The notes under the pieces: model-generated
The model's database searches: none
Seen by the model: only the letters and a program-made list of their open reading frames with translations
Told to the model about the DNA's origin: nothing
Origin: Maribacter sp.
Lineage (GTDB): Bacteria; Bacteroidota; Bacteroidia; Flavobacteriales; Flavobacteriaceae
Reading direction: 5' to 3'
Length of the DNA stretch: 46,242 bases
NCBI GenBank assembly: GCA_023141835.1
Contig: JAGLKG010000048.1
Location: forward strand, 1 to 46,242
Shown here: positions 1-46,242 of the stretch, piece by piece
How the letters are laid out: every line of letters starts with the position of its first letter
Numbering within the stretch: position 1 is the first letter of the stretch
Translations under genes and position numbers: made by a program

Positions 1-2037
1 TATTTGTCATATTCCATTGAGGGTTCAGATGAAAAAGTGACCATAGCGACGACTCGTCCGGAGACAATCTTGGGGGATACAGCTATTTGTATTAACCCCA
101 ATGATGAAAGATATAGTCATTTAAAGGGTAAAAATGCAATTGTACCCATTTGCAACCGGGTAATACCCATTATTGAAGATGAATATGTTGATATTGAGTT
201 TGGTACGGGTTGCTTAAAGGTTACTCCCGCCCACGATATTAATGATATGGCCCTTGGTGAAAAGCATAAGCTTGAAACCATAGACATATTTAATGCGAAT
301 GCTACATTGAACAGCTTTGGACTTCATTATGAGGGTAAAGACCGGTTTGTGGTTAGAAAAGAGATAAAAAAGGAGCTCGAGGAAAAAGGCTTTTTGGTAA
401 AGACCGAAAACTATATCAACAATGTAGGTACATCAGAACGTACCAAGGCCATAATAGAGCCACGCCTATCTGACCAATGGTTTATGAAAATGAAAGATTT
501 GGTAAAACCTGCGATAAATGCGGTTTTGGAAACTGATGAGGTCAATTTTTATCCAAAAAAGTTCGAAAACACGTATCGCCATTGGATGGAGAACATCCGT
601 GATTGGAACATTTCGCGCCAACTATGGTGGGGGCAACAGATTCCTGCATATTATTATGGAGATGGACAGGATGATTTTGTGGTGTCTGAATCCAGGACGG
701 AGGCACTGGAATTGGCAAAATCCAAATCTCAAAATCCAAACCTGACCCTTGAAGACCTTAGACAAGATGAAGATGTAGTCGATACCTGGTTTTCCTCATG
801 GTTATGGCCAATGACCGTTTTCAATGGAATACTAGAGCCTGATAATGCAGATATTAAGTATTATTATCCAACAAGTGATTTGGTAACGGCACCAGATATT
901 ATTTTCTTTTGGGTAGCCCGAATGATTATTTCCGGGTACGAATACCGACAAGAAAAACCTTTTGAGAATGTATATTTTACAGGAATAGTACGGGATAAAC
1001 AACGCCGTAAGATGTCAAAATCATTGGGTAATTCACCCGATGCCTTAAAGTTAATAGATAATTATGGAGCTGATGGCGTTCGGGTAGGACTTTTATTGAG
1101 TTCTGCTGCTGGAAATGACCTTATGTTCGATGAGGATCTGTGCCAGCAAGGAAAAAATTTCGCCAATAAAATATGGAATGGCTTCCGTCTGTTGAAAGGC
1201 TGGGAAGTGGTTGATTTGCCTCAGCCCGAATCTTCAAAATTGGGAGTCTCCTGGTATAAGGCAAAGTTTAACCAGACCTTGGGAGAGATTGAAGACCATT
1301 TTAGCAAATACCGAATTTCAGATGCTTTGATGGCTATCTACAAATTGGTTTGGGACGATTATAGTTCTTGGTTGCTAGAAATTGTAAAACCTGCATACCA
1401 ACAACCAATAGATAGAACATCATTTAATGAAGTCATTGAAATATTTGAAGATAATTTAAAGTTATTGCACCCTTTTATGCCCTTCTTGACCGAGGAGGTT
1501 TGGCAGCATATCGCTGAACGCAGCCCCGAAGAAGCACTGATAGTTTCCCAATGGCCTGGAAAGAGAGAGGTTGATGTTTCACTTATCGAGGAATTCGATT
1601 TTGCCGCGGAGGTTATTTCAGGAATAAGGACCATTCGTAAGGAGAAGAACATTCCTATGAAAGAACCCTTGGTGCTTTCTATTTTGAAGACTGAGAAAAA
1701 CGTCAAAGATTGGGATGTTGTTATTGGTAAACTCACCAATATTTCATCGATTTCGTACGTCGATACAGCTGTTGAAGGAGCACTAACGTTCAGGGTGAAA
1801 AGCAACGAATACTTTATTCCCATTAGTGGTGCGGTGGATGTTGAAGCCGAAATCAAAAAGATTCAAGAGGAACTAAAATATACCAAAGGTTTTTTGCAGT
1901 CCGTTCAAAAGAAACTTTCCAATGAACGTTTTGTCAACAATGCCCCAGAACAGGTAATTGCTATCGAACGCAAAAAACAGGCCGATGCCGAAGCCAAGAT
2001 AGAAACCTTGGAAAAAAGCTTGGCGAGTTTGGGATAG
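1..2037 (+). CDS. valS: Valine--tRNA ligase, 5'-truncated by the window edge
   Basis: Class I aminoacyl-tRNA synthetase that charges tRNA-Val in the cytoplasm. The reading frame is open from base 1, so the gene begins upstream; the N-terminal HIGH signature is missing only because of the window edge. The visible part begins in the editing (CP1) domain (TIATTRPETILGDTA, GTGCLKVTPAHD), continues with the catalytic core (WNISRQLWWGQQIPA, DVVDTWFSSWLWP) and the KMSKS loop encoded at 1009-1023, then the anticodon-binding helical domain (HPFMPFLTEEVWQ). The C-terminus (about the last 65 residues) is the Lys/Glu-rich tRNA-binding coiled coil of ValRS. It stops at a TAG at 2035-2037. Identification is firm; the true start cannot be given. 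Confidence 0.97.
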   Translation, partial: YLSYSIEGSDEKVTIATTRPETILGDTAICINPNDERYSHLKGKNAIVPICNRVIPIIEDEYVDIEFGTGCLKVTPAHDINDMALGEKHKLETIDIFNANATLNSFGLHYEGKDRFVVRKEIKKELEEKGFLVKTENYINNVGTSERTKAIIEPRLSDQWFMKMKDLVKPAINAVLETDEVNFYPKKFENTYRHWMENIRDWNISRQLWWGQQIPAYYYGDGQDDFVVSESRTEALELAKSKSQNPNLTLEDLRQDEDVVDTWFSSWLWPMTVFNGILEPDNADIKYYYPTSDLVTAPDIIFFWVARMIISGYEYRQEKPFENVYFTGIVRDKQRRKMSKSLGNSPDALKLIDNYGADGVRVGLLLSSAAGNDLMFDEDLCQQGKNFANKIWNGFRLLKGWEVVDLPQPESSKLGVSWYKAKFNQTLGEIEDHFSKYRISDALMAIYKLVWDDYSSWLLEIVKPAYQQPIDRTSFNEVIEIFEDNLKLLHPFMPFLTEEVWQHIAERSPEEALIVSQWPGKREVDVSLIEEFDFAAEVISGIRTIRKEKNIPMKEPLVLSILKTEKNVKDWDVVIGKLTNISSISYVDTAVEGALTFRVKSNEYFIPISGAVDVEAEIKKIQEELKYTKGFLQSVQKKLSNERFVNNAPEQVIAIERKKQADAEAKIETLEKSLASLG

Positions 2038-2069
2038 GGCTGTTCAGGGAACCTTTTTTGGCAATGGTA

Positions 2070-2099
2070 TTGAAATTTCGTTTGTGATGTTTATCTTTA
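2070..2099 (+). promoter_or_regulatory. Candidate flavobacterial promoter for the 2116 gene
   Basis: TTG at 2070-2072, a 19-bp spacer and TATCTTTA at 2092-2099 match the Bacteroidota sigma-A pattern TTG-N19-TAnnTTTG with one mismatch in the -7 element. The start codon follows 16 bp later, so the gene would have its own short leader rather than read-through from valS. Confidence 0.5.
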
Positions 2100-2115
2100 G
2101 AAAAAACATTCCAAA

Positions 2116-2709
2116 ATGAAACAGTTACTGCTTGTGGGAATATGTCTTTGTGTACTTCCTATGATGGCTCAGGAAGAGAAGCCAGAAATTCCACGAAAAA
2201 AAGTACAGATAAAAACTGCGGTCTTACCGGCCCCTGAGGCAGATAAAGATGGAGCTATGGTATATGGTTATAATAGATCGGGTAATTTTTCGGTTCTAAG
2301 GAAAGGAACCAACAACCTAGTCTGCATTGGCGATAACCCAGCCAAGGAAGGGATAAGCGTATCCTGCTATTCGAAAAAGTTGGAACCTTTTATGGCCAGG
2401 GGTCGAGAACTTACGGCCGAGGGAAAGGATTTTAAGGAAAAAAGGAAAATTCGGGGGGCCGAAGTTGCTTCTGGCAAGATACCTATGCCCAAAGAGCCAA
2501 GTATGACATATATCTATTTCGGTAAGGATGAGGATTATGATAAAACTACAGGAGATCTCAAAAATGGACAATATAGATATGTGATTTATACACCTTTTGC
2601 CACTCCTGAATCTACAGGATTACCTATAAAACCTCATGCTAAAGGCATGCCGTGGCTTATGGATCCAGGGACGCATAGAGCGCATATTATGATCGGGCCT
2701 TTCAAATAA
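2116..2709 (+). CDS. Secreted protein of unknown function
   Basis: A 197-residue protein with a clear Sec signal peptide (MKQLLLVGICLCVLPMMA, likely cleavage near residue 18, just before QEEK), so it is probably periplasmic; no lipobox cysteine is at the cleavage site. The mature part has no membrane segment. Noticeable stretches are YGYNRSGNFSVLRKGTNNLVCIGDNP and, near the C-terminus, MPWLMDPGTHRAHIMIGPF, which look like a compact globular domain. I do not recognise a characterised family; similar proteins are usually labelled hypothetical. It stands alone between valS and ppk2, behind its own promoter, and is followed by a hairpin at 2733-2753. Confidence 0.8.
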   Translation: MKQLLLVGICLCVLPMMAQEEKPEIPRKKVQIKTAVLPAPEADKDGAMVYGYNRSGNFSVLRKGTNNLVCIGDNPAKEGISVSCYSKKLEPFMARGRELTAEGKDFKEKRKIRGAEVASGKIPMPKEPSMTYIYFGKDEDYDKTTGDLKNGQYRYVIYTPFATPESTGLPIKPHAKGMPWLMDPGTHRAHIMIGPFK

Positions 2710-2732
2710 TTTTAATTACCCCTCTAGAAAAG

Positions 2733-2753
2733 AATGCACTTTACCAGTGCATT
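2733..2753 (+). terminator. Possible terminator hairpin after the 2116 gene
   Basis: Perfect 8-bp inverted repeat AATGCACT / AGTGCATT with a 5-base loop (TTACC), 24 bp after the stop codon. The tract that follows (GAGGCCTTGTTTTG) is only moderately T-rich, so rho-independent termination is plausible but not certain. Confidence 0.4.
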
Positions 2754-2822
2754 GAGGCCTTGTTTTGATTTTTGGCGAAATTTTACTAAACTCGAACTTA
2801 TTTTTTATTGATTGAATAGCCT

Positions 2823-3671
2823 ATGGGATACACCTCAGAAGATTTTTTGAAAGCGAAGACCAGAAAAGACCTAATCGCTATAGCCCGAAAAAAGGACGTT
2901 GATATTGAAAGCGTTGTTAGAAACCTTAAATATGAGCTTGAATTGAGTAGACTTCAAAGTGAGTTGGTTAATCTACAACAATGGATCACAAAAAATAATT
3001 TACGGGTAGCCGTTCTTTTTGAAGGTCGTGATGCTGCTGGCAAAGGTGGTTCTATCAAACGTTTTGTTGAGCATTTAAACCCACGTTCCTCAAGGGTTGT
3101 AGCCCTCTCAAAACCTACTAATAATGAAAGAGGACAATGGTATTTTAGAAGATACATTAAGGAACTGCCCAATCCAGGGGAGATTGTTTTTTTTGATCGC
3201 AGTTGGTACAATAGAGCAGTGGTTGAGCCTGTGATGGGTTTTTGTACCAAAAATCAATATAATCAATTTATAGTTCAGGTGCCCGAGTTCGAGCATATGT
3301 TATATGAAGATGGGGTTATAATCATTAAATTCTGGTTTTCAATCTCAAAAGAAGTACAAAGCAAGCGGTTCAATGCCCGTTTGAAGAATCCTCTAAAGCA
3401 ATGGAAATTTAGTCCGGTAGATAGGAAAGGGCAGGAACTTTGGGATGAATATACATATTACAAAGAGCAGATGTTCACCAAGACCCACACCAATTTTAGC
3501 CCGTGGATAATAGTGAAGACCAACGATAAGAAAACGGCACGTTTGGAAAGTATGCGCTATTTGTTGTCAAAGTTCAACTATTCCGATGACAAGGATATTT
3601 CCAATTTAATACAACCAGATCCTAATGTAATTGTTCGTTATTATCGCAACGCCATACAAATCGATATTTAA
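2823..3671 (+). CDS. ppk2: Polyphosphate kinase 2 family protein, copy 1
   Basis: 282 residues. PPK2 enzymes use inorganic polyphosphate to phosphorylate nucleoside di- or monophosphates (or the reverse). The family markers are all present: Walker A in FEGRDAAGKGGSIKR (about residues 66-80), Walker B in FFDRSWYNRAVVEPVMGF (about 122-139), and the lid region GQELWDEYTYYKEQM. The length fits single-domain class I PPK2. It is followed after 1 bp by a second PPK2 gene, so the two are almost certainly co-transcribed. Substrate preference (ADP, GDP or NMP) cannot be deduced from this sequence by eye. Confidence 0.93.
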   Translation: MGYTSEDFLKAKTRKDLIAIARKKDVDIESVVRNLKYELELSRLQSELVNLQQWITKNNLRVAVLFEGRDAAGKGGSIKRFVEHLNPRSSRVVALSKPTNNERGQWYFRRYIKELPNPGEIVFFDRSWYNRAVVEPVMGFCTKNQYNQFIVQVPEFEHMLYEDGVIIIKFWFSISKEVQSKRFNARLKNPLKQWKFSPVDRKGQELWDEYTYYKEQMFTKTHTNFSPWIIVKTNDKKTARLESMRYLLSKFNYSDDKDISNLIQPDPNVIVRYYRNAIQIDI

Positions 3672-3672
3672 T

Positions 3673-4458
3673 ATGAAGTCAGTTCAAAATATAAATATTT
3701 CATCAGAAGCGTTGAAACTTCTTAATTCCAAATTAGGTTTAAGAAGTTTATTTGCTAGCAAGAATATCGATTTAGATAAAACTTTACGAGAGGTAGAGTA
3801 TGAAAACTATTTGCGTAAGCAACAAGTTGAACTGGTTAAATTACAGGCCTGGGCCATTAAGAACAAGAAGAAGATAGTTATCCTTTTTGAGGGAAGGGAT
3901 GCCGCTGGGAAAGGAGGGGCCATTCGGAGAATTGCTGCCCATATCAACCCTAGATATTATAGAATTATTGCTTTAAACAAACCAACTGAAGACGAAGAAG
4001 GTCAATGGTATTTTCAGCGTTATGTGAATAGATTACCCAAACCGGGCAAAATCGTATTTTTTGATCGCAGTTGGTACAATAGGGCCGTAGTTGAACCAGT
4101 CAATGGTTTTTGTACAGGAGAACAGTATGATAAGTTCATGTCCCAGGTTAATGATTTTGAAAAAATGATCATTGATCCCGATACTTTTCTGATTAAATTT
4201 TACTTTTCAATTACGAAGGAAGAACAGCAGAAGCGCTTTGATGATATTAAAACAAGCGATTTAAAGCGATGGAAAATGTCTGCTGTTGATGAGAAGGCAC
4301 AGGGACTTTGGGATGAATACACCAAATACAAAGAGGTAATGCTCAAGAAGACAGATACAACCCATGCACCTTGGATAATTTTAGTAGCCAATAAAAAAAC
4401 GAAAGCCAGATTGGCGGCAATAGAACATATTTTAAAGGCCATTCCGTACAGGGATTAA
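3673..4458 (+). CDS. ppk2: Polyphosphate kinase 2 family protein, copy 2
   Basis: About 261 residues from the ATG at 3673, 1 bp after the stop of copy 1. The frame is open further upstream, but an upstream start would lie inside copy 1 and add residues unlike the family, so 3673 is preferred. It carries the same motifs: FEGRDAAGKGGAIRR (Walker A), FFDRSWYNRAVVEPVNGF (Walker B) and KAQGLWDEYTKYKEVM (lid). The two copies are clearly paralogous throughout but differ at many positions, so the duplication is not recent. Both active sites look intact. They may form hetero-oligomers or have different nucleotide preferences; this is inference. Confidence 0.93.
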   Translation: MKSVQNINISSEALKLLNSKLGLRSLFASKNIDLDKTLREVEYENYLRKQQVELVKLQAWAIKNKKKIVILFEGRDAAGKGGAIRRIAAHINPRYYRIIALNKPTEDEEGQWYFQRYVNRLPKPGKIVFFDRSWYNRAVVEPVNGFCTGEQYDKFMSQVNDFEKMIIDPDTFLIKFYFSITKEEQQKRFDDIKTSDLKRWKMSAVDEKAQGLWDEYTKYKEVMLKKTDTTHAPWIILVANKKTKARLAAIEHILKAIPYRD

Positions 4459-4519
4459 TTGATTGAAAATGACATAAAATATGGATAATCAAAGAATTAT
4501 GTCCAATCGTCAATTTGGC

Positions 4520-4527
4520 TATATTTG
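4520..4527 (+). promoter_or_regulatory. -7 element for the 4551 gene
   Basis: TATATTTG is an exact match to the Bacteroidota -7 consensus TAnnTTTG, 23 bp before the GTG start at 4551. No clean TTG lies 19 bp upstream (a TTA is near), so only the -7 element is claimed. Confidence 0.5.
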
Positions 4528-4550
4528 TTAAAGATAAAATATTACACTAA

Positions 4551-5822
4551 GTGGAAGCCTACGCTAAAGCACTTTTATACGCCATTCCTTTTTTTATGTT
4601 GCTGTTGGTGATAGAAATGGCATACGGTCATTTCATGAAAGACCAAAAGCATAAGATTATGGATTCCGTTTCGAGCATTAGTTCCGGACTTACCAATATT
4701 TTGAAAGATTCATTGGGAATAGGAGTCGCATTGGTTACCTATCCGTATTTGTTGGAACATTTAGCGCTGATGGAAATAGAGGCGACTTGGTTGGTGTGGT
4801 TAATTGCTTTTTTGGCTATTGATCTTGCAGGATATTGGAACCACAGATTGAGCCATAAAATCAACTTTTTCTGGAATCAACATGTTATACACCATAGTAG
4901 CGAGGAGTTTAATTTGGCATGCGCATTACGCCAGTCTATTTCCAATCTTCTGGGTTATTTTCCATTATTGCTTATTCCCGCCGCACTCTTTGGGGTGCCA
5001 AGTTCAGTAATTGCAATTTTAGCCCCAGCACATTTATTCGCCCAATTTTGGTACCATACCCAGCATATTGGTAAAATGGGTTGGCTCGAGTACATTATCA
5101 TAACACCATCGCAGCACCGCGTGCATCATGCTATAAACCCCGAATACTTAGATAAAAATTTAGGCCAGATACTTAGTGTTTGGGACCGGTGGTTTGGGAC
5201 TTTTCAACAAGAGTTAGATACTATTCCACCGCAATATGGTGTATTGAAACCGGCAGCGACCTGGAACCCGGTTATCATTAATTTTCAGCACATCTGGCTT
5301 TTGATTAAAGATGCTTGGAGCACCCAAAGTTATTGGGATAAACTACGTATTTGGTTTATGTCCACAGGTTGGCGACCTGCTGATGTAAAAAAGAATTACC
5401 CAGTTCCCAGTATTGAGGATGTATATCACTTTAAAAGGTATAGTACCCCTGCTTCAGTACTATTAAAAGGGTATGCTGTATTTCAATTGTTGGTTACCAC
5501 TTTTTTAATGCTATTTATGTTCTTCAATTATTCAGCGATTGGTTTTGAAGGGCTACTGCTTTTTGGAGCCTTTGTTTTTGTTGGTGTATATGGGTATACT
5601 ACCCTTATGGATAGAACCAATTATGCGGTGTGGATTGAGATTTTTAGAGGTGCAGCTGGAATAATTCTAATATGGATGAGCAATGACTGGTTTGGCATGA
5701 ATTCATATTTCACATTCGGAAGTTTAACAATGGTATTTTATTTTTTAATTACCATAATTGGCGGTGTATATTTTACCTTTTTGGAAAAAGAGAGGGCCAA
5801 TACCAAAGTTGAATTTAATTAA
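4551..5822 (+). CDS. Fatty acid hydroxylase / sterol desaturase superfamily membrane protein
   Basis: 423 residues, starting at a GTG. Di-iron integral membrane oxygenase of the fatty-acid hydroxylase superfamily (PF04116 type). The histidine clusters that bind the irons are visible: HRLSH, HVIHHSSE and HRVHHAIN, with WDRWFGTF closing the domain as in alkylglycerol monooxygenase-like members. Transmembrane helices occur at the N-terminus (residues about 5-25), around 75-95 and 135-170, and an extra C-terminal block of about four helices (about 310-415) follows the hydroxylase domain. The substrate is unknown; lipid or sterol-like side chains are typical. ATG alternatives lie about 15 codons in. 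It ends 16 bp before the creatininase-family gene, so the two may share a transcript. Confidence 0.85.
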   Translation: MEAYAKALLYAIPFFMLLLVIEMAYGHFMKDQKHKIMDSVSSISSGLTNILKDSLGIGVALVTYPYLLEHLALMEIEATWLVWLIAFLAIDLAGYWNHRLSHKINFFWNQHVIHHSSEEFNLACALRQSISNLLGYFPLLLIPAALFGVPSSVIAILAPAHLFAQFWYHTQHIGKMGWLEYIIITPSQHRVHHAINPEYLDKNLGQILSVWDRWFGTFQQELDTIPPQYGVLKPAATWNPVIINFQHIWLLIKDAWSTQSYWDKLRIWFMSTGWRPADVKKNYPVPSIEDVYHFKRYSTPASVLLKGYAVFQLLVTTFLMLFMFFNYSAIGFEGLLLFGAFVFVGVYGYTTLMDRTNYAVWIEIFRGAAGIILIWMSNDWFGMNSYFTFGSLTMVFYFLITIIGGVYFTFLEKERANTKVEFN

Positions 5823-5838
5823 GAATAAATTCATTAAG

Positions 5839-6600
5839 ATGAGACCATATATTTTAGCTGAAACCAATTGGAACGCCCTTAAAGATGACAGATTTGATTT
5901 GGCCATTTTACCGTGGGGTGCCACAGAAGCCCATAATTACCACTTGCCCTATGCTACGGACGTGTACGAAAGCGATGCTTTAGCCGCGGAATCGGCAAAA
6001 AATGCTTGGGAACAGGGAGCAAAGGTGATTGTATTGCCTTCTATCCCTTTTGGTGTGAATACAGGGCAATCCGATATTTATTTGGACATAAATCTAAACC
6101 CCAGCACGCAGCTTGCTATTTTGGCAGATGTTATTGAGGTGCTTAATCGTCAAGGAATTCAAAAATTACTTATTTTCAATAGCCACGGGGGTAATGATTT
6201 TAAGCCCTTAGTGCGTGAGTTGGGTCTGAAGTTCCCACAAATGTTCATTAGTTTTTGCAACTGGTTTCAATCGATGGATAAGGCAGAATACTTCGATAAA
6301 AAAGGTGATCACGCTGATGAGATGGAGACTAGTCTTATGCTTTATTTAAAACCTGAATTGGTTTTGCCCAAAGAAAAGTGGGGTAGTGGTTCATCAAAAC
6401 AATTTAAGATTAGGGCCTATTCAGAAGGGTGGGTTTGGGCAGAACGTAAATGGTCACAAATAAGCAAGGATACTGGTGTTGGTGATCCAATGCTTTCGAC
6501 CAAAGAAAAGGGCGAACGTTTTTTTAATGATGTTACCAAGAAAATAGGTGATTTTATGGTGGACCTTTGTAATGCGGATATCGACGATTTGTATACTTAG
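5839..6600 (+). CDS. Creatininase family hydrolase
   Basis: About 253 residues. The frame extends upstream into the hydroxylase gene, but the ATG at 5839 gives the conserved family N-terminus (MRPYILAETNW). Metal-ligand motifs of the creatininase/MftE family are visible: LPWGATEAHNYHLPYATD (Glu, His, Asp ligands), FNSHGGND and GDHADEMETSLML. Family members hydrolyse amide bonds in small cyclic or peptide substrates, using two divalent metals; the exact substrate cannot be told. True creatininase activity is not implied. It is convergent with the acyl-CoA-binding protein gene (10-bp gap). Confidence 0.87.
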   Translation: MRPYILAETNWNALKDDRFDLAILPWGATEAHNYHLPYATDVYESDALAAESAKNAWEQGAKVIVLPSIPFGVNTGQSDIYLDINLNPSTQLAILADVIEVLNRQGIQKLLIFNSHGGNDFKPLVRELGLKFPQMFISFCNWFQSMDKAEYFDKKGDHADEMETSLMLYLKPELVLPKEKWGSGSSKQFKIRAYSEGWVWAERKWSQISKDTGVGDPMLSTKEKGERFFNDVTKKIGDFMVDLCNADIDDLYT

Positions 6601-6609
6601 ATGATAGGG

Positions 6610-6873
6610 CTATCGGCCTTTAATTTCTTTTTTCACCAACTTTATATAAGCTTTCATTGCATCTTCCCGGCTAATGTTTTGCGCCTGTATCAACGCGTTG
6701 GCCTTAAAAGCATTAATGAGGGGTGTTCTACTGCCGGGGTTGTTGAAGTTTTTATTGGCAATTTTATAGTAGGCATATAGTTTTAACAATAAATCTGCAG
6801 GTAACGGTTTTGTATAGCTGTTCACATAATCTACTGCCAGCACAAAATTTTTATGTAAGGTCTCCTTTTTCAT
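6610..6873 (-). CDS. Acyl-CoA-binding protein (ACBP) family
   Basis: About 87 residues from the ATG at 6873 (an in-frame ATG at 6885 would add 4). It has the length and four-helix pattern of ACBP with the recognisable KLYAYYKIANKNFNNPG and AFKANALIQAQNISREDAMKAYIKLVKK segments, corresponding to the acyl-CoA-contacting Tyr/Lys positions of the family. It would carry long-chain acyl-CoA in the cytoplasm. It is the last gene of the rsfS-ftsH-LUD-cdsA-psd run and overlaps the 3' end of psd by 23 bp, tying acyl-CoA handling to phospholipid synthesis. Confidence 0.88.
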   Translation of the reverse strand: MKKETLHKNFVLAVDYVNSYTKPLPADLLLKLYAYYKIANKNFNNPGSRTPLINAFKANALIQAQNISREDAMKAYIKLVKKEIKGR

Positions 6874-7531
6874 TTTTATCGACAAAGGTTGCTATACAGG
6901 TCTTTGCGCCAACAACCTTTTGGTTAAGTTTTACCGCTATGCCGCAATCCAAAGGTAATAACAAGTCTACCCTTGAACCAAATTTAATAAAACCCGCATC
7001 TTCGCCTTGATGTACACTCTCCCCAACCTCCGCATAGTTGACAATACGCCTAGCTACGGCCCCGGCAATTTGACGGTACAATATTTCACCAAACTTCGGT
7101 GTATTTATAACGACAGTGGTTCGTTCGTTGTCCGTGCTTGATTTGGGGTGCCAAGCTACCAAATATTTTCCGGGATGATATTTTGAATATCTAATGGTGC
7201 CACTTATTGGATATCTCGTTACATGCACATTCAGTGGTGACATGAAGATTGAAACCTGCATTCTTTTTTCATTGAAGTATTCGGTTTCCTCAACTTCCTC
7301 AATCACTACAACCTTGCCGTCAACCGGTGCCAAAATTTCATCAAAAAGATTATTTGCCTCTCTTTTAGGGTTTCTAAAAAATTGTAAAATTAATAGTAGG
7401 ATTAAAACAGCAATAAATTGTAGCCCCCACCGTACCCAATCGTTTATTAAAAAAAATTGGGAGACAAGAACAAGGGTTACAACTAAAAAAAAGGTTGTCA
7501 ATATTATTTTTTGACCCTCTTTATGAAACAT
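6851..7531 (-). CDS. psd: Phosphatidylserine decarboxylase proenzyme
   Basis: 226 residues. Converts phosphatidylserine to phosphatidylethanolamine at the inner membrane. Two N-terminal hydrophobic helices (about residues 9-28 and 35-52) anchor it. The conserved core is LAPVDGKVV, IFMSPLNVHVTRYPISG, WHPKSSTDNERT and the self-cleavage site KFGSRVDLLLP: cleavage between Gly and Ser would give the pyruvoyl cofactor on the small subunit. The length fits the short class II (archaeal-type) Psd found in Bacteroidota. Its start overlaps the 3' end of cdsA by 11 bp, which indicates translational coupling of consecutive steps in phospholipid synthesis. Confidence 0.95.
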   Translation of the reverse strand: MFHKEGQKIILTTFFLVVTLVLVSQFFLINDWVRWGLQFIAVLILLLILQFFRNPKREANNLFDEILAPVDGKVVVIEEVEETEYFNEKRMQVSIFMSPLNVHVTRYPISGTIRYSKYHPGKYLVAWHPKSSTDNERTTVVINTPKFGEILYRQIAGAVARRIVNYAEVGESVHQGEDAGFIKFGSRVDLLLPLDCGIAVKLNQKVVGAKTCIATFVDKNEKGDLT

Positions 7532-8324
7532 AAGTGAAAATTTTAAGCGTTAAATATGCAAAGGGAGCAGCGAACACCATACTATCCAATCGGTCTAACA
7601 TCCCACCATGTCCTGGGATTATTGCCCCACTATCTTTTACCCCCGCAGCTCTTTTGAATTTTGACTCAATCAAATCTCCAAGCGTACCAAAGATTACAAT
7701 TACCGCTGCTAAAATAATCCATTGCAACGGACTAATTATAGGTTCGTACTTGCCAAAGAAATAAGCAGCGATCATTGTAAAGACAAAACCGCCCAAGGTA
7801 CCTTCCACAGTTTTCTTAGGTGAGATAGCCTTGAATAATTTGGTTCGCCCAATTGTACTTCCGACAATATATGCAAAGGAATCATTTACCCATATCAAAA
7901 TAAAAATACCCATAATCAGCAATTTTGCAAAATCGTTGTCTTTGTAAGGTATCATGGTCAAAAAGATGCATCCGCCGCCAATATAAAACAATCCAAATAA
8001 GAACTTTTGAATAAAATTAAAAGGTCTTTCTTTTTTGGAAAATAAATGTAACAATAATACTATGTCTACTGTAATGGTCAAGAACATAAGGATATTGATG
8101 AGCCATTTGTCGTGTACCAAGTAAATGAACGCCCACCATAATGCTAGGTACGCTACAAAAACATGATAGCCCTTTAAATGCACGAGTCTTTTGTATTCAT
8201 AAAGACAAGTAAGGCCGAAGGTCATGAATAAAAAATCAAATGCATCCGAGCTCAGAAAAACGGCAGAGAGTAATAAAATAATATAAACTGCTCCGGAAAG
8301 TGCCCGTCTTACAACTTCTCTCAT
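7521..8324 (-). CDS. cdsA: Phosphatidate cytidylyltransferase (CDP-diacylglycerol synthase)
   Basis: 267 residues, polytopic membrane protein with about seven to eight hydrophobic segments. Makes CDP-diacylglycerol from CTP and phosphatidic acid, the precursor used for phosphatidylserine and then, via Psd, PE. The family signature is at the C-terminal side: ISPKKTVEGTLGG followed by FGTLGDLIESKFKRAAGVKDSG and PGHGGMLDRLDS, including the metal-binding aspartates. It starts 1 bp before the LUD gene stop and overlaps psd, so it sits in the middle of one transcript. Confidence 0.96.
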   Translation of the reverse strand: MREVVRRALSGAVYIILLLSAVFLSSDAFDFLFMTFGLTCLYEYKRLVHLKGYHVFVAYLALWWAFIYLVHDKWLINILMFLTITVDIVLLLHLFSKKERPFNFIQKFLFGLFYIGGGCIFLTMIPYKDNDFAKLLIMGIFILIWVNDSFAYIVGSTIGRTKLFKAISPKKTVEGTLGGFVFTMIAAYFFGKYEPIISPLQWIILAAVIVIFGTLGDLIESKFKRAAGVKDSGAIIPGHGGMLDRLDSMVFAAPFAYLTLKIFTYVS

Positions 8325-8325
8325 T

Positions 8326-8940
8326 CTATAGATCTTCCAAAAGTAAAAGGTATAGATTTTTAGAGCTACTACCGTATGTTAAAAAATCATCTGAATTCTG
8401 GTTTGTGGCCTTAAAATGTTTGAGTGTTGTGATATTAGCAGGGATGTTATGCCCATATTTTTTCTTTATTTTCTTTAGACCTTCCCCAATTGATTCTACC
8501 AATTGACTTGTTGTGGCAAAAACAATGATATTATCAGGAAGCTCATTGAGTTTCTTCTCCATAAGCTGGTTGGAGCACACTAATATAGAGCCATTTTGAG
8601 CGATTAGATGCTCACACGTGGTGAAAAATACTTCACTTTCCCTGGCCTTGCTTGTGAATGTGATGTTCTCTTTGGAAAATCTTTCTTCCAATCTTTTGTT
8701 CATTGAAAAGAATGGATGTTTCTCCCAATCATTCTCAATGATAATATTATAAAGTGCCTCTGACACTTCTCCCAGAGAGTCACAATAGATAAATTTACCT
8801 CCATTCTTCTTGAAATAAATTGTGAATTTTTCGTCGACGGGAATGTTAAGGTCGGGCATATGAACCCCTCGGGTTTCTATAGATTCCTTAGAAGGCTTTT
8901 TTTTGCCACCACCAAAAAGCTTGTCAATTAGTCCCATCAA
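8326..8940 (-). CDS. LUD-domain protein (LutC/YkgG-like)
   Basis: 204 residues. The C-terminal two-thirds resembles the LUD (DUF162) domain of LutC/YkgG proteins: ESEVFFTTCEHLIAQNGSILVCSN, NIIVFATTSQLVESIGEGL and the final SSKNLYLLLLEDL. The N-terminus is short and basic (FGGGKKKPSKESI). LutC-type proteins take part in L-lactate oxidation together with LutA and LutB, but neither is present here. This lone flavobacterial form always appears to be a short variant, and its location between ftsH and cdsA suggests a different role that I cannot name. The start could be either Met of the initial MMG. Confidence 0.7.
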   Translation of the reverse strand: MMGLIDKLFGGGKKKPSKESIETRGVHMPDLNIPVDEKFTIYFKKNGGKFIYCDSLGEVSEALYNIIIENDWEKHPFFSMNKRLEERFSKENITFTSKARESEVFFTTCEHLIAQNGSILVCSNQLMEKKLNELPDNIIVFATTSQLVESIGEGLKKIKKKYGHNIPANITTLKHFKATNQNSDDFLTYGSSSKNLYLLLLEDL

Positions 8941-8999
8941 CTTTTATAAAACTCCAACATTTGTTCCAACTCATGTAAGAACAACGTAAAATGCATTTA

Positions 9000-11012
9000 T
9001 TAATTTTCTTTTTTCTCTCCTTCATCCGTAATCGAAACCTCTTCTTTTGAAGCACCCTCAACTTCCTTTGAGATCTCTTGACCTTTACCGTCAAACTCCT
9101 TATCAAATGGCCTTTTACCGAATATTTTTTCCAGGTCTTCTTTGAAGATTACTTCTTTTTCCAAAAGGCGTTCCGCCAGTTTAATGAGTTTGTCTTTATT
9201 CTTGTCTAAGACATCAATTGCACGCTTATACTGTTCTTCAATTATTTTTGAAATTTCAGCATCAATTTTACGAGCCGTTTCTTCACTATAGGGTTTAGTA
9301 AAACTATATTCATTTTGGCCTGAAGAGTCGTAATAGGTAAGATTGCCAATCTCATCATTAAGCCCATATACGGTTACCATTGCCCGAGCTTGTTTTGTAA
9401 TTTTTTCCAGATCACTTAAAGCGCCGGTAGAAATTTTATCGAAAATAATCTTTTCTGCGGCTCTTCCTCCCAAAGTGGCACACATTTCATCTAGCATTTG
9501 TTCTGTGCGAACAATAAGCCTTTCTTCGGGTAAATACCACGCGGCCCCCAAAGATTGTCCACGGGGAACTATGGTTACCTTTACCAAAGGAGCAGCATGT
9601 TCTAACATCCAACTAACCGTTGCATGGCCTGCCTCGTGGTAGGCAATTGTCTTTTTCTCACCTGGTGTTATTATTTTGTTCTTTTTCTCTAATCCGCCAA
9701 CTATCCTATCAACGGCATCCAAAAAGTCTTGTTTGTGGACTGCTTTTTTTTCTTTTCGTGCCGCGATCAATGCTGCTTCATTACATACATTGGCAATATC
9801 AGCACCTGAAAATCCAGGGGTCTGCCTGGCCAAGAAATCCAAGTCTAAGGTCTCGGCTGTCTTAATGGGCCTGAGGTGCACTTCAAAGATTTCTTTTCGC
9901 TCACGAATATCGGGTAAGTCCACATAAATTTGTCTGTCAAACCGACCTGCCCGCATAAGGGCTTTATCCAAAATATCAGCACGATTGGTCGCTGCAAGGA
10001 CTATTACGTTAGTATTTGTGCCAAAACCATCCATCTCAGTTAATAGTTGGTTTAAGGTGTTTTCGCGTTCATCATTGGAACCTGTGAAATTGTTTTTACC
10101 TCTTGCCCTACCAATTGCATCAATCTCATCAATGAAAATAATTGCTGGTGACTTGTCTTTGGCCTGTTTAAATAGGTCCCTTACTCTTGATGCTCCAACA
10201 CCTACAAACATTTCAACAAAATCAGAACCTGACAAAGAGAAAAACGGAACTTTGGCCTCACCTGCCACTGCTTTTGCAAGTAGAGTCTTACCGGTACCTG
10301 GAGGGCCTACCAACAGGGCGCCTTTGGGTATTTTACCACCTAAAGACGTGTATTTGTCAGGATTTCTAAGAAATTCCACGATTTCCTCGACTTCTTCTTT
10401 GGCACCCTCCAAGCCTGCAACATCCTTGAAAGAAGTTCGGGTATCGGTATTTTCATCAAATAACTTGGCCTTTGACTTGCCTATGTTGAAGATTTGACTT
10501 CCGCCACCACCGCCACCGCCACCGGACATTCTGCGCATAAGATAGATCCAAATACCTATAATCAAAACAAAGGGGAGTATTCCTAATAGAAGTTCGCCCA
10601 AAAAGTTTGATTCCTTGTCAAACTCGACAATGGTATCCAGATTGTTTTCCTTTTTTATCTCGGTTATCTCATTCTGAAAAATTTGTAAATCCCCATAATC
10701 TAATATGTAATGCGGAATAGCACTCGTGGTAGGTAAAAAAGGTTTTTCTGAAACTTCCTTATGTACGTCTTTTTGCAAAGCTTCGTCGGATAAGAACACC
10801 TTGGCTTGATTGGTGTTGGTGATAATCAAAATCTTATCTATATCACCATTCCTAAGGTATTCCTGTAATTCCGAGGTGGTCGACTTTTTGGTGCTCGCAA
10901 GATTACCCCCCCCTATAAACTGAAAACCTATTAAAAATACCGCAATGAGCCCATAGATCCACCATGAACTGAATTTTGGTTTTTTGGGAATATTTTTGTT
11001 TTCTTTAGCCAT
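9000..11012 (-). CDS. ftsH: ATP-dependent zinc metalloprotease FtsH
   Basis: 670 residues. Membrane-anchored AAA+ protease that extracts and degrades misfolded membrane proteins and regulatory substrates. Order of parts: TM helix about 18-34, periplasmic region, second TM about 140-158, a poly-Gly linker (about 164-171), the AAA domain with Walker A GPPGTGKT (236-243), Walker B FIDEID (293-298) and second region of homology ATNRADILDKALMRAGRFDR, then the zinc site HEAGH (459-463). The C-terminus is Glu/Lys-rich and variable. It lies 9 bp after rsfS and 59 bp before the LUD gene. Confidence 0.98.
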   Translation of the reverse strand: MAKENKNIPKKPKFSSWWIYGLIAVFLIGFQFIGGGNLASTKKSTTSELQEYLRNGDIDKILIITNTNQAKVFLSDEALQKDVHKEVSEKPFLPTTSAIPHYILDYGDLQIFQNEITEIKKENNLDTIVEFDKESNFLGELLLGILPFVLIIGIWIYLMRRMSGGGGGGGGSQIFNIGKSKAKLFDENTDTRTSFKDVAGLEGAKEEVEEIVEFLRNPDKYTSLGGKIPKGALLVGPPGTGKTLLAKAVAGEAKVPFFSLSGSDFVEMFVGVGASRVRDLFKQAKDKSPAIIFIDEIDAIGRARGKNNFTGSNDERENTLNQLLTEMDGFGTNTNVIVLAATNRADILDKALMRAGRFDRQIYVDLPDIRERKEIFEVHLRPIKTAETLDLDFLARQTPGFSGADIANVCNEAALIAARKEKKAVHKQDFLDAVDRIVGGLEKKNKIITPGEKKTIAYHEAGHATVSWMLEHAAPLVKVTIVPRGQSLGAAWYLPEERLIVRTEQMLDEMCATLGGRAAEKIIFDKISTGALSDLEKITKQARAMVTVYGLNDEIGNLTYYDSSGQNEYSFTKPYSEETARKIDAEISKIIEEQYKRAIDVLDKNKDKLIKLAERLLEKEVIFKEDLEKIFGKRPFDKEFDGKGQEISKEVEGASKEEVSITDEGEKKEN

Positions 11013-11021
11013 TCTTTTTTT

Positions 11022-11399
11022 TTACTGATTTACTGTACTTTCTATTTGGGTGAATTTGGCATCACCCCAAAGTCCTTCTATATCGTAGTATTCTCTTATT
11101 TGTTTTTGGAAGACATGAACCACAACATTAACGTAATCCATTAATACCCATTCGGCATTGTCTTCACCTTCTATATGCCAAGGTTTATCTTTAATATTCT
11201 TGCTAACTGTTTTTTGGATAGAACCTACTATTGCATTAACATGCGTGTTTGAAGTGCCATTACATATTATAAAGTAGTCGCATACGGTATTTTCGATTTC
11301 TCTGAGATCCAGTAATTTTATATCGTGTCCTTTTACTTCTTCAATTCCCTGTAAAATTAATGCAATTAACTCGTCTGCACTAGCTTTCCTTTTTTGCAT
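11022..11399 (-). CDS. rsfS: Ribosomal silencing factor RsfS
   Basis: 125 residues, normal length for the RsfS/Iojap family. Binds ribosomal protein uL14 on the 50S subunit and blocks subunit joining when nutrients are limiting. Typical features are DLREIENTVCDYFIICNGTSNTHVNAI, KPWHIEGEDNAEWVLMDYVNVVVHVF and REYYDIEGLWGDAK. It is the first gene of the minus-strand run leading to ftsH and the lipid genes, and is divergent from birA. Confidence 0.96.
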   Translation of the reverse strand: MQKRKASADELIALILQGIEEVKGHDIKLLDLREIENTVCDYFIICNGTSNTHVNAIVGSIQKTVSKNIKDKPWHIEGEDNAEWVLMDYVNVVVHVFQKQIREYYDIEGLWGDAKFTQIESTVNQ

Positions 11400-11418
11400 T
11401 CAATAATTTTAGTTTGTA

Positions 11419-11426
11419 CAAAGTTA
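11419..11426 (-). promoter_or_regulatory. -7 element for rsfS-ftsH operon
   Basis: On the minus strand this reads TAACTTTG, an exact TAnnTTTG, 19 bp before the rsfS ATG, in the 93-bp intergenic space shared with birA. A clean -33 TTG is not seen. Confidence 0.45.
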
Positions 11427-11492
11427 TTATTTTTTTGTTCTTTTAACCCTAGTTTTTAACATTAGATTCTACAATGATACATTGGGCAATAT

Positions 11493-12224
11493 ATGAAGAT
11501 AGTCAAACTTAATGCCACGGACTCCACAAATGTGTATTTAAAGGATTTAGTGAATTCCCAATCCTTGGAAGATTACACTATAGTTGTTACTGATGAGCAG
11601 ACTATGGGAAGGGGCCAAATGGGGGCAAAGTGGCAATCAGAACCTTTCAAGAACCTAACATTCAGTGTTTTGAAAAAAGTTGGGGGGATTGATATTACAA
11701 ATCCTTTTCTATTGAACATATGTGTTTCCCTGGCCGTTTATAATATATTGAAAAAAGAAATTGTTCCAGATTTACACATTAAATGGCCTAACGACATTCT
11801 GTCAGGTAATAGCAAACTATGCGGTATTCTAATCGAAAATATTATATCGGGTAATCAGTTGAAGGAATCTATAATCGGTATAGGACTTAATGTGAACCAA
11901 ACTAGGTTCAATAATCTACCCAAGGTATCCTCAATGAAATTAGTACTTGGTAAAACGTTTGATTTGGACCAATTGCTTAAATCGCTCCAAATTGAATTAA
12001 AGAAAATATTTCTAAAATTAGAAGATGTCGGTGTTAAGCCGCTACAAAAAGACTATGAAAATGTTCTTTTTAGAAAAGACAAACCCTCAACTTTTAAAGA
12101 TAAGGAAGGCAAATTGATAATGGGATTTATACGTGGGGTCTCAGATGAGGGAAGATTACAAGTGACTCTTGAGGATGATGTCAAAAAGGAATTCGATATG
12201 AAGGAAGTTAGTTTATTGTACTAG
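11493..12224 (+). CDS. birA: Biotin--[acetyl-CoA-carboxylase] ligase
   Basis: 243 residues. Attaches biotin to the carboxyl carrier protein of acetyl-CoA carboxylase. The catalytic domain begins immediately (LNATDSTNVYLKDL, then TDEQTMGRGQMGAKWQSEP, the biotinyl-AMP loop, IKWPNDI, KLCGILIEN and IGIGLNVNQ), and a small SH3-like C-terminal domain follows (GFIRGVSDEGRLQVTLEDD). There is no N-terminal winged helix, so it is a monofunctional ligase and not a biotin repressor. Its TAG stop shares the tetranucleotide CTAG with the opposing stop of the SRPBCC gene. Confidence 0.95.
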   Translation: MKIVKLNATDSTNVYLKDLVNSQSLEDYTIVVTDEQTMGRGQMGAKWQSEPFKNLTFSVLKKVGGIDITNPFLLNICVSLAVYNILKKEIVPDLHIKWPNDILSGNSKLCGILIENIISGNQLKESIIGIGLNVNQTRFNNLPKVSSMKLVLGKTFDLDQLLKSLQIELKKIFLKLEDVGVKPLQKDYENVLFRKDKPSTFKDKEGKLIMGFIRGVSDEGRLQVTLEDDVKKEFDMKEVSLLY

Positions 12225-12613
12225 ATATTTTCTAAATTCGAAGATAGTGTTGCAATAAAATTAGTTATTGGTGCTTTGATCATCATTGCCATCATAGCGT
12301 TGAACTCCCCATTAAAACTTAAGGTTACCTGGCATGCATTTTCATCAATTGATGTTATATCGGCCGTAAGGGTAAAAGGCAATTTATCACTTGCCGCGCC
12401 TAAAACGATTTTATCGTTGGGGTTTTGTTCATTTCTTTGCAAAACGATTTGTGGCATTCCTTTTAAGGCAAAAAGAAATCGGTCTTCATTAATGACCTCG
12501 AACTTATCAATATTTTCTGGCATTAATCTTTCAAAGTTTTTAAGGTTGGTCAAAAATTCAAAAACTTCCTTATCGCTTTTGTTCAATGTGCTACTTGTAG
12601 ATTCTATATGCAT
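12221..12613 (-). CDS. SRPBCC-fold protein
   Basis: 130 residues with the length and pattern of a START/SRPBCC (polyketide-cyclase/CoxG-like) helix-grip fold: a first beta strand, VFEFLTNLKNFERLMPENI, then alternating strands, and a long C-terminal helix (MMAMMIKAPITNFIATLSSNLENI). Such proteins bind hydrophobic ligands; no ligand can be inferred. It starts 6 bp after the pyrE stop and is probably co-transcribed with it. Its stop codon overlaps that of birA on the other strand. Confidence 0.8.
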   Translation of the reverse strand: MHIESTSSTLNKSDKEVFEFLTNLKNFERLMPENIDKFEVINEDRFLFALKGMPQIVLQRNEQNPNDKIVLGAASDKLPFTLTADITSIDENACQVTLSFNGEFNAMMAMMIKAPITNFIATLSSNLENI

Positions 12614-12619
12614 ACTATT

Positions 12620-13261
12620 TTATTGCTGCCATTGGGAAGGGTTTTTTCGCCACTCCTTCAAGGTATTCAATTGTTCGTCTTTGATATAGCCCGTTTCAGA
12701 GGCCTGTTGAATCAAATTTTCATAATCTGCGAGGGTATGAAGGTCTAGTTTTTTTTTGCTGAAATTGTCTAAGGCAACGTCAAAGCCATATGTAAATATG
12801 GCCAGCATACCTTTAATATTGGCGCCTTCGGCCTCTAAGGCTTCAACAGCATTAAGACTACTTTTTCCTGTACTTATCAAATCTTCTATAACCACTACGT
12901 TTTGGCCCGGCTCTAGCAAACCTTCTATTTGGTTTCGTCTTCCATGGGATTTTGGTTCTGGTCGTACATAGATAAAGGGCAACCCCAAATAATCCGCAAC
13001 CAGTGCCCCTAAGCCGATGGCACCGGTGGCAACCCCTGCTATTACATCTGTTTTGCCGTAAAGGGCCTCCACTTGTTCAGCCATTTTTTCTCGAACAAAA
13101 TTTCTTATTGTAGGATATGACAATATTATTCTGTTATCGCAATATATTGGGGATTTCCATCCGGAAGCCCATGTAAAAGGATTTTCGGGTTTCAACTTTA
13201 TTGCATTAATTTGCAATAGAAGCTCTGCAGTTTTTTTTGCGGTGTTTTTATCTAAAACCAT
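12620..13261 (-). CDS. pyrE: Orotate phosphoribosyltransferase
   Basis: 213 residues from the ATG at 13259-13261; an in-frame TTG two codons upstream is less likely. Converts orotate and PRPP to OMP in de novo pyrimidine synthesis. Visible are the substrate segment FTWASGWKSPIYCDNR, the PRPP-binding motif VVVIEDLISTGKSSLNAVEAL and the mobile loop region VRPEPKSHGRRNQIEG. Its start codon is only 6 bp from that of the divergent NUDIX gene, and its -7 element overlaps that gene's ATG. Confidence 0.96.
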   Translation of the reverse strand: MVLDKNTAKKTAELLLQINAIKLKPENPFTWASGWKSPIYCDNRIILSYPTIRNFVREKMAEQVEALYGKTDVIAGVATGAIGLGALVADYLGLPFIYVRPEPKSHGRRNQIEGLLEPGQNVVVIEDLISTGKSSLNAVEALEAEGANIKGMLAIFTYGFDVALDNFSKKKLDLHTLADYENLIQQASETGYIKDEQLNTLKEWRKNPSQWQQ

Positions 13262-13264
13262 ACG

Positions 13265-13272
13265 CAAATGTA
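13265..13272 (-). promoter_or_regulatory. -7 element of pyrE, overlapping the NUDIX start codon
   Basis: On the minus strand this is TACATTTG, an exact TAnnTTTG, ending 3 bp before the pyrE ATG. With the usual spacing the transcript would begin at or within a base or two of the ATG, so pyrE would be leaderless. The forward ATG of the NUDIX gene (13268-13270) lies inside the element. No good -33 TTG is found at the ideal distance. Confidence 0.45.
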
Positions 13273-13855
13273 TAAAGTTTTTGTTAAAGAACTGCCTTTG
13301 ATTTTAACAAATAAATTGTCCGAAACTTCAAATAGCAAGTACTTCTTATTGAATGATGATGCAGTACAGGATGCTATTGAAAATCTATCCAGGAAAAAGC
13401 TTAGGGAGGCCTATATTTACTACCCGAATCACGAAGAAATATTAAATAAATTTTGTAAAACCATCCCCAAAGAGGTAGCAGCAGGAGGTGTTGTTACGAA
13501 TAAGGAGGGAAAGGTCCTATTCATTTACAGGAATGATAAATGGGATTTACCCAAAGGCAAATTGGATAAAGGTGAGAGTATTGAGGAATGTGCAGTTCGC
13601 GAAGTAGAGGAAGAGACGGGAGTTAAGAAACTAAAAATCGAGAATTTTCTTAAAACAACCTACCACATTTTTAAACGCAATGGTAAATATAAATTGAAAG
13701 AGGTTCACTGGTTTGCCATGAAAACTTCTTATGACGGTAAATTATCTGGTCAATTAAGTGAGGGGATAGAAAAGGTGAAGTGGAAAGGTCCTAAAAAAAT
13801 CAAGAAGGCCCTGGAGAATTCCTATATAAATATTAAATCGCTGTTCGGGGAATAA
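13268..13855 (+). CDS. NUDIX hydrolase
   Basis: 195 residues. The N-terminal 70 residues form a separate alpha/beta region (MYKVFVKELPLILTNK...) common to flavobacterial members; the NUDIX domain follows with a complete box GKLDKGESIEECAVREVEEETGV (GX5EX7REUXEEXGU), about residues 97-119, preceded by AAGGVVTNKEGKVLFIYR and WDLPKG. Members hydrolyse nucleoside diphosphate-linked compounds with Mg2+; the substrate is not predictable here. It is divergent from pyrE, with overlapping expression signals. Confidence 0.92.
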   Translation: MYKVFVKELPLILTNKLSETSNSKYFLLNDDAVQDAIENLSRKKLREAYIYYPNHEEILNKFCKTIPKEVAAGGVVTNKEGKVLFIYRNDKWDLPKGKLDKGESIEECAVREVEEETGVKKLKIENFLKTTYHIFKRNGKYKLKEVHWFAMKTSYDGKLSGQLSEGIEKVKWKGPKKIKKALENSYINIKSLFGE

Positions 13856-13904
13856 TCTATGGGTTTTCCGATAAAGTCTGCCTTGTCGAATCTCTGTTTG
13901 TACA

Positions 13905-14309
13905 TCAGGCGGGTTTGGTAATATTTGCTATTTTCTCCATTCTAATGGGTTTCGTGTTAAAGGTAATTAAATGATGTGTTTTTTGGTTGTAAAATTCCCA
14001 ATTCTCATAGTCAACAGGGTCAATCGATGAAGTAATAATGTTTATTCGAATATTATTTGCAATAGGCAATTCAACAAATTCCTCTAAAAACTGCCATCCA
14101 TCCATAATGGGCATATTTATATCTAGAAATATTACTTCAGGTATGGATTTGTTTGTCCGCAAAGCCTTTTTAATACCATCGATCGCCAGTCGACCATTGC
14201 CATAAGTGCTTATGGTATTGTAAGGGACTGTATTGTCTAACATTTTTCGTATACCGAAAACTGTTATGGCATCGTCATCAACAATAAAAATCGAGTTAAT
14301 TGTTTTCAT
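13905..14309 (-). CDS. Receiver-only response regulator
   Basis: 134 residues consisting of a single CheY-type receiver: acidic pocket IFIVDDDAITVFGI, phosphoacceptor Asp in VIFLDINMPIMDGWQFLEEF (about residue 59), switch Thr/Ser in INIITSSIDP and the conserved Lys in FNTKPI. There is no output domain, so it must act through protein contacts or a phosphorelay. Its first codons overlap the 3' end of the multi-PAS kinase by 14 bp, which indicates that the kinase is its partner. Confidence 0.93.
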   Translation of the reverse strand: MKTINSIFIVDDDAITVFGIRKMLDNTVPYNTISTYGNGRLAIDGIKKALRTNKSIPEVIFLDINMPIMDGWQFLEEFVELPIANNIRINIITSSIDPVDYENWEFYNQKTHHLITFNTKPIRMEKIANITKPA

Positions 14310-17300
14310 TAAAATATATATTAAATATGGACCCTTTGTTTACTTCACTCTGAACAACAATTTTTCCGTTCATTGCTTCTATCTGGTTTTTGGTAATGTA
14401 GAGGCCTATTCCTCTGGCGTCGTCATTATTGTGGAAGGTCTTATACATGCCAAATAATTTGTCACCGTACCTTTTAAGGTCAATGCCCAAACCATTATCT
14501 TCAATGCTCAAAATGGTATAACCTTTACTCCTTTGGGCACTCAATTTGATTATGGGATTTCTTTTGGAAGATTTATATTTTACCGCATTGGTAATGAAGT
14601 TCATAAGAATACTGTCTATGTAGGTCGGTACAACAGGTATGATCACATTATCTTGAATTGTGTTTATCAATGTTGCCTTGTTGTTCTTGAGAAATGCTGA
14701 TAGATTTTTCTCCGCCCTATCTATTTTGGCCTTGAGATTAACCGGTGTTTTTTTGATATTTACATTTGAGCTAATCGTCATGACCTCGTTCAGATTATCC
14801 AAAGTTTCCAAAAGGTTGTCAGAGGCTTCAACCAGCATTTTCATAATATTTTGCTTTTCAGAATCATCCCTTTCGTTGGCCAAAAATTCCAATAGCATCG
14901 AGAAATTGGCCGTATGTGATCTTAAGTTGTGTGAGACGATATGCGCAAAATTGATGAGTTTTTTATTTTGTAAGGACGTCACGTTTATCAGGCCCCTAAG
15001 CTCTTCTTCTTTTTGTTTTATGTCTGAAATGTCAAGGCCTATTCCAACTAGACCATTGACTCTTCCATCTTCCCCTTTCAAGGGGATTTTGGAAACTAAA
15101 AAGTTACTTGCAGTTCCATCTTTCTTCAGTATGATTTTTTCTTTCGCCAATATGGGCTTAAGGGAGTTCATGACCTGTAGATCTTCTTCTCTAGCTATTT
15201 GGGCATATTCCTTATCATAAAACTCAAAGTCATTTTTTCCCAACAATTCTTTTGGAGAATCTACACCCATGAAATCACCTTCAGCTTTATTGACCAATAC
15301 TTTTCTGGATTCAATATCTTTAATAAAGATCCTGAGGGGTAAATTGTCTATCAAAGTCCTCAACAACTCCTGTTCTTCGCGAATCTGCCTTTTTTTCTTT
15401 TCCGATTCTGAGATATCTTGAACAATGGCCCAGACCAACTTCCTCTCTTTTTTACCGACAATCAATGATTTGTTTATAATGACAGGGCAATGGCTACCAT
15501 CTTTTCGAACATATTTTTCTTCTATCGGTCCAAAGGTTCCATGAGATTCAAGCTCATGTGTAATTTCATTTTTGATTCTTTCAGACTTGTTGGCAAGAAG
15601 ATCATAACACTTGATTTCAGCAATGTTGTTTTTATCATAACCTGTGGTGGCCATGAAGGCAGGGTTAAAGTCTAAAATTTCTTCGGTTTCAAAGTCATAA
15701 AGAAAATAGCTTACTGGGGATAATTCGTAAAGTGTTCGAAACTTTTGTTCGCTTTCCTTTAATTTTTCCCTAGAGGCTACCATTTCAGTTATCATTCGCC
15801 CTTCTGCCAAAAGAGAAACAACCTTGTTGGCTTCATTGTAAATGGGCTTTAAGGAAAAATCTACGGGAACCTGTTCCTTGTTTTTATCAAGGACCATAAT
15901 TTCACTTCGCATGAACTGACCCTTGGCTGCAGCTTGGACTATTTGCTTTAGCCCATCTTTGATGAAGTCAGGTACGGGCCACCAATAAGCATCCCAGAAT
16001 TTTTTACCTATAACATCATCGGTTTTTAAATCCGCAAAATCCAGTGCGGTATCGTTAATCTCAATAAAGGTCCCATCAACGCTAAGAATTCCGGTAAATT
16101 GATATGAAGAATTAAAAATGCTTCTGAAATTTCTTTCTTTCTCTTCCAGGTCTTTTTGTGCCTTGCGCTTTTCACTGATATCGATGCTCATTCCAATTAA
16201 GCCTTCTACTTCATTGTTTTCATTTAGAAGAGGTATTTTGGAAGTCAAGAATGTAGTAACGGTACCGTCATTCTTAATACTGACATCTTCTTTGTTAAGT
16301 ACGGGTTTTTGTAATTTCATTACCTCGAGATCATCTTTTCTAAAACTCGAAGCTGTTTTAAAATCATAAAATTCGAAATCATTCTTGCCTATTATTTCAC
16401 TTTCATCTTTGACACCGCAAAAGTCAATCTCTGATTTATTGACCAATACTTTTCTAGATTCAAGGTCCTTGATAAATACGTTCAAAGGTAAATTATCTAT
16501 TAAAGTCTTGAGGAGACGCTCGTTTTCTCTTGTTTTTATTTCTGCCGTCACCTGATCGTTAATATCTTGAAAACTGCCTAAAAGACCAATGAATTTGCCA
16601 TTTTTAAAGAGTGGTCTTCCAGCCGAAATAATCCATATTTCATTGCCTTTAGCCGTATTCAATTGTAACTTTTCCTTCCAAGGGGTGCCTTCCCGCATGG
16701 CATTGTCAATAGCCATAGAAATGGTATTTCTACTGTAGCCATTTTTGTAAAAATTAATTGCAGTATCGATACTGGGAACGAAATCTATTGGAACCTCATG
16801 AATGGTTTTGGTCATATTGCACCAAATTAAATTATCTTTTACTGCATCATATTCCCAGGTTCCAATTTTGGCAATTTCTGCTTTTTCGTCAAAAAGCGCT
16901 TCTAGTTTCTCAAGTTTTAGTTCATTCAGCACTCTTTGCGTAATATCTTCGGTTTGGATAATGACCCCTATGACATTTTCTAACTCATCATACCAGGGTA
17001 TATTAATCCATTCAAACCATTTTTCATTTTGGTCTTTGTCAATATAGTTTTGGATACCTACCTCGCTGGTTTTACCTTTAAGACATTCCTTTAGAACCTT
17101 TTGCCACTTTCTGTCTGTATTTTCAAAAAATTGGTTTAAATTCTTGCCCGTAACATTCCTGTCGGAAAATTCAAAATAGGCAATCCACTTGTCCGAGGCA
17201 TGAACTATTTCAAGCTTTTTATTTAAAAAAGCCGTAGCCTTTGGTAATTGTTTTATGAGGTAATTATTGGCACTCGCTCTGACTCCATTCAGCATCATGT

Positions 17301-17334
17301 TGTAATTTCTTACTAATGTAATCTGATTTTCCAA
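14296..17334 (-). CDS. Cytosolic multi-PAS sensor histidine kinase
   Basis: 1012 residues with no transmembrane helix. About six PAS modules are discernible, at roughly 25-140, 141-268, 270-395, 400-520, 523-648 and 652-778. The phosphoacceptor segment is HIVSHNLRSHTANFSMLL with His at about 802, followed by an HATPase domain: N-box NFITNAVKY (about 914-922), DNGLGI (about 948) and RGIGLYITKN (about 976). Modules 3 and 6 are internal duplicates: both contain TLIDNLPL, FIKD, ESRKVLVNK and GKNDFEFYD, encoded around 16150-16527 and 15001-15381. PAS modules usually bind small ligands, haem or flavin; which ones cannot be told. The gene overlaps its receiver partner by 14 bp. Confidence 0.93.
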   Translation of the reverse strand: MENQITLVRNYNMMLNGVRASANNYLIKQLPKATAFLNKKLEIVHASDKWIAYFEFSDRNVTGKNLNQFFENTDRKWQKVLKECLKGKTSEVGIQNYIDKDQNEKWFEWINIPWYDELENVIGVIIQTEDITQRVLNELKLEKLEALFDEKAEIAKIGTWEYDAVKDNLIWCNMTKTIHEVPIDFVPSIDTAINFYKNGYSRNTISMAIDNAMREGTPWKEKLQLNTAKGNEIWIISAGRPLFKNGKFIGLLGSFQDINDQVTAEIKTRENERLLKTLIDNLPLNVFIKDLESRKVLVNKSEIDFCGVKDESEIIGKNDFEFYDFKTASSFRKDDLEVMKLQKPVLNKEDVSIKNDGTVTTFLTSKIPLLNENNEVEGLIGMSIDISEKRKAQKDLEEKERNFRSIFNSSYQFTGILSVDGTFIEINDTALDFADLKTDDVIGKKFWDAYWWPVPDFIKDGLKQIVQAAAKGQFMRSEIMVLDKNKEQVPVDFSLKPIYNEANKVVSLLAEGRMITEMVASREKLKESEQKFRTLYELSPVSYFLYDFETEEILDFNPAFMATTGYDKNNIAEIKCYDLLANKSERIKNEITHELESHGTFGPIEEKYVRKDGSHCPVIINKSLIVGKKERKLVWAIVQDISESEKKKRQIREEQELLRTLIDNLPLRIFIKDIESRKVLVNKAEGDFMGVDSPKELLGKNDFEFYDKEYAQIAREEDLQVMNSLKPILAKEKIILKKDGTASNFLVSKIPLKGEDGRVNGLVGIGLDISDIKQKEEELRGLINVTSLQNKKLINFAHIVSHNLRSHTANFSMLLEFLANERDDSEKQNIMKMLVEASDNLLETLDNLNEVMTISSNVNIKKTPVNLKAKIDRAEKNLSAFLKNNKATLINTIQDNVIIPVVPTYIDSILMNFITNAVKYKSSKRNPIIKLSAQRSKGYTILSIEDNGLGIDLKRYGDKLFGMYKTFHNNDDARGIGLYITKNQIEAMNGKIVVQSEVNKGSIFNIYFNENN

Positions 17335-17530
17335 CTTTACTGAAGGTTTGTTGTGAACATGGTCAAACTAGTTGTGTAAGCGTAAAATACAGGCGCAAAG
17401 ATTTGGTGTAATAATGAAAGAGAGAATAATCTCACTAAGTTACTTATATTTATTATAAAATGGAAAAAGTAATTGAAGAACTTAGCGTCATAAGAATAGG
17501 GAGACCTCGAATTAAGTGGGAAAAATCTAT

Positions 17531-17986
17531 TTAATTTGTCCTTACGGTTTCTGGTACCAATCCTGAATAATCCCCACCATTCCTAATGACATCACGAACA
17601 ATCGAAGAACTGATATAGGATTTACCCGAAGAGGTAAGAAGAAAGACGGTTTCGATTTCTGAAAGTTTTCTGTTGGTATGGGCAATGGCCTTTTCGAATT
17701 CGAAATCTGCAGGGTTCCTTAATCCGCGCAAAATAAAATTGGCATTGACCTTTTCGCAAAAATCCACAGTTAAACCTTCATAGGTCAAAACTTTTATTTT
17801 AGGCTCATTTTCAAAGGCCTTGGAGATAAAACCAAGCCGTTGTTCGAGGGTAAACATATATTTTTTATCTACATTGACACCCACGGCAATTATAAGTTCA
17901 TCAAAAAGGGGTATGCCTCTTATGATAATGTCGTGATGACCTAAGGTAAGGGGGTCAAAGGAGCCAGGAAATATTGCACGTCTCAT
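17531..17986 (-). CDS. coaD: Phosphopantetheine adenylyltransferase
   Basis: 151 residues, normal size. Transfers AMP from ATP to 4'-phosphopantetheine, the penultimate step of coenzyme A synthesis. The nucleotidyltransferase signature AIFPGSFDPLTLGHHDII with the HxGH-like TLGHHD is at the N-terminus; FILRGLRNPADFEFE and the C-terminal TSSGKSYISSSIVRDV (the ISSTxVR element) are also clear. It starts 9 bp after ddl and is probably expressed with it. Confidence 0.96.
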   Translation of the reverse strand: MRRAIFPGSFDPLTLGHHDIIIRGIPLFDELIIAVGVNVDKKYMFTLEQRLGFISKAFENEPKIKVLTYEGLTVDFCEKVNANFILRGLRNPADFEFEKAIAHTNRKLSEIETVFLLTSSGKSYISSSIVRDVIRNGGDYSGLVPETVRTN

Positions 17987-17995
17987 AGTATAAAG

Positions 17996-18979
17996 TTATG
18001 GGTTTTTGGGTAAAACTTCCTCTATAGCACTCTCGAACAATTTAGAAAGTGATATTCCGGCTATCTTTGCTTGTTGTGGCAAGATGCTTTCCATAGTCAA
18101 TCCTGGGGTGGTGTTCATTTCCAGCATATACGGCTCATCGTTCAGAAATATAAATTCGCTTCGTGAAAATCCTTTGACCTTTAATACCTCGTAGGCACGT
18201 TTTGCCATTTGAACTACCTTTGTTTCCTGTTCAGGGGAAATTCGTGCAGGAGTGATTTCTTGTGACTTGCCTTCGTATTTGGCTTCGTAATCAAAAAAAT
18301 CATTCTCTGTGACAATTTCAGTAATCGGAAGTACTTTAGTCTCTCCTTTGTATTTTATAACGCCAACAGACACTTCGGTACCATCTAAAAATCCTTCAAT
18401 GATAATCTCATCGTCCTCTTTGTATGCATTTTCAATAGCGAATTTTAACTGTTCCTTTTTATACACTTTAGATATTCCATAACTGCTACCTGCCTTGTTG
18501 GCCTTTACGAAACAGGGTAGCCCTACTTTTTCAATGATGGCTTCTTCGTTGATTTGGTCGCCGAAATTTAAGTAATAAGAAGGGGCCGATTTAATTCCGT
18601 AAGGCTTTAAAACACTGAGGAGATCTCGCTTGTTAAAGGTCAAAGCCGCCTGATAGTAATCGCATGAGGTTTGGGGTATTTTCAACAGATTTAAATAAGC
18701 CTGCATTAACCCATCTTCGCCCGGCGTACCATGAATAGCATTGAAAACACAGTCGAAAATAACGGTTTTCCCATCGACCGTAACTGAAAAATCATGCCTA
18801 TTCACCTGATGCTCTGTTTCATCTTCATCAACATAGACCCATTTGTCCTTTAAAATATGGATGCGAAAGCTATCATACTTCTCTTTGCTCAAATAGTTGT
18901 ATACTACATTACCACTTTTTAGCGAAATATGATACTCGCTGGAGTAACCGCCCATTATGATGGCCACTTTTTTCTTCAT
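17996..18979 (-). CDS. ddl: D-alanine--D-alanine ligase
   Basis: 327 residues. ATP-grasp ligase that makes the D-Ala-D-Ala dipeptide for peptidoglycan. The N-terminal motif IMGGYSSEYHISLKSG, the HGTPGEDG segment, the ATP-grasp residues (GLPCFVKANKAGSSYGISKV, DEIIIEGFLDGTEVSVGV) and the C-terminal RSEFIFLNDEPYMLEMNTTPGLT are all present. A Tyr in the DYYQAA region and the general pattern fit D-Ala specificity over D-lactate, though that is inference. It is divergent from the PASTA gene, also a cell-envelope function. Confidence 0.96.
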   Translation of the reverse strand: MKKKVAIIMGGYSSEYHISLKSGNVVYNYLSKEKYDSFRIHILKDKWVYVDEDETEHQVNRHDFSVTVDGKTVIFDCVFNAIHGTPGEDGLMQAYLNLLKIPQTSCDYYQAALTFNKRDLLSVLKPYGIKSAPSYYLNFGDQINEEAIIEKVGLPCFVKANKAGSSYGISKVYKKEQLKFAIENAYKEDDEIIIEGFLDGTEVSVGVIKYKGETKVLPITEIVTENDFFDYEAKYEGKSQEITPARISPEQETKVVQMAKRAYEVLKVKGFSRSEFIFLNDEPYMLEMNTTPGLTMESILPQQAKIAGISLSKLFESAIEEVLPKNP

Positions 18980-19160
18980 ATTTGTTGGTGTATATAGGTC
19001 ATTAAAAATGAATATTGGTCATTCAAAGTAAAGAAAAAAGCAATCGGTTTTACACCATATTTTTATTTTTTTTGTTTATTGGAATTACCAATTGCGGGAG
19101 TGCTCGGGCTATTTAACCAACATTTGGGACAGTTACAGCTCTTAATTTTGCCCCATTTCC

Positions 19161-19168
19161 TATATTTG
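19161..19168 (+). promoter_or_regulatory. -7 element for the PASTA gene
   Basis: TATATTTG, an exact TAnnTTTG match, 21 bp before the first ATG of the PASTA gene. The intergenic region 18980-19189 is the divergent control region for ddl and the PASTA-rluD pair. No ideal TTG 19 bp upstream. Confidence 0.5.
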
Positions 19169-19189
19169 CAGGGTTAATTACATTATTAC

Positions 19190-19777
19190 ATGATGGGTTT
19201 TTTCAAATTTTTGCGAAGTAAGACTTTTTTAATTCAGCTAGGTCTGGCATTCATTGCTTCGATACTTTTGGTATTTTTGGTATTGCGATGGTTGAATAGT
19301 TCTACAAATCATGGTGATTTCGTTGAAGTCCCTAATTTTGCTAAAATGTCGGTAATGGATATGCGTAAGGCTGTTGAAAATGCAGGTTTGCGTTACGAGG
19401 TATTGGATTCTGCCAATTACAATCCAGATTACCCTAAATTTTCAATCATTGAGCAAGACCCAAAAGCAGGGAATAAAGTAAAGGAGAATAGAAAAATATA
19501 TTTCACAGTTAACCCATCAGGATATAAAAAGGTAACTGTACCGGATATAATTCAGGTTACCCAGCGTAATGCGGCTTCTATGTTGAAAGCAGTTGGTTTG
19601 GACGTGCAACGCGTTACCTATGTTGATGAACTGGGCAAGGATATGGTATACTCTATTAAGTACAAAGGCAAGTATGTAAAGCCAGGGGATAAACTTCCCA
19701 AGACTTCGAAAGTAGAATTGGTCTGCGGTAATGGTACAATTCCGGACCAGGCTCAAATCAAGGCAGATTCAGAGTAG
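19190..19777 (+). CDS. Membrane-anchored PASTA-domain protein
   Basis: 195 residues. One N-terminal transmembrane helix (about residues 14-32), then an outside-facing region with two PASTA repeats: FVEVPNFAKMSVMDMRKAVENAGLRYEV... and KVTVPDIIQVTQRNAASMLKAVGLDVQRV.... PASTA domains bind peptidoglycan fragments or beta-lactams in other proteins; here there is neither a kinase nor a transpeptidase domain, so it may be a structural or sensing accessory for cell-wall synthesis. The start may be at 19190 or at the next codon (MMG). It is 3 bp from the pseudouridine synthase gene, and divergent from ddl. Confidence 0.9.
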   Translation: MMGFFKFLRSKTFLIQLGLAFIASILLVFLVLRWLNSSTNHGDFVEVPNFAKMSVMDMRKAVENAGLRYEVLDSANYNPDYPKFSIIEQDPKAGNKVKENRKIYFTVNPSGYKKVTVPDIIQVTQRNAASMLKAVGLDVQRVTYVDELGKDMVYSIKYKGKYVKPGDKLPKTSKVELVCGNGTIPDQAQIKADSE

Positions 19778-19780
19778 CAT

Positions 19781-20812
19781 ATGGAGCCTATTCAGAACCC
19801 AGGACCAAGTGAGGAAGAACTCTTTGAACATCATAGGTTTAAGGCTTCTAAGGGTCAAGAACCGCTGAGAGTGGACAAATTTTTAATGAATTTTATTGAA
19901 AACGCCACTCGTAACAAAATACAACAAGCTGCCAAAGATGGTCATATTTGGGTGAATGACACTGCAGTAAAACAAAATTACAAGGTAAAGGCCGATGATG
20001 AGGTAAAAGTACTTTTTGAGCACCCTCCGCACGAACTTTTACTTACCCCCGAAGATATACCCTTGGATATTGTCTATGAAGATGATGCGCTACTTGTAGT
20101 CAATAAACCGGCAGGTATGGTTGTACATCCTGGGCATGGTAATTATTCGGGAACCTTAATAAATGCTCTTTTATATCATATCAAGGATTTGCCAACCAAC
20201 AGTAATGAAAGACCCGGCCTGGTACACCGAATTGATAAGGATACTTCTGGACTTTTGGTAGTTGCCAAGACCGAAGCTGCCATGACACATTTGGCCAAAC
20301 AGTTTTTTGATAAGACTTCTACAAGGGAATATGTGGCACTGGTCTGGGGCAATATTGAAGACGAAAATGGAACTGTTGAAGGACACATAGCTCGAAACCC
20401 CAAAAATAGGTTGCAAATGCAGGTCTTCCCTGAGGGTGATCAGGGTAAGGAGGCAATTACCCATTATTCCGTGTTGGAGCGTTTGGGATATGTTACTTTG
20501 GTGTCCTGTAAACTGGAAACTGGTCGTACACATCAAATTCGTGTGCATATGAAATATATTGGTCACACGCTTTTTAATGATGAAAGATATGGTGGTGATA
20601 AAGTCTTGAAAGGTACTACGTTCACCAAGTACAAACAGTTTGTCGACAATGCCTTTAAGATATTACCTAGACAAGCTTTGCATGCGAAAACCTTGGGATT
20701 TGTTCACCCAGTGAGTGGTGAGTCCATGAAGTTCAATTCAGAAATCCCGGATGATATGGCCAATTGTATTGCAAAATGGAGGGACTATGTAAAGCATAGC
20801 GGTAAAGAATAG
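19781..20812 (+). CDS. rluD: RluA/RluD-family 23S rRNA pseudouridine synthase
   Basis: 343 residues. An N-terminal S4 RNA-binding domain (LRVDKFLMNFIENATRNKIQQAAKDGHIWVN) precedes the pseudouridine synthase domain with the catalytic Asp in GLVHRIDKDTSGLLVVAKT. Other family marks are VVNKPAGMVVHPGHG, ARNPKNRLQM and LETGRTHQIRVHMKYIGH. It most likely modifies the helix 69 uridines of 23S rRNA, as RluD does; the symbol is assigned by architecture and not by site evidence. It overlaps no gene but lies 3 bp after the PASTA gene. Confidence 0.9.
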   Translation: MEPIQNPGPSEEELFEHHRFKASKGQEPLRVDKFLMNFIENATRNKIQQAAKDGHIWVNDTAVKQNYKVKADDEVKVLFEHPPHELLLTPEDIPLDIVYEDDALLVVNKPAGMVVHPGHGNYSGTLINALLYHIKDLPTNSNERPGLVHRIDKDTSGLLVVAKTEAAMTHLAKQFFDKTSTREYVALVWGNIEDENGTVEGHIARNPKNRLQMQVFPEGDQGKEAITHYSVLERLGYVTLVSCKLETGRTHQIRVHMKYIGHTLFNDERYGGDKVLKGTTFTKYKQFVDNAFKILPRQALHAKTLGFVHPVSGESMKFNSEIPDDMANCIAKWRDYVKHSGKE

Positions 20813-20903
20813 ATTTCCTCTATTTTAGAATCAAAAAGTACTTTTCGGCAAGGATAGGATTGTCCAAGAATCCTTTTTACATTTATGCTTAAAATAAGTT
20901 GAT

Positions 20904-21665
20904 ATGAAGATTGTTATCTCTCCGGCCAAGTCGCTGGATTTTGAAAGTGAATTGCCAACAAAAAAATATTCACAGCCCCAATTTTTAGAACAAGCAGAAA
21001 AACTTAATAAGGTTTTGGTAAAGAAAAGGCCAAGTGTTTTATCAAAACTTATGGGGATATCGAATAATTTGGCAGAGCTTAATTGGGAGCGCAATCAAAA
21101 ATTTTCAACTCCGTTTGATCCATCAAATGCAAGGCCTGCAGTATACGCCTTTAATGGAGATGTATATCAGGGTTTGGATGCCTATTCGATCCCTGAAACT
21201 AAATTGGATCAATTGCAGGATACTCTTCGAATTTTATCTGGGCTATATGGATTGCTAAGACCACTGGATTTGATACAACCATACCGATTGGAAATGGGGA
21301 CCCAATTAAAATTAGGACGAAAAAAAAATCTTTATGAGTTTTGGAAAAAGCAATTGACCGAGGAACTTAATTCTGAATTGGAGGAGGATGAGTTGTTTGT
21401 TAATTTGGCAAGTAATGAATACTTCCGTGCTGTAGATGAAAAGCAACTCAAGGTGCCTGTAATTACACCTATCTTCAAAGATTGGAAGAATGATAAGTTA
21501 AAGGTTATAAGTTTCTTTGCAAAAAAAGCTAGAGGCTCTATGGTCAGATATATTCTAAACACTGATGCCAGGACTTTAGAAGATATTAAGGGGTTTGACC
21601 TGGATGACTATATTTTTAGCCAAGAACATACGCTTAAAGAGAACCAGCCTGTATTTATAAGATAG
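20904..21665 (+). CDS. yaaA: Peroxide stress protein YaaA (DUF328)
   Basis: 253 residues. Full-length YaaA/DUF328: N-terminal [13 protein letters not shown], the conserved [60 protein letters not shown] and [14 protein letters not shown]. In E. coli YaaA lowers intracellular free iron during peroxide stress; a DNA-binding fold is known for the family. It is a single gene between rluD and the opposing bTHX gene. Confidence 0.95.
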
Positions 21666-21717
21666 CCTATTTCTTTAGGGCACTTTTTTGAAATTGACCT
21701 AAACCTTGTCTAGCTGG

Positions 21718-21846
21718 CTACTTTTTCTTTTTAGCAGTAGTTTTCTTAGTAGCTGTAACTGGTTTTAAAGCTTTTTTGGGTCTTCTTGCGCCATAAGATT
21801 TGTTTGCAATTTTGCCACGCCTAGTTTTAATATCACCCTTTCCCAT
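21718..21846 (-). CDS. 30S ribosomal protein bTHX
   Basis: A 42-residue, extremely basic protein: MGKGDIKTRRGKIANKSYGA, then RRPKKALKPV and a Lys/Thr-rich tail ending in KKKK. The N-terminal part matches the THX (Thx) family, a small subunit protein first known from Thermus and widespread in Bacteroidota, which stabilises the head of the 30S subunit. The gene is short enough to be missed by length filters. It is convergent with yaaA (52-bp gap) and divergent from the glycosylase-like gene. The frame runs from the ATG at 21844-21846 to a TAG at 21718-21720. Confidence 0.9.
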   Translation of the reverse strand: MGKGDIKTRRGKIANKSYGARRPKKALKPVTATKKTTAKKKK

Positions 21847-21949
21847 AGTATGGTTCTTATAATTTCTTAAAATTACTCATTTACCCATAAATTGTCAACA
21901 AAAGGAAGATATCTTTGGGCAGAGTATAGTTTTTTATTTTATTCATCTA

Positions 21950-22630
21950 TTGAAAGTAGCGTTGTTTTTACATAGTCATCCATATGAACCTTTTCTTTTT
22001 AAAGAAGCCACGAAGTTGATTGTAGGTACGTTGCCTCCACCAAGGTTTACAACACAGGAACTGAGAGAGGGCGATGTTAATTTTAGCTATGGCAGTAGGG
22101 ATGGACAATTATGGCCAATTCTGGACCGCATTTTTGAATTGAATCTAAAGTATGAAACTACGAAAGATGCTATCTTGGAAAGAAAGCGATTTCTAAAGGA
22201 AAGAAAAATTGGAATATGTGACATAGTTGAAAATGCACAACGAACCAAAATTGATGCCTCTGACCTGGGAATGCGGAATGTGAAACTACGTGACTTAATA
22301 GGCTGCATATACCAATATCCAAATATTAGAGAGCTATTGTTTACCGGAGGAAATAGTAAAAATGGACCAGAATTTTTTTTTCGAAAACTTGCAAAAGTCA
22401 AAGGAATTCAACTTAAAATGATTGATGGTCAAGTACCAAGGATTCACCAATTTACGCTTCCTTCTGAAAATGGATTAGAGAGAATAATCAAGACAGTATC
22501 ACTCACAGCTCCGTCAGGTGCGGCTAACAGGGCTGTTGGTGGCTTACAGTCCTATAAAAACCTCAAGGCAAAGGATTTTTTATTCAATACCATAGATTTT
22601 AGGGTGTTACAATACGCTCCATTTTTTTAA
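21950..22630 (+). CDS. Uracil-DNA glycosylase family protein
   Basis: 226 residues from a TTG at 21950; the frame is open for about 87 bp further upstream but contains no ATG or GTG, and FLHSHPYEPFLF is the natural N-terminus. Family marks are TKLIVGTLPPPRF near the start (active-site loop), WPILDRIFEL, RKRFLKERKIGICDIV and LTAPSGAANRAVGG near the end (DNA-intercalation loop region). It belongs to the broad UDG superfamily and probably removes a damaged or deaminated base; whether uracil, hypoxanthine or another is unclear. Confidence 0.8.
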   Translation: MKVALFLHSHPYEPFLFKEATKLIVGTLPPPRFTTQELREGDVNFSYGSRDGQLWPILDRIFELNLKYETTKDAILERKRFLKERKIGICDIVENAQRTKIDASDLGMRNVKLRDLIGCIYQYPNIRELLFTGGNSKNGPEFFFRKLAKVKGIQLKMIDGQVPRIHQFTLPSENGLERIIKTVSLTAPSGAANRAVGGLQSYKNLKAKDFLFNTIDFRVLQYAPFF

Positions 22631-22723
22631 ACCTCCCACTTTTGAAAAGTTCAAATAATGTTCAGGGTTCTGTTGGTTTTGTAGTATCTGTACCGTATTT
22701 TGTTAATTGCAAAGAATAACAAA

Positions 22724-22752
22724 TTGCCATGAAGTAAATATCCCGATATTTG
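22724..22752 (+). promoter_or_regulatory. Candidate promoter of ppc
   Basis: TTG at 22724-22726, an 18-bp spacer and GATATTTG at 22745-22752 (one mismatch to TAnnTTTG). The ppc ATG follows 61 bp later. Confidence 0.4.
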
Positions 22753-22813
22753 TAGGCTTTTGAAGTGGTTAAAACCCTGACCAAATAGAAATGGGGAAAA
22801 CGATTACAAGTTT

Positions 22814-25357
22814 ATGAACAAAACAGAAAGATTAGGAGAGTTTAAAAAATCCGTCAGTAATAAGTTCAATGTCTACAATAGTCTTTTTCTTAATTTACCC
22901 TTTAGGGATATTGAGAATGTCGGGATGGTCGTGCCTTTATTATGGCATCAATCGGTAAAAGGGCTTAAGTCTGGTTTAAATCCACAGGATATTCTTGAAT
23001 CGTTTTTTCAGAATTATGTGAATATTGATTCTGAGAAAGATAGAATCGATTTCATGTTTCGTATAATCCAATACGTAGAGCGGCAAGTTGTATTGTATGA
23101 CAGTGTTGAAGACGCGGCTTTTCCAAAGCTACAAGAATATAGCGATTCACTTTCCATTAAGGATTATTTTCAATTGGTCAACAAAACCAAGAGTTGGGAT
23201 AAAGTTGCAGAGAAATTATCTTCCTTTAGTGCACGAATTGTTCTAACAGCTCACCCTACGCAATTCTATACGCCAGCTATTTTAGACATAATGAACGACC
23301 TAAGGTCGCTTATCGTGGAAGACAAAATTGACGAAATTGATGTAACCCTTCAGCAATTGGGACTTACCTCATTAATCAATACTAAGAAGCCCACACCTCT
23401 TGATGAAGCCAAGAATATCATTTACATTTTGAGAAACATGTACTATGACGCCATGGGTAATTTATATGCTTACATAAAGGAGAACATCAATAATGAAGGT
23501 TTTGAGAATCATAACATAATGAAATTAGGATTTTGGCCCGGTGGTGATAGGGATGGCAATCCTTTTGTGACAGCGGATATTACCAAAGCTGTGGCAGATG
23601 AACTTCGTATTAATCTAATGAAATGCTATTATAATGATCTTAAAAATCTTCAAAAAAAGCTTACATTTAAAGGATTGCAGGCTAATTTGAAAGTGCTTAG
23701 GAGTGATCTTTATGAGGCAATGTTCAATCCCAATAAGAACATTGAATATGAGGATATCGTTGAACCGCTCTTGGCAATTAGAGCTACGTTGATCGACGAT
23801 TATCAAAGCTTATATTTGGCAGAATTGGACCATTTTATTGATAAGGTGAAAATTTTCAAAACCCATTTTGCAACCTTGGATATTAGGCAGGATCATAGCA
23901 TGCATGAAAAGGTTGTGGAAACCGTACTCAAGAAAAATGGACTGATCAAAGAGGTGATAGGGGAACTTAGTCAAGCCGAATTGGTGCAGGTTTTGGTTCA
24001 CGAAAAAATAAAGACTGAACCTAATGATTATGAGGATATTGTAAAGGACACCTTGGTCAATATTTCACAATTAAAAAGCATTCAGGATCGAAATGGGGAA
24101 GATGGTTGTAATCGATATATAATCAGTAATTCGGAAGATATATTTTCTGTGCTCTATGTGTATGCTATGTTTAGGTGGTGTGGCTGGGATAGGGATAGTA
24201 TTTCCTTTGATATTATTCCACTTTTCGAAACGATGAAAGGTATGGACAAAGCCGAGTCAATAATGCAATTTCTGTTCGATTTACCTGAGTACAGAAAACA
24301 TTTAGAGGAGCGAGGCAATAAGCAAACTATGATGTTGGGTTTTTCGGATGGCACCAAAGATGGGGGTTATCTTAAAGCAAATTGGGCCATATTAAAAACC
24401 AAGGAACAGCTGTCAAAGGTTTGTAAAACGAATCACATCAAAGCCTTGTTTTTTGATGGTCGAGGAGGACCGCCAGCGCGAGGTGGGGGTAAAACGCATC
24501 GATTTTATGCGGCACAAACTAAAGATATTGCCAACAATGAAATTCAGTTGACCATTCAAGGACAGACCATTACGAGTACGTATGGCACAAAAGAATTGTT
24601 TATGCACAATAGTGAACAATTGTTGACTGCCGGGCTATCCAATAATTTGTTCGGAAAAGAGAACGTGATTTCCAAAGAGCACAGAAAACTGTTGGAAGAG
24701 TTGTCCGAACTGAGTTTTGCTAAATATGATGCCCTTAAAAACCATGAAATGTTTATTCCTTACTTGGAGAATAGGAGTACGCTCAAATACTATCAAAAGG
24801 CTAATATTGGTAGTAGACCAGGCAAAAGAGGAAACAAGAAGCAGTTGGAGCTTTCCGACCTAAGAGCCATTTCTTTTGTAGGTTCTTGGAGTCAACTTAA
24901 ACAAAATGTACCCGGGTATTTTGGGATAGGGACAGCCATAAAAACCATTCGGGATGAAGGTCAATTGAGAGAATTAAAGAAAATTTACAAAAAAGTACCC
25001 TTCTTCAAAGCCTTGATGCTTAATAGTATGATGTCATTGACTAAATGTTATTTTGAGTTGACCAGCTATATGAAAGAGGATGAAAAATATGGTGATTTTT
25101 GGAATATTTTACATGAAGAATATGAACTTTCAAAAGAAATGTTGCTGTTGATTTCTGATTCCAATGTTCTTATGGAAAATGAGCCAATATCGAGGGAGTC
25201 CATTCAAATTCGGGAAAATATTGTGCTGCCCTTATTGGTTATTCAACAGTATGCACTTCAGAAAATTGGCCAATCAACCGATTATAAGGAACTGTACGAG
25301 AAAATTGTGACCCGTTCGCTCTATGGAAATATCAATGCCAGTCGAAACTCGGCATAA
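22814..25357 (+). CDS. ppc: Phosphoenolpyruvate carboxylase
   Basis: 847 residues. Carboxylates PEP to oxaloacetate, replenishing the TCA cycle. Catalytic motifs are LTAHPTQ (His147), FWPGGDRDGNPFVTAD, the glycine-rich FFDGRGGPPARGGGKTHRF, and GSRPGKRG. It is shorter than the E. coli enzyme but of normal size for Bacteroidota. It ends SLYGNINASRNSA. A decayed copy of exactly this 3' end occurs at 28086-28166. The next gene starts 51 bp downstream on the same strand. Confidence 0.95.
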   Translation: MNKTERLGEFKKSVSNKFNVYNSLFLNLPFRDIENVGMVVPLLWHQSVKGLKSGLNPQDILESFFQNYVNIDSEKDRIDFMFRIIQYVERQVVLYDSVEDAAFPKLQEYSDSLSIKDYFQLVNKTKSWDKVAEKLSSFSARIVLTAHPTQFYTPAILDIMNDLRSLIVEDKIDEIDVTLQQLGLTSLINTKKPTPLDEAKNIIYILRNMYYDAMGNLYAYIKENINNEGFENHNIMKLGFWPGGDRDGNPFVTADITKAVADELRINLMKCYYNDLKNLQKKLTFKGLQANLKVLRSDLYEAMFNPNKNIEYEDIVEPLLAIRATLIDDYQSLYLAELDHFIDKVKIFKTHFATLDIRQDHSMHEKVVETVLKKNGLIKEVIGELSQAELVQVLVHEKIKTEPNDYEDIVKDTLVNISQLKSIQDRNGEDGCNRYIISNSEDIFSVLYVYAMFRWCGWDRDSISFDIIPLFETMKGMDKAESIMQFLFDLPEYRKHLEERGNKQTMMLGFSDGTKDGGYLKANWAILKTKEQLSKVCKTNHIKALFFDGRGGPPARGGGKTHRFYAAQTKDIANNEIQLTIQGQTITSTYGTKELFMHNSEQLLTAGLSNNLFGKENVISKEHRKLLEELSELSFAKYDALKNHEMFIPYLENRSTLKYYQKANIGSRPGKRGNKKQLELSDLRAISFVGSWSQLKQNVPGYFGIGTAIKTIRDEGQLRELKKIYKKVPFFKALMLNSMMSLTKCYFELTSYMKEDEKYGDFWNILHEEYELSKEMLLLISDSNVLMENEPISRESIQIRENIVLPLLVIQQYALQKIGQSTDYKELYEKIVTRSLYGNINASRNSA

Positions 25358-25408
25358 TTAAATCCCAAATGTAACTTCTTAAATTAGAAATGTTCTTATT
25401 TTTGCACG

Positions 25409-26134
25409 ATGTACTTTTATCTGATAGTAGCCCTTCAAGGGTTTTGCCTATACCATTGTTTTATTAACAAGAATCAATATTATTGGTTTTTTGTGATTTT
25501 GTTGTTGCCAGTAATTGGTTCCTTGGCATATCTATTTGTAAATGTTTTTCAGAAAAGAGATATAGAAAAGGTACACGAGGGGATTACCCATATAATTAAT
25601 CCAAATAAGGTCATAGAGAATTTGGAGAAAAGGCTGAATTTCTCTGAAACTTTTGAGAATAGGGTGGCATTGGCTGATGCTTATTTGGAAGCTGATATTT
25701 TTGATAAGGCAGAAGAGCATTACAATACTTCTTTGGTAGGAACGTTTGAGAACGATTTTTACGTAAATGCCAAGCTTGTTGAAGCGTTTTATCTTTCCTC
25801 ACAATTTGAAAAGGTTTTGAAGAATTCCGAGAAAATTAAGGGATCCTCCAAATTTAAAAAATCCAAAGCTTCATTTTTTTACGCGCTGGCCTTGGAAAAA
25901 ACTGGAAATGTAAAAAAGGCTGAGGGCTATTTGTCTTTATTTGATTCACCTTATAACAGATACCTAGAACGTTTGGAACTTGCGAGGTTCTACATCAGAA
26001 ATGGGTTTTCGGATAAAGCAAGAATAATTTTGGAAGAAATTGATAAAGAGTCAGACGGAATGTCAAAAATTAGTTATAAACAGAATGGGGTTCTTATAAA
26101 AAAAGCTAAAGAATTGTTAGAATCTCTTAGCTAA
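25409..26134 (+). CDS. Membrane protein with TPR-like repeats
   Basis: 241 residues. Two N-terminal hydrophobic segments (about residues 1-18 and 24-46) look like the small PLDc_N-type membrane anchor (NQYYWFFVILLLPVIGSLAYLFVNVF). The rest is helical, with TPR-like pairs: NRVALADAYLEADIFDKAEEHYNTSL, FYALALEKTGNVKKAEGYLSLF and ARFYIRNGFSDKARIILEEI. It would expose a protein-interaction scaffold to the cytoplasm. No partner is evident; it lies between ppc and the plug-like genes, probably in the ancestral unit that was duplicated. Confidence 0.75.
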   Translation: MYFYLIVALQGFCLYHCFINKNQYYWFFVILLLPVIGSLAYLFVNVFQKRDIEKVHEGITHIINPNKVIENLEKRLNFSETFENRVALADAYLEADIFDKAEEHYNTSLVGTFENDFYVNAKLVEAFYLSSQFEKVLKNSEKIKGSSKFKKSKASFFYALALEKTGNVKKAEGYLSLFDSPYNRYLERLELARFYIRNGFSDKARIILEEIDKESDGMSKISYKQNGVLIKKAKELLESLS

Positions 26135-26312
26135 ACCAATAAAGAAAAGTAAGTTTTTGCTTGTAATATTCCTATTAGGCATTCGTGAATGTTAATCCTT
26201 GTAAGTATTAGGCATAATTGTTGCTGATTAGTTTATGATAATGGCCTAAATGGAAAAGTTGATATTTAATTTGAGCTGTTTTTATAGTCTAGCCTAACAT
26301 AAAGTAATTATC

Positions 26313-26972
26313 ATGTATAGAGTTTTCCTTGTGATTACCTTTGTTCTAATTAGTTTAACACCGGCTACTGCCCAGGAAAATGACAACAAAATTCAGGTCA
26401 TGGGAACCATCACCGATGTGAGCGGTAAACCGCTAAAAGGTGTTATGGTATTTGTAGATTCAATCAAGACCAAGTCGAAAACTAATAGGAAGGGAATATA
26501 TAGAATTAAGTTAAGTCCTGACACAAAGATTTTAACCGTTTATTCTCCGGACTTAGGTGTCTTGAGTAAGAATTATACAGGGCAAACAAACATTGGTTTT
26601 ATGTATACTCGTGAAAGTGGGCCATTGTCCAAGGAAAATCTAGCGGAAATAGGATTTACGGTTTATCAGAAACCTGTTGGGGATACAAGTTGGTATACAG
26701 ATTATAGTAGCATATTGGAGCTACTGGATCTACGCTTTTACAATGTTAGGGTTACCAATGGTGAAATTAAAATAGGTAAGGGTCCCAATCAATTTAGTGG
26801 AGATAGTGATCCTTTGGTTTTGGTGAATAACCAAAGGATGAATATTAATGTTTTATCTACAATTTCTACAAGTGATGTAAAATTGATACAAGTTATCAAT
26901 AGAGGTAGTGAAGCTGCATTATATGGAGGGCTTAAGGCGGCAAATGGAGTTATTCTAATTACTTTAAAATAG
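26313..26972 (+). CDS. Secreted plug-only SusC/TonB-receptor-like protein, copy 1
   Basis: 219 residues with a signal peptide (MYRVFLVITFVLISLTPATAQ), then a carboxypeptidase-regulatory-like beta-sandwich domain (IQVMGTITDVSGKPLKGVMVFVDS...TNRKGIYRIKL, about residues 27-95) and a region that resembles the plug of SusC-type TonB-dependent receptors, ending SEAALYGGLKAANGVILITLK. The stop falls just where the beta-barrel would begin, so this is a short protein by construction and not an obvious truncation. The plug core has diverged (VLVNNQRM in place of the usual YIVDG). Function unknown. Followed by a paralogue in tandem. Confidence 0.8.
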   Translation: MYRVFLVITFVLISLTPATAQENDNKIQVMGTITDVSGKPLKGVMVFVDSIKTKSKTNRKGIYRIKLSPDTKILTVYSPDLGVLSKNYTGQTNIGFMYTRESGPLSKENLAEIGFTVYQKPVGDTSWYTDYSSILELLDLRFYNVRVTNGEIKIGKGPNQFSGDSDPLVLVNNQRMNINVLSTISTSDVKLIQVINRGSEAALYGGLKAANGVILITLK

Positions 26973-27287
26973 GGGTTTATACAATCACACAAAATAAGAA
27001 AGCCTTATTTAATATGTTGTATTTTTTTATCAATTGGGCTTTAGGTTATTAATTACTTTTGATTTGCAGAATAATTATTATTTCTGCTCTTTTTAGAATA
27101 ATCTTGATTTTAATATGTTATTAAGAAAATAATCGGACGAATTACTTTCAAGAATTATAAGAGGAAATAGTGTGTGGTTTCCTTAAAAGCAATATTAATT
27201 CTAGTAATAACTTGGTGTAATTGTTGCTTGTTTTTACAAATAGCTGGAATTTTAGAATAGACTCTTATTCTAAACAAAACTCATACT
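26973..27287 (+). other. AT-rich intergenic spacer between the two plug-like genes
   Basis: No coding potential or RNA is seen. The last about 100 bp before 27288 share short stretches with the sequence before 26313 (for example AATTGTTGCT), in keeping with tandem duplication of gene plus control region. No clear terminator hairpin. Confidence 0.5.
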
Positions 27288-27947
27288 ATGATTTATAAAG
27301 TTTTCCTTGCATTTACCCTTGTTCTAATTTGCTTAACTCCACTAACGGCTCAGAAAAAAAGCTCGAAAAAAATTCAAGTGACAGGAACGGTAACCGATTC
27401 TAATGACATACCAATTAAAAGAGCGGTTATTTATGTAGATTCTGTTAAAACCTTTAGCAGAACCAATAAAAAAGGATATTATAAGGTTCGGATAGGACCA
27501 GAAACCAAACATTTTATGGTCTTTTCGGCGAAACACGGTATGTATGGTAGTATTGCATATGATGGAAGTAAGGAGTTGAACTTTCAATTCAAAAACAACA
27601 TGAACCATTTAACCGAATCTGATTTGGAGGATATGGGTTTTACCATAGAGGCGCCGCGGAAGGGGACTATTGATCCGTCGCGATTTAAGGAATACGGATC
27701 AATTTTTGACTTGATTCAAGAAATGTTCACAGGAATTGAAAGAGATGGGGAAAGGATTGTTGTAAGGGGTGTATCGTCTTTTTCCCCTGGGCCGCCATTA
27801 TATATTGTTGATGGATCATATGTAAGCAGTATTGCATTTGTTAATCCTGTCGAGGTCAAATCAATTGAGCTTATAAAAGATGGTACTGCAGCCCTTTATG
27901 GAGCCAGGGGGGCCAATGGAGTTATCGTTATTAACTTAAAAAAGTAA
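27288..27947 (+). CDS. Secreted plug-only SusC/TonB-receptor-like protein, copy 2
   Basis: 219 residues, the same length and plan as copy 1: signal peptide MIYKVFLAFTLVLICLTPLTAQ, regulatory-like domain (IQVTGTVTDSNDIPIKRAVIYVDSVKT...TNKKGYYKVRI), and a better-conserved plug: GERIVVRGVSSFSPGPPLYIVDG, VEVKSIELIKDGTAALYGARGANGVIVINLKK. Here the classical SusC signature (VVRG, YIVDG, YGARGANGVI) is intact, yet it stops at the end of the plug. The two signal-peptide coding stretches are very similar at DNA level. The 3' half has a third, broken copy at 31208-31458. A role as decoy plug, TonB partner or adhesin is speculative. Confidence 0.8.
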   Translation: MIYKVFLAFTLVLICLTPLTAQKKSSKKIQVTGTVTDSNDIPIKRAVIYVDSVKTFSRTNKKGYYKVRIGPETKHFMVFSAKHGMYGSIAYDGSKELNFQFKNNMNHLTESDLEDMGFTIEAPRKGTIDPSRFKEYGSIFDLIQEMFTGIERDGERIVVRGVSSFSPGPPLYIVDGSYVSSIAFVNPVEVKSIELIKDGTAALYGARGANGVIVINLKK

Positions 27948-27953
27948 TTTTAA

Positions 27954-28085
27954 TTACATTCCAATACTCAAAATCCCATAAAAGACCTTAATGCAGTAAT
28001 CATTTTAACCAATTTTTAAATTTTCATTCGGACTGTGCTGGTTGTTATCTGGATTTACCATGGGAACAATAAACGCAGGAATTTT
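27954..28085 (-). pseudogene. Remnant of the 3' end of an M20 peptidase gene
   Basis: On the minus strand this reads KIPAFIVPMVNPDNNQHSPN, ENLKIG, a stop, then NDYCIKVFYGILSIGM and a stop. The intact M20 gene ends KIPAFIVPMVNPDNNQHSPN, ENLRIGQIAYGIKAFYGILSTGM. The homology is ungapped from the stop codon to about 28085, and continues through the intergenic bases into the 3' end of the adjacent plug gene exactly as at 31456-31467. An in-frame stop shows decay. The other side is joined directly to a ppc remnant. Confidence 0.88.
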
Positions 28086-28166
28086 CCAAAGGAGTTGTCC
28101 AAATTCGAAAAAAATGTGACCCCTTCGTTATATTGTAAAATCAACGCAAGTCGAAACTCGGCGTAA
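28086..28166 (+). pseudogene. Remnant of the 3' end of ppc
   Basis: Reads in frame as PKELSKFEKNVTPSLYCKIN then ASRNSA and a TAA. The end of the intact ppc is YKELYEKIVTRSLYGNINAS then RNSA and TAA. About 48 of the last 60 coding bases match by eye. There is no upstream ppc sequence: immediately before it is the M20 remnant, so 28085/28086 is a novel joint. Confidence 0.85.
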
Positions 28167-28185
28167 ATTTTATTTTAAGGCACTT

Positions 28186-28332
28186 TTAGTATAAGTGATC
28201 CTTAACGGTGTTTTCTATTTCAGAGTACACCCCACTATGAGCATTTACAAGGAAAAAAGTGTTGTTAGCGGCCTGAATAGGGTCATTTACTCCTACTATT
28301 TTAATACGTTCCCAGTAATTGGTATTTTGCAC
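28186..28332 (-). other. 48-codon minus-strand frame, possible gene remnant
   Basis: A GTG-started frame encoding MQNTNYWERIKIVGVNDPIQ followed by AANNTFFLVN and ending VKDHLY. The amino-acid composition is protein-like and resembles the C-terminal end of a larger protein, but I recognise no family. It lies in the rearranged stretch right after the ppc remnant and overlaps the likely control region of the following histidine kinase gene. It could be another fossil or chance. Confidence 0.3.
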
Positions 28333-28360
28333 CTAAATTAGGTAAAAAACAGAGGTCTTA

Positions 28361-29446
28361 ATGATCGACAAGATATTAAATAGTAAAAATAGACTATACT
28401 ATCATGTACTTTTCTGGGTAGTCTATGTGGCCATATATACCTTAATGTATGGCGGCTATGAGGACCATTATTGGCAAGAATTTCAGGCACTACTCTTTCT
28501 TTTACCTTGGAAAATAATACCTACCTATATTACGCTATATTATTTAATGCCCAAGTATCTTTATCCAAAGAAAACTTGGCAATATATCGCTTTATCATTG
28601 CCATTGGCATTAACCATGGCCCTTATCAATAGGTATATGGCATGGACTTATATTTATCCTTGGTTCTATGCTGAGGAACAATATTGGCAGACCCCCATGT
28701 TGTATTTACCCAAAGTACTAAGTTCATTGGTCAGCGTTTATTCACCGGTTTTTGTGGCTATGGCCATAAAATTACAGTTGTTCTACTATCAGAAAGACAA
28801 AATCAATAAAGAGCTGGAAAAGGAAAAGGTGGCTACCGAGCTTAAATTTTTAAAGGCACAGATCCATCCTCATTTTCTGTTCAATACCCTCAATAGTATT
28901 TATTCCCTTTCCTTGTCCAAATCAAAGAAGACCCCTGAAGCGGTCCTTGGACTGTCCAAGTTTTTGGATTATATGCTCTATGAATGTAATGATCGTTTTA
29001 TATCTATTGGAAGGGAGTGGGAACAGTTAATGAATTTAATTGCTTTGGAACGTTTGAGGTATGGAGATAACCTTAGTGTTAATGTTTCCCATGCTATAGA
29101 TAATAAAGAAAGTCTCATTCCTTCATTATTGTTATTGCCTTTTGTTGAGAATGCATTTAAACATGGTGCGGATAATGAAATTGAGGATTCTTGGATAAAT
29201 ATAGACCTTAAGCTCCTAAAACAACAATTGGTATTTTTGATTGAGAACAGTAAGTCTGCAGCACAACCTGAAGACAGTCTGGATGCGGATAAGAATATTG
29301 GACTTAAAAATGTCAGAAGACGATTGGATCTTTTTTTCCCTGAAAAATATGATTTAAAAGTTATGGAGGAAGAGGGTAGTTTTTTGGTAAAACTAAACAT
29401 AGATTTGAGGGGTGTAGCCGAACTAAGGAAAAATGAAGGTATCTGA
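28361..29446 (+). CDS. LytS/YehU-type sensor histidine kinase
   Basis: 361 residues. Four N-terminal transmembrane helices (about residues 12-30, 40-62, 75-95, 118-140), a short coiled coil (KDKINKELEKEKVATELKFLKAQ) and the His_kinase (PF06580) domain with phosphoacceptor His in LKAQIHPHFLFNTLNSIYSL, then an ATP-binding region with N-box LLLPFVENAFKHG and NIGLKNVRRRLDLFF. This class pairs with LytTR regulators; the partner begins 14 bp before this gene's end. The signal sensed is unknown; small integral-membrane sensors of this kind often respond to envelope conditions. Confidence 0.93.
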   Translation: MIDKILNSKNRLYYHVLFWVVYVAIYTLMYGGYEDHYWQEFQALLFLLPWKIIPTYITLYYLMPKYLYPKKTWQYIALSLPLALTMALINRYMAWTYIYPWFYAEEQYWQTPMLYLPKVLSSLVSVYSPVFVAMAIKLQLFYYQKDKINKELEKEKVATELKFLKAQIHPHFLFNTLNSIYSLSLSKSKKTPEAVLGLSKFLDYMLYECNDRFISIGREWEQLMNLIALERLRYGDNLSVNVSHAIDNKESLIPSLLLLPFVENAFKHGADNEIEDSWINIDLKLLKQQLVFLIENSKSAAQPEDSLDADKNIGLKNVRRRLDLFFPEKYDLKVMEEEGSFLVKLNIDLRGVAELRKNEGI

Positions 29447-30188
29447 TAAAATCAAATGTATCATTGTCGATGATGAGCCTTTGGCCAGAGATGTATTGGT
29501 CAACCATGCCAAACAGATAGACCAATTAGAGGTTTTGGCAGTTTGTTCTAATGCTTTGGAAGCGTTTGAACACATTCAAAAAGGACATGTTCAATTGGTT
29601 TTTTTAGATATTAAAATGCCCAAATTAAATGGATTGGAGTTAATTGAATCCGTAAAAAATCCTCCCTTAGTTGTCTTTACTACAGCTTACCGAGATTTTG
29701 CTATAAGGGCTTTTGAACTGGATGCCATAGATTACCTCTTAAAACCTATTTCCCTGACGCGTTTTTTGAAAACGATATCCAAGGCAAATAAATATTTACA
29801 TGGGCAACAATTTGAGGTGAATTCCGAGGAATCGGAAATTTCCAAAACCGAGCCCCCACTACCCTATGAGCAAGAATTTCTTTATATAAAAGCAGATAGG
29901 AAAGTAATTAAATTGAATTTAAACAGTGTTCAATATTTGGAAAGTTTAAATGACAAGGTTATTATTCATCTACCCGATAGAGAAGTTGTTACTACCCAAC
30001 GAATTAGTTATTTGGCGGAAAAATTACCCAAGCAACAATTTATGCGAATCCACCGATCTTACATAATTTCTTTGACCAAAATCAATGCCTTCAATAATAT
30101 TATGGTCGAGATTATGGGAAGGGAACTCCCAATCGGGCGAAATTATCGTTCCCAATCTTTGGAAGCATTGCGCAATTATCCACATTGA
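29433..30188 (+). CDS. LytTR-family response regulator
   Basis: 251 residues. N-terminal receiver domain with acidic pair IIVDDEPLARD, phosphoacceptor Asp in LVFLDIKMPKLNGLEL (about residue 57), Thr in VVFTTAY and Lys in YLLKPIS. A linker of about 35 residues is followed by a LytTR DNA-binding domain (FLYIKADRKVIKLNLNSVQYLESLNDKVIIHL ... FMRIHRSYIISLTKINAF). It overlaps the kinase gene by 14 bp. LytTR regulators bind direct repeats; the nearby targets could be the plug-like or small secreted genes, but no binding sites were identified by eye. Confidence 0.93.
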   Translation: MKVSDKIKCIIVDDEPLARDVLVNHAKQIDQLEVLAVCSNALEAFEHIQKGHVQLVFLDIKMPKLNGLELIESVKNPPLVVFTTAYRDFAIRAFELDAIDYLLKPISLTRFLKTISKANKYLHGQQFEVNSEESEISKTEPPLPYEQEFLYIKADRKVIKLNLNSVQYLESLNDKVIIHLPDREVVTTQRISYLAEKLPKQQFMRIHRSYIISLTKINAFNNIMVEIMGRELPIGRNYRSQSLEALRNYPH

Positions 30189-30524
30189 TTCTGTAGCTCC
30201 AACGTTTATCCTCAATTCCAACAATTTGGTTTTTTGGCCCATAGGCTACTGGCTAATAAGCGGGTGACTAGAGCCTTGCCATACCATAGAATCATATCCA
30301 TGTTAAAGAAATAATAATATGACCTTGTTTTTTGTTAAGCATTCCTTAAATGAGGCTTGAGTGACTTTTTTCTCGCCTCAATAACATCTTTATTAAACTT
30401 TCCGGCACTAACCTGCTGTTCAGCGTCATATCTGGTGCAAAGGCAGTCACACACAAAAAAGTATTGATATTCTTTGGAAAAGGCCATTATTTTGGGGTAT
30501 CATCATCAAAAAGCGAACAGTCTT
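30189..30524 (+). other. Non-coding stretch after the LytTR gene
   Basis: 336 bp without a supportable gene. No terminator hairpin with a T-run directly follows the regulator. Short frames exist on both strands but none has family resemblance or a conserved look. Probably decayed sequence within the duplicated region plus the 5' region of the following fragment. Confidence 0.4.
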
Positions 30525-30770
30525 ATGAAAATGACCATTCCATTTTTTCTTCTATGTATTCCTATTTTGGGGTTTTCACAATATGCCGAAGAAGATAGCG
30601 CGGAACCTTATATTTATGATATTCGAAAGGCTTCAACATCAATTAATCTGGATGTCAATATTAGAGCCAATGAGTGGGAAGGGTATAAGACTGTTAGTAG
30701 TTTTAATAATTATTGGACCAATGATACCAGTCGGGCAGAAAATCAAACCGTGGTAAAAGTTACTTATTAG
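30525..30770 (+). pseudogene. 5' fragment of a CBM9-like/DUF5916-type secreted protein gene
   Basis: 81 residues from the ATG at 30525: signal peptide (MKMTIPFFLLCIPILGFSQ), then RKASTSINLDVNIRANEWEG and YKTVSSFNNYWTNDTSRAEN followed by QTVVKVTY. This is the opening of a carbohydrate-binding family 9-like domain found at the N-terminus of much larger (about 700-residue) outer-membrane proteins of the DUF5916 type, where it continues YDxxLY. Here a TAG interrupts precisely after VTY and the sequence that follows is unrelated, so the gene is truncated. The assignment rests on motif memory. Confidence 0.6.
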
Positions 30771-30810
30771 TAATTCATCAATTAATCATAAATCATTTAA
30801 CAATCAAGTC

Positions 30811-31146
30811 ATGAGAAAATTAAGTTTAGTATTTGTAGCAGCAATGCTATTGGCAACAGGAAACATTTTAGCCAACGATTCAGTTAAGACTGATCCAATC
30901 AAAAAACTTTCCGCTCAAATCGGAAAACTTTTAGTGGACAATTATTTAACCGATAATCAGGTTAATTTAACTGCGCAAGTAAGATTTACTTTAAACAATA
31001 AAGGTGAAATCGTCGTATTGTCAGTAGACACTGAAAACAAAATCTTAGCGTCTTTTGTCAAGTACAAGTTGAATTATCAGAAAGTTGAAGTTAATGATTC
31101 TAAGGAAGGGAAGATGTATACTGTTCCTATTAGAATTATTAGCTAA
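30811..31146 (+). CDS. Small secreted protein of unknown function
   Basis: 111 residues with a signal peptide (MRKLSLVFVAAMLLATGNILA, cleavage near residue 21). The mature 90 residues (DPIKKLSAQIGKLLVDNYL, QVRFTLNNKGEIVVLSVDTEN, KMYTVPIRII) resemble a single alpha/beta domain similar in pattern to TonB C-terminal-like periplasmic domains that recur in flavobacteria. It is followed 11 bp later by a strong terminator, so it is a genuine transcription unit end. No partner is evident. Confidence 0.75.
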   Translation: MRKLSLVFVAAMLLATGNILANDSVKTDPIKKLSAQIGKLLVDNYLTDNQVNLTAQVRFTLNNKGEIVVLSVDTENKILASFVKYKLNYQKVEVNDSKEGKMYTVPIRIIS

Positions 31147-31157
31147 GAAGTGTTCTG

Positions 31158-31191
31158 AAAAAAAATCCTGATTATATCAGGATTTTTTTTT
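31158..31191 (+). terminator. Rho-independent terminator
   Basis: Eight A's, TCCTGAT, loop TAT, ATCAGGA and nine T's: a 7-bp GC-containing stem extended by A-T pairs, bidirectional in form. It closes the 30811 gene. Confidence 0.9.
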
Positions 31192-31207
31192 GTATTTAAC
31201 GAATGAA

Positions 31208-31458
31208 AGGTCTTTATTAATGTTCTTAAATTGCTTCGATTTAAAACTTAGCAGATATGGGGAAAGGATTGTTGTAAGGGGGTGTCGTCTTTTACCCCTG
31301 GGCCGCCATTATTTGTTGTTGATGGATCTTATGTACCCAATATTAATTTTGTTAATCCAGTCGAGGGAAAATCTATTGAGCTTATAAAAGATGGTACTGC
31401 AGCCCTTTATGGAGCCAGGGGAGCCAATGGAGTCATCGTTATTAATTTAATAAAGTAA
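31208..31458 (+). pseudogene. Broken third copy of the plug-like gene (3' part only)
   Basis: Reads RYGERIVVRG, then after a frameshift near 31281 continues in another frame as FTPGPPLFVVDGSYVPNINF, VNPVEGKSIELIKDGTAALY and GARGANGVIVINLIK with a TAA at 31456-31458. Copy 2 has GERIVVRGVSSFSPGPPLYIVDG and ends GARGANGVIVINLKK. The stretch between 31208 and 31250 is more weakly similar. Signal peptide and regulatory domain are missing. The 3' flank is shared with the region after copy 2, including M20 sequence. Confidence 0.88.
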
Positions 31459-31464
31459 TTTTAA

Positions 31465-32958
31465 TTACATTCCAGTACTCAAGATACCATAGAAGGCTTT
31501 GATTCCATAGGCAATCTGACCAATTCTTAAGTTCTCATTGGGGCTATGCTGGTTATTATCAGGATTGACCATGGGAACTATAAAAGCAGGAATTTTCAAT
31601 TCATTGATGAATGGTGCTATTGGCACGGTACCCCCCATAGTTCGAATTTGAACCACATCTTCCCCAAAAGTATCATTTAAGCGCTTTACCAGAAATTTTC
31701 CATAGGTATTATTCAAATCCGTTCTAAAGGCATTGGTGACAGAACCTTCAGTGACGGTTATTATTTTATCATGGGCCATTCGTTCTTCCTTGGTTGGATT
31801 TTTATTTGTAATGTAAAACCCTTGATTCTGGATATGCTTTTTAACTAAATTCTTCAACCTATTTCCGTCCGATTCTGGCACTAAACGAATATCAATTTCT
31901 GCCGTCGCACTTTCAGGGATAATAGTTCTAGCTTTTTTACCGATCCATCCAGAACCTAAACCTCTAATATTGAGTGAAGGGTATTGTAAAGCTTCTTGAT
32001 AAAACCCTCCAACTTTTTCAGGGGCCTTGATGGCCAAGTTTTGGTTAATTGTATTTGGGTCGTCTGGAACGCTCTTCAGAATAGCAAGAGTTGGCTTGTC
32101 CAGCATTATTCCGTCATAATAACCATCAATTAAAACCTTGCCATTAGCATCTTTCATGCCTGCTAAAACTTGTGCCAATTGAAAACCTGGGTTAGGAGCG
32201 TAATTTCCGTAGTGACCGCTATGCTGAGGTTTTATTGGGCCATGGGTTGTTAATGATAGGGTAGTTATACCCCTGCATCCGTAGATAACAGTAGGTTTGC
32301 CAGACACATGTACAGGACCATCATTAATAATCAAAAAATCTGCCTTTAATAGATCTCGATATTCCTTTACTGCTTTAGGCAATGGTTTACTGCTCTTTTC
32401 CTCTTCACTATCCAAGATTACCTTAACATTGAAAGGTATTGCTACACCATTCTTCTTTAGGAGGTCTATGGTGTTCAATAACATGACAATAGGACCTTTA
32501 TCGTCAGATGTAGAACGACCAAATAATCGCCAATCATAGTTGAGGTTATTCGTTAAACTATCGAAAGGTTGGGTTTTCCACGTATCACCATTTTTTGATT
32601 TTAGAGTTACCGTATAAGGATTTGGTTGATCCCATTTTGTTGGGTCAACAGATTGGCCATCCAAGTGCATATAAAAAAGAATGGTAGGTTTACTGTCTTC
32701 CATAGGTAAGGCTGCAAAAAACAAGGATTCACCATCAGTTGGTAAAACCGTTGAATTGAATCCGCGCTCATTGAATTTTTTGGTTAACCATGTAATATTT
32801 AGATTAATGTCAGCATGTTCCAAAGCGTCATTTGGGATGGAAACGAAATCTCTCAGTTCGTTTATGGCAAGACTTACCTGAGATTTTATTTGAGCATCGT
32901 CCTGGGCAATAGCAATACTTGAAGCAAATGTGACTAAAACAGCAAATAATTTTCTCAT
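31465..32958 (-). CDS. Secreted M20-family metallopeptidase (dipeptidase-like)
   Basis: 497 residues with a signal peptide (MRKLFAVLVTFASSIAIAQ), so exported. M20 zinc-ligand motifs are visible: FYMHLDGQSVD, the bridging Asp in GRSTSDDKGPIVM, the catalytic Glu-Glu in ILDSEEEKSS, and the C-terminal His in NNQHSPNENL. A dimerisation (lid) domain lies between about residues 220 and 380. It probably cleaves di- or short peptides in the periplasm or outside. It is convergent with the broken plug copy (6-bp gap). A decayed copy of its last 44 codons exists at 27954-28085. It follows the trp operon on the same strand. Confidence 0.92.
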   Translation of the reverse strand: MRKLFAVLVTFASSIAIAQDDAQIKSQVSLAINELRDFVSIPNDALEHADINLNITWLTKKFNERGFNSTVLPTDGESLFFAALPMEDSKPTILFYMHLDGQSVDPTKWDQPNPYTVTLKSKNGDTWKTQPFDSLTNNLNYDWRLFGRSTSDDKGPIVMLLNTIDLLKKNGVAIPFNVKVILDSEEEKSSKPLPKAVKEYRDLLKADFLIINDGPVHVSGKPTVIYGCRGITTLSLTTHGPIKPQHSGHYGNYAPNPGFQLAQVLAGMKDANGKVLIDGYYDGIMLDKPTLAILKSVPDDPNTINQNLAIKAPEKVGGFYQEALQYPSLNIRGLGSGWIGKKARTIIPESATAEIDIRLVPESDGNRLKNLVKKHIQNQGFYITNKNPTKEERMAHDKIITVTEGSVTNAFRTDLNNTYGKFLVKRLNDTFGEDVVQIRTMGGTVPIAPFINELKIPAFIVPMVNPDNNQHSPNENLRIGQIAYGIKAFYGILSTGM

Positions 32959-32998
32959 TTCTTAAGGTAGTTTGATAAAGATTTAAATGTAGGCAATT

Positions 32999-33223
32999 CT
33001 ATTTTTTCAACAAGGCGATACTCTTGAAAATAATCAAACGAAAAAGCAGCATAAAAGGAAAGCCATGAAAAATAACATCAAACCAATCTTGAAATGCCAT
33101 GCCATTGGCTCCTCCCAGTATCCATCTTAATTTCCCCCAAATATGTGGTTCTGGAAAGAAGGGAGCAAGACCTAAGATCAAACAGAGTAGAAGGACCAGT
33201 TTTCCATTATTGATGATTTCCAT
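32999..33223 (-). CDS. Small conserved membrane protein downstream of trpA
   Basis: 74 residues with two hydrophobic segments (KLVLLLCLILGLAPFF and FPFMLLFRLIIFKSIALL) separated by PEPHIWGKLRWILGGANGMAFQDWFDVIFHG. I know similar short proteins in Bacteroidota, often mislabelled RND transporter, with no tested function; the PEPHIWGK and DWFD segments look conserved. It starts 4 bp after the trpA stop, so it would be translated from the trp message, but a link to tryptophan is not otherwise shown. Confidence 0.7.
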   Translation of the reverse strand: MEIINNGKLVLLLCLILGLAPFFPEPHIWGKLRWILGGANGMAFQDWFDVIFHGFPFMLLFRLIIFKSIALLKK

Positions 33224-33227
33224 AGAA

Positions 33228-33989
33228 TTATCGGATACTTTTTATAAAACTAGAGATAGAGTCAACCCCATTCTTAGCCAGGTGTTTAATGAAAGCCGAA
33301 CCAATGATAGCACCTTTGGAAGATTGTGTGGCTTGATTAAAAGTTTTAGTATTACTGATGCCAAAGCCAACGATTTGTGGATTTGCAAGCTTTAGCGAAG
33401 CAATCCGCTTGAAGTATTCTTGTTGCTCCTCCCCAAAACCTTCTTTGGCACCGGTGGTACTAGCCGAACTAACCATATAAATAAACCCATCGGACGCACT
33501 ATCAATCTGTTCTATACGCTCATCACTGGTTTGTGGCGTAATCAGGAATACGTTGATAAGGCCATATTTTTTGAATATATGCTCGTATTCATTTTGATAA
33601 ACGTCTAAAGGTAAATCAGGTAAGATGAGACCGTCTATACCGATTTCCTGAGAGCGTTTGCAAAAAGCTTCAACGCCATATTGAAAAACCGGATTAAAAT
33701 AACCCATGATGATCAAAGGAATTGAGACGGACTTTCGAATATCTTTTAATTGCTTAAAGAGTAACTCGGTATGCATTCCATTTTCAAGGGCAATTGTTGA
33801 ACTTTCCTGTATGGTAGGTCCATCTGCCAGTGGATCTGAAAAGGGTAAACCTATTTCAACTAAATCTACACCGTTTTTTTCCAAGTCTTCAATTATTTTT
33901 ACGGTATCCTCCAATTTAGGATAACCTGCTGTAAAGTAAATGGAGAGTAACTTTTTTTGTTCCTTTAACTTTTGATTTATTCTATTCAT
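33228..33989 (-). CDS. trpA: Tryptophan synthase alpha chain
   Basis: 253 residues. Cleaves indole-3-glycerol phosphate to indole, which passes to the beta chain. The active-site Glu is in DLVEIGLPFSDPLADGPTIQ, the catalytic Asp in GLILPDLPLDVY, and the phosphate-binding GFGISNTKTF is present. TIM-barrel length is normal. It is separated from trpB by 93 bp, which include the 33-bp palindrome at 34050-34082, an unusually large gap for this pair. Confidence 0.97.
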   Translation of the reverse strand: MNRINQKLKEQKKLLSIYFTAGYPKLEDTVKIIEDLEKNGVDLVEIGLPFSDPLADGPTIQESSTIALENGMHTELLFKQLKDIRKSVSIPLIIMGYFNPVFQYGVEAFCKRSQEIGIDGLILPDLPLDVYQNEYEHIFKKYGLINVFLITPQTSDERIEQIDSASDGFIYMVSSASTTGAKEGFGEEQQEYFKRIASLKLANPQIVGFGISNTKTFNQATQSSKGAIIGSAFIKHLAKNGVDSISSFIKSIR

Positions 33990-34049
33990 ATGTATAGTAA
34001 TCAGTATATAGTTTGATTTTGGCCATTCTTACCTACCCGTGTACGGTTT

Positions 34050-34082
34050 AGACCTGTCAGGTTTTTGAAACCTGACAGGTCT
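34050..34082. repeat. 33-bp palindrome, copy 1, after trpB stop
   Basis: AGACCTGTCAGGTTT, spacer TTG, AAACCTGACAGGTCT: perfect 15-bp arms. It abuts the trpB stop (34083-34085) in the trpB-trpA gap. A near-identical copy is at 37858-37890. This resembles the REP-like palindromes dispersed in Bacteroidota genomes. In RNA it would form a very stable hairpin without a T-run, so more likely an mRNA-stability or processing element than a terminator. Confidence 0.9.
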
Positions 34083-35264
34083 CTACAGCTTAAAATAATC
34101 TATAAAAGTGTCTAAATCCTTATCTCCACGACCAGAAAGGTTTATTACAACGATATCTTCGGGGTTAAACGCTTTATGTTCAAGAATTGCAAAAGCATGT
34201 GAACTTTCAATGGCTGGGATAATTCCTTCCAATTTAGAAATTAATAAACCTGCCTTCATTGCCTCATCATCAGTGATTGAGATGAATTCGCCACGACCCG
34301 ATCTGAACAAATGGGCATGCATAGGGCCAACGCCTGGATAGTCTAATCCAGCAGAAATGGAATAAGGTTCAGTAATTTGTCCATCTTGGGTTTGCATTAA
34401 AAGTGTTTTGCTACCATGTATGATGCCAACCTTGCCTAGGACAGAGGTTGCTGCACTTTCTCCTGAATCGATACCCTTTCCGGCAGCTTCGACCGCTACG
34501 ATTCCAACATCGGGATTGTCTAAAAAGTGATAGTATGCACCTGCCGCATTGCTACCGCCTCCCACACAGGCAACCACATAATCAGGATTTTCTCTTCCTT
34601 CCTTTTCCTTCAATTGCCATTTAATTTCCTCTGAAATGATAGATTGAAACCGTGCCACCATATCGGGATAGGGGTGGGGGCCTACAACTGAACCGATAAT
34701 GTAATGCGTATCCACGGGATTGTTGATCCAATCCCGAATAGCCTCATTGGTAGCATCCTTTAATGTTCGACTTCCCGAGAGTGCAGGGCGGACTTCAGCG
34801 CCCAACATTTTCATTCTTGCTACGTTGGGTGCTTGCCGAGCAATATCGATTTCACCCATATAAACCACACATTCAATACCCATAAGGGCACATACGGTTG
34901 CAGTAGCTACACCGTGTTGTCCTGCACCTGTTTCGGCGATGATTCTATTTTTGCCCAATTTTTTGGCCATGAGTATTTGGCCAATGGTATTGTTGACCTT
35001 ATGAGCCCCAGTATGGCATAAATCTTCTCTTTTTAGATATATTTTAGTGTTGTACTTTTTCGAAAGCCGCTTAGCAAAATAGAGTGGGGTTGGCCGGCCC
35101 ACATAGTCTTTCAACAGCTGGTCGAACTCTTTTTTAAAAGAAGGTTCTTCCATGATTCGGATGTAATTTTGGCGTAGCTCTTCGGTATTGGGGTATAGCA
35201 TCTCTGGAATAAAAGCCCCTCCAAACTCACCATAATATCCTCTTTCGTCTGCGTTGTAAGTCAT
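34083..35264 (-). CDS. trpB: Tryptophan synthase beta chain
   Basis: 393 residues, PLP enzyme. Condenses indole with serine. The PLP lysine is in [19 protein letters not shown]; the phosphate-binding GGGSNAAG is in [23 protein letters not shown] and [13 protein letters not shown] are also clear. It overlaps trpF by 4 bp (35261-35264). It belongs to the TrpB1 type that pairs with TrpA. Confidence 0.98.
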
Positions 35265-35953
35265 TGTATATTTTTTATAAATTCTTTCAAATCCTCAATA
35301 TTCTTAAGACCTGGTGCAATTTCAAATTTGCTATTTACATCAATGGCATAACAGTATTTGGATGCTTTTCCTTGCAGAAATGACTGAACATTTTCTTTTT
35401 CGTCCAGTCCGATGCCTCCACTTAGAAAATAGGGTTTTTTAGAAGGATACTTTTCCAACAACCTCCAATCAAATTTGTATCCGTTACCCCCAGGAAGTTC
35501 ACCTTTGGTATCAAATAAGAAATAATCGCAGACATCTTCATAGGGTTTTAAATCCTTAAAATCAAATCCATTTCGTATTGAAAAAACCTTGATTATCTCG
35601 ACGCTATTTGATTTCTGGTTGAGCTCGGGTGGGGTCTCGTCAATTTTCTTTTTTCTCGACGGCTCTCGAAATGACAGAAAGATGACTTCTAGCTCTTTAC
35701 AATATTCTGGGCTTTCGTCTCCATGGAGTTGAACAGCCTGTAAATTGTGTTTATCCACTTCGGAAATCACTACTTCCAATGGGGCATTTACAAAAACACC
35801 GACCTTCTTGATATTGGAGGAAATTTCTGGAATACTTCCTTCAAAATACCGTTTTGAAGGCTCCCAGAAAATGAAACCCAAATAATCGGGTTGCAAAGCG
35901 GCGACCTCTTTGATGTTACCCGAATATTTCATTCCGCAGACCTTAAGTTTCAT
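35261..35953 (-). CDS. trpF: Phosphoribosylanthranilate isomerase with an in-frame insertion
   Basis: 230 residues, about 20 longer than usual for TrpF. Isomerises N-(5'-phosphoribosyl)anthranilate to CdRP. Active-site Cys in LKVCGMK, Asp in [13 protein letters not shown], and the C-terminal YFLSGGIGL and [16 protein letters not shown] are intact, so it should be active. The extra residues lie after SPEYCKELE and before [10 protein letters not shown] (about residues 85-112, including [17 protein letters not shown]) and are coded by DNA that looks like a dispersed repeat (see 35652-35676). Overlaps of 4 bp with trpC and trpB show tight coupling. Confidence 0.95.
35652..35676 (-). repeat. Dispersed-repeat-like element inside trpF
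   Basis: On the minus strand the segment reads TGTCATTTCGAG, AGCC, GTCGAGAAA, which matches from memory a short repeat that is very common between genes in many flavobacterial genomes (core GTCATTTCGAGC...GTCGAGAA). Flanking bases (to about 35630 on the other side) probably belong too. It is read through in frame. Confidence 0.6.
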
Positions 35954-36735
35954 GACTTTAAATCTTTGATAAATTGGGAGGCACTAGCCCCAGGATTGTT
36001 GGTCTTCATAAAGTTTTCACCAATTAGGAACCCTTCATAGCCATACGATTTTAAATCTTTTATAGCGTCTACATTGCTAATACCACTTTCAGATACTTTG
36101 ACAAAATCATTTGGAATTAGTCTGGTGAGCGATTTACTGATTTCCAAACTAACCTCGAATGTCTTAAGGTTACGATTGTTGACACCCAACATATCCAAAC
36201 TTGGCATGATGGATTTATGCAATTCCTCCTCGTTGTGAACCTCTAGTAGTACATCAAGGTTTAGACTTTTGGCCAATTCTGAAAAGGTTTTAATTTCAGT
36301 TTTTGTCAAAATTGCCGCTATCAATAGTATTACATCAGCTCCATGGGCTTTAGCCTCTAGCATTTGATACTCATCAATTATAAACTCTTTGCGAAGCAAT
36401 GGCATATTAACAGAGGCTCTTGCTAGAAGTAAATCATCCAAGGACCCTCCAAAATATTTCCCGTCGGTTAATACAGACATGCCACAAACCCCTGCATTTT
36501 GGTATCCTTGGGCAACATCTTGTACGTTGAGGTCTTGATTTATTACTGCCTTTGAAGGTGAACGTCTTTTATGCTCGGCAATTATTCCTGTCGAACTGTG
36601 ACGAAGTACTTTGGCCAAAGAGGTGATTTCCTTGTCAAAAAGCACTGAACTTTCCAATTGAGAAATTGGAATCAATCGCTTTTTAAGGCTAACTTCTTTT
36701 CTTTTGTCTTGAACTATTTTGTCTAGAATATTCAT
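35950..36735 (-). CDS. trpC: Indole-3-glycerol phosphate synthase
   Basis: 261 residues. Converts CdRP to indole-3-glycerol phosphate. Characteristic segments are GIIAEHKRRSPSKAVI (active-site Glu, Lys), MSVLTDGKYFGGSLDDL, PLLRKEFIIDEYQ, LLEVHNEEEL, LGVNNRNLKTFEV and VSESGISNVDAI. Normal length. It overlaps trpF by 4 bp and lies 35 bp after trpD. Confidence 0.97.
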   Translation of the reverse strand: MNILDKIVQDKRKEVSLKKRLIPISQLESSVLFDKEITSLAKVLRHSSTGIIAEHKRRSPSKAVINQDLNVQDVAQGYQNAGVCGMSVLTDGKYFGGSLDDLLLARASVNMPLLRKEFIIDEYQMLEAKAHGADVILLIAAILTKTEIKTFSELAKSLNLDVLLEVHNEEELHKSIMPSLDMLGVNNRNLKTFEVSLEISKSLTRLIPNDFVKVSESGISNVDAIKDLKSYGYEGFLIGENFMKTNNPGASASQFIKDLKS

Positions 36736-36770
36736 TTGATTTTAGCGCTTACTAAAGAGCATTCTTTAAT

Positions 36771-37766
36771 TTAGGCAGCACTTAGCTTTTGTAATTTTAT
36801 TAGGGCGTTTAAACCTTTACCAGTTAAAAGAGCTTCCTTTGCTTTGTCAAAACCTTCTTTAGGTGTTAAACCATTGACTGTGGCTATTGCGATACCCGCA
36901 TTGGCACACACTACATTATTCTGGGCCTCGGTGCCGTTTCCTTTTAAAATATCCATAAATATCTTGGCTGATTCCTCTATGGTTTCACCACCTACAATTT
37001 CAGATTGGCGCACGTTATTTACCCCAAAATCTTCCGGCTTTAAGATTCCTTCGGAATGGTTTGAAATTGTTTTTGTGGCTCCCGTCAAGGAAATTTCATC
37101 ATAGCCGTCCAAAGCATGTAGCACCGTGAAATTTATATCGGTATTTTGATAGAGGTAACCATACATACGAGCCAGTTCCAAATTGAAAACACCAACCATC
37201 TGATTTTTAGGAAAGGCGGGGTTTACCATGGGCCCTAACATATTGAAAAAAGTCTTGACCGCTAATTCCCGCCTGATGGGAGCTACATTTTTCATGGCCG
37301 GATGAAACAAGGGCGCATGCAATACACAGATTCCTGCTTGGTCAATTGATTTTTCCAAAAAGTCAGCTTCATTACTAAATTTAATTCCTAAAAATTCCAT
37401 CACATTACTGCTTCCACATTTAGAAGAAACGCCATAGTTGCCATGTTTGGCAACCTTGACACCGGCTCCCGCCGTAATAAAGGAAGCTAAAGTTGAAATA
37501 TTGAAGGTGTCCTTGCCATCGCCTCCGGTGCCACACAAGTCTATCGGATTATAGGCGGACAAATCGACCGCGAGGCACAATTCAAGCAATGCATTGCGGA
37601 AGCCTTCCAGTTCTTCGATGGTAATGCTCCGCATCATGTAAACGGTTAAAAAAGCTGCAATCTGACTGCTGTTGTACTCTCCCTTGGCAATATTGACCAA
37701 CACCTGCCTGGCATCTTCTTTGGTCAAGATATCATGATTAATAAGTCTATTTAGAATGTCTTTCAT
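36771..37766 (-). CDS. trpD: Anthranilate phosphoribosyltransferase
   Basis: 331 residues. Transfers the phosphoribosyl group from PRPP to anthranilate. The PRPP-binding GTGGDGKDTFNIST, the anthranilate site KHGNYGVSSKCGSSNVMEFLG and HPAMKNVAPIRRELAVKTFFNMLGPM are present. It is a separate protein, not fused to trpG. The 122-bp gap to trpG holds the second palindrome and a small hairpin (CCTCTC at 37780-37785 with GAGAGG at 37791-37796). Confidence 0.97.
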   Translation of the reverse strand: MKDILNRLINHDILTKEDARQVLVNIAKGEYNSSQIAAFLTVYMMRSITIEELEGFRNALLELCLAVDLSAYNPIDLCGTGGDGKDTFNISTLASFITAGAGVKVAKHGNYGVSSKCGSSNVMEFLGIKFSNEADFLEKSIDQAGICVLHAPLFHPAMKNVAPIRRELAVKTFFNMLGPMVNPAFPKNQMVGVFNLELARMYGYLYQNTDINFTVLHALDGYDEISLTGATKTISNHSEGILKPEDFGVNNVRQSEIVGGETIEESAKIFMDILKGNGTEAQNNVVCANAGIAIATVNGLTPKEGFDKAKEALLTGKGLNALIKLQKLSAA

Positions 37767-37857
37767 AAGTTCTACTTGACCTCTCGATAGGAGAGGAGTT
37801 TATTATGGTTAATCTTCCTTTAAGGTTAAAATCCATTGGATGTTCCTTTTTGTTGTT

Positions 37858-37890
37858 AGACCTGTCAGGTTTTCAAAACCTGACAGGTCT
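37858..37890. repeat. 33-bp palindrome, copy 2, at the trpG stop
   Basis: AGACCTGTCAGGTTTT, C, AAAACCTGACAGGTCT: perfect 16-bp arms around one base. Its last two bases are part of the trpG stop codon (37889-37891 read on the minus strand as TAG). It differs from the copy at 34050-34082 only at the centre. Confidence 0.92.
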
Positions 37891-38458
37891 ATTGGCCTAG
37901 CCAATTTTTCAATATTTTTTTCCCTTGTGGAGTCAAAACGGATTCGGGATGAAACTGAACGGAACATACATCATAATTTTTATGTCTCAAAGACATTACC
38001 TGTCCGTTTTCATCTAATGAAGTTATCTGCAAAACTTCTGGGACGTTGGGGTCAACAACCCATGAATGGTAACGGCCAACTTCAATTTCATCAGGCATCC
38101 CATCAAATAGGACATCTTTTTCGGTTATTGATATTTTAGTGGCTATGCCATGGTATACCTCATCTAAATTTATTAACGAACCACCAAATACCTCTGCTAT
38201 GGCCTGTTGTCCCAAACAAACCCCAAATATACTTTTACTAGGGGCATATTTAACTATGATTTCTTTGAGTAATCCGGCTTCATCAGGAATGCCAGGACCT
38301 GGCGAAAGAACAATCTTATCATATGCATCGATCTCATCCAAAGTAAGTTGGTCGTTTCTTTTTACAGTGACCTTACAATCCAAGTCCTCTAAATAATGGA
38401 CTAGATTATAAGTGAAGCTGTCGTAGTTATCAATTACCAGTATTTTTTTCATTTTCAT
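37889..38458 (-). CDS. trpG: Anthranilate synthase component II (glutamine amidotransferase)
   Basis: About 189 residues from the ATG at 38456-38458 (a second ATG at 38450-38452 is also possible; an in-frame ATG at 38491 would overlap trpE and add residues unlike the family). Supplies ammonia from glutamine to TrpE. Class I amidotransferase triad: Cys in FGVCLGQQA, His and Glu in VQFHPESVLT; the oxyanion segment LSPGPGIPDEAG is present. It lies 16 bp after trpE. Confidence 0.96.
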   Translation of the reverse strand: MKMKKILVIDNYDSFTYNLVHYLEDLDCKVTVKRNDQLTLDEIDAYDKIVLSPGPGIPDEAGLLKEIIVKYAPSKSIFGVCLGQQAIAEVFGGSLINLDEVYHGIATKISITEKDVLFDGMPDEIEVGRYHSWVVDPNVPEVLQITSLDENGQVMSLRHKNYDVCSVQFHPESVLTPQGKKILKNWLGQ

Positions 38459-38474
38459 CTTGATTATGGAAATA

Positions 38475-39872
38475 TTAGATGGTTTCTGCAATTTCCAGAG
38501 CTTTGGTCAATGCTCCAAGCTTGTTATAGGTTTCTTGCAATTCGTTTTCAGGATTTGAAGCGGCCACCAGACCGGCACCGGCTTGGTAGTGCAATTGATG
38601 ATTTTTACTCAAAAATGTACGGATCATAATGGCATGATTGAAATTCCCGTTAAAATCCATAAAACCAATTGCGCCGCCATAATAATCCCGATTGGTTTTC
38701 TCGTACTTCTCAATGAGTTGCATGGCCATATGTTTGGGTGCCCCACTCAATGTACCAGCAGGAAAAGTATCTGCTACGACCTTCATAGTCGTTATGTCTT
38801 TTTTCTTTTGCCCAGTGACCTTAGAAACCAAATGAATAACATGGGAAAAGAATTGTACTTCCTTGTAATTCTCAACATTGACCATATTGCCATTCCGGCT
38901 TAAATCGTTCCTAGCCAAATCAACCAACATAACATGTTCACTATTTTCTTTATCGTCCTCGGTTAGTTTTTTAGCAAGTTCGGCGTCCTTTTCGTCATTG
39001 CCCGTTCTCCTAAAAGTGCCAGCAATCGGGTGGATTTCTGCCCTGCCATTATTGACAATCAATTGTGCTTCAGGTGAACTGCCAAATATTTTGAAATCCC
39101 CATAATCGAAGTAAAACAAATAGGGAGAAGGGTTTACAGAACGAAGAGCTCTATAAACATTGAATTCATCTCCTTTGAACCCTTGTGAAAACCTTCTCGA
39201 TAAGACCAATTGAAAAACGTCACCACGCTGACAGTGTTTTTTGGCCAAGGCAACATGCTCCTTATATTCTTCATCGGCAAGATTAGAACTCGGATTACCC
39301 TTTTTTGCAAAATTATATGTTGCAAAATTCTTTACATTAAGAATATGCTCTATCTCATCGATGTTACTTTCAGAATTATAGCAATGGGCGAAAATATAAG
39401 CCTCATTTTTAAAATGATTTATTGCGATAATATTTTGATAAACAGCATAATAAATGTCAGGAATGTCAAGTGCCCCCTCTTTTTTACTGATCTCTATGTC
39501 TTCAAAGTATCTTACGGAGTCATAACCCATATAGCCAAAAAGACCGTTGTTAATGAACTTGAATTCATTATCATCCGCTTTGAATCTTTGACTGAAATCA
39601 TGAATGATCTGTACAACATTGGTGTCCGAAGTAATTTGAATACTGGTGTTTGTATTATCTGGAAATTGTTCTAAAACGGTTTCACCTTCTACTTTGATTG
39701 ATGCTATAGGATTACAACATATATAGGAAAAACTATTGTCATTGGCATGGTAGTCACTACTCTCCAAAAGTATACTATTGGGGAATCTATCCCGTATTTT
39801 AAGATAAACGCTGACAGGTGTAATCGTGTCGGCGATAATTTTCTTGTGATGTGATTTAAATGGGTAAATCAT
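38475..39872 (-). CDS. trpE: Anthranilate synthase component I
   Basis: 465 residues. Makes anthranilate from chorismate, the committed step. The feedback-binding element LLESSD is near residue 36, so inhibition by Trp is likely. The chorismate-binding domain shows LVLSRRFSQG, SPEAQLIVNNGRAEIHPIAGTFRRTGNDEKDAELAKKL, EHVMLVDLARNDLSRNG, TFPAGTLSGAPKHMAMQLI and YQAGAGLVAASNPENELQET. First structural gene of the trp operon, 18 bp after the attenuator terminator. Confidence 0.97.
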   Translation of the reverse strand: MIYPFKSHHKKIIADTITPVSVYLKIRDRFPNSILLESSDYHANDNSFSYICCNPIASIKVEGETVLEQFPDNTNTSIQITSDTNVVQIIHDFSQRFKADDNEFKFINNGLFGYMGYDSVRYFEDIEISKKEGALDIPDIYYAVYQNIIAINHFKNEAYIFAHCYNSESNIDEIEHILNVKNFATYNFAKKGNPSSNLADEEYKEHVALAKKHCQRGDVFQLVLSRRFSQGFKGDEFNVYRALRSVNPSPYLFYFDYGDFKIFGSSPEAQLIVNNGRAEIHPIAGTFRRTGNDEKDAELAKKLTEDDKENSEHVMLVDLARNDLSRNGNMVNVENYKEVQFFSHVIHLVSKVTGQKKKDITTMKVVADTFPAGTLSGAPKHMAMQLIEKYEKTNRDYYGGAIGFMDFNGNFNHAIMIRTFLSKNHQLHYQAGAGLVAASNPENELQETYNKLGALTKALEIAETI

Positions 39873-39890
39873 GATTAATAGTTATTAATT

Positions 39891-39922
39891 AAAAAAGGCT
39901 TGTCGTGATAGACAAGCCTTTT
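39891..39922 (-). terminator. trp attenuator: leader terminator
   Basis: On the minus strand: AAAAGGCTTGTC (39922-39911), loop TATCAC, GACAAGCCTTTT (39904-39893), ending in six T's: a 12-bp stem in a classic intrinsic terminator, between the leader peptide and trpE. The alternative partner is GTCGTGAGCTAAGC (39957-39944), at the end of the leader peptide: GTCGTGA pairs with TCACGAC (loop plus start of the 3' arm) and AAGC with GCTT of the 5' arm, which would prevent the terminator. Confidence 0.92.
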
Positions 39923-39950
39923 ATATAGTTTTACTACAATGATGCTTAGC

Positions 39951-40007
39951 TCACGACGTTTTTCGTAAGTTACTCCACCACCATATATTTAATATTGCGT
40001 TTTTCAT
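39951..40007 (-). CDS. trpL: trp operon leader peptide
   Basis: 18 residues: MKNAILNIWWWSNLRKTS, ATG at 40005-40007 and TGA at 39951-39953. Three consecutive Trp codons (codons 9-11) followed, after the stop, by a terminator upstream of trpE. If charged tRNA-Trp is scarce the ribosome stalls at codons 9-11, leaving the GTCGTGA segment (leader bases 51-57) free to pair with the terminator and let transcription continue. If Trp is plentiful the ribosome reaches the stop and covers this segment, and the terminator forms. The arrangement is the same in logic as the enteric trp leader but with its own sequence. Confidence 0.93.
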   Translation of the reverse strand: MKNAILNIWWWSNLRKTS

Positions 40008-40012
40008 TGCAC

Positions 40013-40043
40013 CAAATATAGAAATGATTTTTCAAACAACAAA
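40013..40043 (-). promoter_or_regulatory. trp operon promoter
   Basis: On the minus strand: TTTG (40043-40040), 19-bp spacer, TATATTTG (40020-40013), a full match to the Bacteroidota consensus. Only five bases (GTGCA) separate the -7 element from the trpL ATG, so the transcript should begin at or next to the ATG. The remaining sequence to 40286 is AT-rich and shows no gene. Confidence 0.8.
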
Positions 40044-40286
40044 TACGTTTTTTGAAAAAAGAAGAAGAATGCCATAATCCTACGAATTTTAATTTTTGGA
40101 ATAAAATTATATAGGCAATACGCGTGCCATTATATTAGTGGTATTACTCTCGATATATTATCGTCCATCTAAATGTAGTTCTAATAACTGTATAAACTTA
40201 AATTTTATTGAGAGCGAAATATTTTTGGTATAAGTTCTTCTTTTTGATTTTTATAAATAATCATGAATTTTGATATATATTAATGA

Positions 40287-41828
40287 TTAAAACTGCAATT
40301 TAATTCTCTCTGACCTATACAAAATATCAGTTTGGCCCCAACCACTTGTTTTATTGCCATTTTCACTTTTAAGATTAAGAGTAGCTTCAAAAACTTCTTT
40401 GCTTGTATTATAATCAACCTCAACTATTTTAGCTGATAGATGAGTCCCATTTTTTATGAAACCAGATGTAATCAAAACATTATCTGATTTTTGTAAATAG
40501 TCAACATCGCTTACAATTGTGGAGAAAAATTCCAATCCTCTTTCTTTACCATATTGCCATATCTGTTTTACGGTCTTTTCTTTTTCATTTATATTATATT
40601 CGACGGCCCTTGAATAATGAACATTATTCTCAAAATTTCTGAAAACCCCATTATCAAACAATAAAAGATTACCATTAGGCATGAAATTTGGCGCATGTTG
40701 GCCCCATGGATAGTCAAATTGAGCAGAACTTTTTTTGCCAATCTGGATGTCAGTGGGAAATGTTTTTCCCACTGAGTCAACCGCTGTTAATAAATAAGGC
40801 TTGGTGTCAAATCCTTTTCCGTCCCTTCCTGCTTTCCCCCAACTTTTAATAGGGGACATTATCCATTGAAGCTTATCGTTCCATGAGATTTTCATTAATC
40901 CTAGATTTTTACCTGAAACTATGATGGAATGATCGTCCTTATCATACGCTAATCCATTCATGTGAAGAAAATCACCAGGTCGAAAAAAATTCAATTCGTT
41001 TAGGCTCACATCAAGGTGTTTGGCTAAATCCCATTCTTTTACAATTTTAGATTTCTTACGGTCAAATAACATGATGAAATCACTGTCTGAAACCACATTC
41101 TTGCCATCTAGATTTATAAACGCTCCTTTCTTACCAATACATATTAGTAAATTTCCATTGGGCAATTCCAGAACGTCATGGTGCATACCATAATTTGCAC
41201 TTATTTTAGTTTCTTTTAATGGTTTGCCCAACATGTCAAATTCGTAAATAACATGCCTGCTTACCATTAAAATTGTCCCATCTTTAAGCCTTTGGAATGG
41301 GCTTACCATCTTGCCGGCAAAACTTAAATCTAAATACCAACGCACTTTGCCTTGATCATCAAAGATCATAGGGCCAGAATTAAATTTGCCATTATTCGCG
41401 AAATGTATATCACAAGCATGCAAACCTGGCTCCATTTCATTTCGACTTAGCTTATTAATGGAAATTTCTGGGAAATGGGCAGGCGTATTTCCAGTTTTAA
41501 TTTTAACCGTGTCTACTATTTTGCCACCATCATATTTTAAAGTAACGACAACATTATTGATTGCATTAGGGTATAATCCTACCACCGGGATTTCTAAATT
41601 AGTAGAATTGGCTTTAAAAGATTGCTTGATAGGAGATTCGCCAAGTACTTCGATGGTAGCGCTACAAGATCTTTCTGCTTCAATTACCATCCTAGCTGTC
41701 AAAGGAGATATTTTATATGGATTTAATGTCGTCTCAATGGTATAATCTAATGTTGAACCACAGCTACTTGACATAAGTAAGACAAAAACCATTGAACATA
41801 TAACAGGGGATAGGATTTTAGAAAACAT
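40287..41828 (-). CDS. Arylsulfotransferase (AssT) family lipoprotein
   Basis: 513 residues. The N-terminus (MFSKILSPVICSMVFVLLMSSSCGST) is a signal sequence ending in a Cys suitable for lipidation (SSC), so probably a lipoprotein. An N-terminal beta domain (about 30-115) precedes a six-bladed propeller. Histidines that are catalytic in AssT have plausible counterparts in YGMHHDVLELPNGN, FLHMNGLAYD and WGQHAPNFMPNGNLLLFDNG. AssT transfers sulfate between phenols in the periplasm; this family member's donors and acceptors are unknown. There is no DsbA/DsbB-like partner nearby. Its upstream region contains a 32-bp dyad. Confidence 0.85.
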   Translation of the reverse strand: MFSKILSPVICSMVFVLLMSSSCGSTLDYTIETTLNPYKISPLTARMVIEAERSCSATIEVLGESPIKQSFKANSTNLEIPVVGLYPNAINNVVVTLKYDGGKIVDTVKIKTGNTPAHFPEISINKLSRNEMEPGLHACDIHFANNGKFNSGPMIFDDQGKVRWYLDLSFAGKMVSPFQRLKDGTILMVSRHVIYEFDMLGKPLKETKISANYGMHHDVLELPNGNLLICIGKKGAFINLDGKNVVSDSDFIMLFDRKKSKIVKEWDLAKHLDVSLNELNFFRPGDFLHMNGLAYDKDDHSIIVSGKNLGLMKISWNDKLQWIMSPIKSWGKAGRDGKGFDTKPYLLTAVDSVGKTFPTDIQIGKKSSAQFDYPWGQHAPNFMPNGNLLLFDNGVFRNFENNVHYSRAVEYNINEKEKTVKQIWQYGKERGLEFFSTIVSDVDYLQKSDNVLITSGFIKNGTHLSAKIVEVDYNTSKEVFEATLNLKSENGNKTSGWGQTDILYRSERIKLQF

Positions 41829-41854
41829 TTTTTGTTTAAAAATAGATAATTTTC

Positions 41855-41886
41855 ATCCAATAGGGCTAAATTTATTTTTATTGGAT
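41855..41886. promoter_or_regulatory. 32-bp dyad in front of the AssT-like gene (candidate operator)
   Basis: ATCCAATA (41855-41862) and TATTGGAT (41879-41886) are perfect inverted 8-mers and the palindrome TAAATTTA (41867-41874) lies exactly at their centre. Read on the minus strand TAAATTTA is one mismatch from the -7 consensus. Located 27 bp before the ATG. A dimeric or tetrameric regulator is likely; which one is unknown. Confidence 0.6.
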
Positions 41887-42035
41887 TTTCTCAAATAAAA
41901 GCGATATTGTTCATTTGGTTACACTTGATTGTGCTGTATCAGATATAGCATTCGCCTTATTTTATACTTCTTTGTAAATAATGGTAGTATACATTAGCCT
42001 CGAAGTGAAAAAGGAAATAGAACAATGTAAATCTA

Positions 42036-42074
42036 TTAAAAAACACCCTAAAGGCTTGAAGGCCCATAGGGTAT
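42036..42074 (-). terminator. Terminator of the marR-yceI unit
   Basis: On the minus strand ATACCCTATGGGCC, TTCAA, GCCTTTAGGGT then GTTTTTTA: a 10-bp-class stem with a mismatch, followed by six T's, 21 bp after the yceI stop. Confidence 0.8.
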
Positions 42075-42094
42075 TAATTCTGCGACTATGACCT

Positions 42095-42673
42095 TTAGAA
42101 TACCAAATCAACCACTAGGTCAAATTCGTCATAGATTGTCTTATCGCCCAAGTTTTCAAAAAAGTTGCCAGATCTAAATTTTATATCATAGTTGGTTCTG
42201 TCAACTTTTAAAGTGGCGGTAGCCTTGCTGCCGTAAATGGATAGATCAAAAGTAACAGCTTTGGTGATGCCTTTAATAGTTAAATCTCCAGTAACTTCGT
42301 AAGAGTTTTTTCCAGAAGTTTCGACCTTGGTGAAGACAAGCTTTGAAGTAGGGTGAGTTTCAACTCCAAAAAAATCATCAGACTTTAAATGTCCTTCAAG
42401 TTTGCCTTTCATGCCACCTTCCATATCAGAGTCAACCAAGGAAGTCATATCAACAATAAACTCTCCTCCCGTAAGTTTATCGTTATCAAAAACCAGTGCC
42501 CCTTCTTCGATGTTTATGGTGCCCGTATGAGAACCAGTTACTTTGTAAGCTTTCCAAGTTACTGAGCTTTTCTCGGCTTTTACTTCTTTTTTTTCTCCGT
42601 CTACAGGAGAGGTTGCACTGGCTGTAAAACCAAATACGATTGCAAATACAAAACTCAATAGATTCTTTTTCAT
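42095..42673 (-). CDS. YceI-family periplasmic protein
   Basis: 192 residues with a signal peptide (MKKNLLSFVFAIVFGFTASA). YceI proteins are lipocalin-like barrels that bind isoprenoid or other amphiphilic lipids. Family segments: SSVTWKAYKVTGSHTGTINIEEGALVFD, GGEFIVDMTSLVDSDM, LEGHLKSDDFFGVETHPTSKLVFT, VTGDLTIKGITKAVTFD. Co-directional with marR, 33 bp downstream of it, as is common in flavobacteria; MarR probably controls both. Confidence 0.93.
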   Translation of the reverse strand: MKKNLLSFVFAIVFGFTASATSPVDGEKKEVKAEKSSVTWKAYKVTGSHTGTINIEEGALVFDNDKLTGGEFIVDMTSLVDSDMEGGMKGKLEGHLKSDDFFGVETHPTSKLVFTKVETSGKNSYEVTGDLTIKGITKAVTFDLSIYGSKATATLKVDRTNYDIKFRSGNFFENLGDKTIYDEFDLVVDLVF

Positions 42674-42706
42674 GATTTAAATTATTAATTGTTACTATTT
42701 AAGTGT

Positions 42707-43153
42707 TTAAAATTTATGTAATAAAAAATTCAATTGTTGAAGTTCTTTTTGTGAAAATTGTTGTAAAAGTTCGTTTTCTATATTATCCATTACTTGGTCC
42801 ATTTTCCTTAATGCTGCATTTCCCTTATTGGTAATGTTAATTTCCACCTTTCTCCTATTGGAGGGGCAGGTCATCCGGTCAACGTAGCCTTTGTTCAGCA
42901 ACTTATCGACCAAACGAGTAGTATTACTCATTTTGGTCACCATTCTTTCATTTAGGGTTGAGAGATTTGCTGGCTTACCCTTTTGACCTCTTAAGATGCG
43001 TAAAACATTGAATTGTTGTGCCGAGACATCAAAGGGCTTCAATGCCTGTGCAATCCTTTCGTTAATTGTATTGTTGACCAACAATAAATGAATAATTGTC
43101 TTTTGTTCAAGGGGTAATTTATAGTCAGTTCTAATACGTTCTTCTACATCCAT
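42707..43153 (-). CDS. MarR-family transcriptional regulator
   Basis: 148 residues. Winged-helix DNA-binding protein with the MarR pattern: VSAQQFNVLRILRGQKGKPANLSTLNERMVTKMSNTTRLVDKLLNKGYVDRMTCPSNRRKVEINITNKG, i.e. recognition helix followed by the wing (SNRRKVEI). N- and C-terminal helices form the dimer. The ligand is unknown. Divergent from the rhodanese gene, with a palindromic operator over its own -7 element, so autoregulation is probable. Confidence 0.93.
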   Translation of the reverse strand: MDVEERIRTDYKLPLEQKTIIHLLLVNNTINERIAQALKPFDVSAQQFNVLRILRGQKGKPANLSTLNERMVTKMSNTTRLVDKLLNKGYVDRMTCPSNRRKVEINITNKGNAALRKMDQVMDNIENELLQQFSQKELQQLNFLLHKF

Positions 43154-43166
43154 GTCCTTACAACAA

Positions 43167-43183
43167 TTGTATATACAAATGTA
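43167..43183 (-). promoter_or_regulatory. marR promoter with overlapping palindromic operator
   Basis: TTGTATATACAA at 43167-43178 is a perfect 12-bp palindrome; on the minus strand the -7 element TACATTTG occupies 43183-43176 and overlaps it by 3 bp. A MarR dimer bound here would block RNA polymerase at its own gene. Distance to the marR ATG: 22 bp from the -7 element. Confidence 0.6.
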
Positions 43184-43311
43184 TATCTGTATTTCAAATA
43201 AGAAAGCACTTGGGCGATAAAGTTTTGTTAAAACTTGATTGCCCCATACAGTTTAGGAGCTTATTTGAACAGTAGGCGAAAAATGTTCAAAGTGAATTTT
43301 GATAAATAGCT

Positions 43312-43319
43312 TAAATTTG
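43312..43319 (+). promoter_or_regulatory. -7 element for the rhodanese gene
   Basis: TAAATTTG, exact match to TAnnTTTG, 19 bp before the ATG at 43339. No strong -33 TTG at 19 bp. Confidence 0.5.
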
Positions 43320-43338
43320 ACAAATTAAAATAATTAAA

Positions 43339-43650
43339 ATGGCAGATTTATCGCAAGAAGAATGGGAAGATCAGTTGAATGCTGATGACAATGCTTTTAT
43401 ATTGGACGTTCGTACGCCTGAAGAAGTTGAAGAAGGATATATTCCCAATGCATCTAATATTGATATTTATTTGGGTCAGGATTTTTTGACTGAGCTTGAA
43501 AAGTTGGACAAGTCTAAGAATTACTATGTGTATTGCCGATCAGGGAATAGGAGTAGACAGGCATGTGCTATTATGAATGGCATTGGTTTTGACAATGCTT
43601 ATAATCTTGAAGGCGGAATTTTGGAGTGGGAAGGGGAAATAACAGAATAG
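43339..43650 (+). CDS. Rhodanese-domain protein
   Basis: 103 residues, single rhodanese domain. Opening FILDVRTPEEVEEGYIPNASNI, active-site loop YVYCRSGNRSRQA with the catalytic Cys at about residue 71, and GFDNAYNLEGGILEWEGEI at the end. Likely a cytosolic sulfurtransferase carrying a persulfide (PspE/GlpE-like). Intact active site. It is followed by a terminator at 43671-43698. Confidence 0.93.
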   Translation: MADLSQEEWEDQLNADDNAFILDVRTPEEVEEGYIPNASNIDIYLGQDFLTELEKLDKSKNYYVYCRSGNRSRQACAIMNGIGFDNAYNLEGGILEWEGEITE

Positions 43651-43670
43651 TATAAATAAATTATTGAATT

Positions 43671-43698
43671 AAAATCCTGCATTTGTGTAGGATTTTTT
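43671..43698 (+). terminator. Rho-independent terminator
   Basis: AAAATCCT (43671-43678), small loop with further G-U/C-G/A-T pairs, AGGATTTT (43689-43696) and more T's. 20 bp after the rhodanese stop and 12 bp before the next ATG. Confidence 0.85.
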
Positions 43699-43709
43699 AT
43701 TTTAGTAAA

Positions 43710-44993
43710 ATGCGAGAAGACCTACTCCATTTTATCTGGAAATATAAGAAACTACTATTGAACGAAATGGTCACTTCCAATAATAAGAAACTGATTATTG
43801 TTGATGTCGGGATACACAATCGTGAAGCGGGTCCCGATTTTTTCAATGCAAAAATCAAGATTGGAAGGCAACTGTGGGCAGGAAATGTTGAAATCCATAT
43901 CAATTCTTCTGATTGGTATGTGCACCATCATGAGCAAGATAATAATTATGACAATGTTATTTTACACGTAGTCTGGAAAGATGACATGGTGATTCATCGA
44001 AAAGATAAAACCACGATTCCTACGCTTGAACTAAAAAAATATATTCCAAGAAAAACACTCAGCAACTACCAAAAGCTGTTTGAAAACCGGAGCGCGAAGT
44101 TCATTAATTGTGAAAAAGAAATTGCTGGGACCAGTGGACTTAGGTTTAATAGTTGGCTTGAACGTTTATATGTTGAGCGTCTTGAGCAGAAGACCGTTTT
44201 GATTGATGAACTTTTGGTTTCTTCGAAAAATAATTGGGAAAAATTGTTGTTCACTATGCTTTTGAAAAATTTTGGATTAAAAATAAATGGAGATTCATTT
44301 TTAAGTTTGGCCAATGCCCTTGATTTTTCGATAGTTAGAAAGCTACAAAAACACTCACTTCAATTAGAAAGTGTATTGTTTGGTTTGACCGGCCTGTTGG
44401 AAGATGATTCAATTTTTGACACCTATTATTTAGCGCTAGGAAAAGAATATAAACACCAAAAAAATAAATTCAGTTTGACCGATGAAGGTGTTCTGAAGCC
44501 AGATTTCTTCAAATTGCGACCCTCAAATTTTCCTACCATACGTTTGGCGCAGTTTGCCAAGGTATATACCTTGCACCATAATTTGTTCAGCGTATTGATT
44601 GATGCACCAAACCTGACTGAGATCTATAATCTATTTGGTATTACGGCAAATAACTATTGGGACAACCACTTTACCTTTGGGAAACAATCAAGAAAAAGCA
44701 TCAAAAGGCTCACAAAGCCATTTATTGATCTTTTAGTCATTAACACTATTCTTCCCATAAAATTTAGCTATGCCAAACATTTGGGAAAAGCGGTGGATTC
44801 GGAAATATTCCATATAATCAACCATATTAAAAAGGAAGAAAATGGCATAGTCAAAAATTTTAGTCTAGCAGGTGTGGATATAACCTCAGCTAAGGAGAGC
44901 CAGGCAGTTTTACAGCTTTATAGAGAGTACTGTGCCAAAAACAAATGCCTGCAATGTTCTGTTGGTAGTAGTTTATTGAACGGAAATAATTAA
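43710..44993 (+). CDS. DUF2851 family protein
   Basis: 427 residues from the ATG at 43710; an in-frame TTG at 43683 lies in the terminator and is unlikely. The conserved opening MREDLLHFIWKYKKLL, the DVGIHNREAGPDFFNAKIKIGRQLWAGNVEIHINSSDWYVHHHEQD region and VILHVVWKDD are typical of DUF2851, a Bacteroidota-specific family without known function. The H/E/D-rich segment GNVEIH...DWYVHHH looks like a nuclease-like or metal site (inference). A C-terminal CxxxxCLQC-like cysteine cluster (CAKNKCLQC) may bind metal. The next gene begins 8 bp later. Confidence 0.85.
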   Translation: MREDLLHFIWKYKKLLLNEMVTSNNKKLIIVDVGIHNREAGPDFFNAKIKIGRQLWAGNVEIHINSSDWYVHHHEQDNNYDNVILHVVWKDDMVIHRKDKTTIPTLELKKYIPRKTLSNYQKLFENRSAKFINCEKEIAGTSGLRFNSWLERLYVERLEQKTVLIDELLVSSKNNWEKLLFTMLLKNFGLKINGDSFLSLANALDFSIVRKLQKHSLQLESVLFGLTGLLEDDSIFDTYYLALGKEYKHQKNKFSLTDEGVLKPDFFKLRPSNFPTIRLAQFAKVYTLHHNLFSVLIDAPNLTEIYNLFGITANNYWDNHFTFGKQSRKSIKRLTKPFIDLLVINTILPIKFSYAKHLGKAVDSEIFHIINHIKKEENGIVKNFSLAGVDITSAKESQAVLQLYREYCAKNKCLQCSVGSSLLNGNN

Positions 44994-45001
44994 TTTTGGG
45001 T

Positions 45002-45229
45002 ATGAATATTTTTTATCAGCTGTTGTACTATTTCCAAAAGAGGGGATTTGAAGTGTGTAGGCGAATTGCCGAGCGCATGGGCATTAGGGCAAGGGTTGTT
45101 AGAACATCTTTCATATATCTAACTTTCGTAACTTTGGGCTTTGGTTTTGCCTTGTATTTATTTTTGGCTTTTTGGTTAAAAATAAAGGACTTGGTGCATA
45201 CCAAACGAACCTCAGTTTTTGACCTCTAA
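45002..45229 (+). CDS. PspC-domain small membrane protein
   Basis: 75 residues from the ATG at 45002. Short PspC-like domain: FEVCRRIAERMGIRARVVRTSFIYLTF then a single transmembrane helix (TFVTLGFGFALYLFLAFWL). PspC proteins take part in envelope-stress responses, but no PspA or PspB lies here. The gene starts 8 bp after the DUF2851 gene and ends 2 bp before the channel gene, so the three probably form one unit. Confidence 0.8.
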   Translation: MNIFYQLLYYFQKRGFEVCRRIAERMGIRARVVRTSFIYLTFVTLGFGFALYLFLAFWLKIKDLVHTKRTSVFDL

Positions 45230-45231
45230 GC

Positions 45232-46239
45232 ATGATTAAACTTTTTCGTTCCAAAATATACATTGCTATCATTTTGATGATATTTGTTTTGGCGGCCGGG
45301 ATACTGGGTTATAGGTTTCTTTCTAATTTATCCTGGTTGGATGCGTTTTATATGACCGTTATTACGGTCACTACGGTAGGTTTTTCGGAGGTAAGCCCCT
45401 TAAGTGTAGAGGCGAAGATTTTCACGGCATTTTTAATAATTGCAAGCATATTTATATTTGGATTTGCCATTTCGGTGATAACAGAGTATATATTAAGTAG
45501 AAATTCCCTGGATATATTAAAAAAGAAAAAAGTGAAAAATAAAATTAGCAATCTCTCCAATCATGTGATTATTTGTGGATTCGGCCGTAATGGCAACCAA
45601 GCGGCCGCAAGGTTAAAGGCGTATAAAAAACCGTTTACGGTCATTGAAAGAGATAAGGAAATTATTGAAAAAAATGAAGGTTCAGCATTATTTGTTGAAG
45701 GTGATGCAAATGATGATGTGGTCTTAATGGAAGCCGGAATAGATCGAGCACAATATTTAATAACAACCTTACCCGATGATGCTTCCAATTTATTTGTGGT
45801 TTTATCGGCAAGACAACTGAATAAGAATTTGAACATAATTAGCAGGGCTTCTCTAATAACATCCCAGAAAAAACTTAGGCTGGCAGGAGCAGATCAAGTT
45901 ATTATGCCCGATAAAATTGGGGGTGATCATATGGCATCTTTGGTTGTTATGCCGGATCTTATCTCCTTTATGGATGAATTATCAGTAGAGGGTGAGCATA
46001 CCACAAATTTAGAAGAGGTTGCTATTGAAGACTTTACGGAAAATGGGGAGTGTAACTCACTACGAGATCTTGATTTAAGAAGAAAGACCGGATGTACCAT
46101 AATAGGTTATATAGCTCCAGATGGTAAATACACCATCAACCCCGAAGCCGATATGCAACTACAGCCAAAAAGTAAGGTGATAGTGTTGGGAAGACCCGAA
46201 CAGATTCGAAAATTAAATGAAATGTTCCATATACAATGA
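45232..46239 (+). CDS. Two-TM potassium channel with RCK (TrkA-N/TrkA-C) domains
   Basis: 335 residues. TM1 (about 9-28), pore region LDAFYMTVITVTTVGFSEVSPLS (filter TVGFSE where TVGYGD is usual) and TM2 (about 60-85). The cytoplasmic part has an RCK_N Rossmann fold (VIICGFGRNGNQAAARLKAYKKPFTVIERD, then FVEGDANDDVVLMEAGIDRAQYLITTLPDD) and an RCK_C domain at about 250-335. Gated probably by NAD(H), ATP or divalent ions. It ends just before the window edge. Probably co-transcribed with DUF2851 and PspC genes. Confidence 0.92.
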   Translation: MIKLFRSKIYIAIILMIFVLAAGILGYRFLSNLSWLDAFYMTVITVTTVGFSEVSPLSVEAKIFTAFLIIASIFIFGFAISVITEYILSRNSLDILKKKKVKNKISNLSNHVIICGFGRNGNQAAARLKAYKKPFTVIERDKEIIEKNEGSALFVEGDANDDVVLMEAGIDRAQYLITTLPDDASNLFVVLSARQLNKNLNIISRASLITSQKKLRLAGADQVIMPDKIGGDHMASLVVMPDLISFMDELSVEGEHTTNLEEVAIEDFTENGECNSLRDLDLRRKTGCTIIGYIAPDGKYTINPEADMQLQPKSKVIVLGRPEQIRKLNEMFHIQ

Positions 46240-46242
46240 CCT

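Follow-up and report, generated by a model that had tools for sequence, protein, structure and literature searches.

The region ahead of trpEGDCFBA (minus strand, 40043-39891, by direct reading) is a member of the already catalogued Rfam family Bacteroid-trp (RF01692), and we consider it, at a probability of about 0.88, to be a ribosome-mediated transcription attenuator of the trp operon. The pairings and the geometry of the element are supported by comparison with relatives and by folding, and from the sequence we infer where its transcript would start, that the ribosome would stall in it and that it would respond to Trp. Attenuation of this kind had been proposed in the initial annotation and is upheld here by the relatives, by double changes in the paired segments and by folding around a ribosome footprint; what had been missed was the membership of RF01692, a protector hairpin for the ribosome-free state and a promoter spacing that predicts a leaderless leader ORF.

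In the Rfam search of the window (the whole 46,242-nt stretch of DNA that was analysed), the match to RF01692 scored 73.3 bits over a gathering cut-off of 49, with model positions 1-131 covered and an E-value of 2.1e-7 over the whole window, and it lies before trp genes in a member of the Bacteroidota. No other family was found at its gathering score in these 46 kb; matches to Atu_C9, GibS, BTnc231, OrzO-P and cyano_het_sRNA were below their own gathering scores and were rejected. Weinberg et al. 2010 list the motif in their Table 1 (PMC2864571), it was named before the trp operon of F. psychrophilum in 2019 as related to amino-acid starvation (PMC6414381), and strong indications of attenuation by leader peptides ahead of amino-acid operons have been described in the same species (PMC9723704). 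RF01692 was detected in all 12 genomes of the genus, including that of the window, and, with stricter filters than in the genus search, in 178 of 249 genomes of the family and 42 of 395 across the phylum. The 71 family genomes in which it was not found under the stricter filter were counted against the attenuator reading.

The leader ORF, trpL, comprises 18 codons (MKNAILNIWWWSNLRKTS) at 40007-39951 of the minus strand, from the start ATG (40007-40005) to the stop TGA (39953-39951), and codons 9-11 are three Trp codons, TGG TGG TGG, at 39983-39975. The promoter upstream of it is of the Bacteroidota type: the -7 element TATATTTG was read at 40020-40013, and a TTTG at 40043-40040 matches, by the literature consensus, the -33 element of a sigma-ABfr promoter, which is a weak motif in F. 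johnsoniae (PMC6847099). This Bacteroidota type and not sigma-70 is the relevant one; a sigma-70 scan of 39500-40500 gave 5 sites against 6.3 by chance, and the sole minus-strand site was located within trpE. The trpE gene, with its start at 39872, comes first in a run that continues with trpG, D, C, F, B and A (33228-39872, minus strand, assigned from ORFs and NCBIfam matches); together these genes would form the regulated operon. Promoter, 18-codon frame with three Trp codons and position before trpE are thus all in place as the initial annotation had them. The upstream neighbours on the minus strand (40287-43153) are an arylsulfotransferase-family gene (PF05935), a YceI-like gene and a MarR-family regulator.

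The conservation of the leader was followed in two samples of relatives. The first was picked by TrpE, independently of the RNA, as the best 80 of 578 loci; these have 81-98% TrpE identity, hence represent a close clade, and belong mostly to Flavobacteriaceae. A Trp-run leader ORF was present in all 80, with three W in 79 and two in the remaining one. The second sample consisted of a further 165 loci, all picked by RF01692 and including duplicates and genomes that overlap the first sample, and here a leader was called in 158 and not in the other 7. Of the 236 leaders with a -7 element, 225 have exactly 8 residues ahead of the Trp run, and the residues outside the run vary between genera. Of 238 leaders, 235 gave a terminator and three had no terminator call. 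The leader lies more than 450 nt before trpE in five of the 80 TrpE-picked loci. A small ORF with a GIY-YIG domain was seen between the terminator and trpE in five of the 80 (L061, L090, L092, L103 and L110); the one of L090 (2677-2961), the only one for which this was checked, matches Pfam PF01541. It was also observed that the leader ORF of L077 (Zobellia uliginosa), and likewise of L131 and L242, stops four codons early (MNRNNVNTWWWNNS), ahead of the antiterminator segment.

The position of the promoter relative to trpL pointed to an unusual 5′ end. Transcription in F. johnsoniae starts 4 or 5 nt after the -7 element TAHHTTTG (PMC6847099); with TATATTTG ending at 40013 and the first base of the leader ATG at 40007 in the window, this spacing predicts a start at 40008 or 40007, that is, 0-1 nt before the leader AUG. 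In the 80 TrpE-picked loci the -7 element reads TATATTTG in 72 and TATCTTTG in 8, and the interval between its G and the initial A of the first in-frame ATG was 5 nt in 1, 6 in 49, 7 in 2, 8 in 22, 9 in 3, 29 in 2 and 31 in 1; the element thus stands 5-9 nt from the ATG in 77 loci and 29-31 nt from it in three. At distance 6 the ATG is preceded by A in 42 of 49 loci. Among 511 other ORFs of at least 150 aa from the window and the same loci, whose start codons were assigned mechanically, a -7 element was found 4-53 nt upstream in 13 and at 5-9 nt in 2. On this sequence evidence the trpL mRNA is probably leaderless or nearly so, with a predicted start 0-4 nt before the AUG in the relatives and 0-1 nt in the window.

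The alternative that survives best keeps the attenuator and gives it a normal 5′ UTR, with a start further upstream or another spacing between promoter and start. It draws support from the rarity of leaderless messages in related bacteria, as most F. johnsoniae mRNAs (87%) have leaders longer than 10 nt (PMC6847099) and just 5.5% of F. psychrophilum mRNAs are leaderless (PMC9723704). However, the -7 element is held at 5-9 nt in nearly all of the TrpE-picked relatives, and no other TANNTTTG was found upstream of the leader on the same strand in the 3.1-kb locus L001, where the only one sits 6 nt from the ATG; we therefore hold a leadered transcript to be rather unlikely. The share of 5′ UTRs shorter than 10 nt is about 3.7% in B. 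thetaiotaomicron. Among the open-licence PMC papers searched, none was found that describes a leaderless trp leader from Bacteroidota.

The short spacing is not a general property of the family. Among the 158 leaders picked by RF01692, the -7 element was at 5-9 nt in 45, at 10-24 nt in 107 (with a peak at 17-22) and at 29-41 nt in 4, and two lacked the element; in many other Flavobacteriaceae it lies 17-22 nt before the leader ATG. The spacing was placed as a label on a TrpE tree of 76 rows (62 RF01692-picked loci and 14 of the 80 TrpE-picked ones), which was obtained by a quick search and has one long branch flagged, and it required 3 changes against about 25 with shuffled labels. One TrpE clade (SH-aLRT 95) held 30 of the 34 short-spacing rows, the exceptions being L021, L024, L033 and L035; in L033 a second -7 element at 19 nt makes the 5-nt spacing doubtful. 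Such clustering of the short spacing is as inheritance predicts. It seems likely that on the Maribacter-Zobellia-Arenibacter-Muricauda side of the family the leader became leaderless, with the promoter at the AUG (0-4 nt) and the 8-codon distance from AUG to Trp run unchanged, and that the layout of 18 codons with WWW at 9-11 arose separately in Streptomyces. If so, the first ribosome would load onto the 5′ end while this emerges from RNA polymerase, in a phylum without Shine-Dalgarno sites in its mRNAs, and nature would offer the same attenuator with and without a 5′ leader for comparison. The two layouts within one family (5-9 against mostly 17-22 nt) would amount to a natural experiment on whether, where Shine-Dalgarno sites are lacking, leaderless initiation contributes to coupling the first ribosome to RNA polymerase. 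An additional action in trans of the terminated leader RNA or of the peptide, as by rnTrpL/peTrpL of Sinorhizobium meliloti, whose leaderless trp attenuator RNA does act in trans (PMC7298713), is very unlikely here, given that no target is indicated and that the peptide outside its Trp run differs from genus to genus.

The terminator is a 12-bp hairpin, AAAAGGCTTGTC-TATCAC-GACAAGCCTTTT (39922-39893, minus strand), with a T-run at 39896-39891, four of whose six T lie inside the stem; the whole structure spans 39922-39891 and agrees with the stem and T-run described before. A mechanical scan of 1 kb gave 2 terminator-like sites, where shuffled sequence averaged 0.2, and listed the 12-pair hairpin in the plus-strand orientation only, because most of the T-run was counted as stem on the minus strand; the terminator was also recovered in an alignment of leaders (A1, 67 leaders retained at <85% identity). 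The segment GTCGTGA at leader nt 51-57 (39957-39951), which includes the stop codon, is complementary to TCACGAC (39908-39902) within the terminator loop and 3′ arm, and is the predicted antiterminator segment. The AAGC/GCTT pairing suggested earlier was recovered as a second, weaker helix between TAAGC (39948-39944) and GCTTG of the 5′ arm (39917-39913). Folding and alignment further indicated two protector pairings, one between the arm CUUACGA (39969-39963) and 39956-39950, and an outer one between 39944-39935 and 39985-39976, over the Trp codons. The folding energy of the whole leader was -33.1 kcal/mol, where its shuffles averaged -18.3 (z -4.46; reached by 0 of 200), and the antiterminator fragment folded alone gave z -4.70 (0 of 200).

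A short ORF with tandem Trp codons lies before the terminator, and by folding and paired changes terminator and antiterminator exclude each other; the effect of ribosome position on them was followed by folding. The nucleotides from 12 upstream to 15 downstream of the P-site codon's first base were barred from pairing, a footprint size assumed from general knowledge of ribosome footprints, and a leader was counted as switching when at least 5 antiterminator pairs formed with the ribosome stalled and fewer than 2 with it at the stop. With 5 nt of the 3′ arm transcribed, the window leader formed 12.4 antiterminator pairs when the second or third Trp codon awaited its tRNA and 0.15 at the stop, which bears out the earlier proposal that a stall at the Trp codons frees the segment and a ribosome at the TGA covers it. 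At this point 63 of the 67 leaders switched (L161, L185, L207 and L210 did not), against 6-17 of 67 with shuffled linkers (mean 11.4 in ten rounds; 6 in one earlier round), and at 7 nt out 57 of 67 switched against 3 of 67 in one shuffle. The motif of the antiterminator core was found in 232 leaders; it starts 19-20 nt past the Trp run in 212 of them, and in 164 the stop codon begins 2 nt into it. The response in the window was weaker at 7 nt out with the ribosome at the first Trp codon, where only 5.3 antiterminator pairs were obtained and the terminator reached 0.57. Once the terminator is fully transcribed, equilibrium folding prefers it in all states; the choice must therefore be kinetic. 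With the ribosome absent, the window leader gave 7.65 antiterminator pairs at 5 nt out; across the alignment the terminator was dominant at 7 nt in 66 of 67 leaders, and at least 5 antiterminator pairs were present at 5 nt in 20 of 67. These folding outcomes speak against the attenuator reading, as do the incomplete pairing of the inner antiterminator and protector helices (see below) and the three TrpE-picked loci with the -7 element at 29-31 nt.

The pairings were then weighed by covariation in the same 67 leaders. All 10 terminator pairs counted form in every cell of the alignment, and double changes were found at 5 of them. For the outer antiterminator helix the paired cells amount to 91.0%: at pair 44-126, 64 leaders have G-C and 3 have A-U, and at pair 43-127, 61 have U-A, 3 have U-G, 1 has C-G and 2 are unpaired. 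L214 retained a perfect GUCGCAA/UUGCGAC duplex; in other families of the class, L221 retained eight pairs with GUCGUAAG and L226 a similar duplex, interrupted. None of 500 shuffles of the alignment matched the observed cells with two-sided change or the covariation score, 8 reached the observed number of pairs with two-sided change, and 348 reached the observed further pair types. Three changes at A39-U131 were not taken as antiterminator covariation, since the register has moved in L186 and L207 (GUGAGA/UCUCAC) and L219 reads CGUGAGA/UCUCACG. The inner antiterminator helix is paired in 72.2% of cells, with one pair failing in 44 of 67 leaders, and the protector helices in 67.1% (outer) and 67.8% (CUUACGA arm). 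On these figures for pairing retention and double change, the terminator has strong comparative evidence, the antiterminator core has good evidence, and that for the remaining helices is moderate. Loss of the Trp codons or of the pairing in relatives had been named in the initial annotation as evidence against attenuation; the Trp run is kept throughout the TrpE-picked relatives and the core survives double changes. A constitutive terminator beside an incidental Trp-rich ORF, serving for instance opposing transcription or the arylsulfotransferase-family gene upstream, is extremely unlikely: the hairpin is nearly symmetrical, passes the mechanical scan in the plus-strand orientation only and follows a same-strand gene that ends at 40287, but the Trp-run ORF is universal in the TrpE-picked relatives, the run follows the start at an almost constant 8 residues, and covariation links the antiterminator core to the terminator.

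We propose that attenuation would proceed as follows. RNA polymerase would start from the sigma-ABfr promoter at, or within one nucleotide of, the leader AUG, and the leader ORF would be translated from the leaderless 5′ end. When charged tRNA-Trp is scarce, the ribosome would halt at codons 9-11 and leave leader nt 51-57 free to pair with the nascent terminator loop and 3′ arm (GUCGUGA/UCACGAC, aided by UAAGC/GCUUG); with the antiterminator formed, transcription would continue into trpEGDCFBA. When Trp is plentiful, the ribosome would reach the TGA, which lies inside the antiterminator segment, and by covering this segment would allow the terminator to form. In the absence of a ribosome, the protector hairpin would sequester the segment and transcription would terminate as well.

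Leaders of two further types were observed in the genus. In 10 of 11 hisG loci (L246-L254 and L256; for example L247 from 1316), hisG is preceded by a His leader peptide of the form MRNQNTHHHFYTCSQAR and by a hairpin and T-run; a structured element before hisG is on record in F. psychrophilum (PMC9723704), and HisG gave no match in the window's own genome, the assembly of which is incomplete. A Phe leader peptide of the type MTKQYFYNGFYFFFFFRKETGLL, again with a hairpin and T-run, precedes the prephenate dehydratase gene in 11 of the 12 loci returned (L258-L261, L263-L268 and, in the window's genome, L262 from 1324, G000:C306). In a scripted search, an exact TANNTTTG was absent from the 5-9 nt range ahead of these his and phe leaders, and a degenerate -7-like element was seen by eye about 9 nt (his) and 20 nt (phe) upstream of the ATG. 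The leaderless start as a general trait of attenuators in the genus is hence not supported by them.

The protector, antiterminator and terminator logic of the window element is that of the Escherichia coli trp attenuator, which differs in having two Trp codons, a Shine-Dalgarno start of translation and a leadered transcript, against the predicted leaderless one of the window. The trp leader peptide of C. jejuni was found with a ribosome-binding site (PMC3847290). A parallel for the predicted 5′ end is Sinorhizobium meliloti, where the trpL transcript starts with the trpL ATG and encodes a 14-residue peptide (PMC7298713); by its description, trpL/rnTrpL shares with the window attenuation through Trp codons in a leader peptide and a leaderless start (predicted in the window), but it belongs to another phylum. 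trpL1 of Streptomyces lividans, reported as leaderless, resembles the window leader in its 18 residues, in WWW at 9-11 and in its position before trpE (PMC8079986); as described there, it comes from a different phylum, has an otherwise unlike peptide (MFAHSTRNWWWTAHPAAH) and precedes a monocistronic trpE. With RF01692 itself (PMC2864571), the window has in common the phylum, a leader before trp genes and a covariance-model match above the cut-off. The Rfam consensus breaks off within the terminator's 5′ arm, and the one pairing it shows is of the protector type. Both the antiterminator and the spacing of the promoter were added in this analysis, and the paired changes make Bacteroid-trp an explicit, testable switch instead of a named motif.
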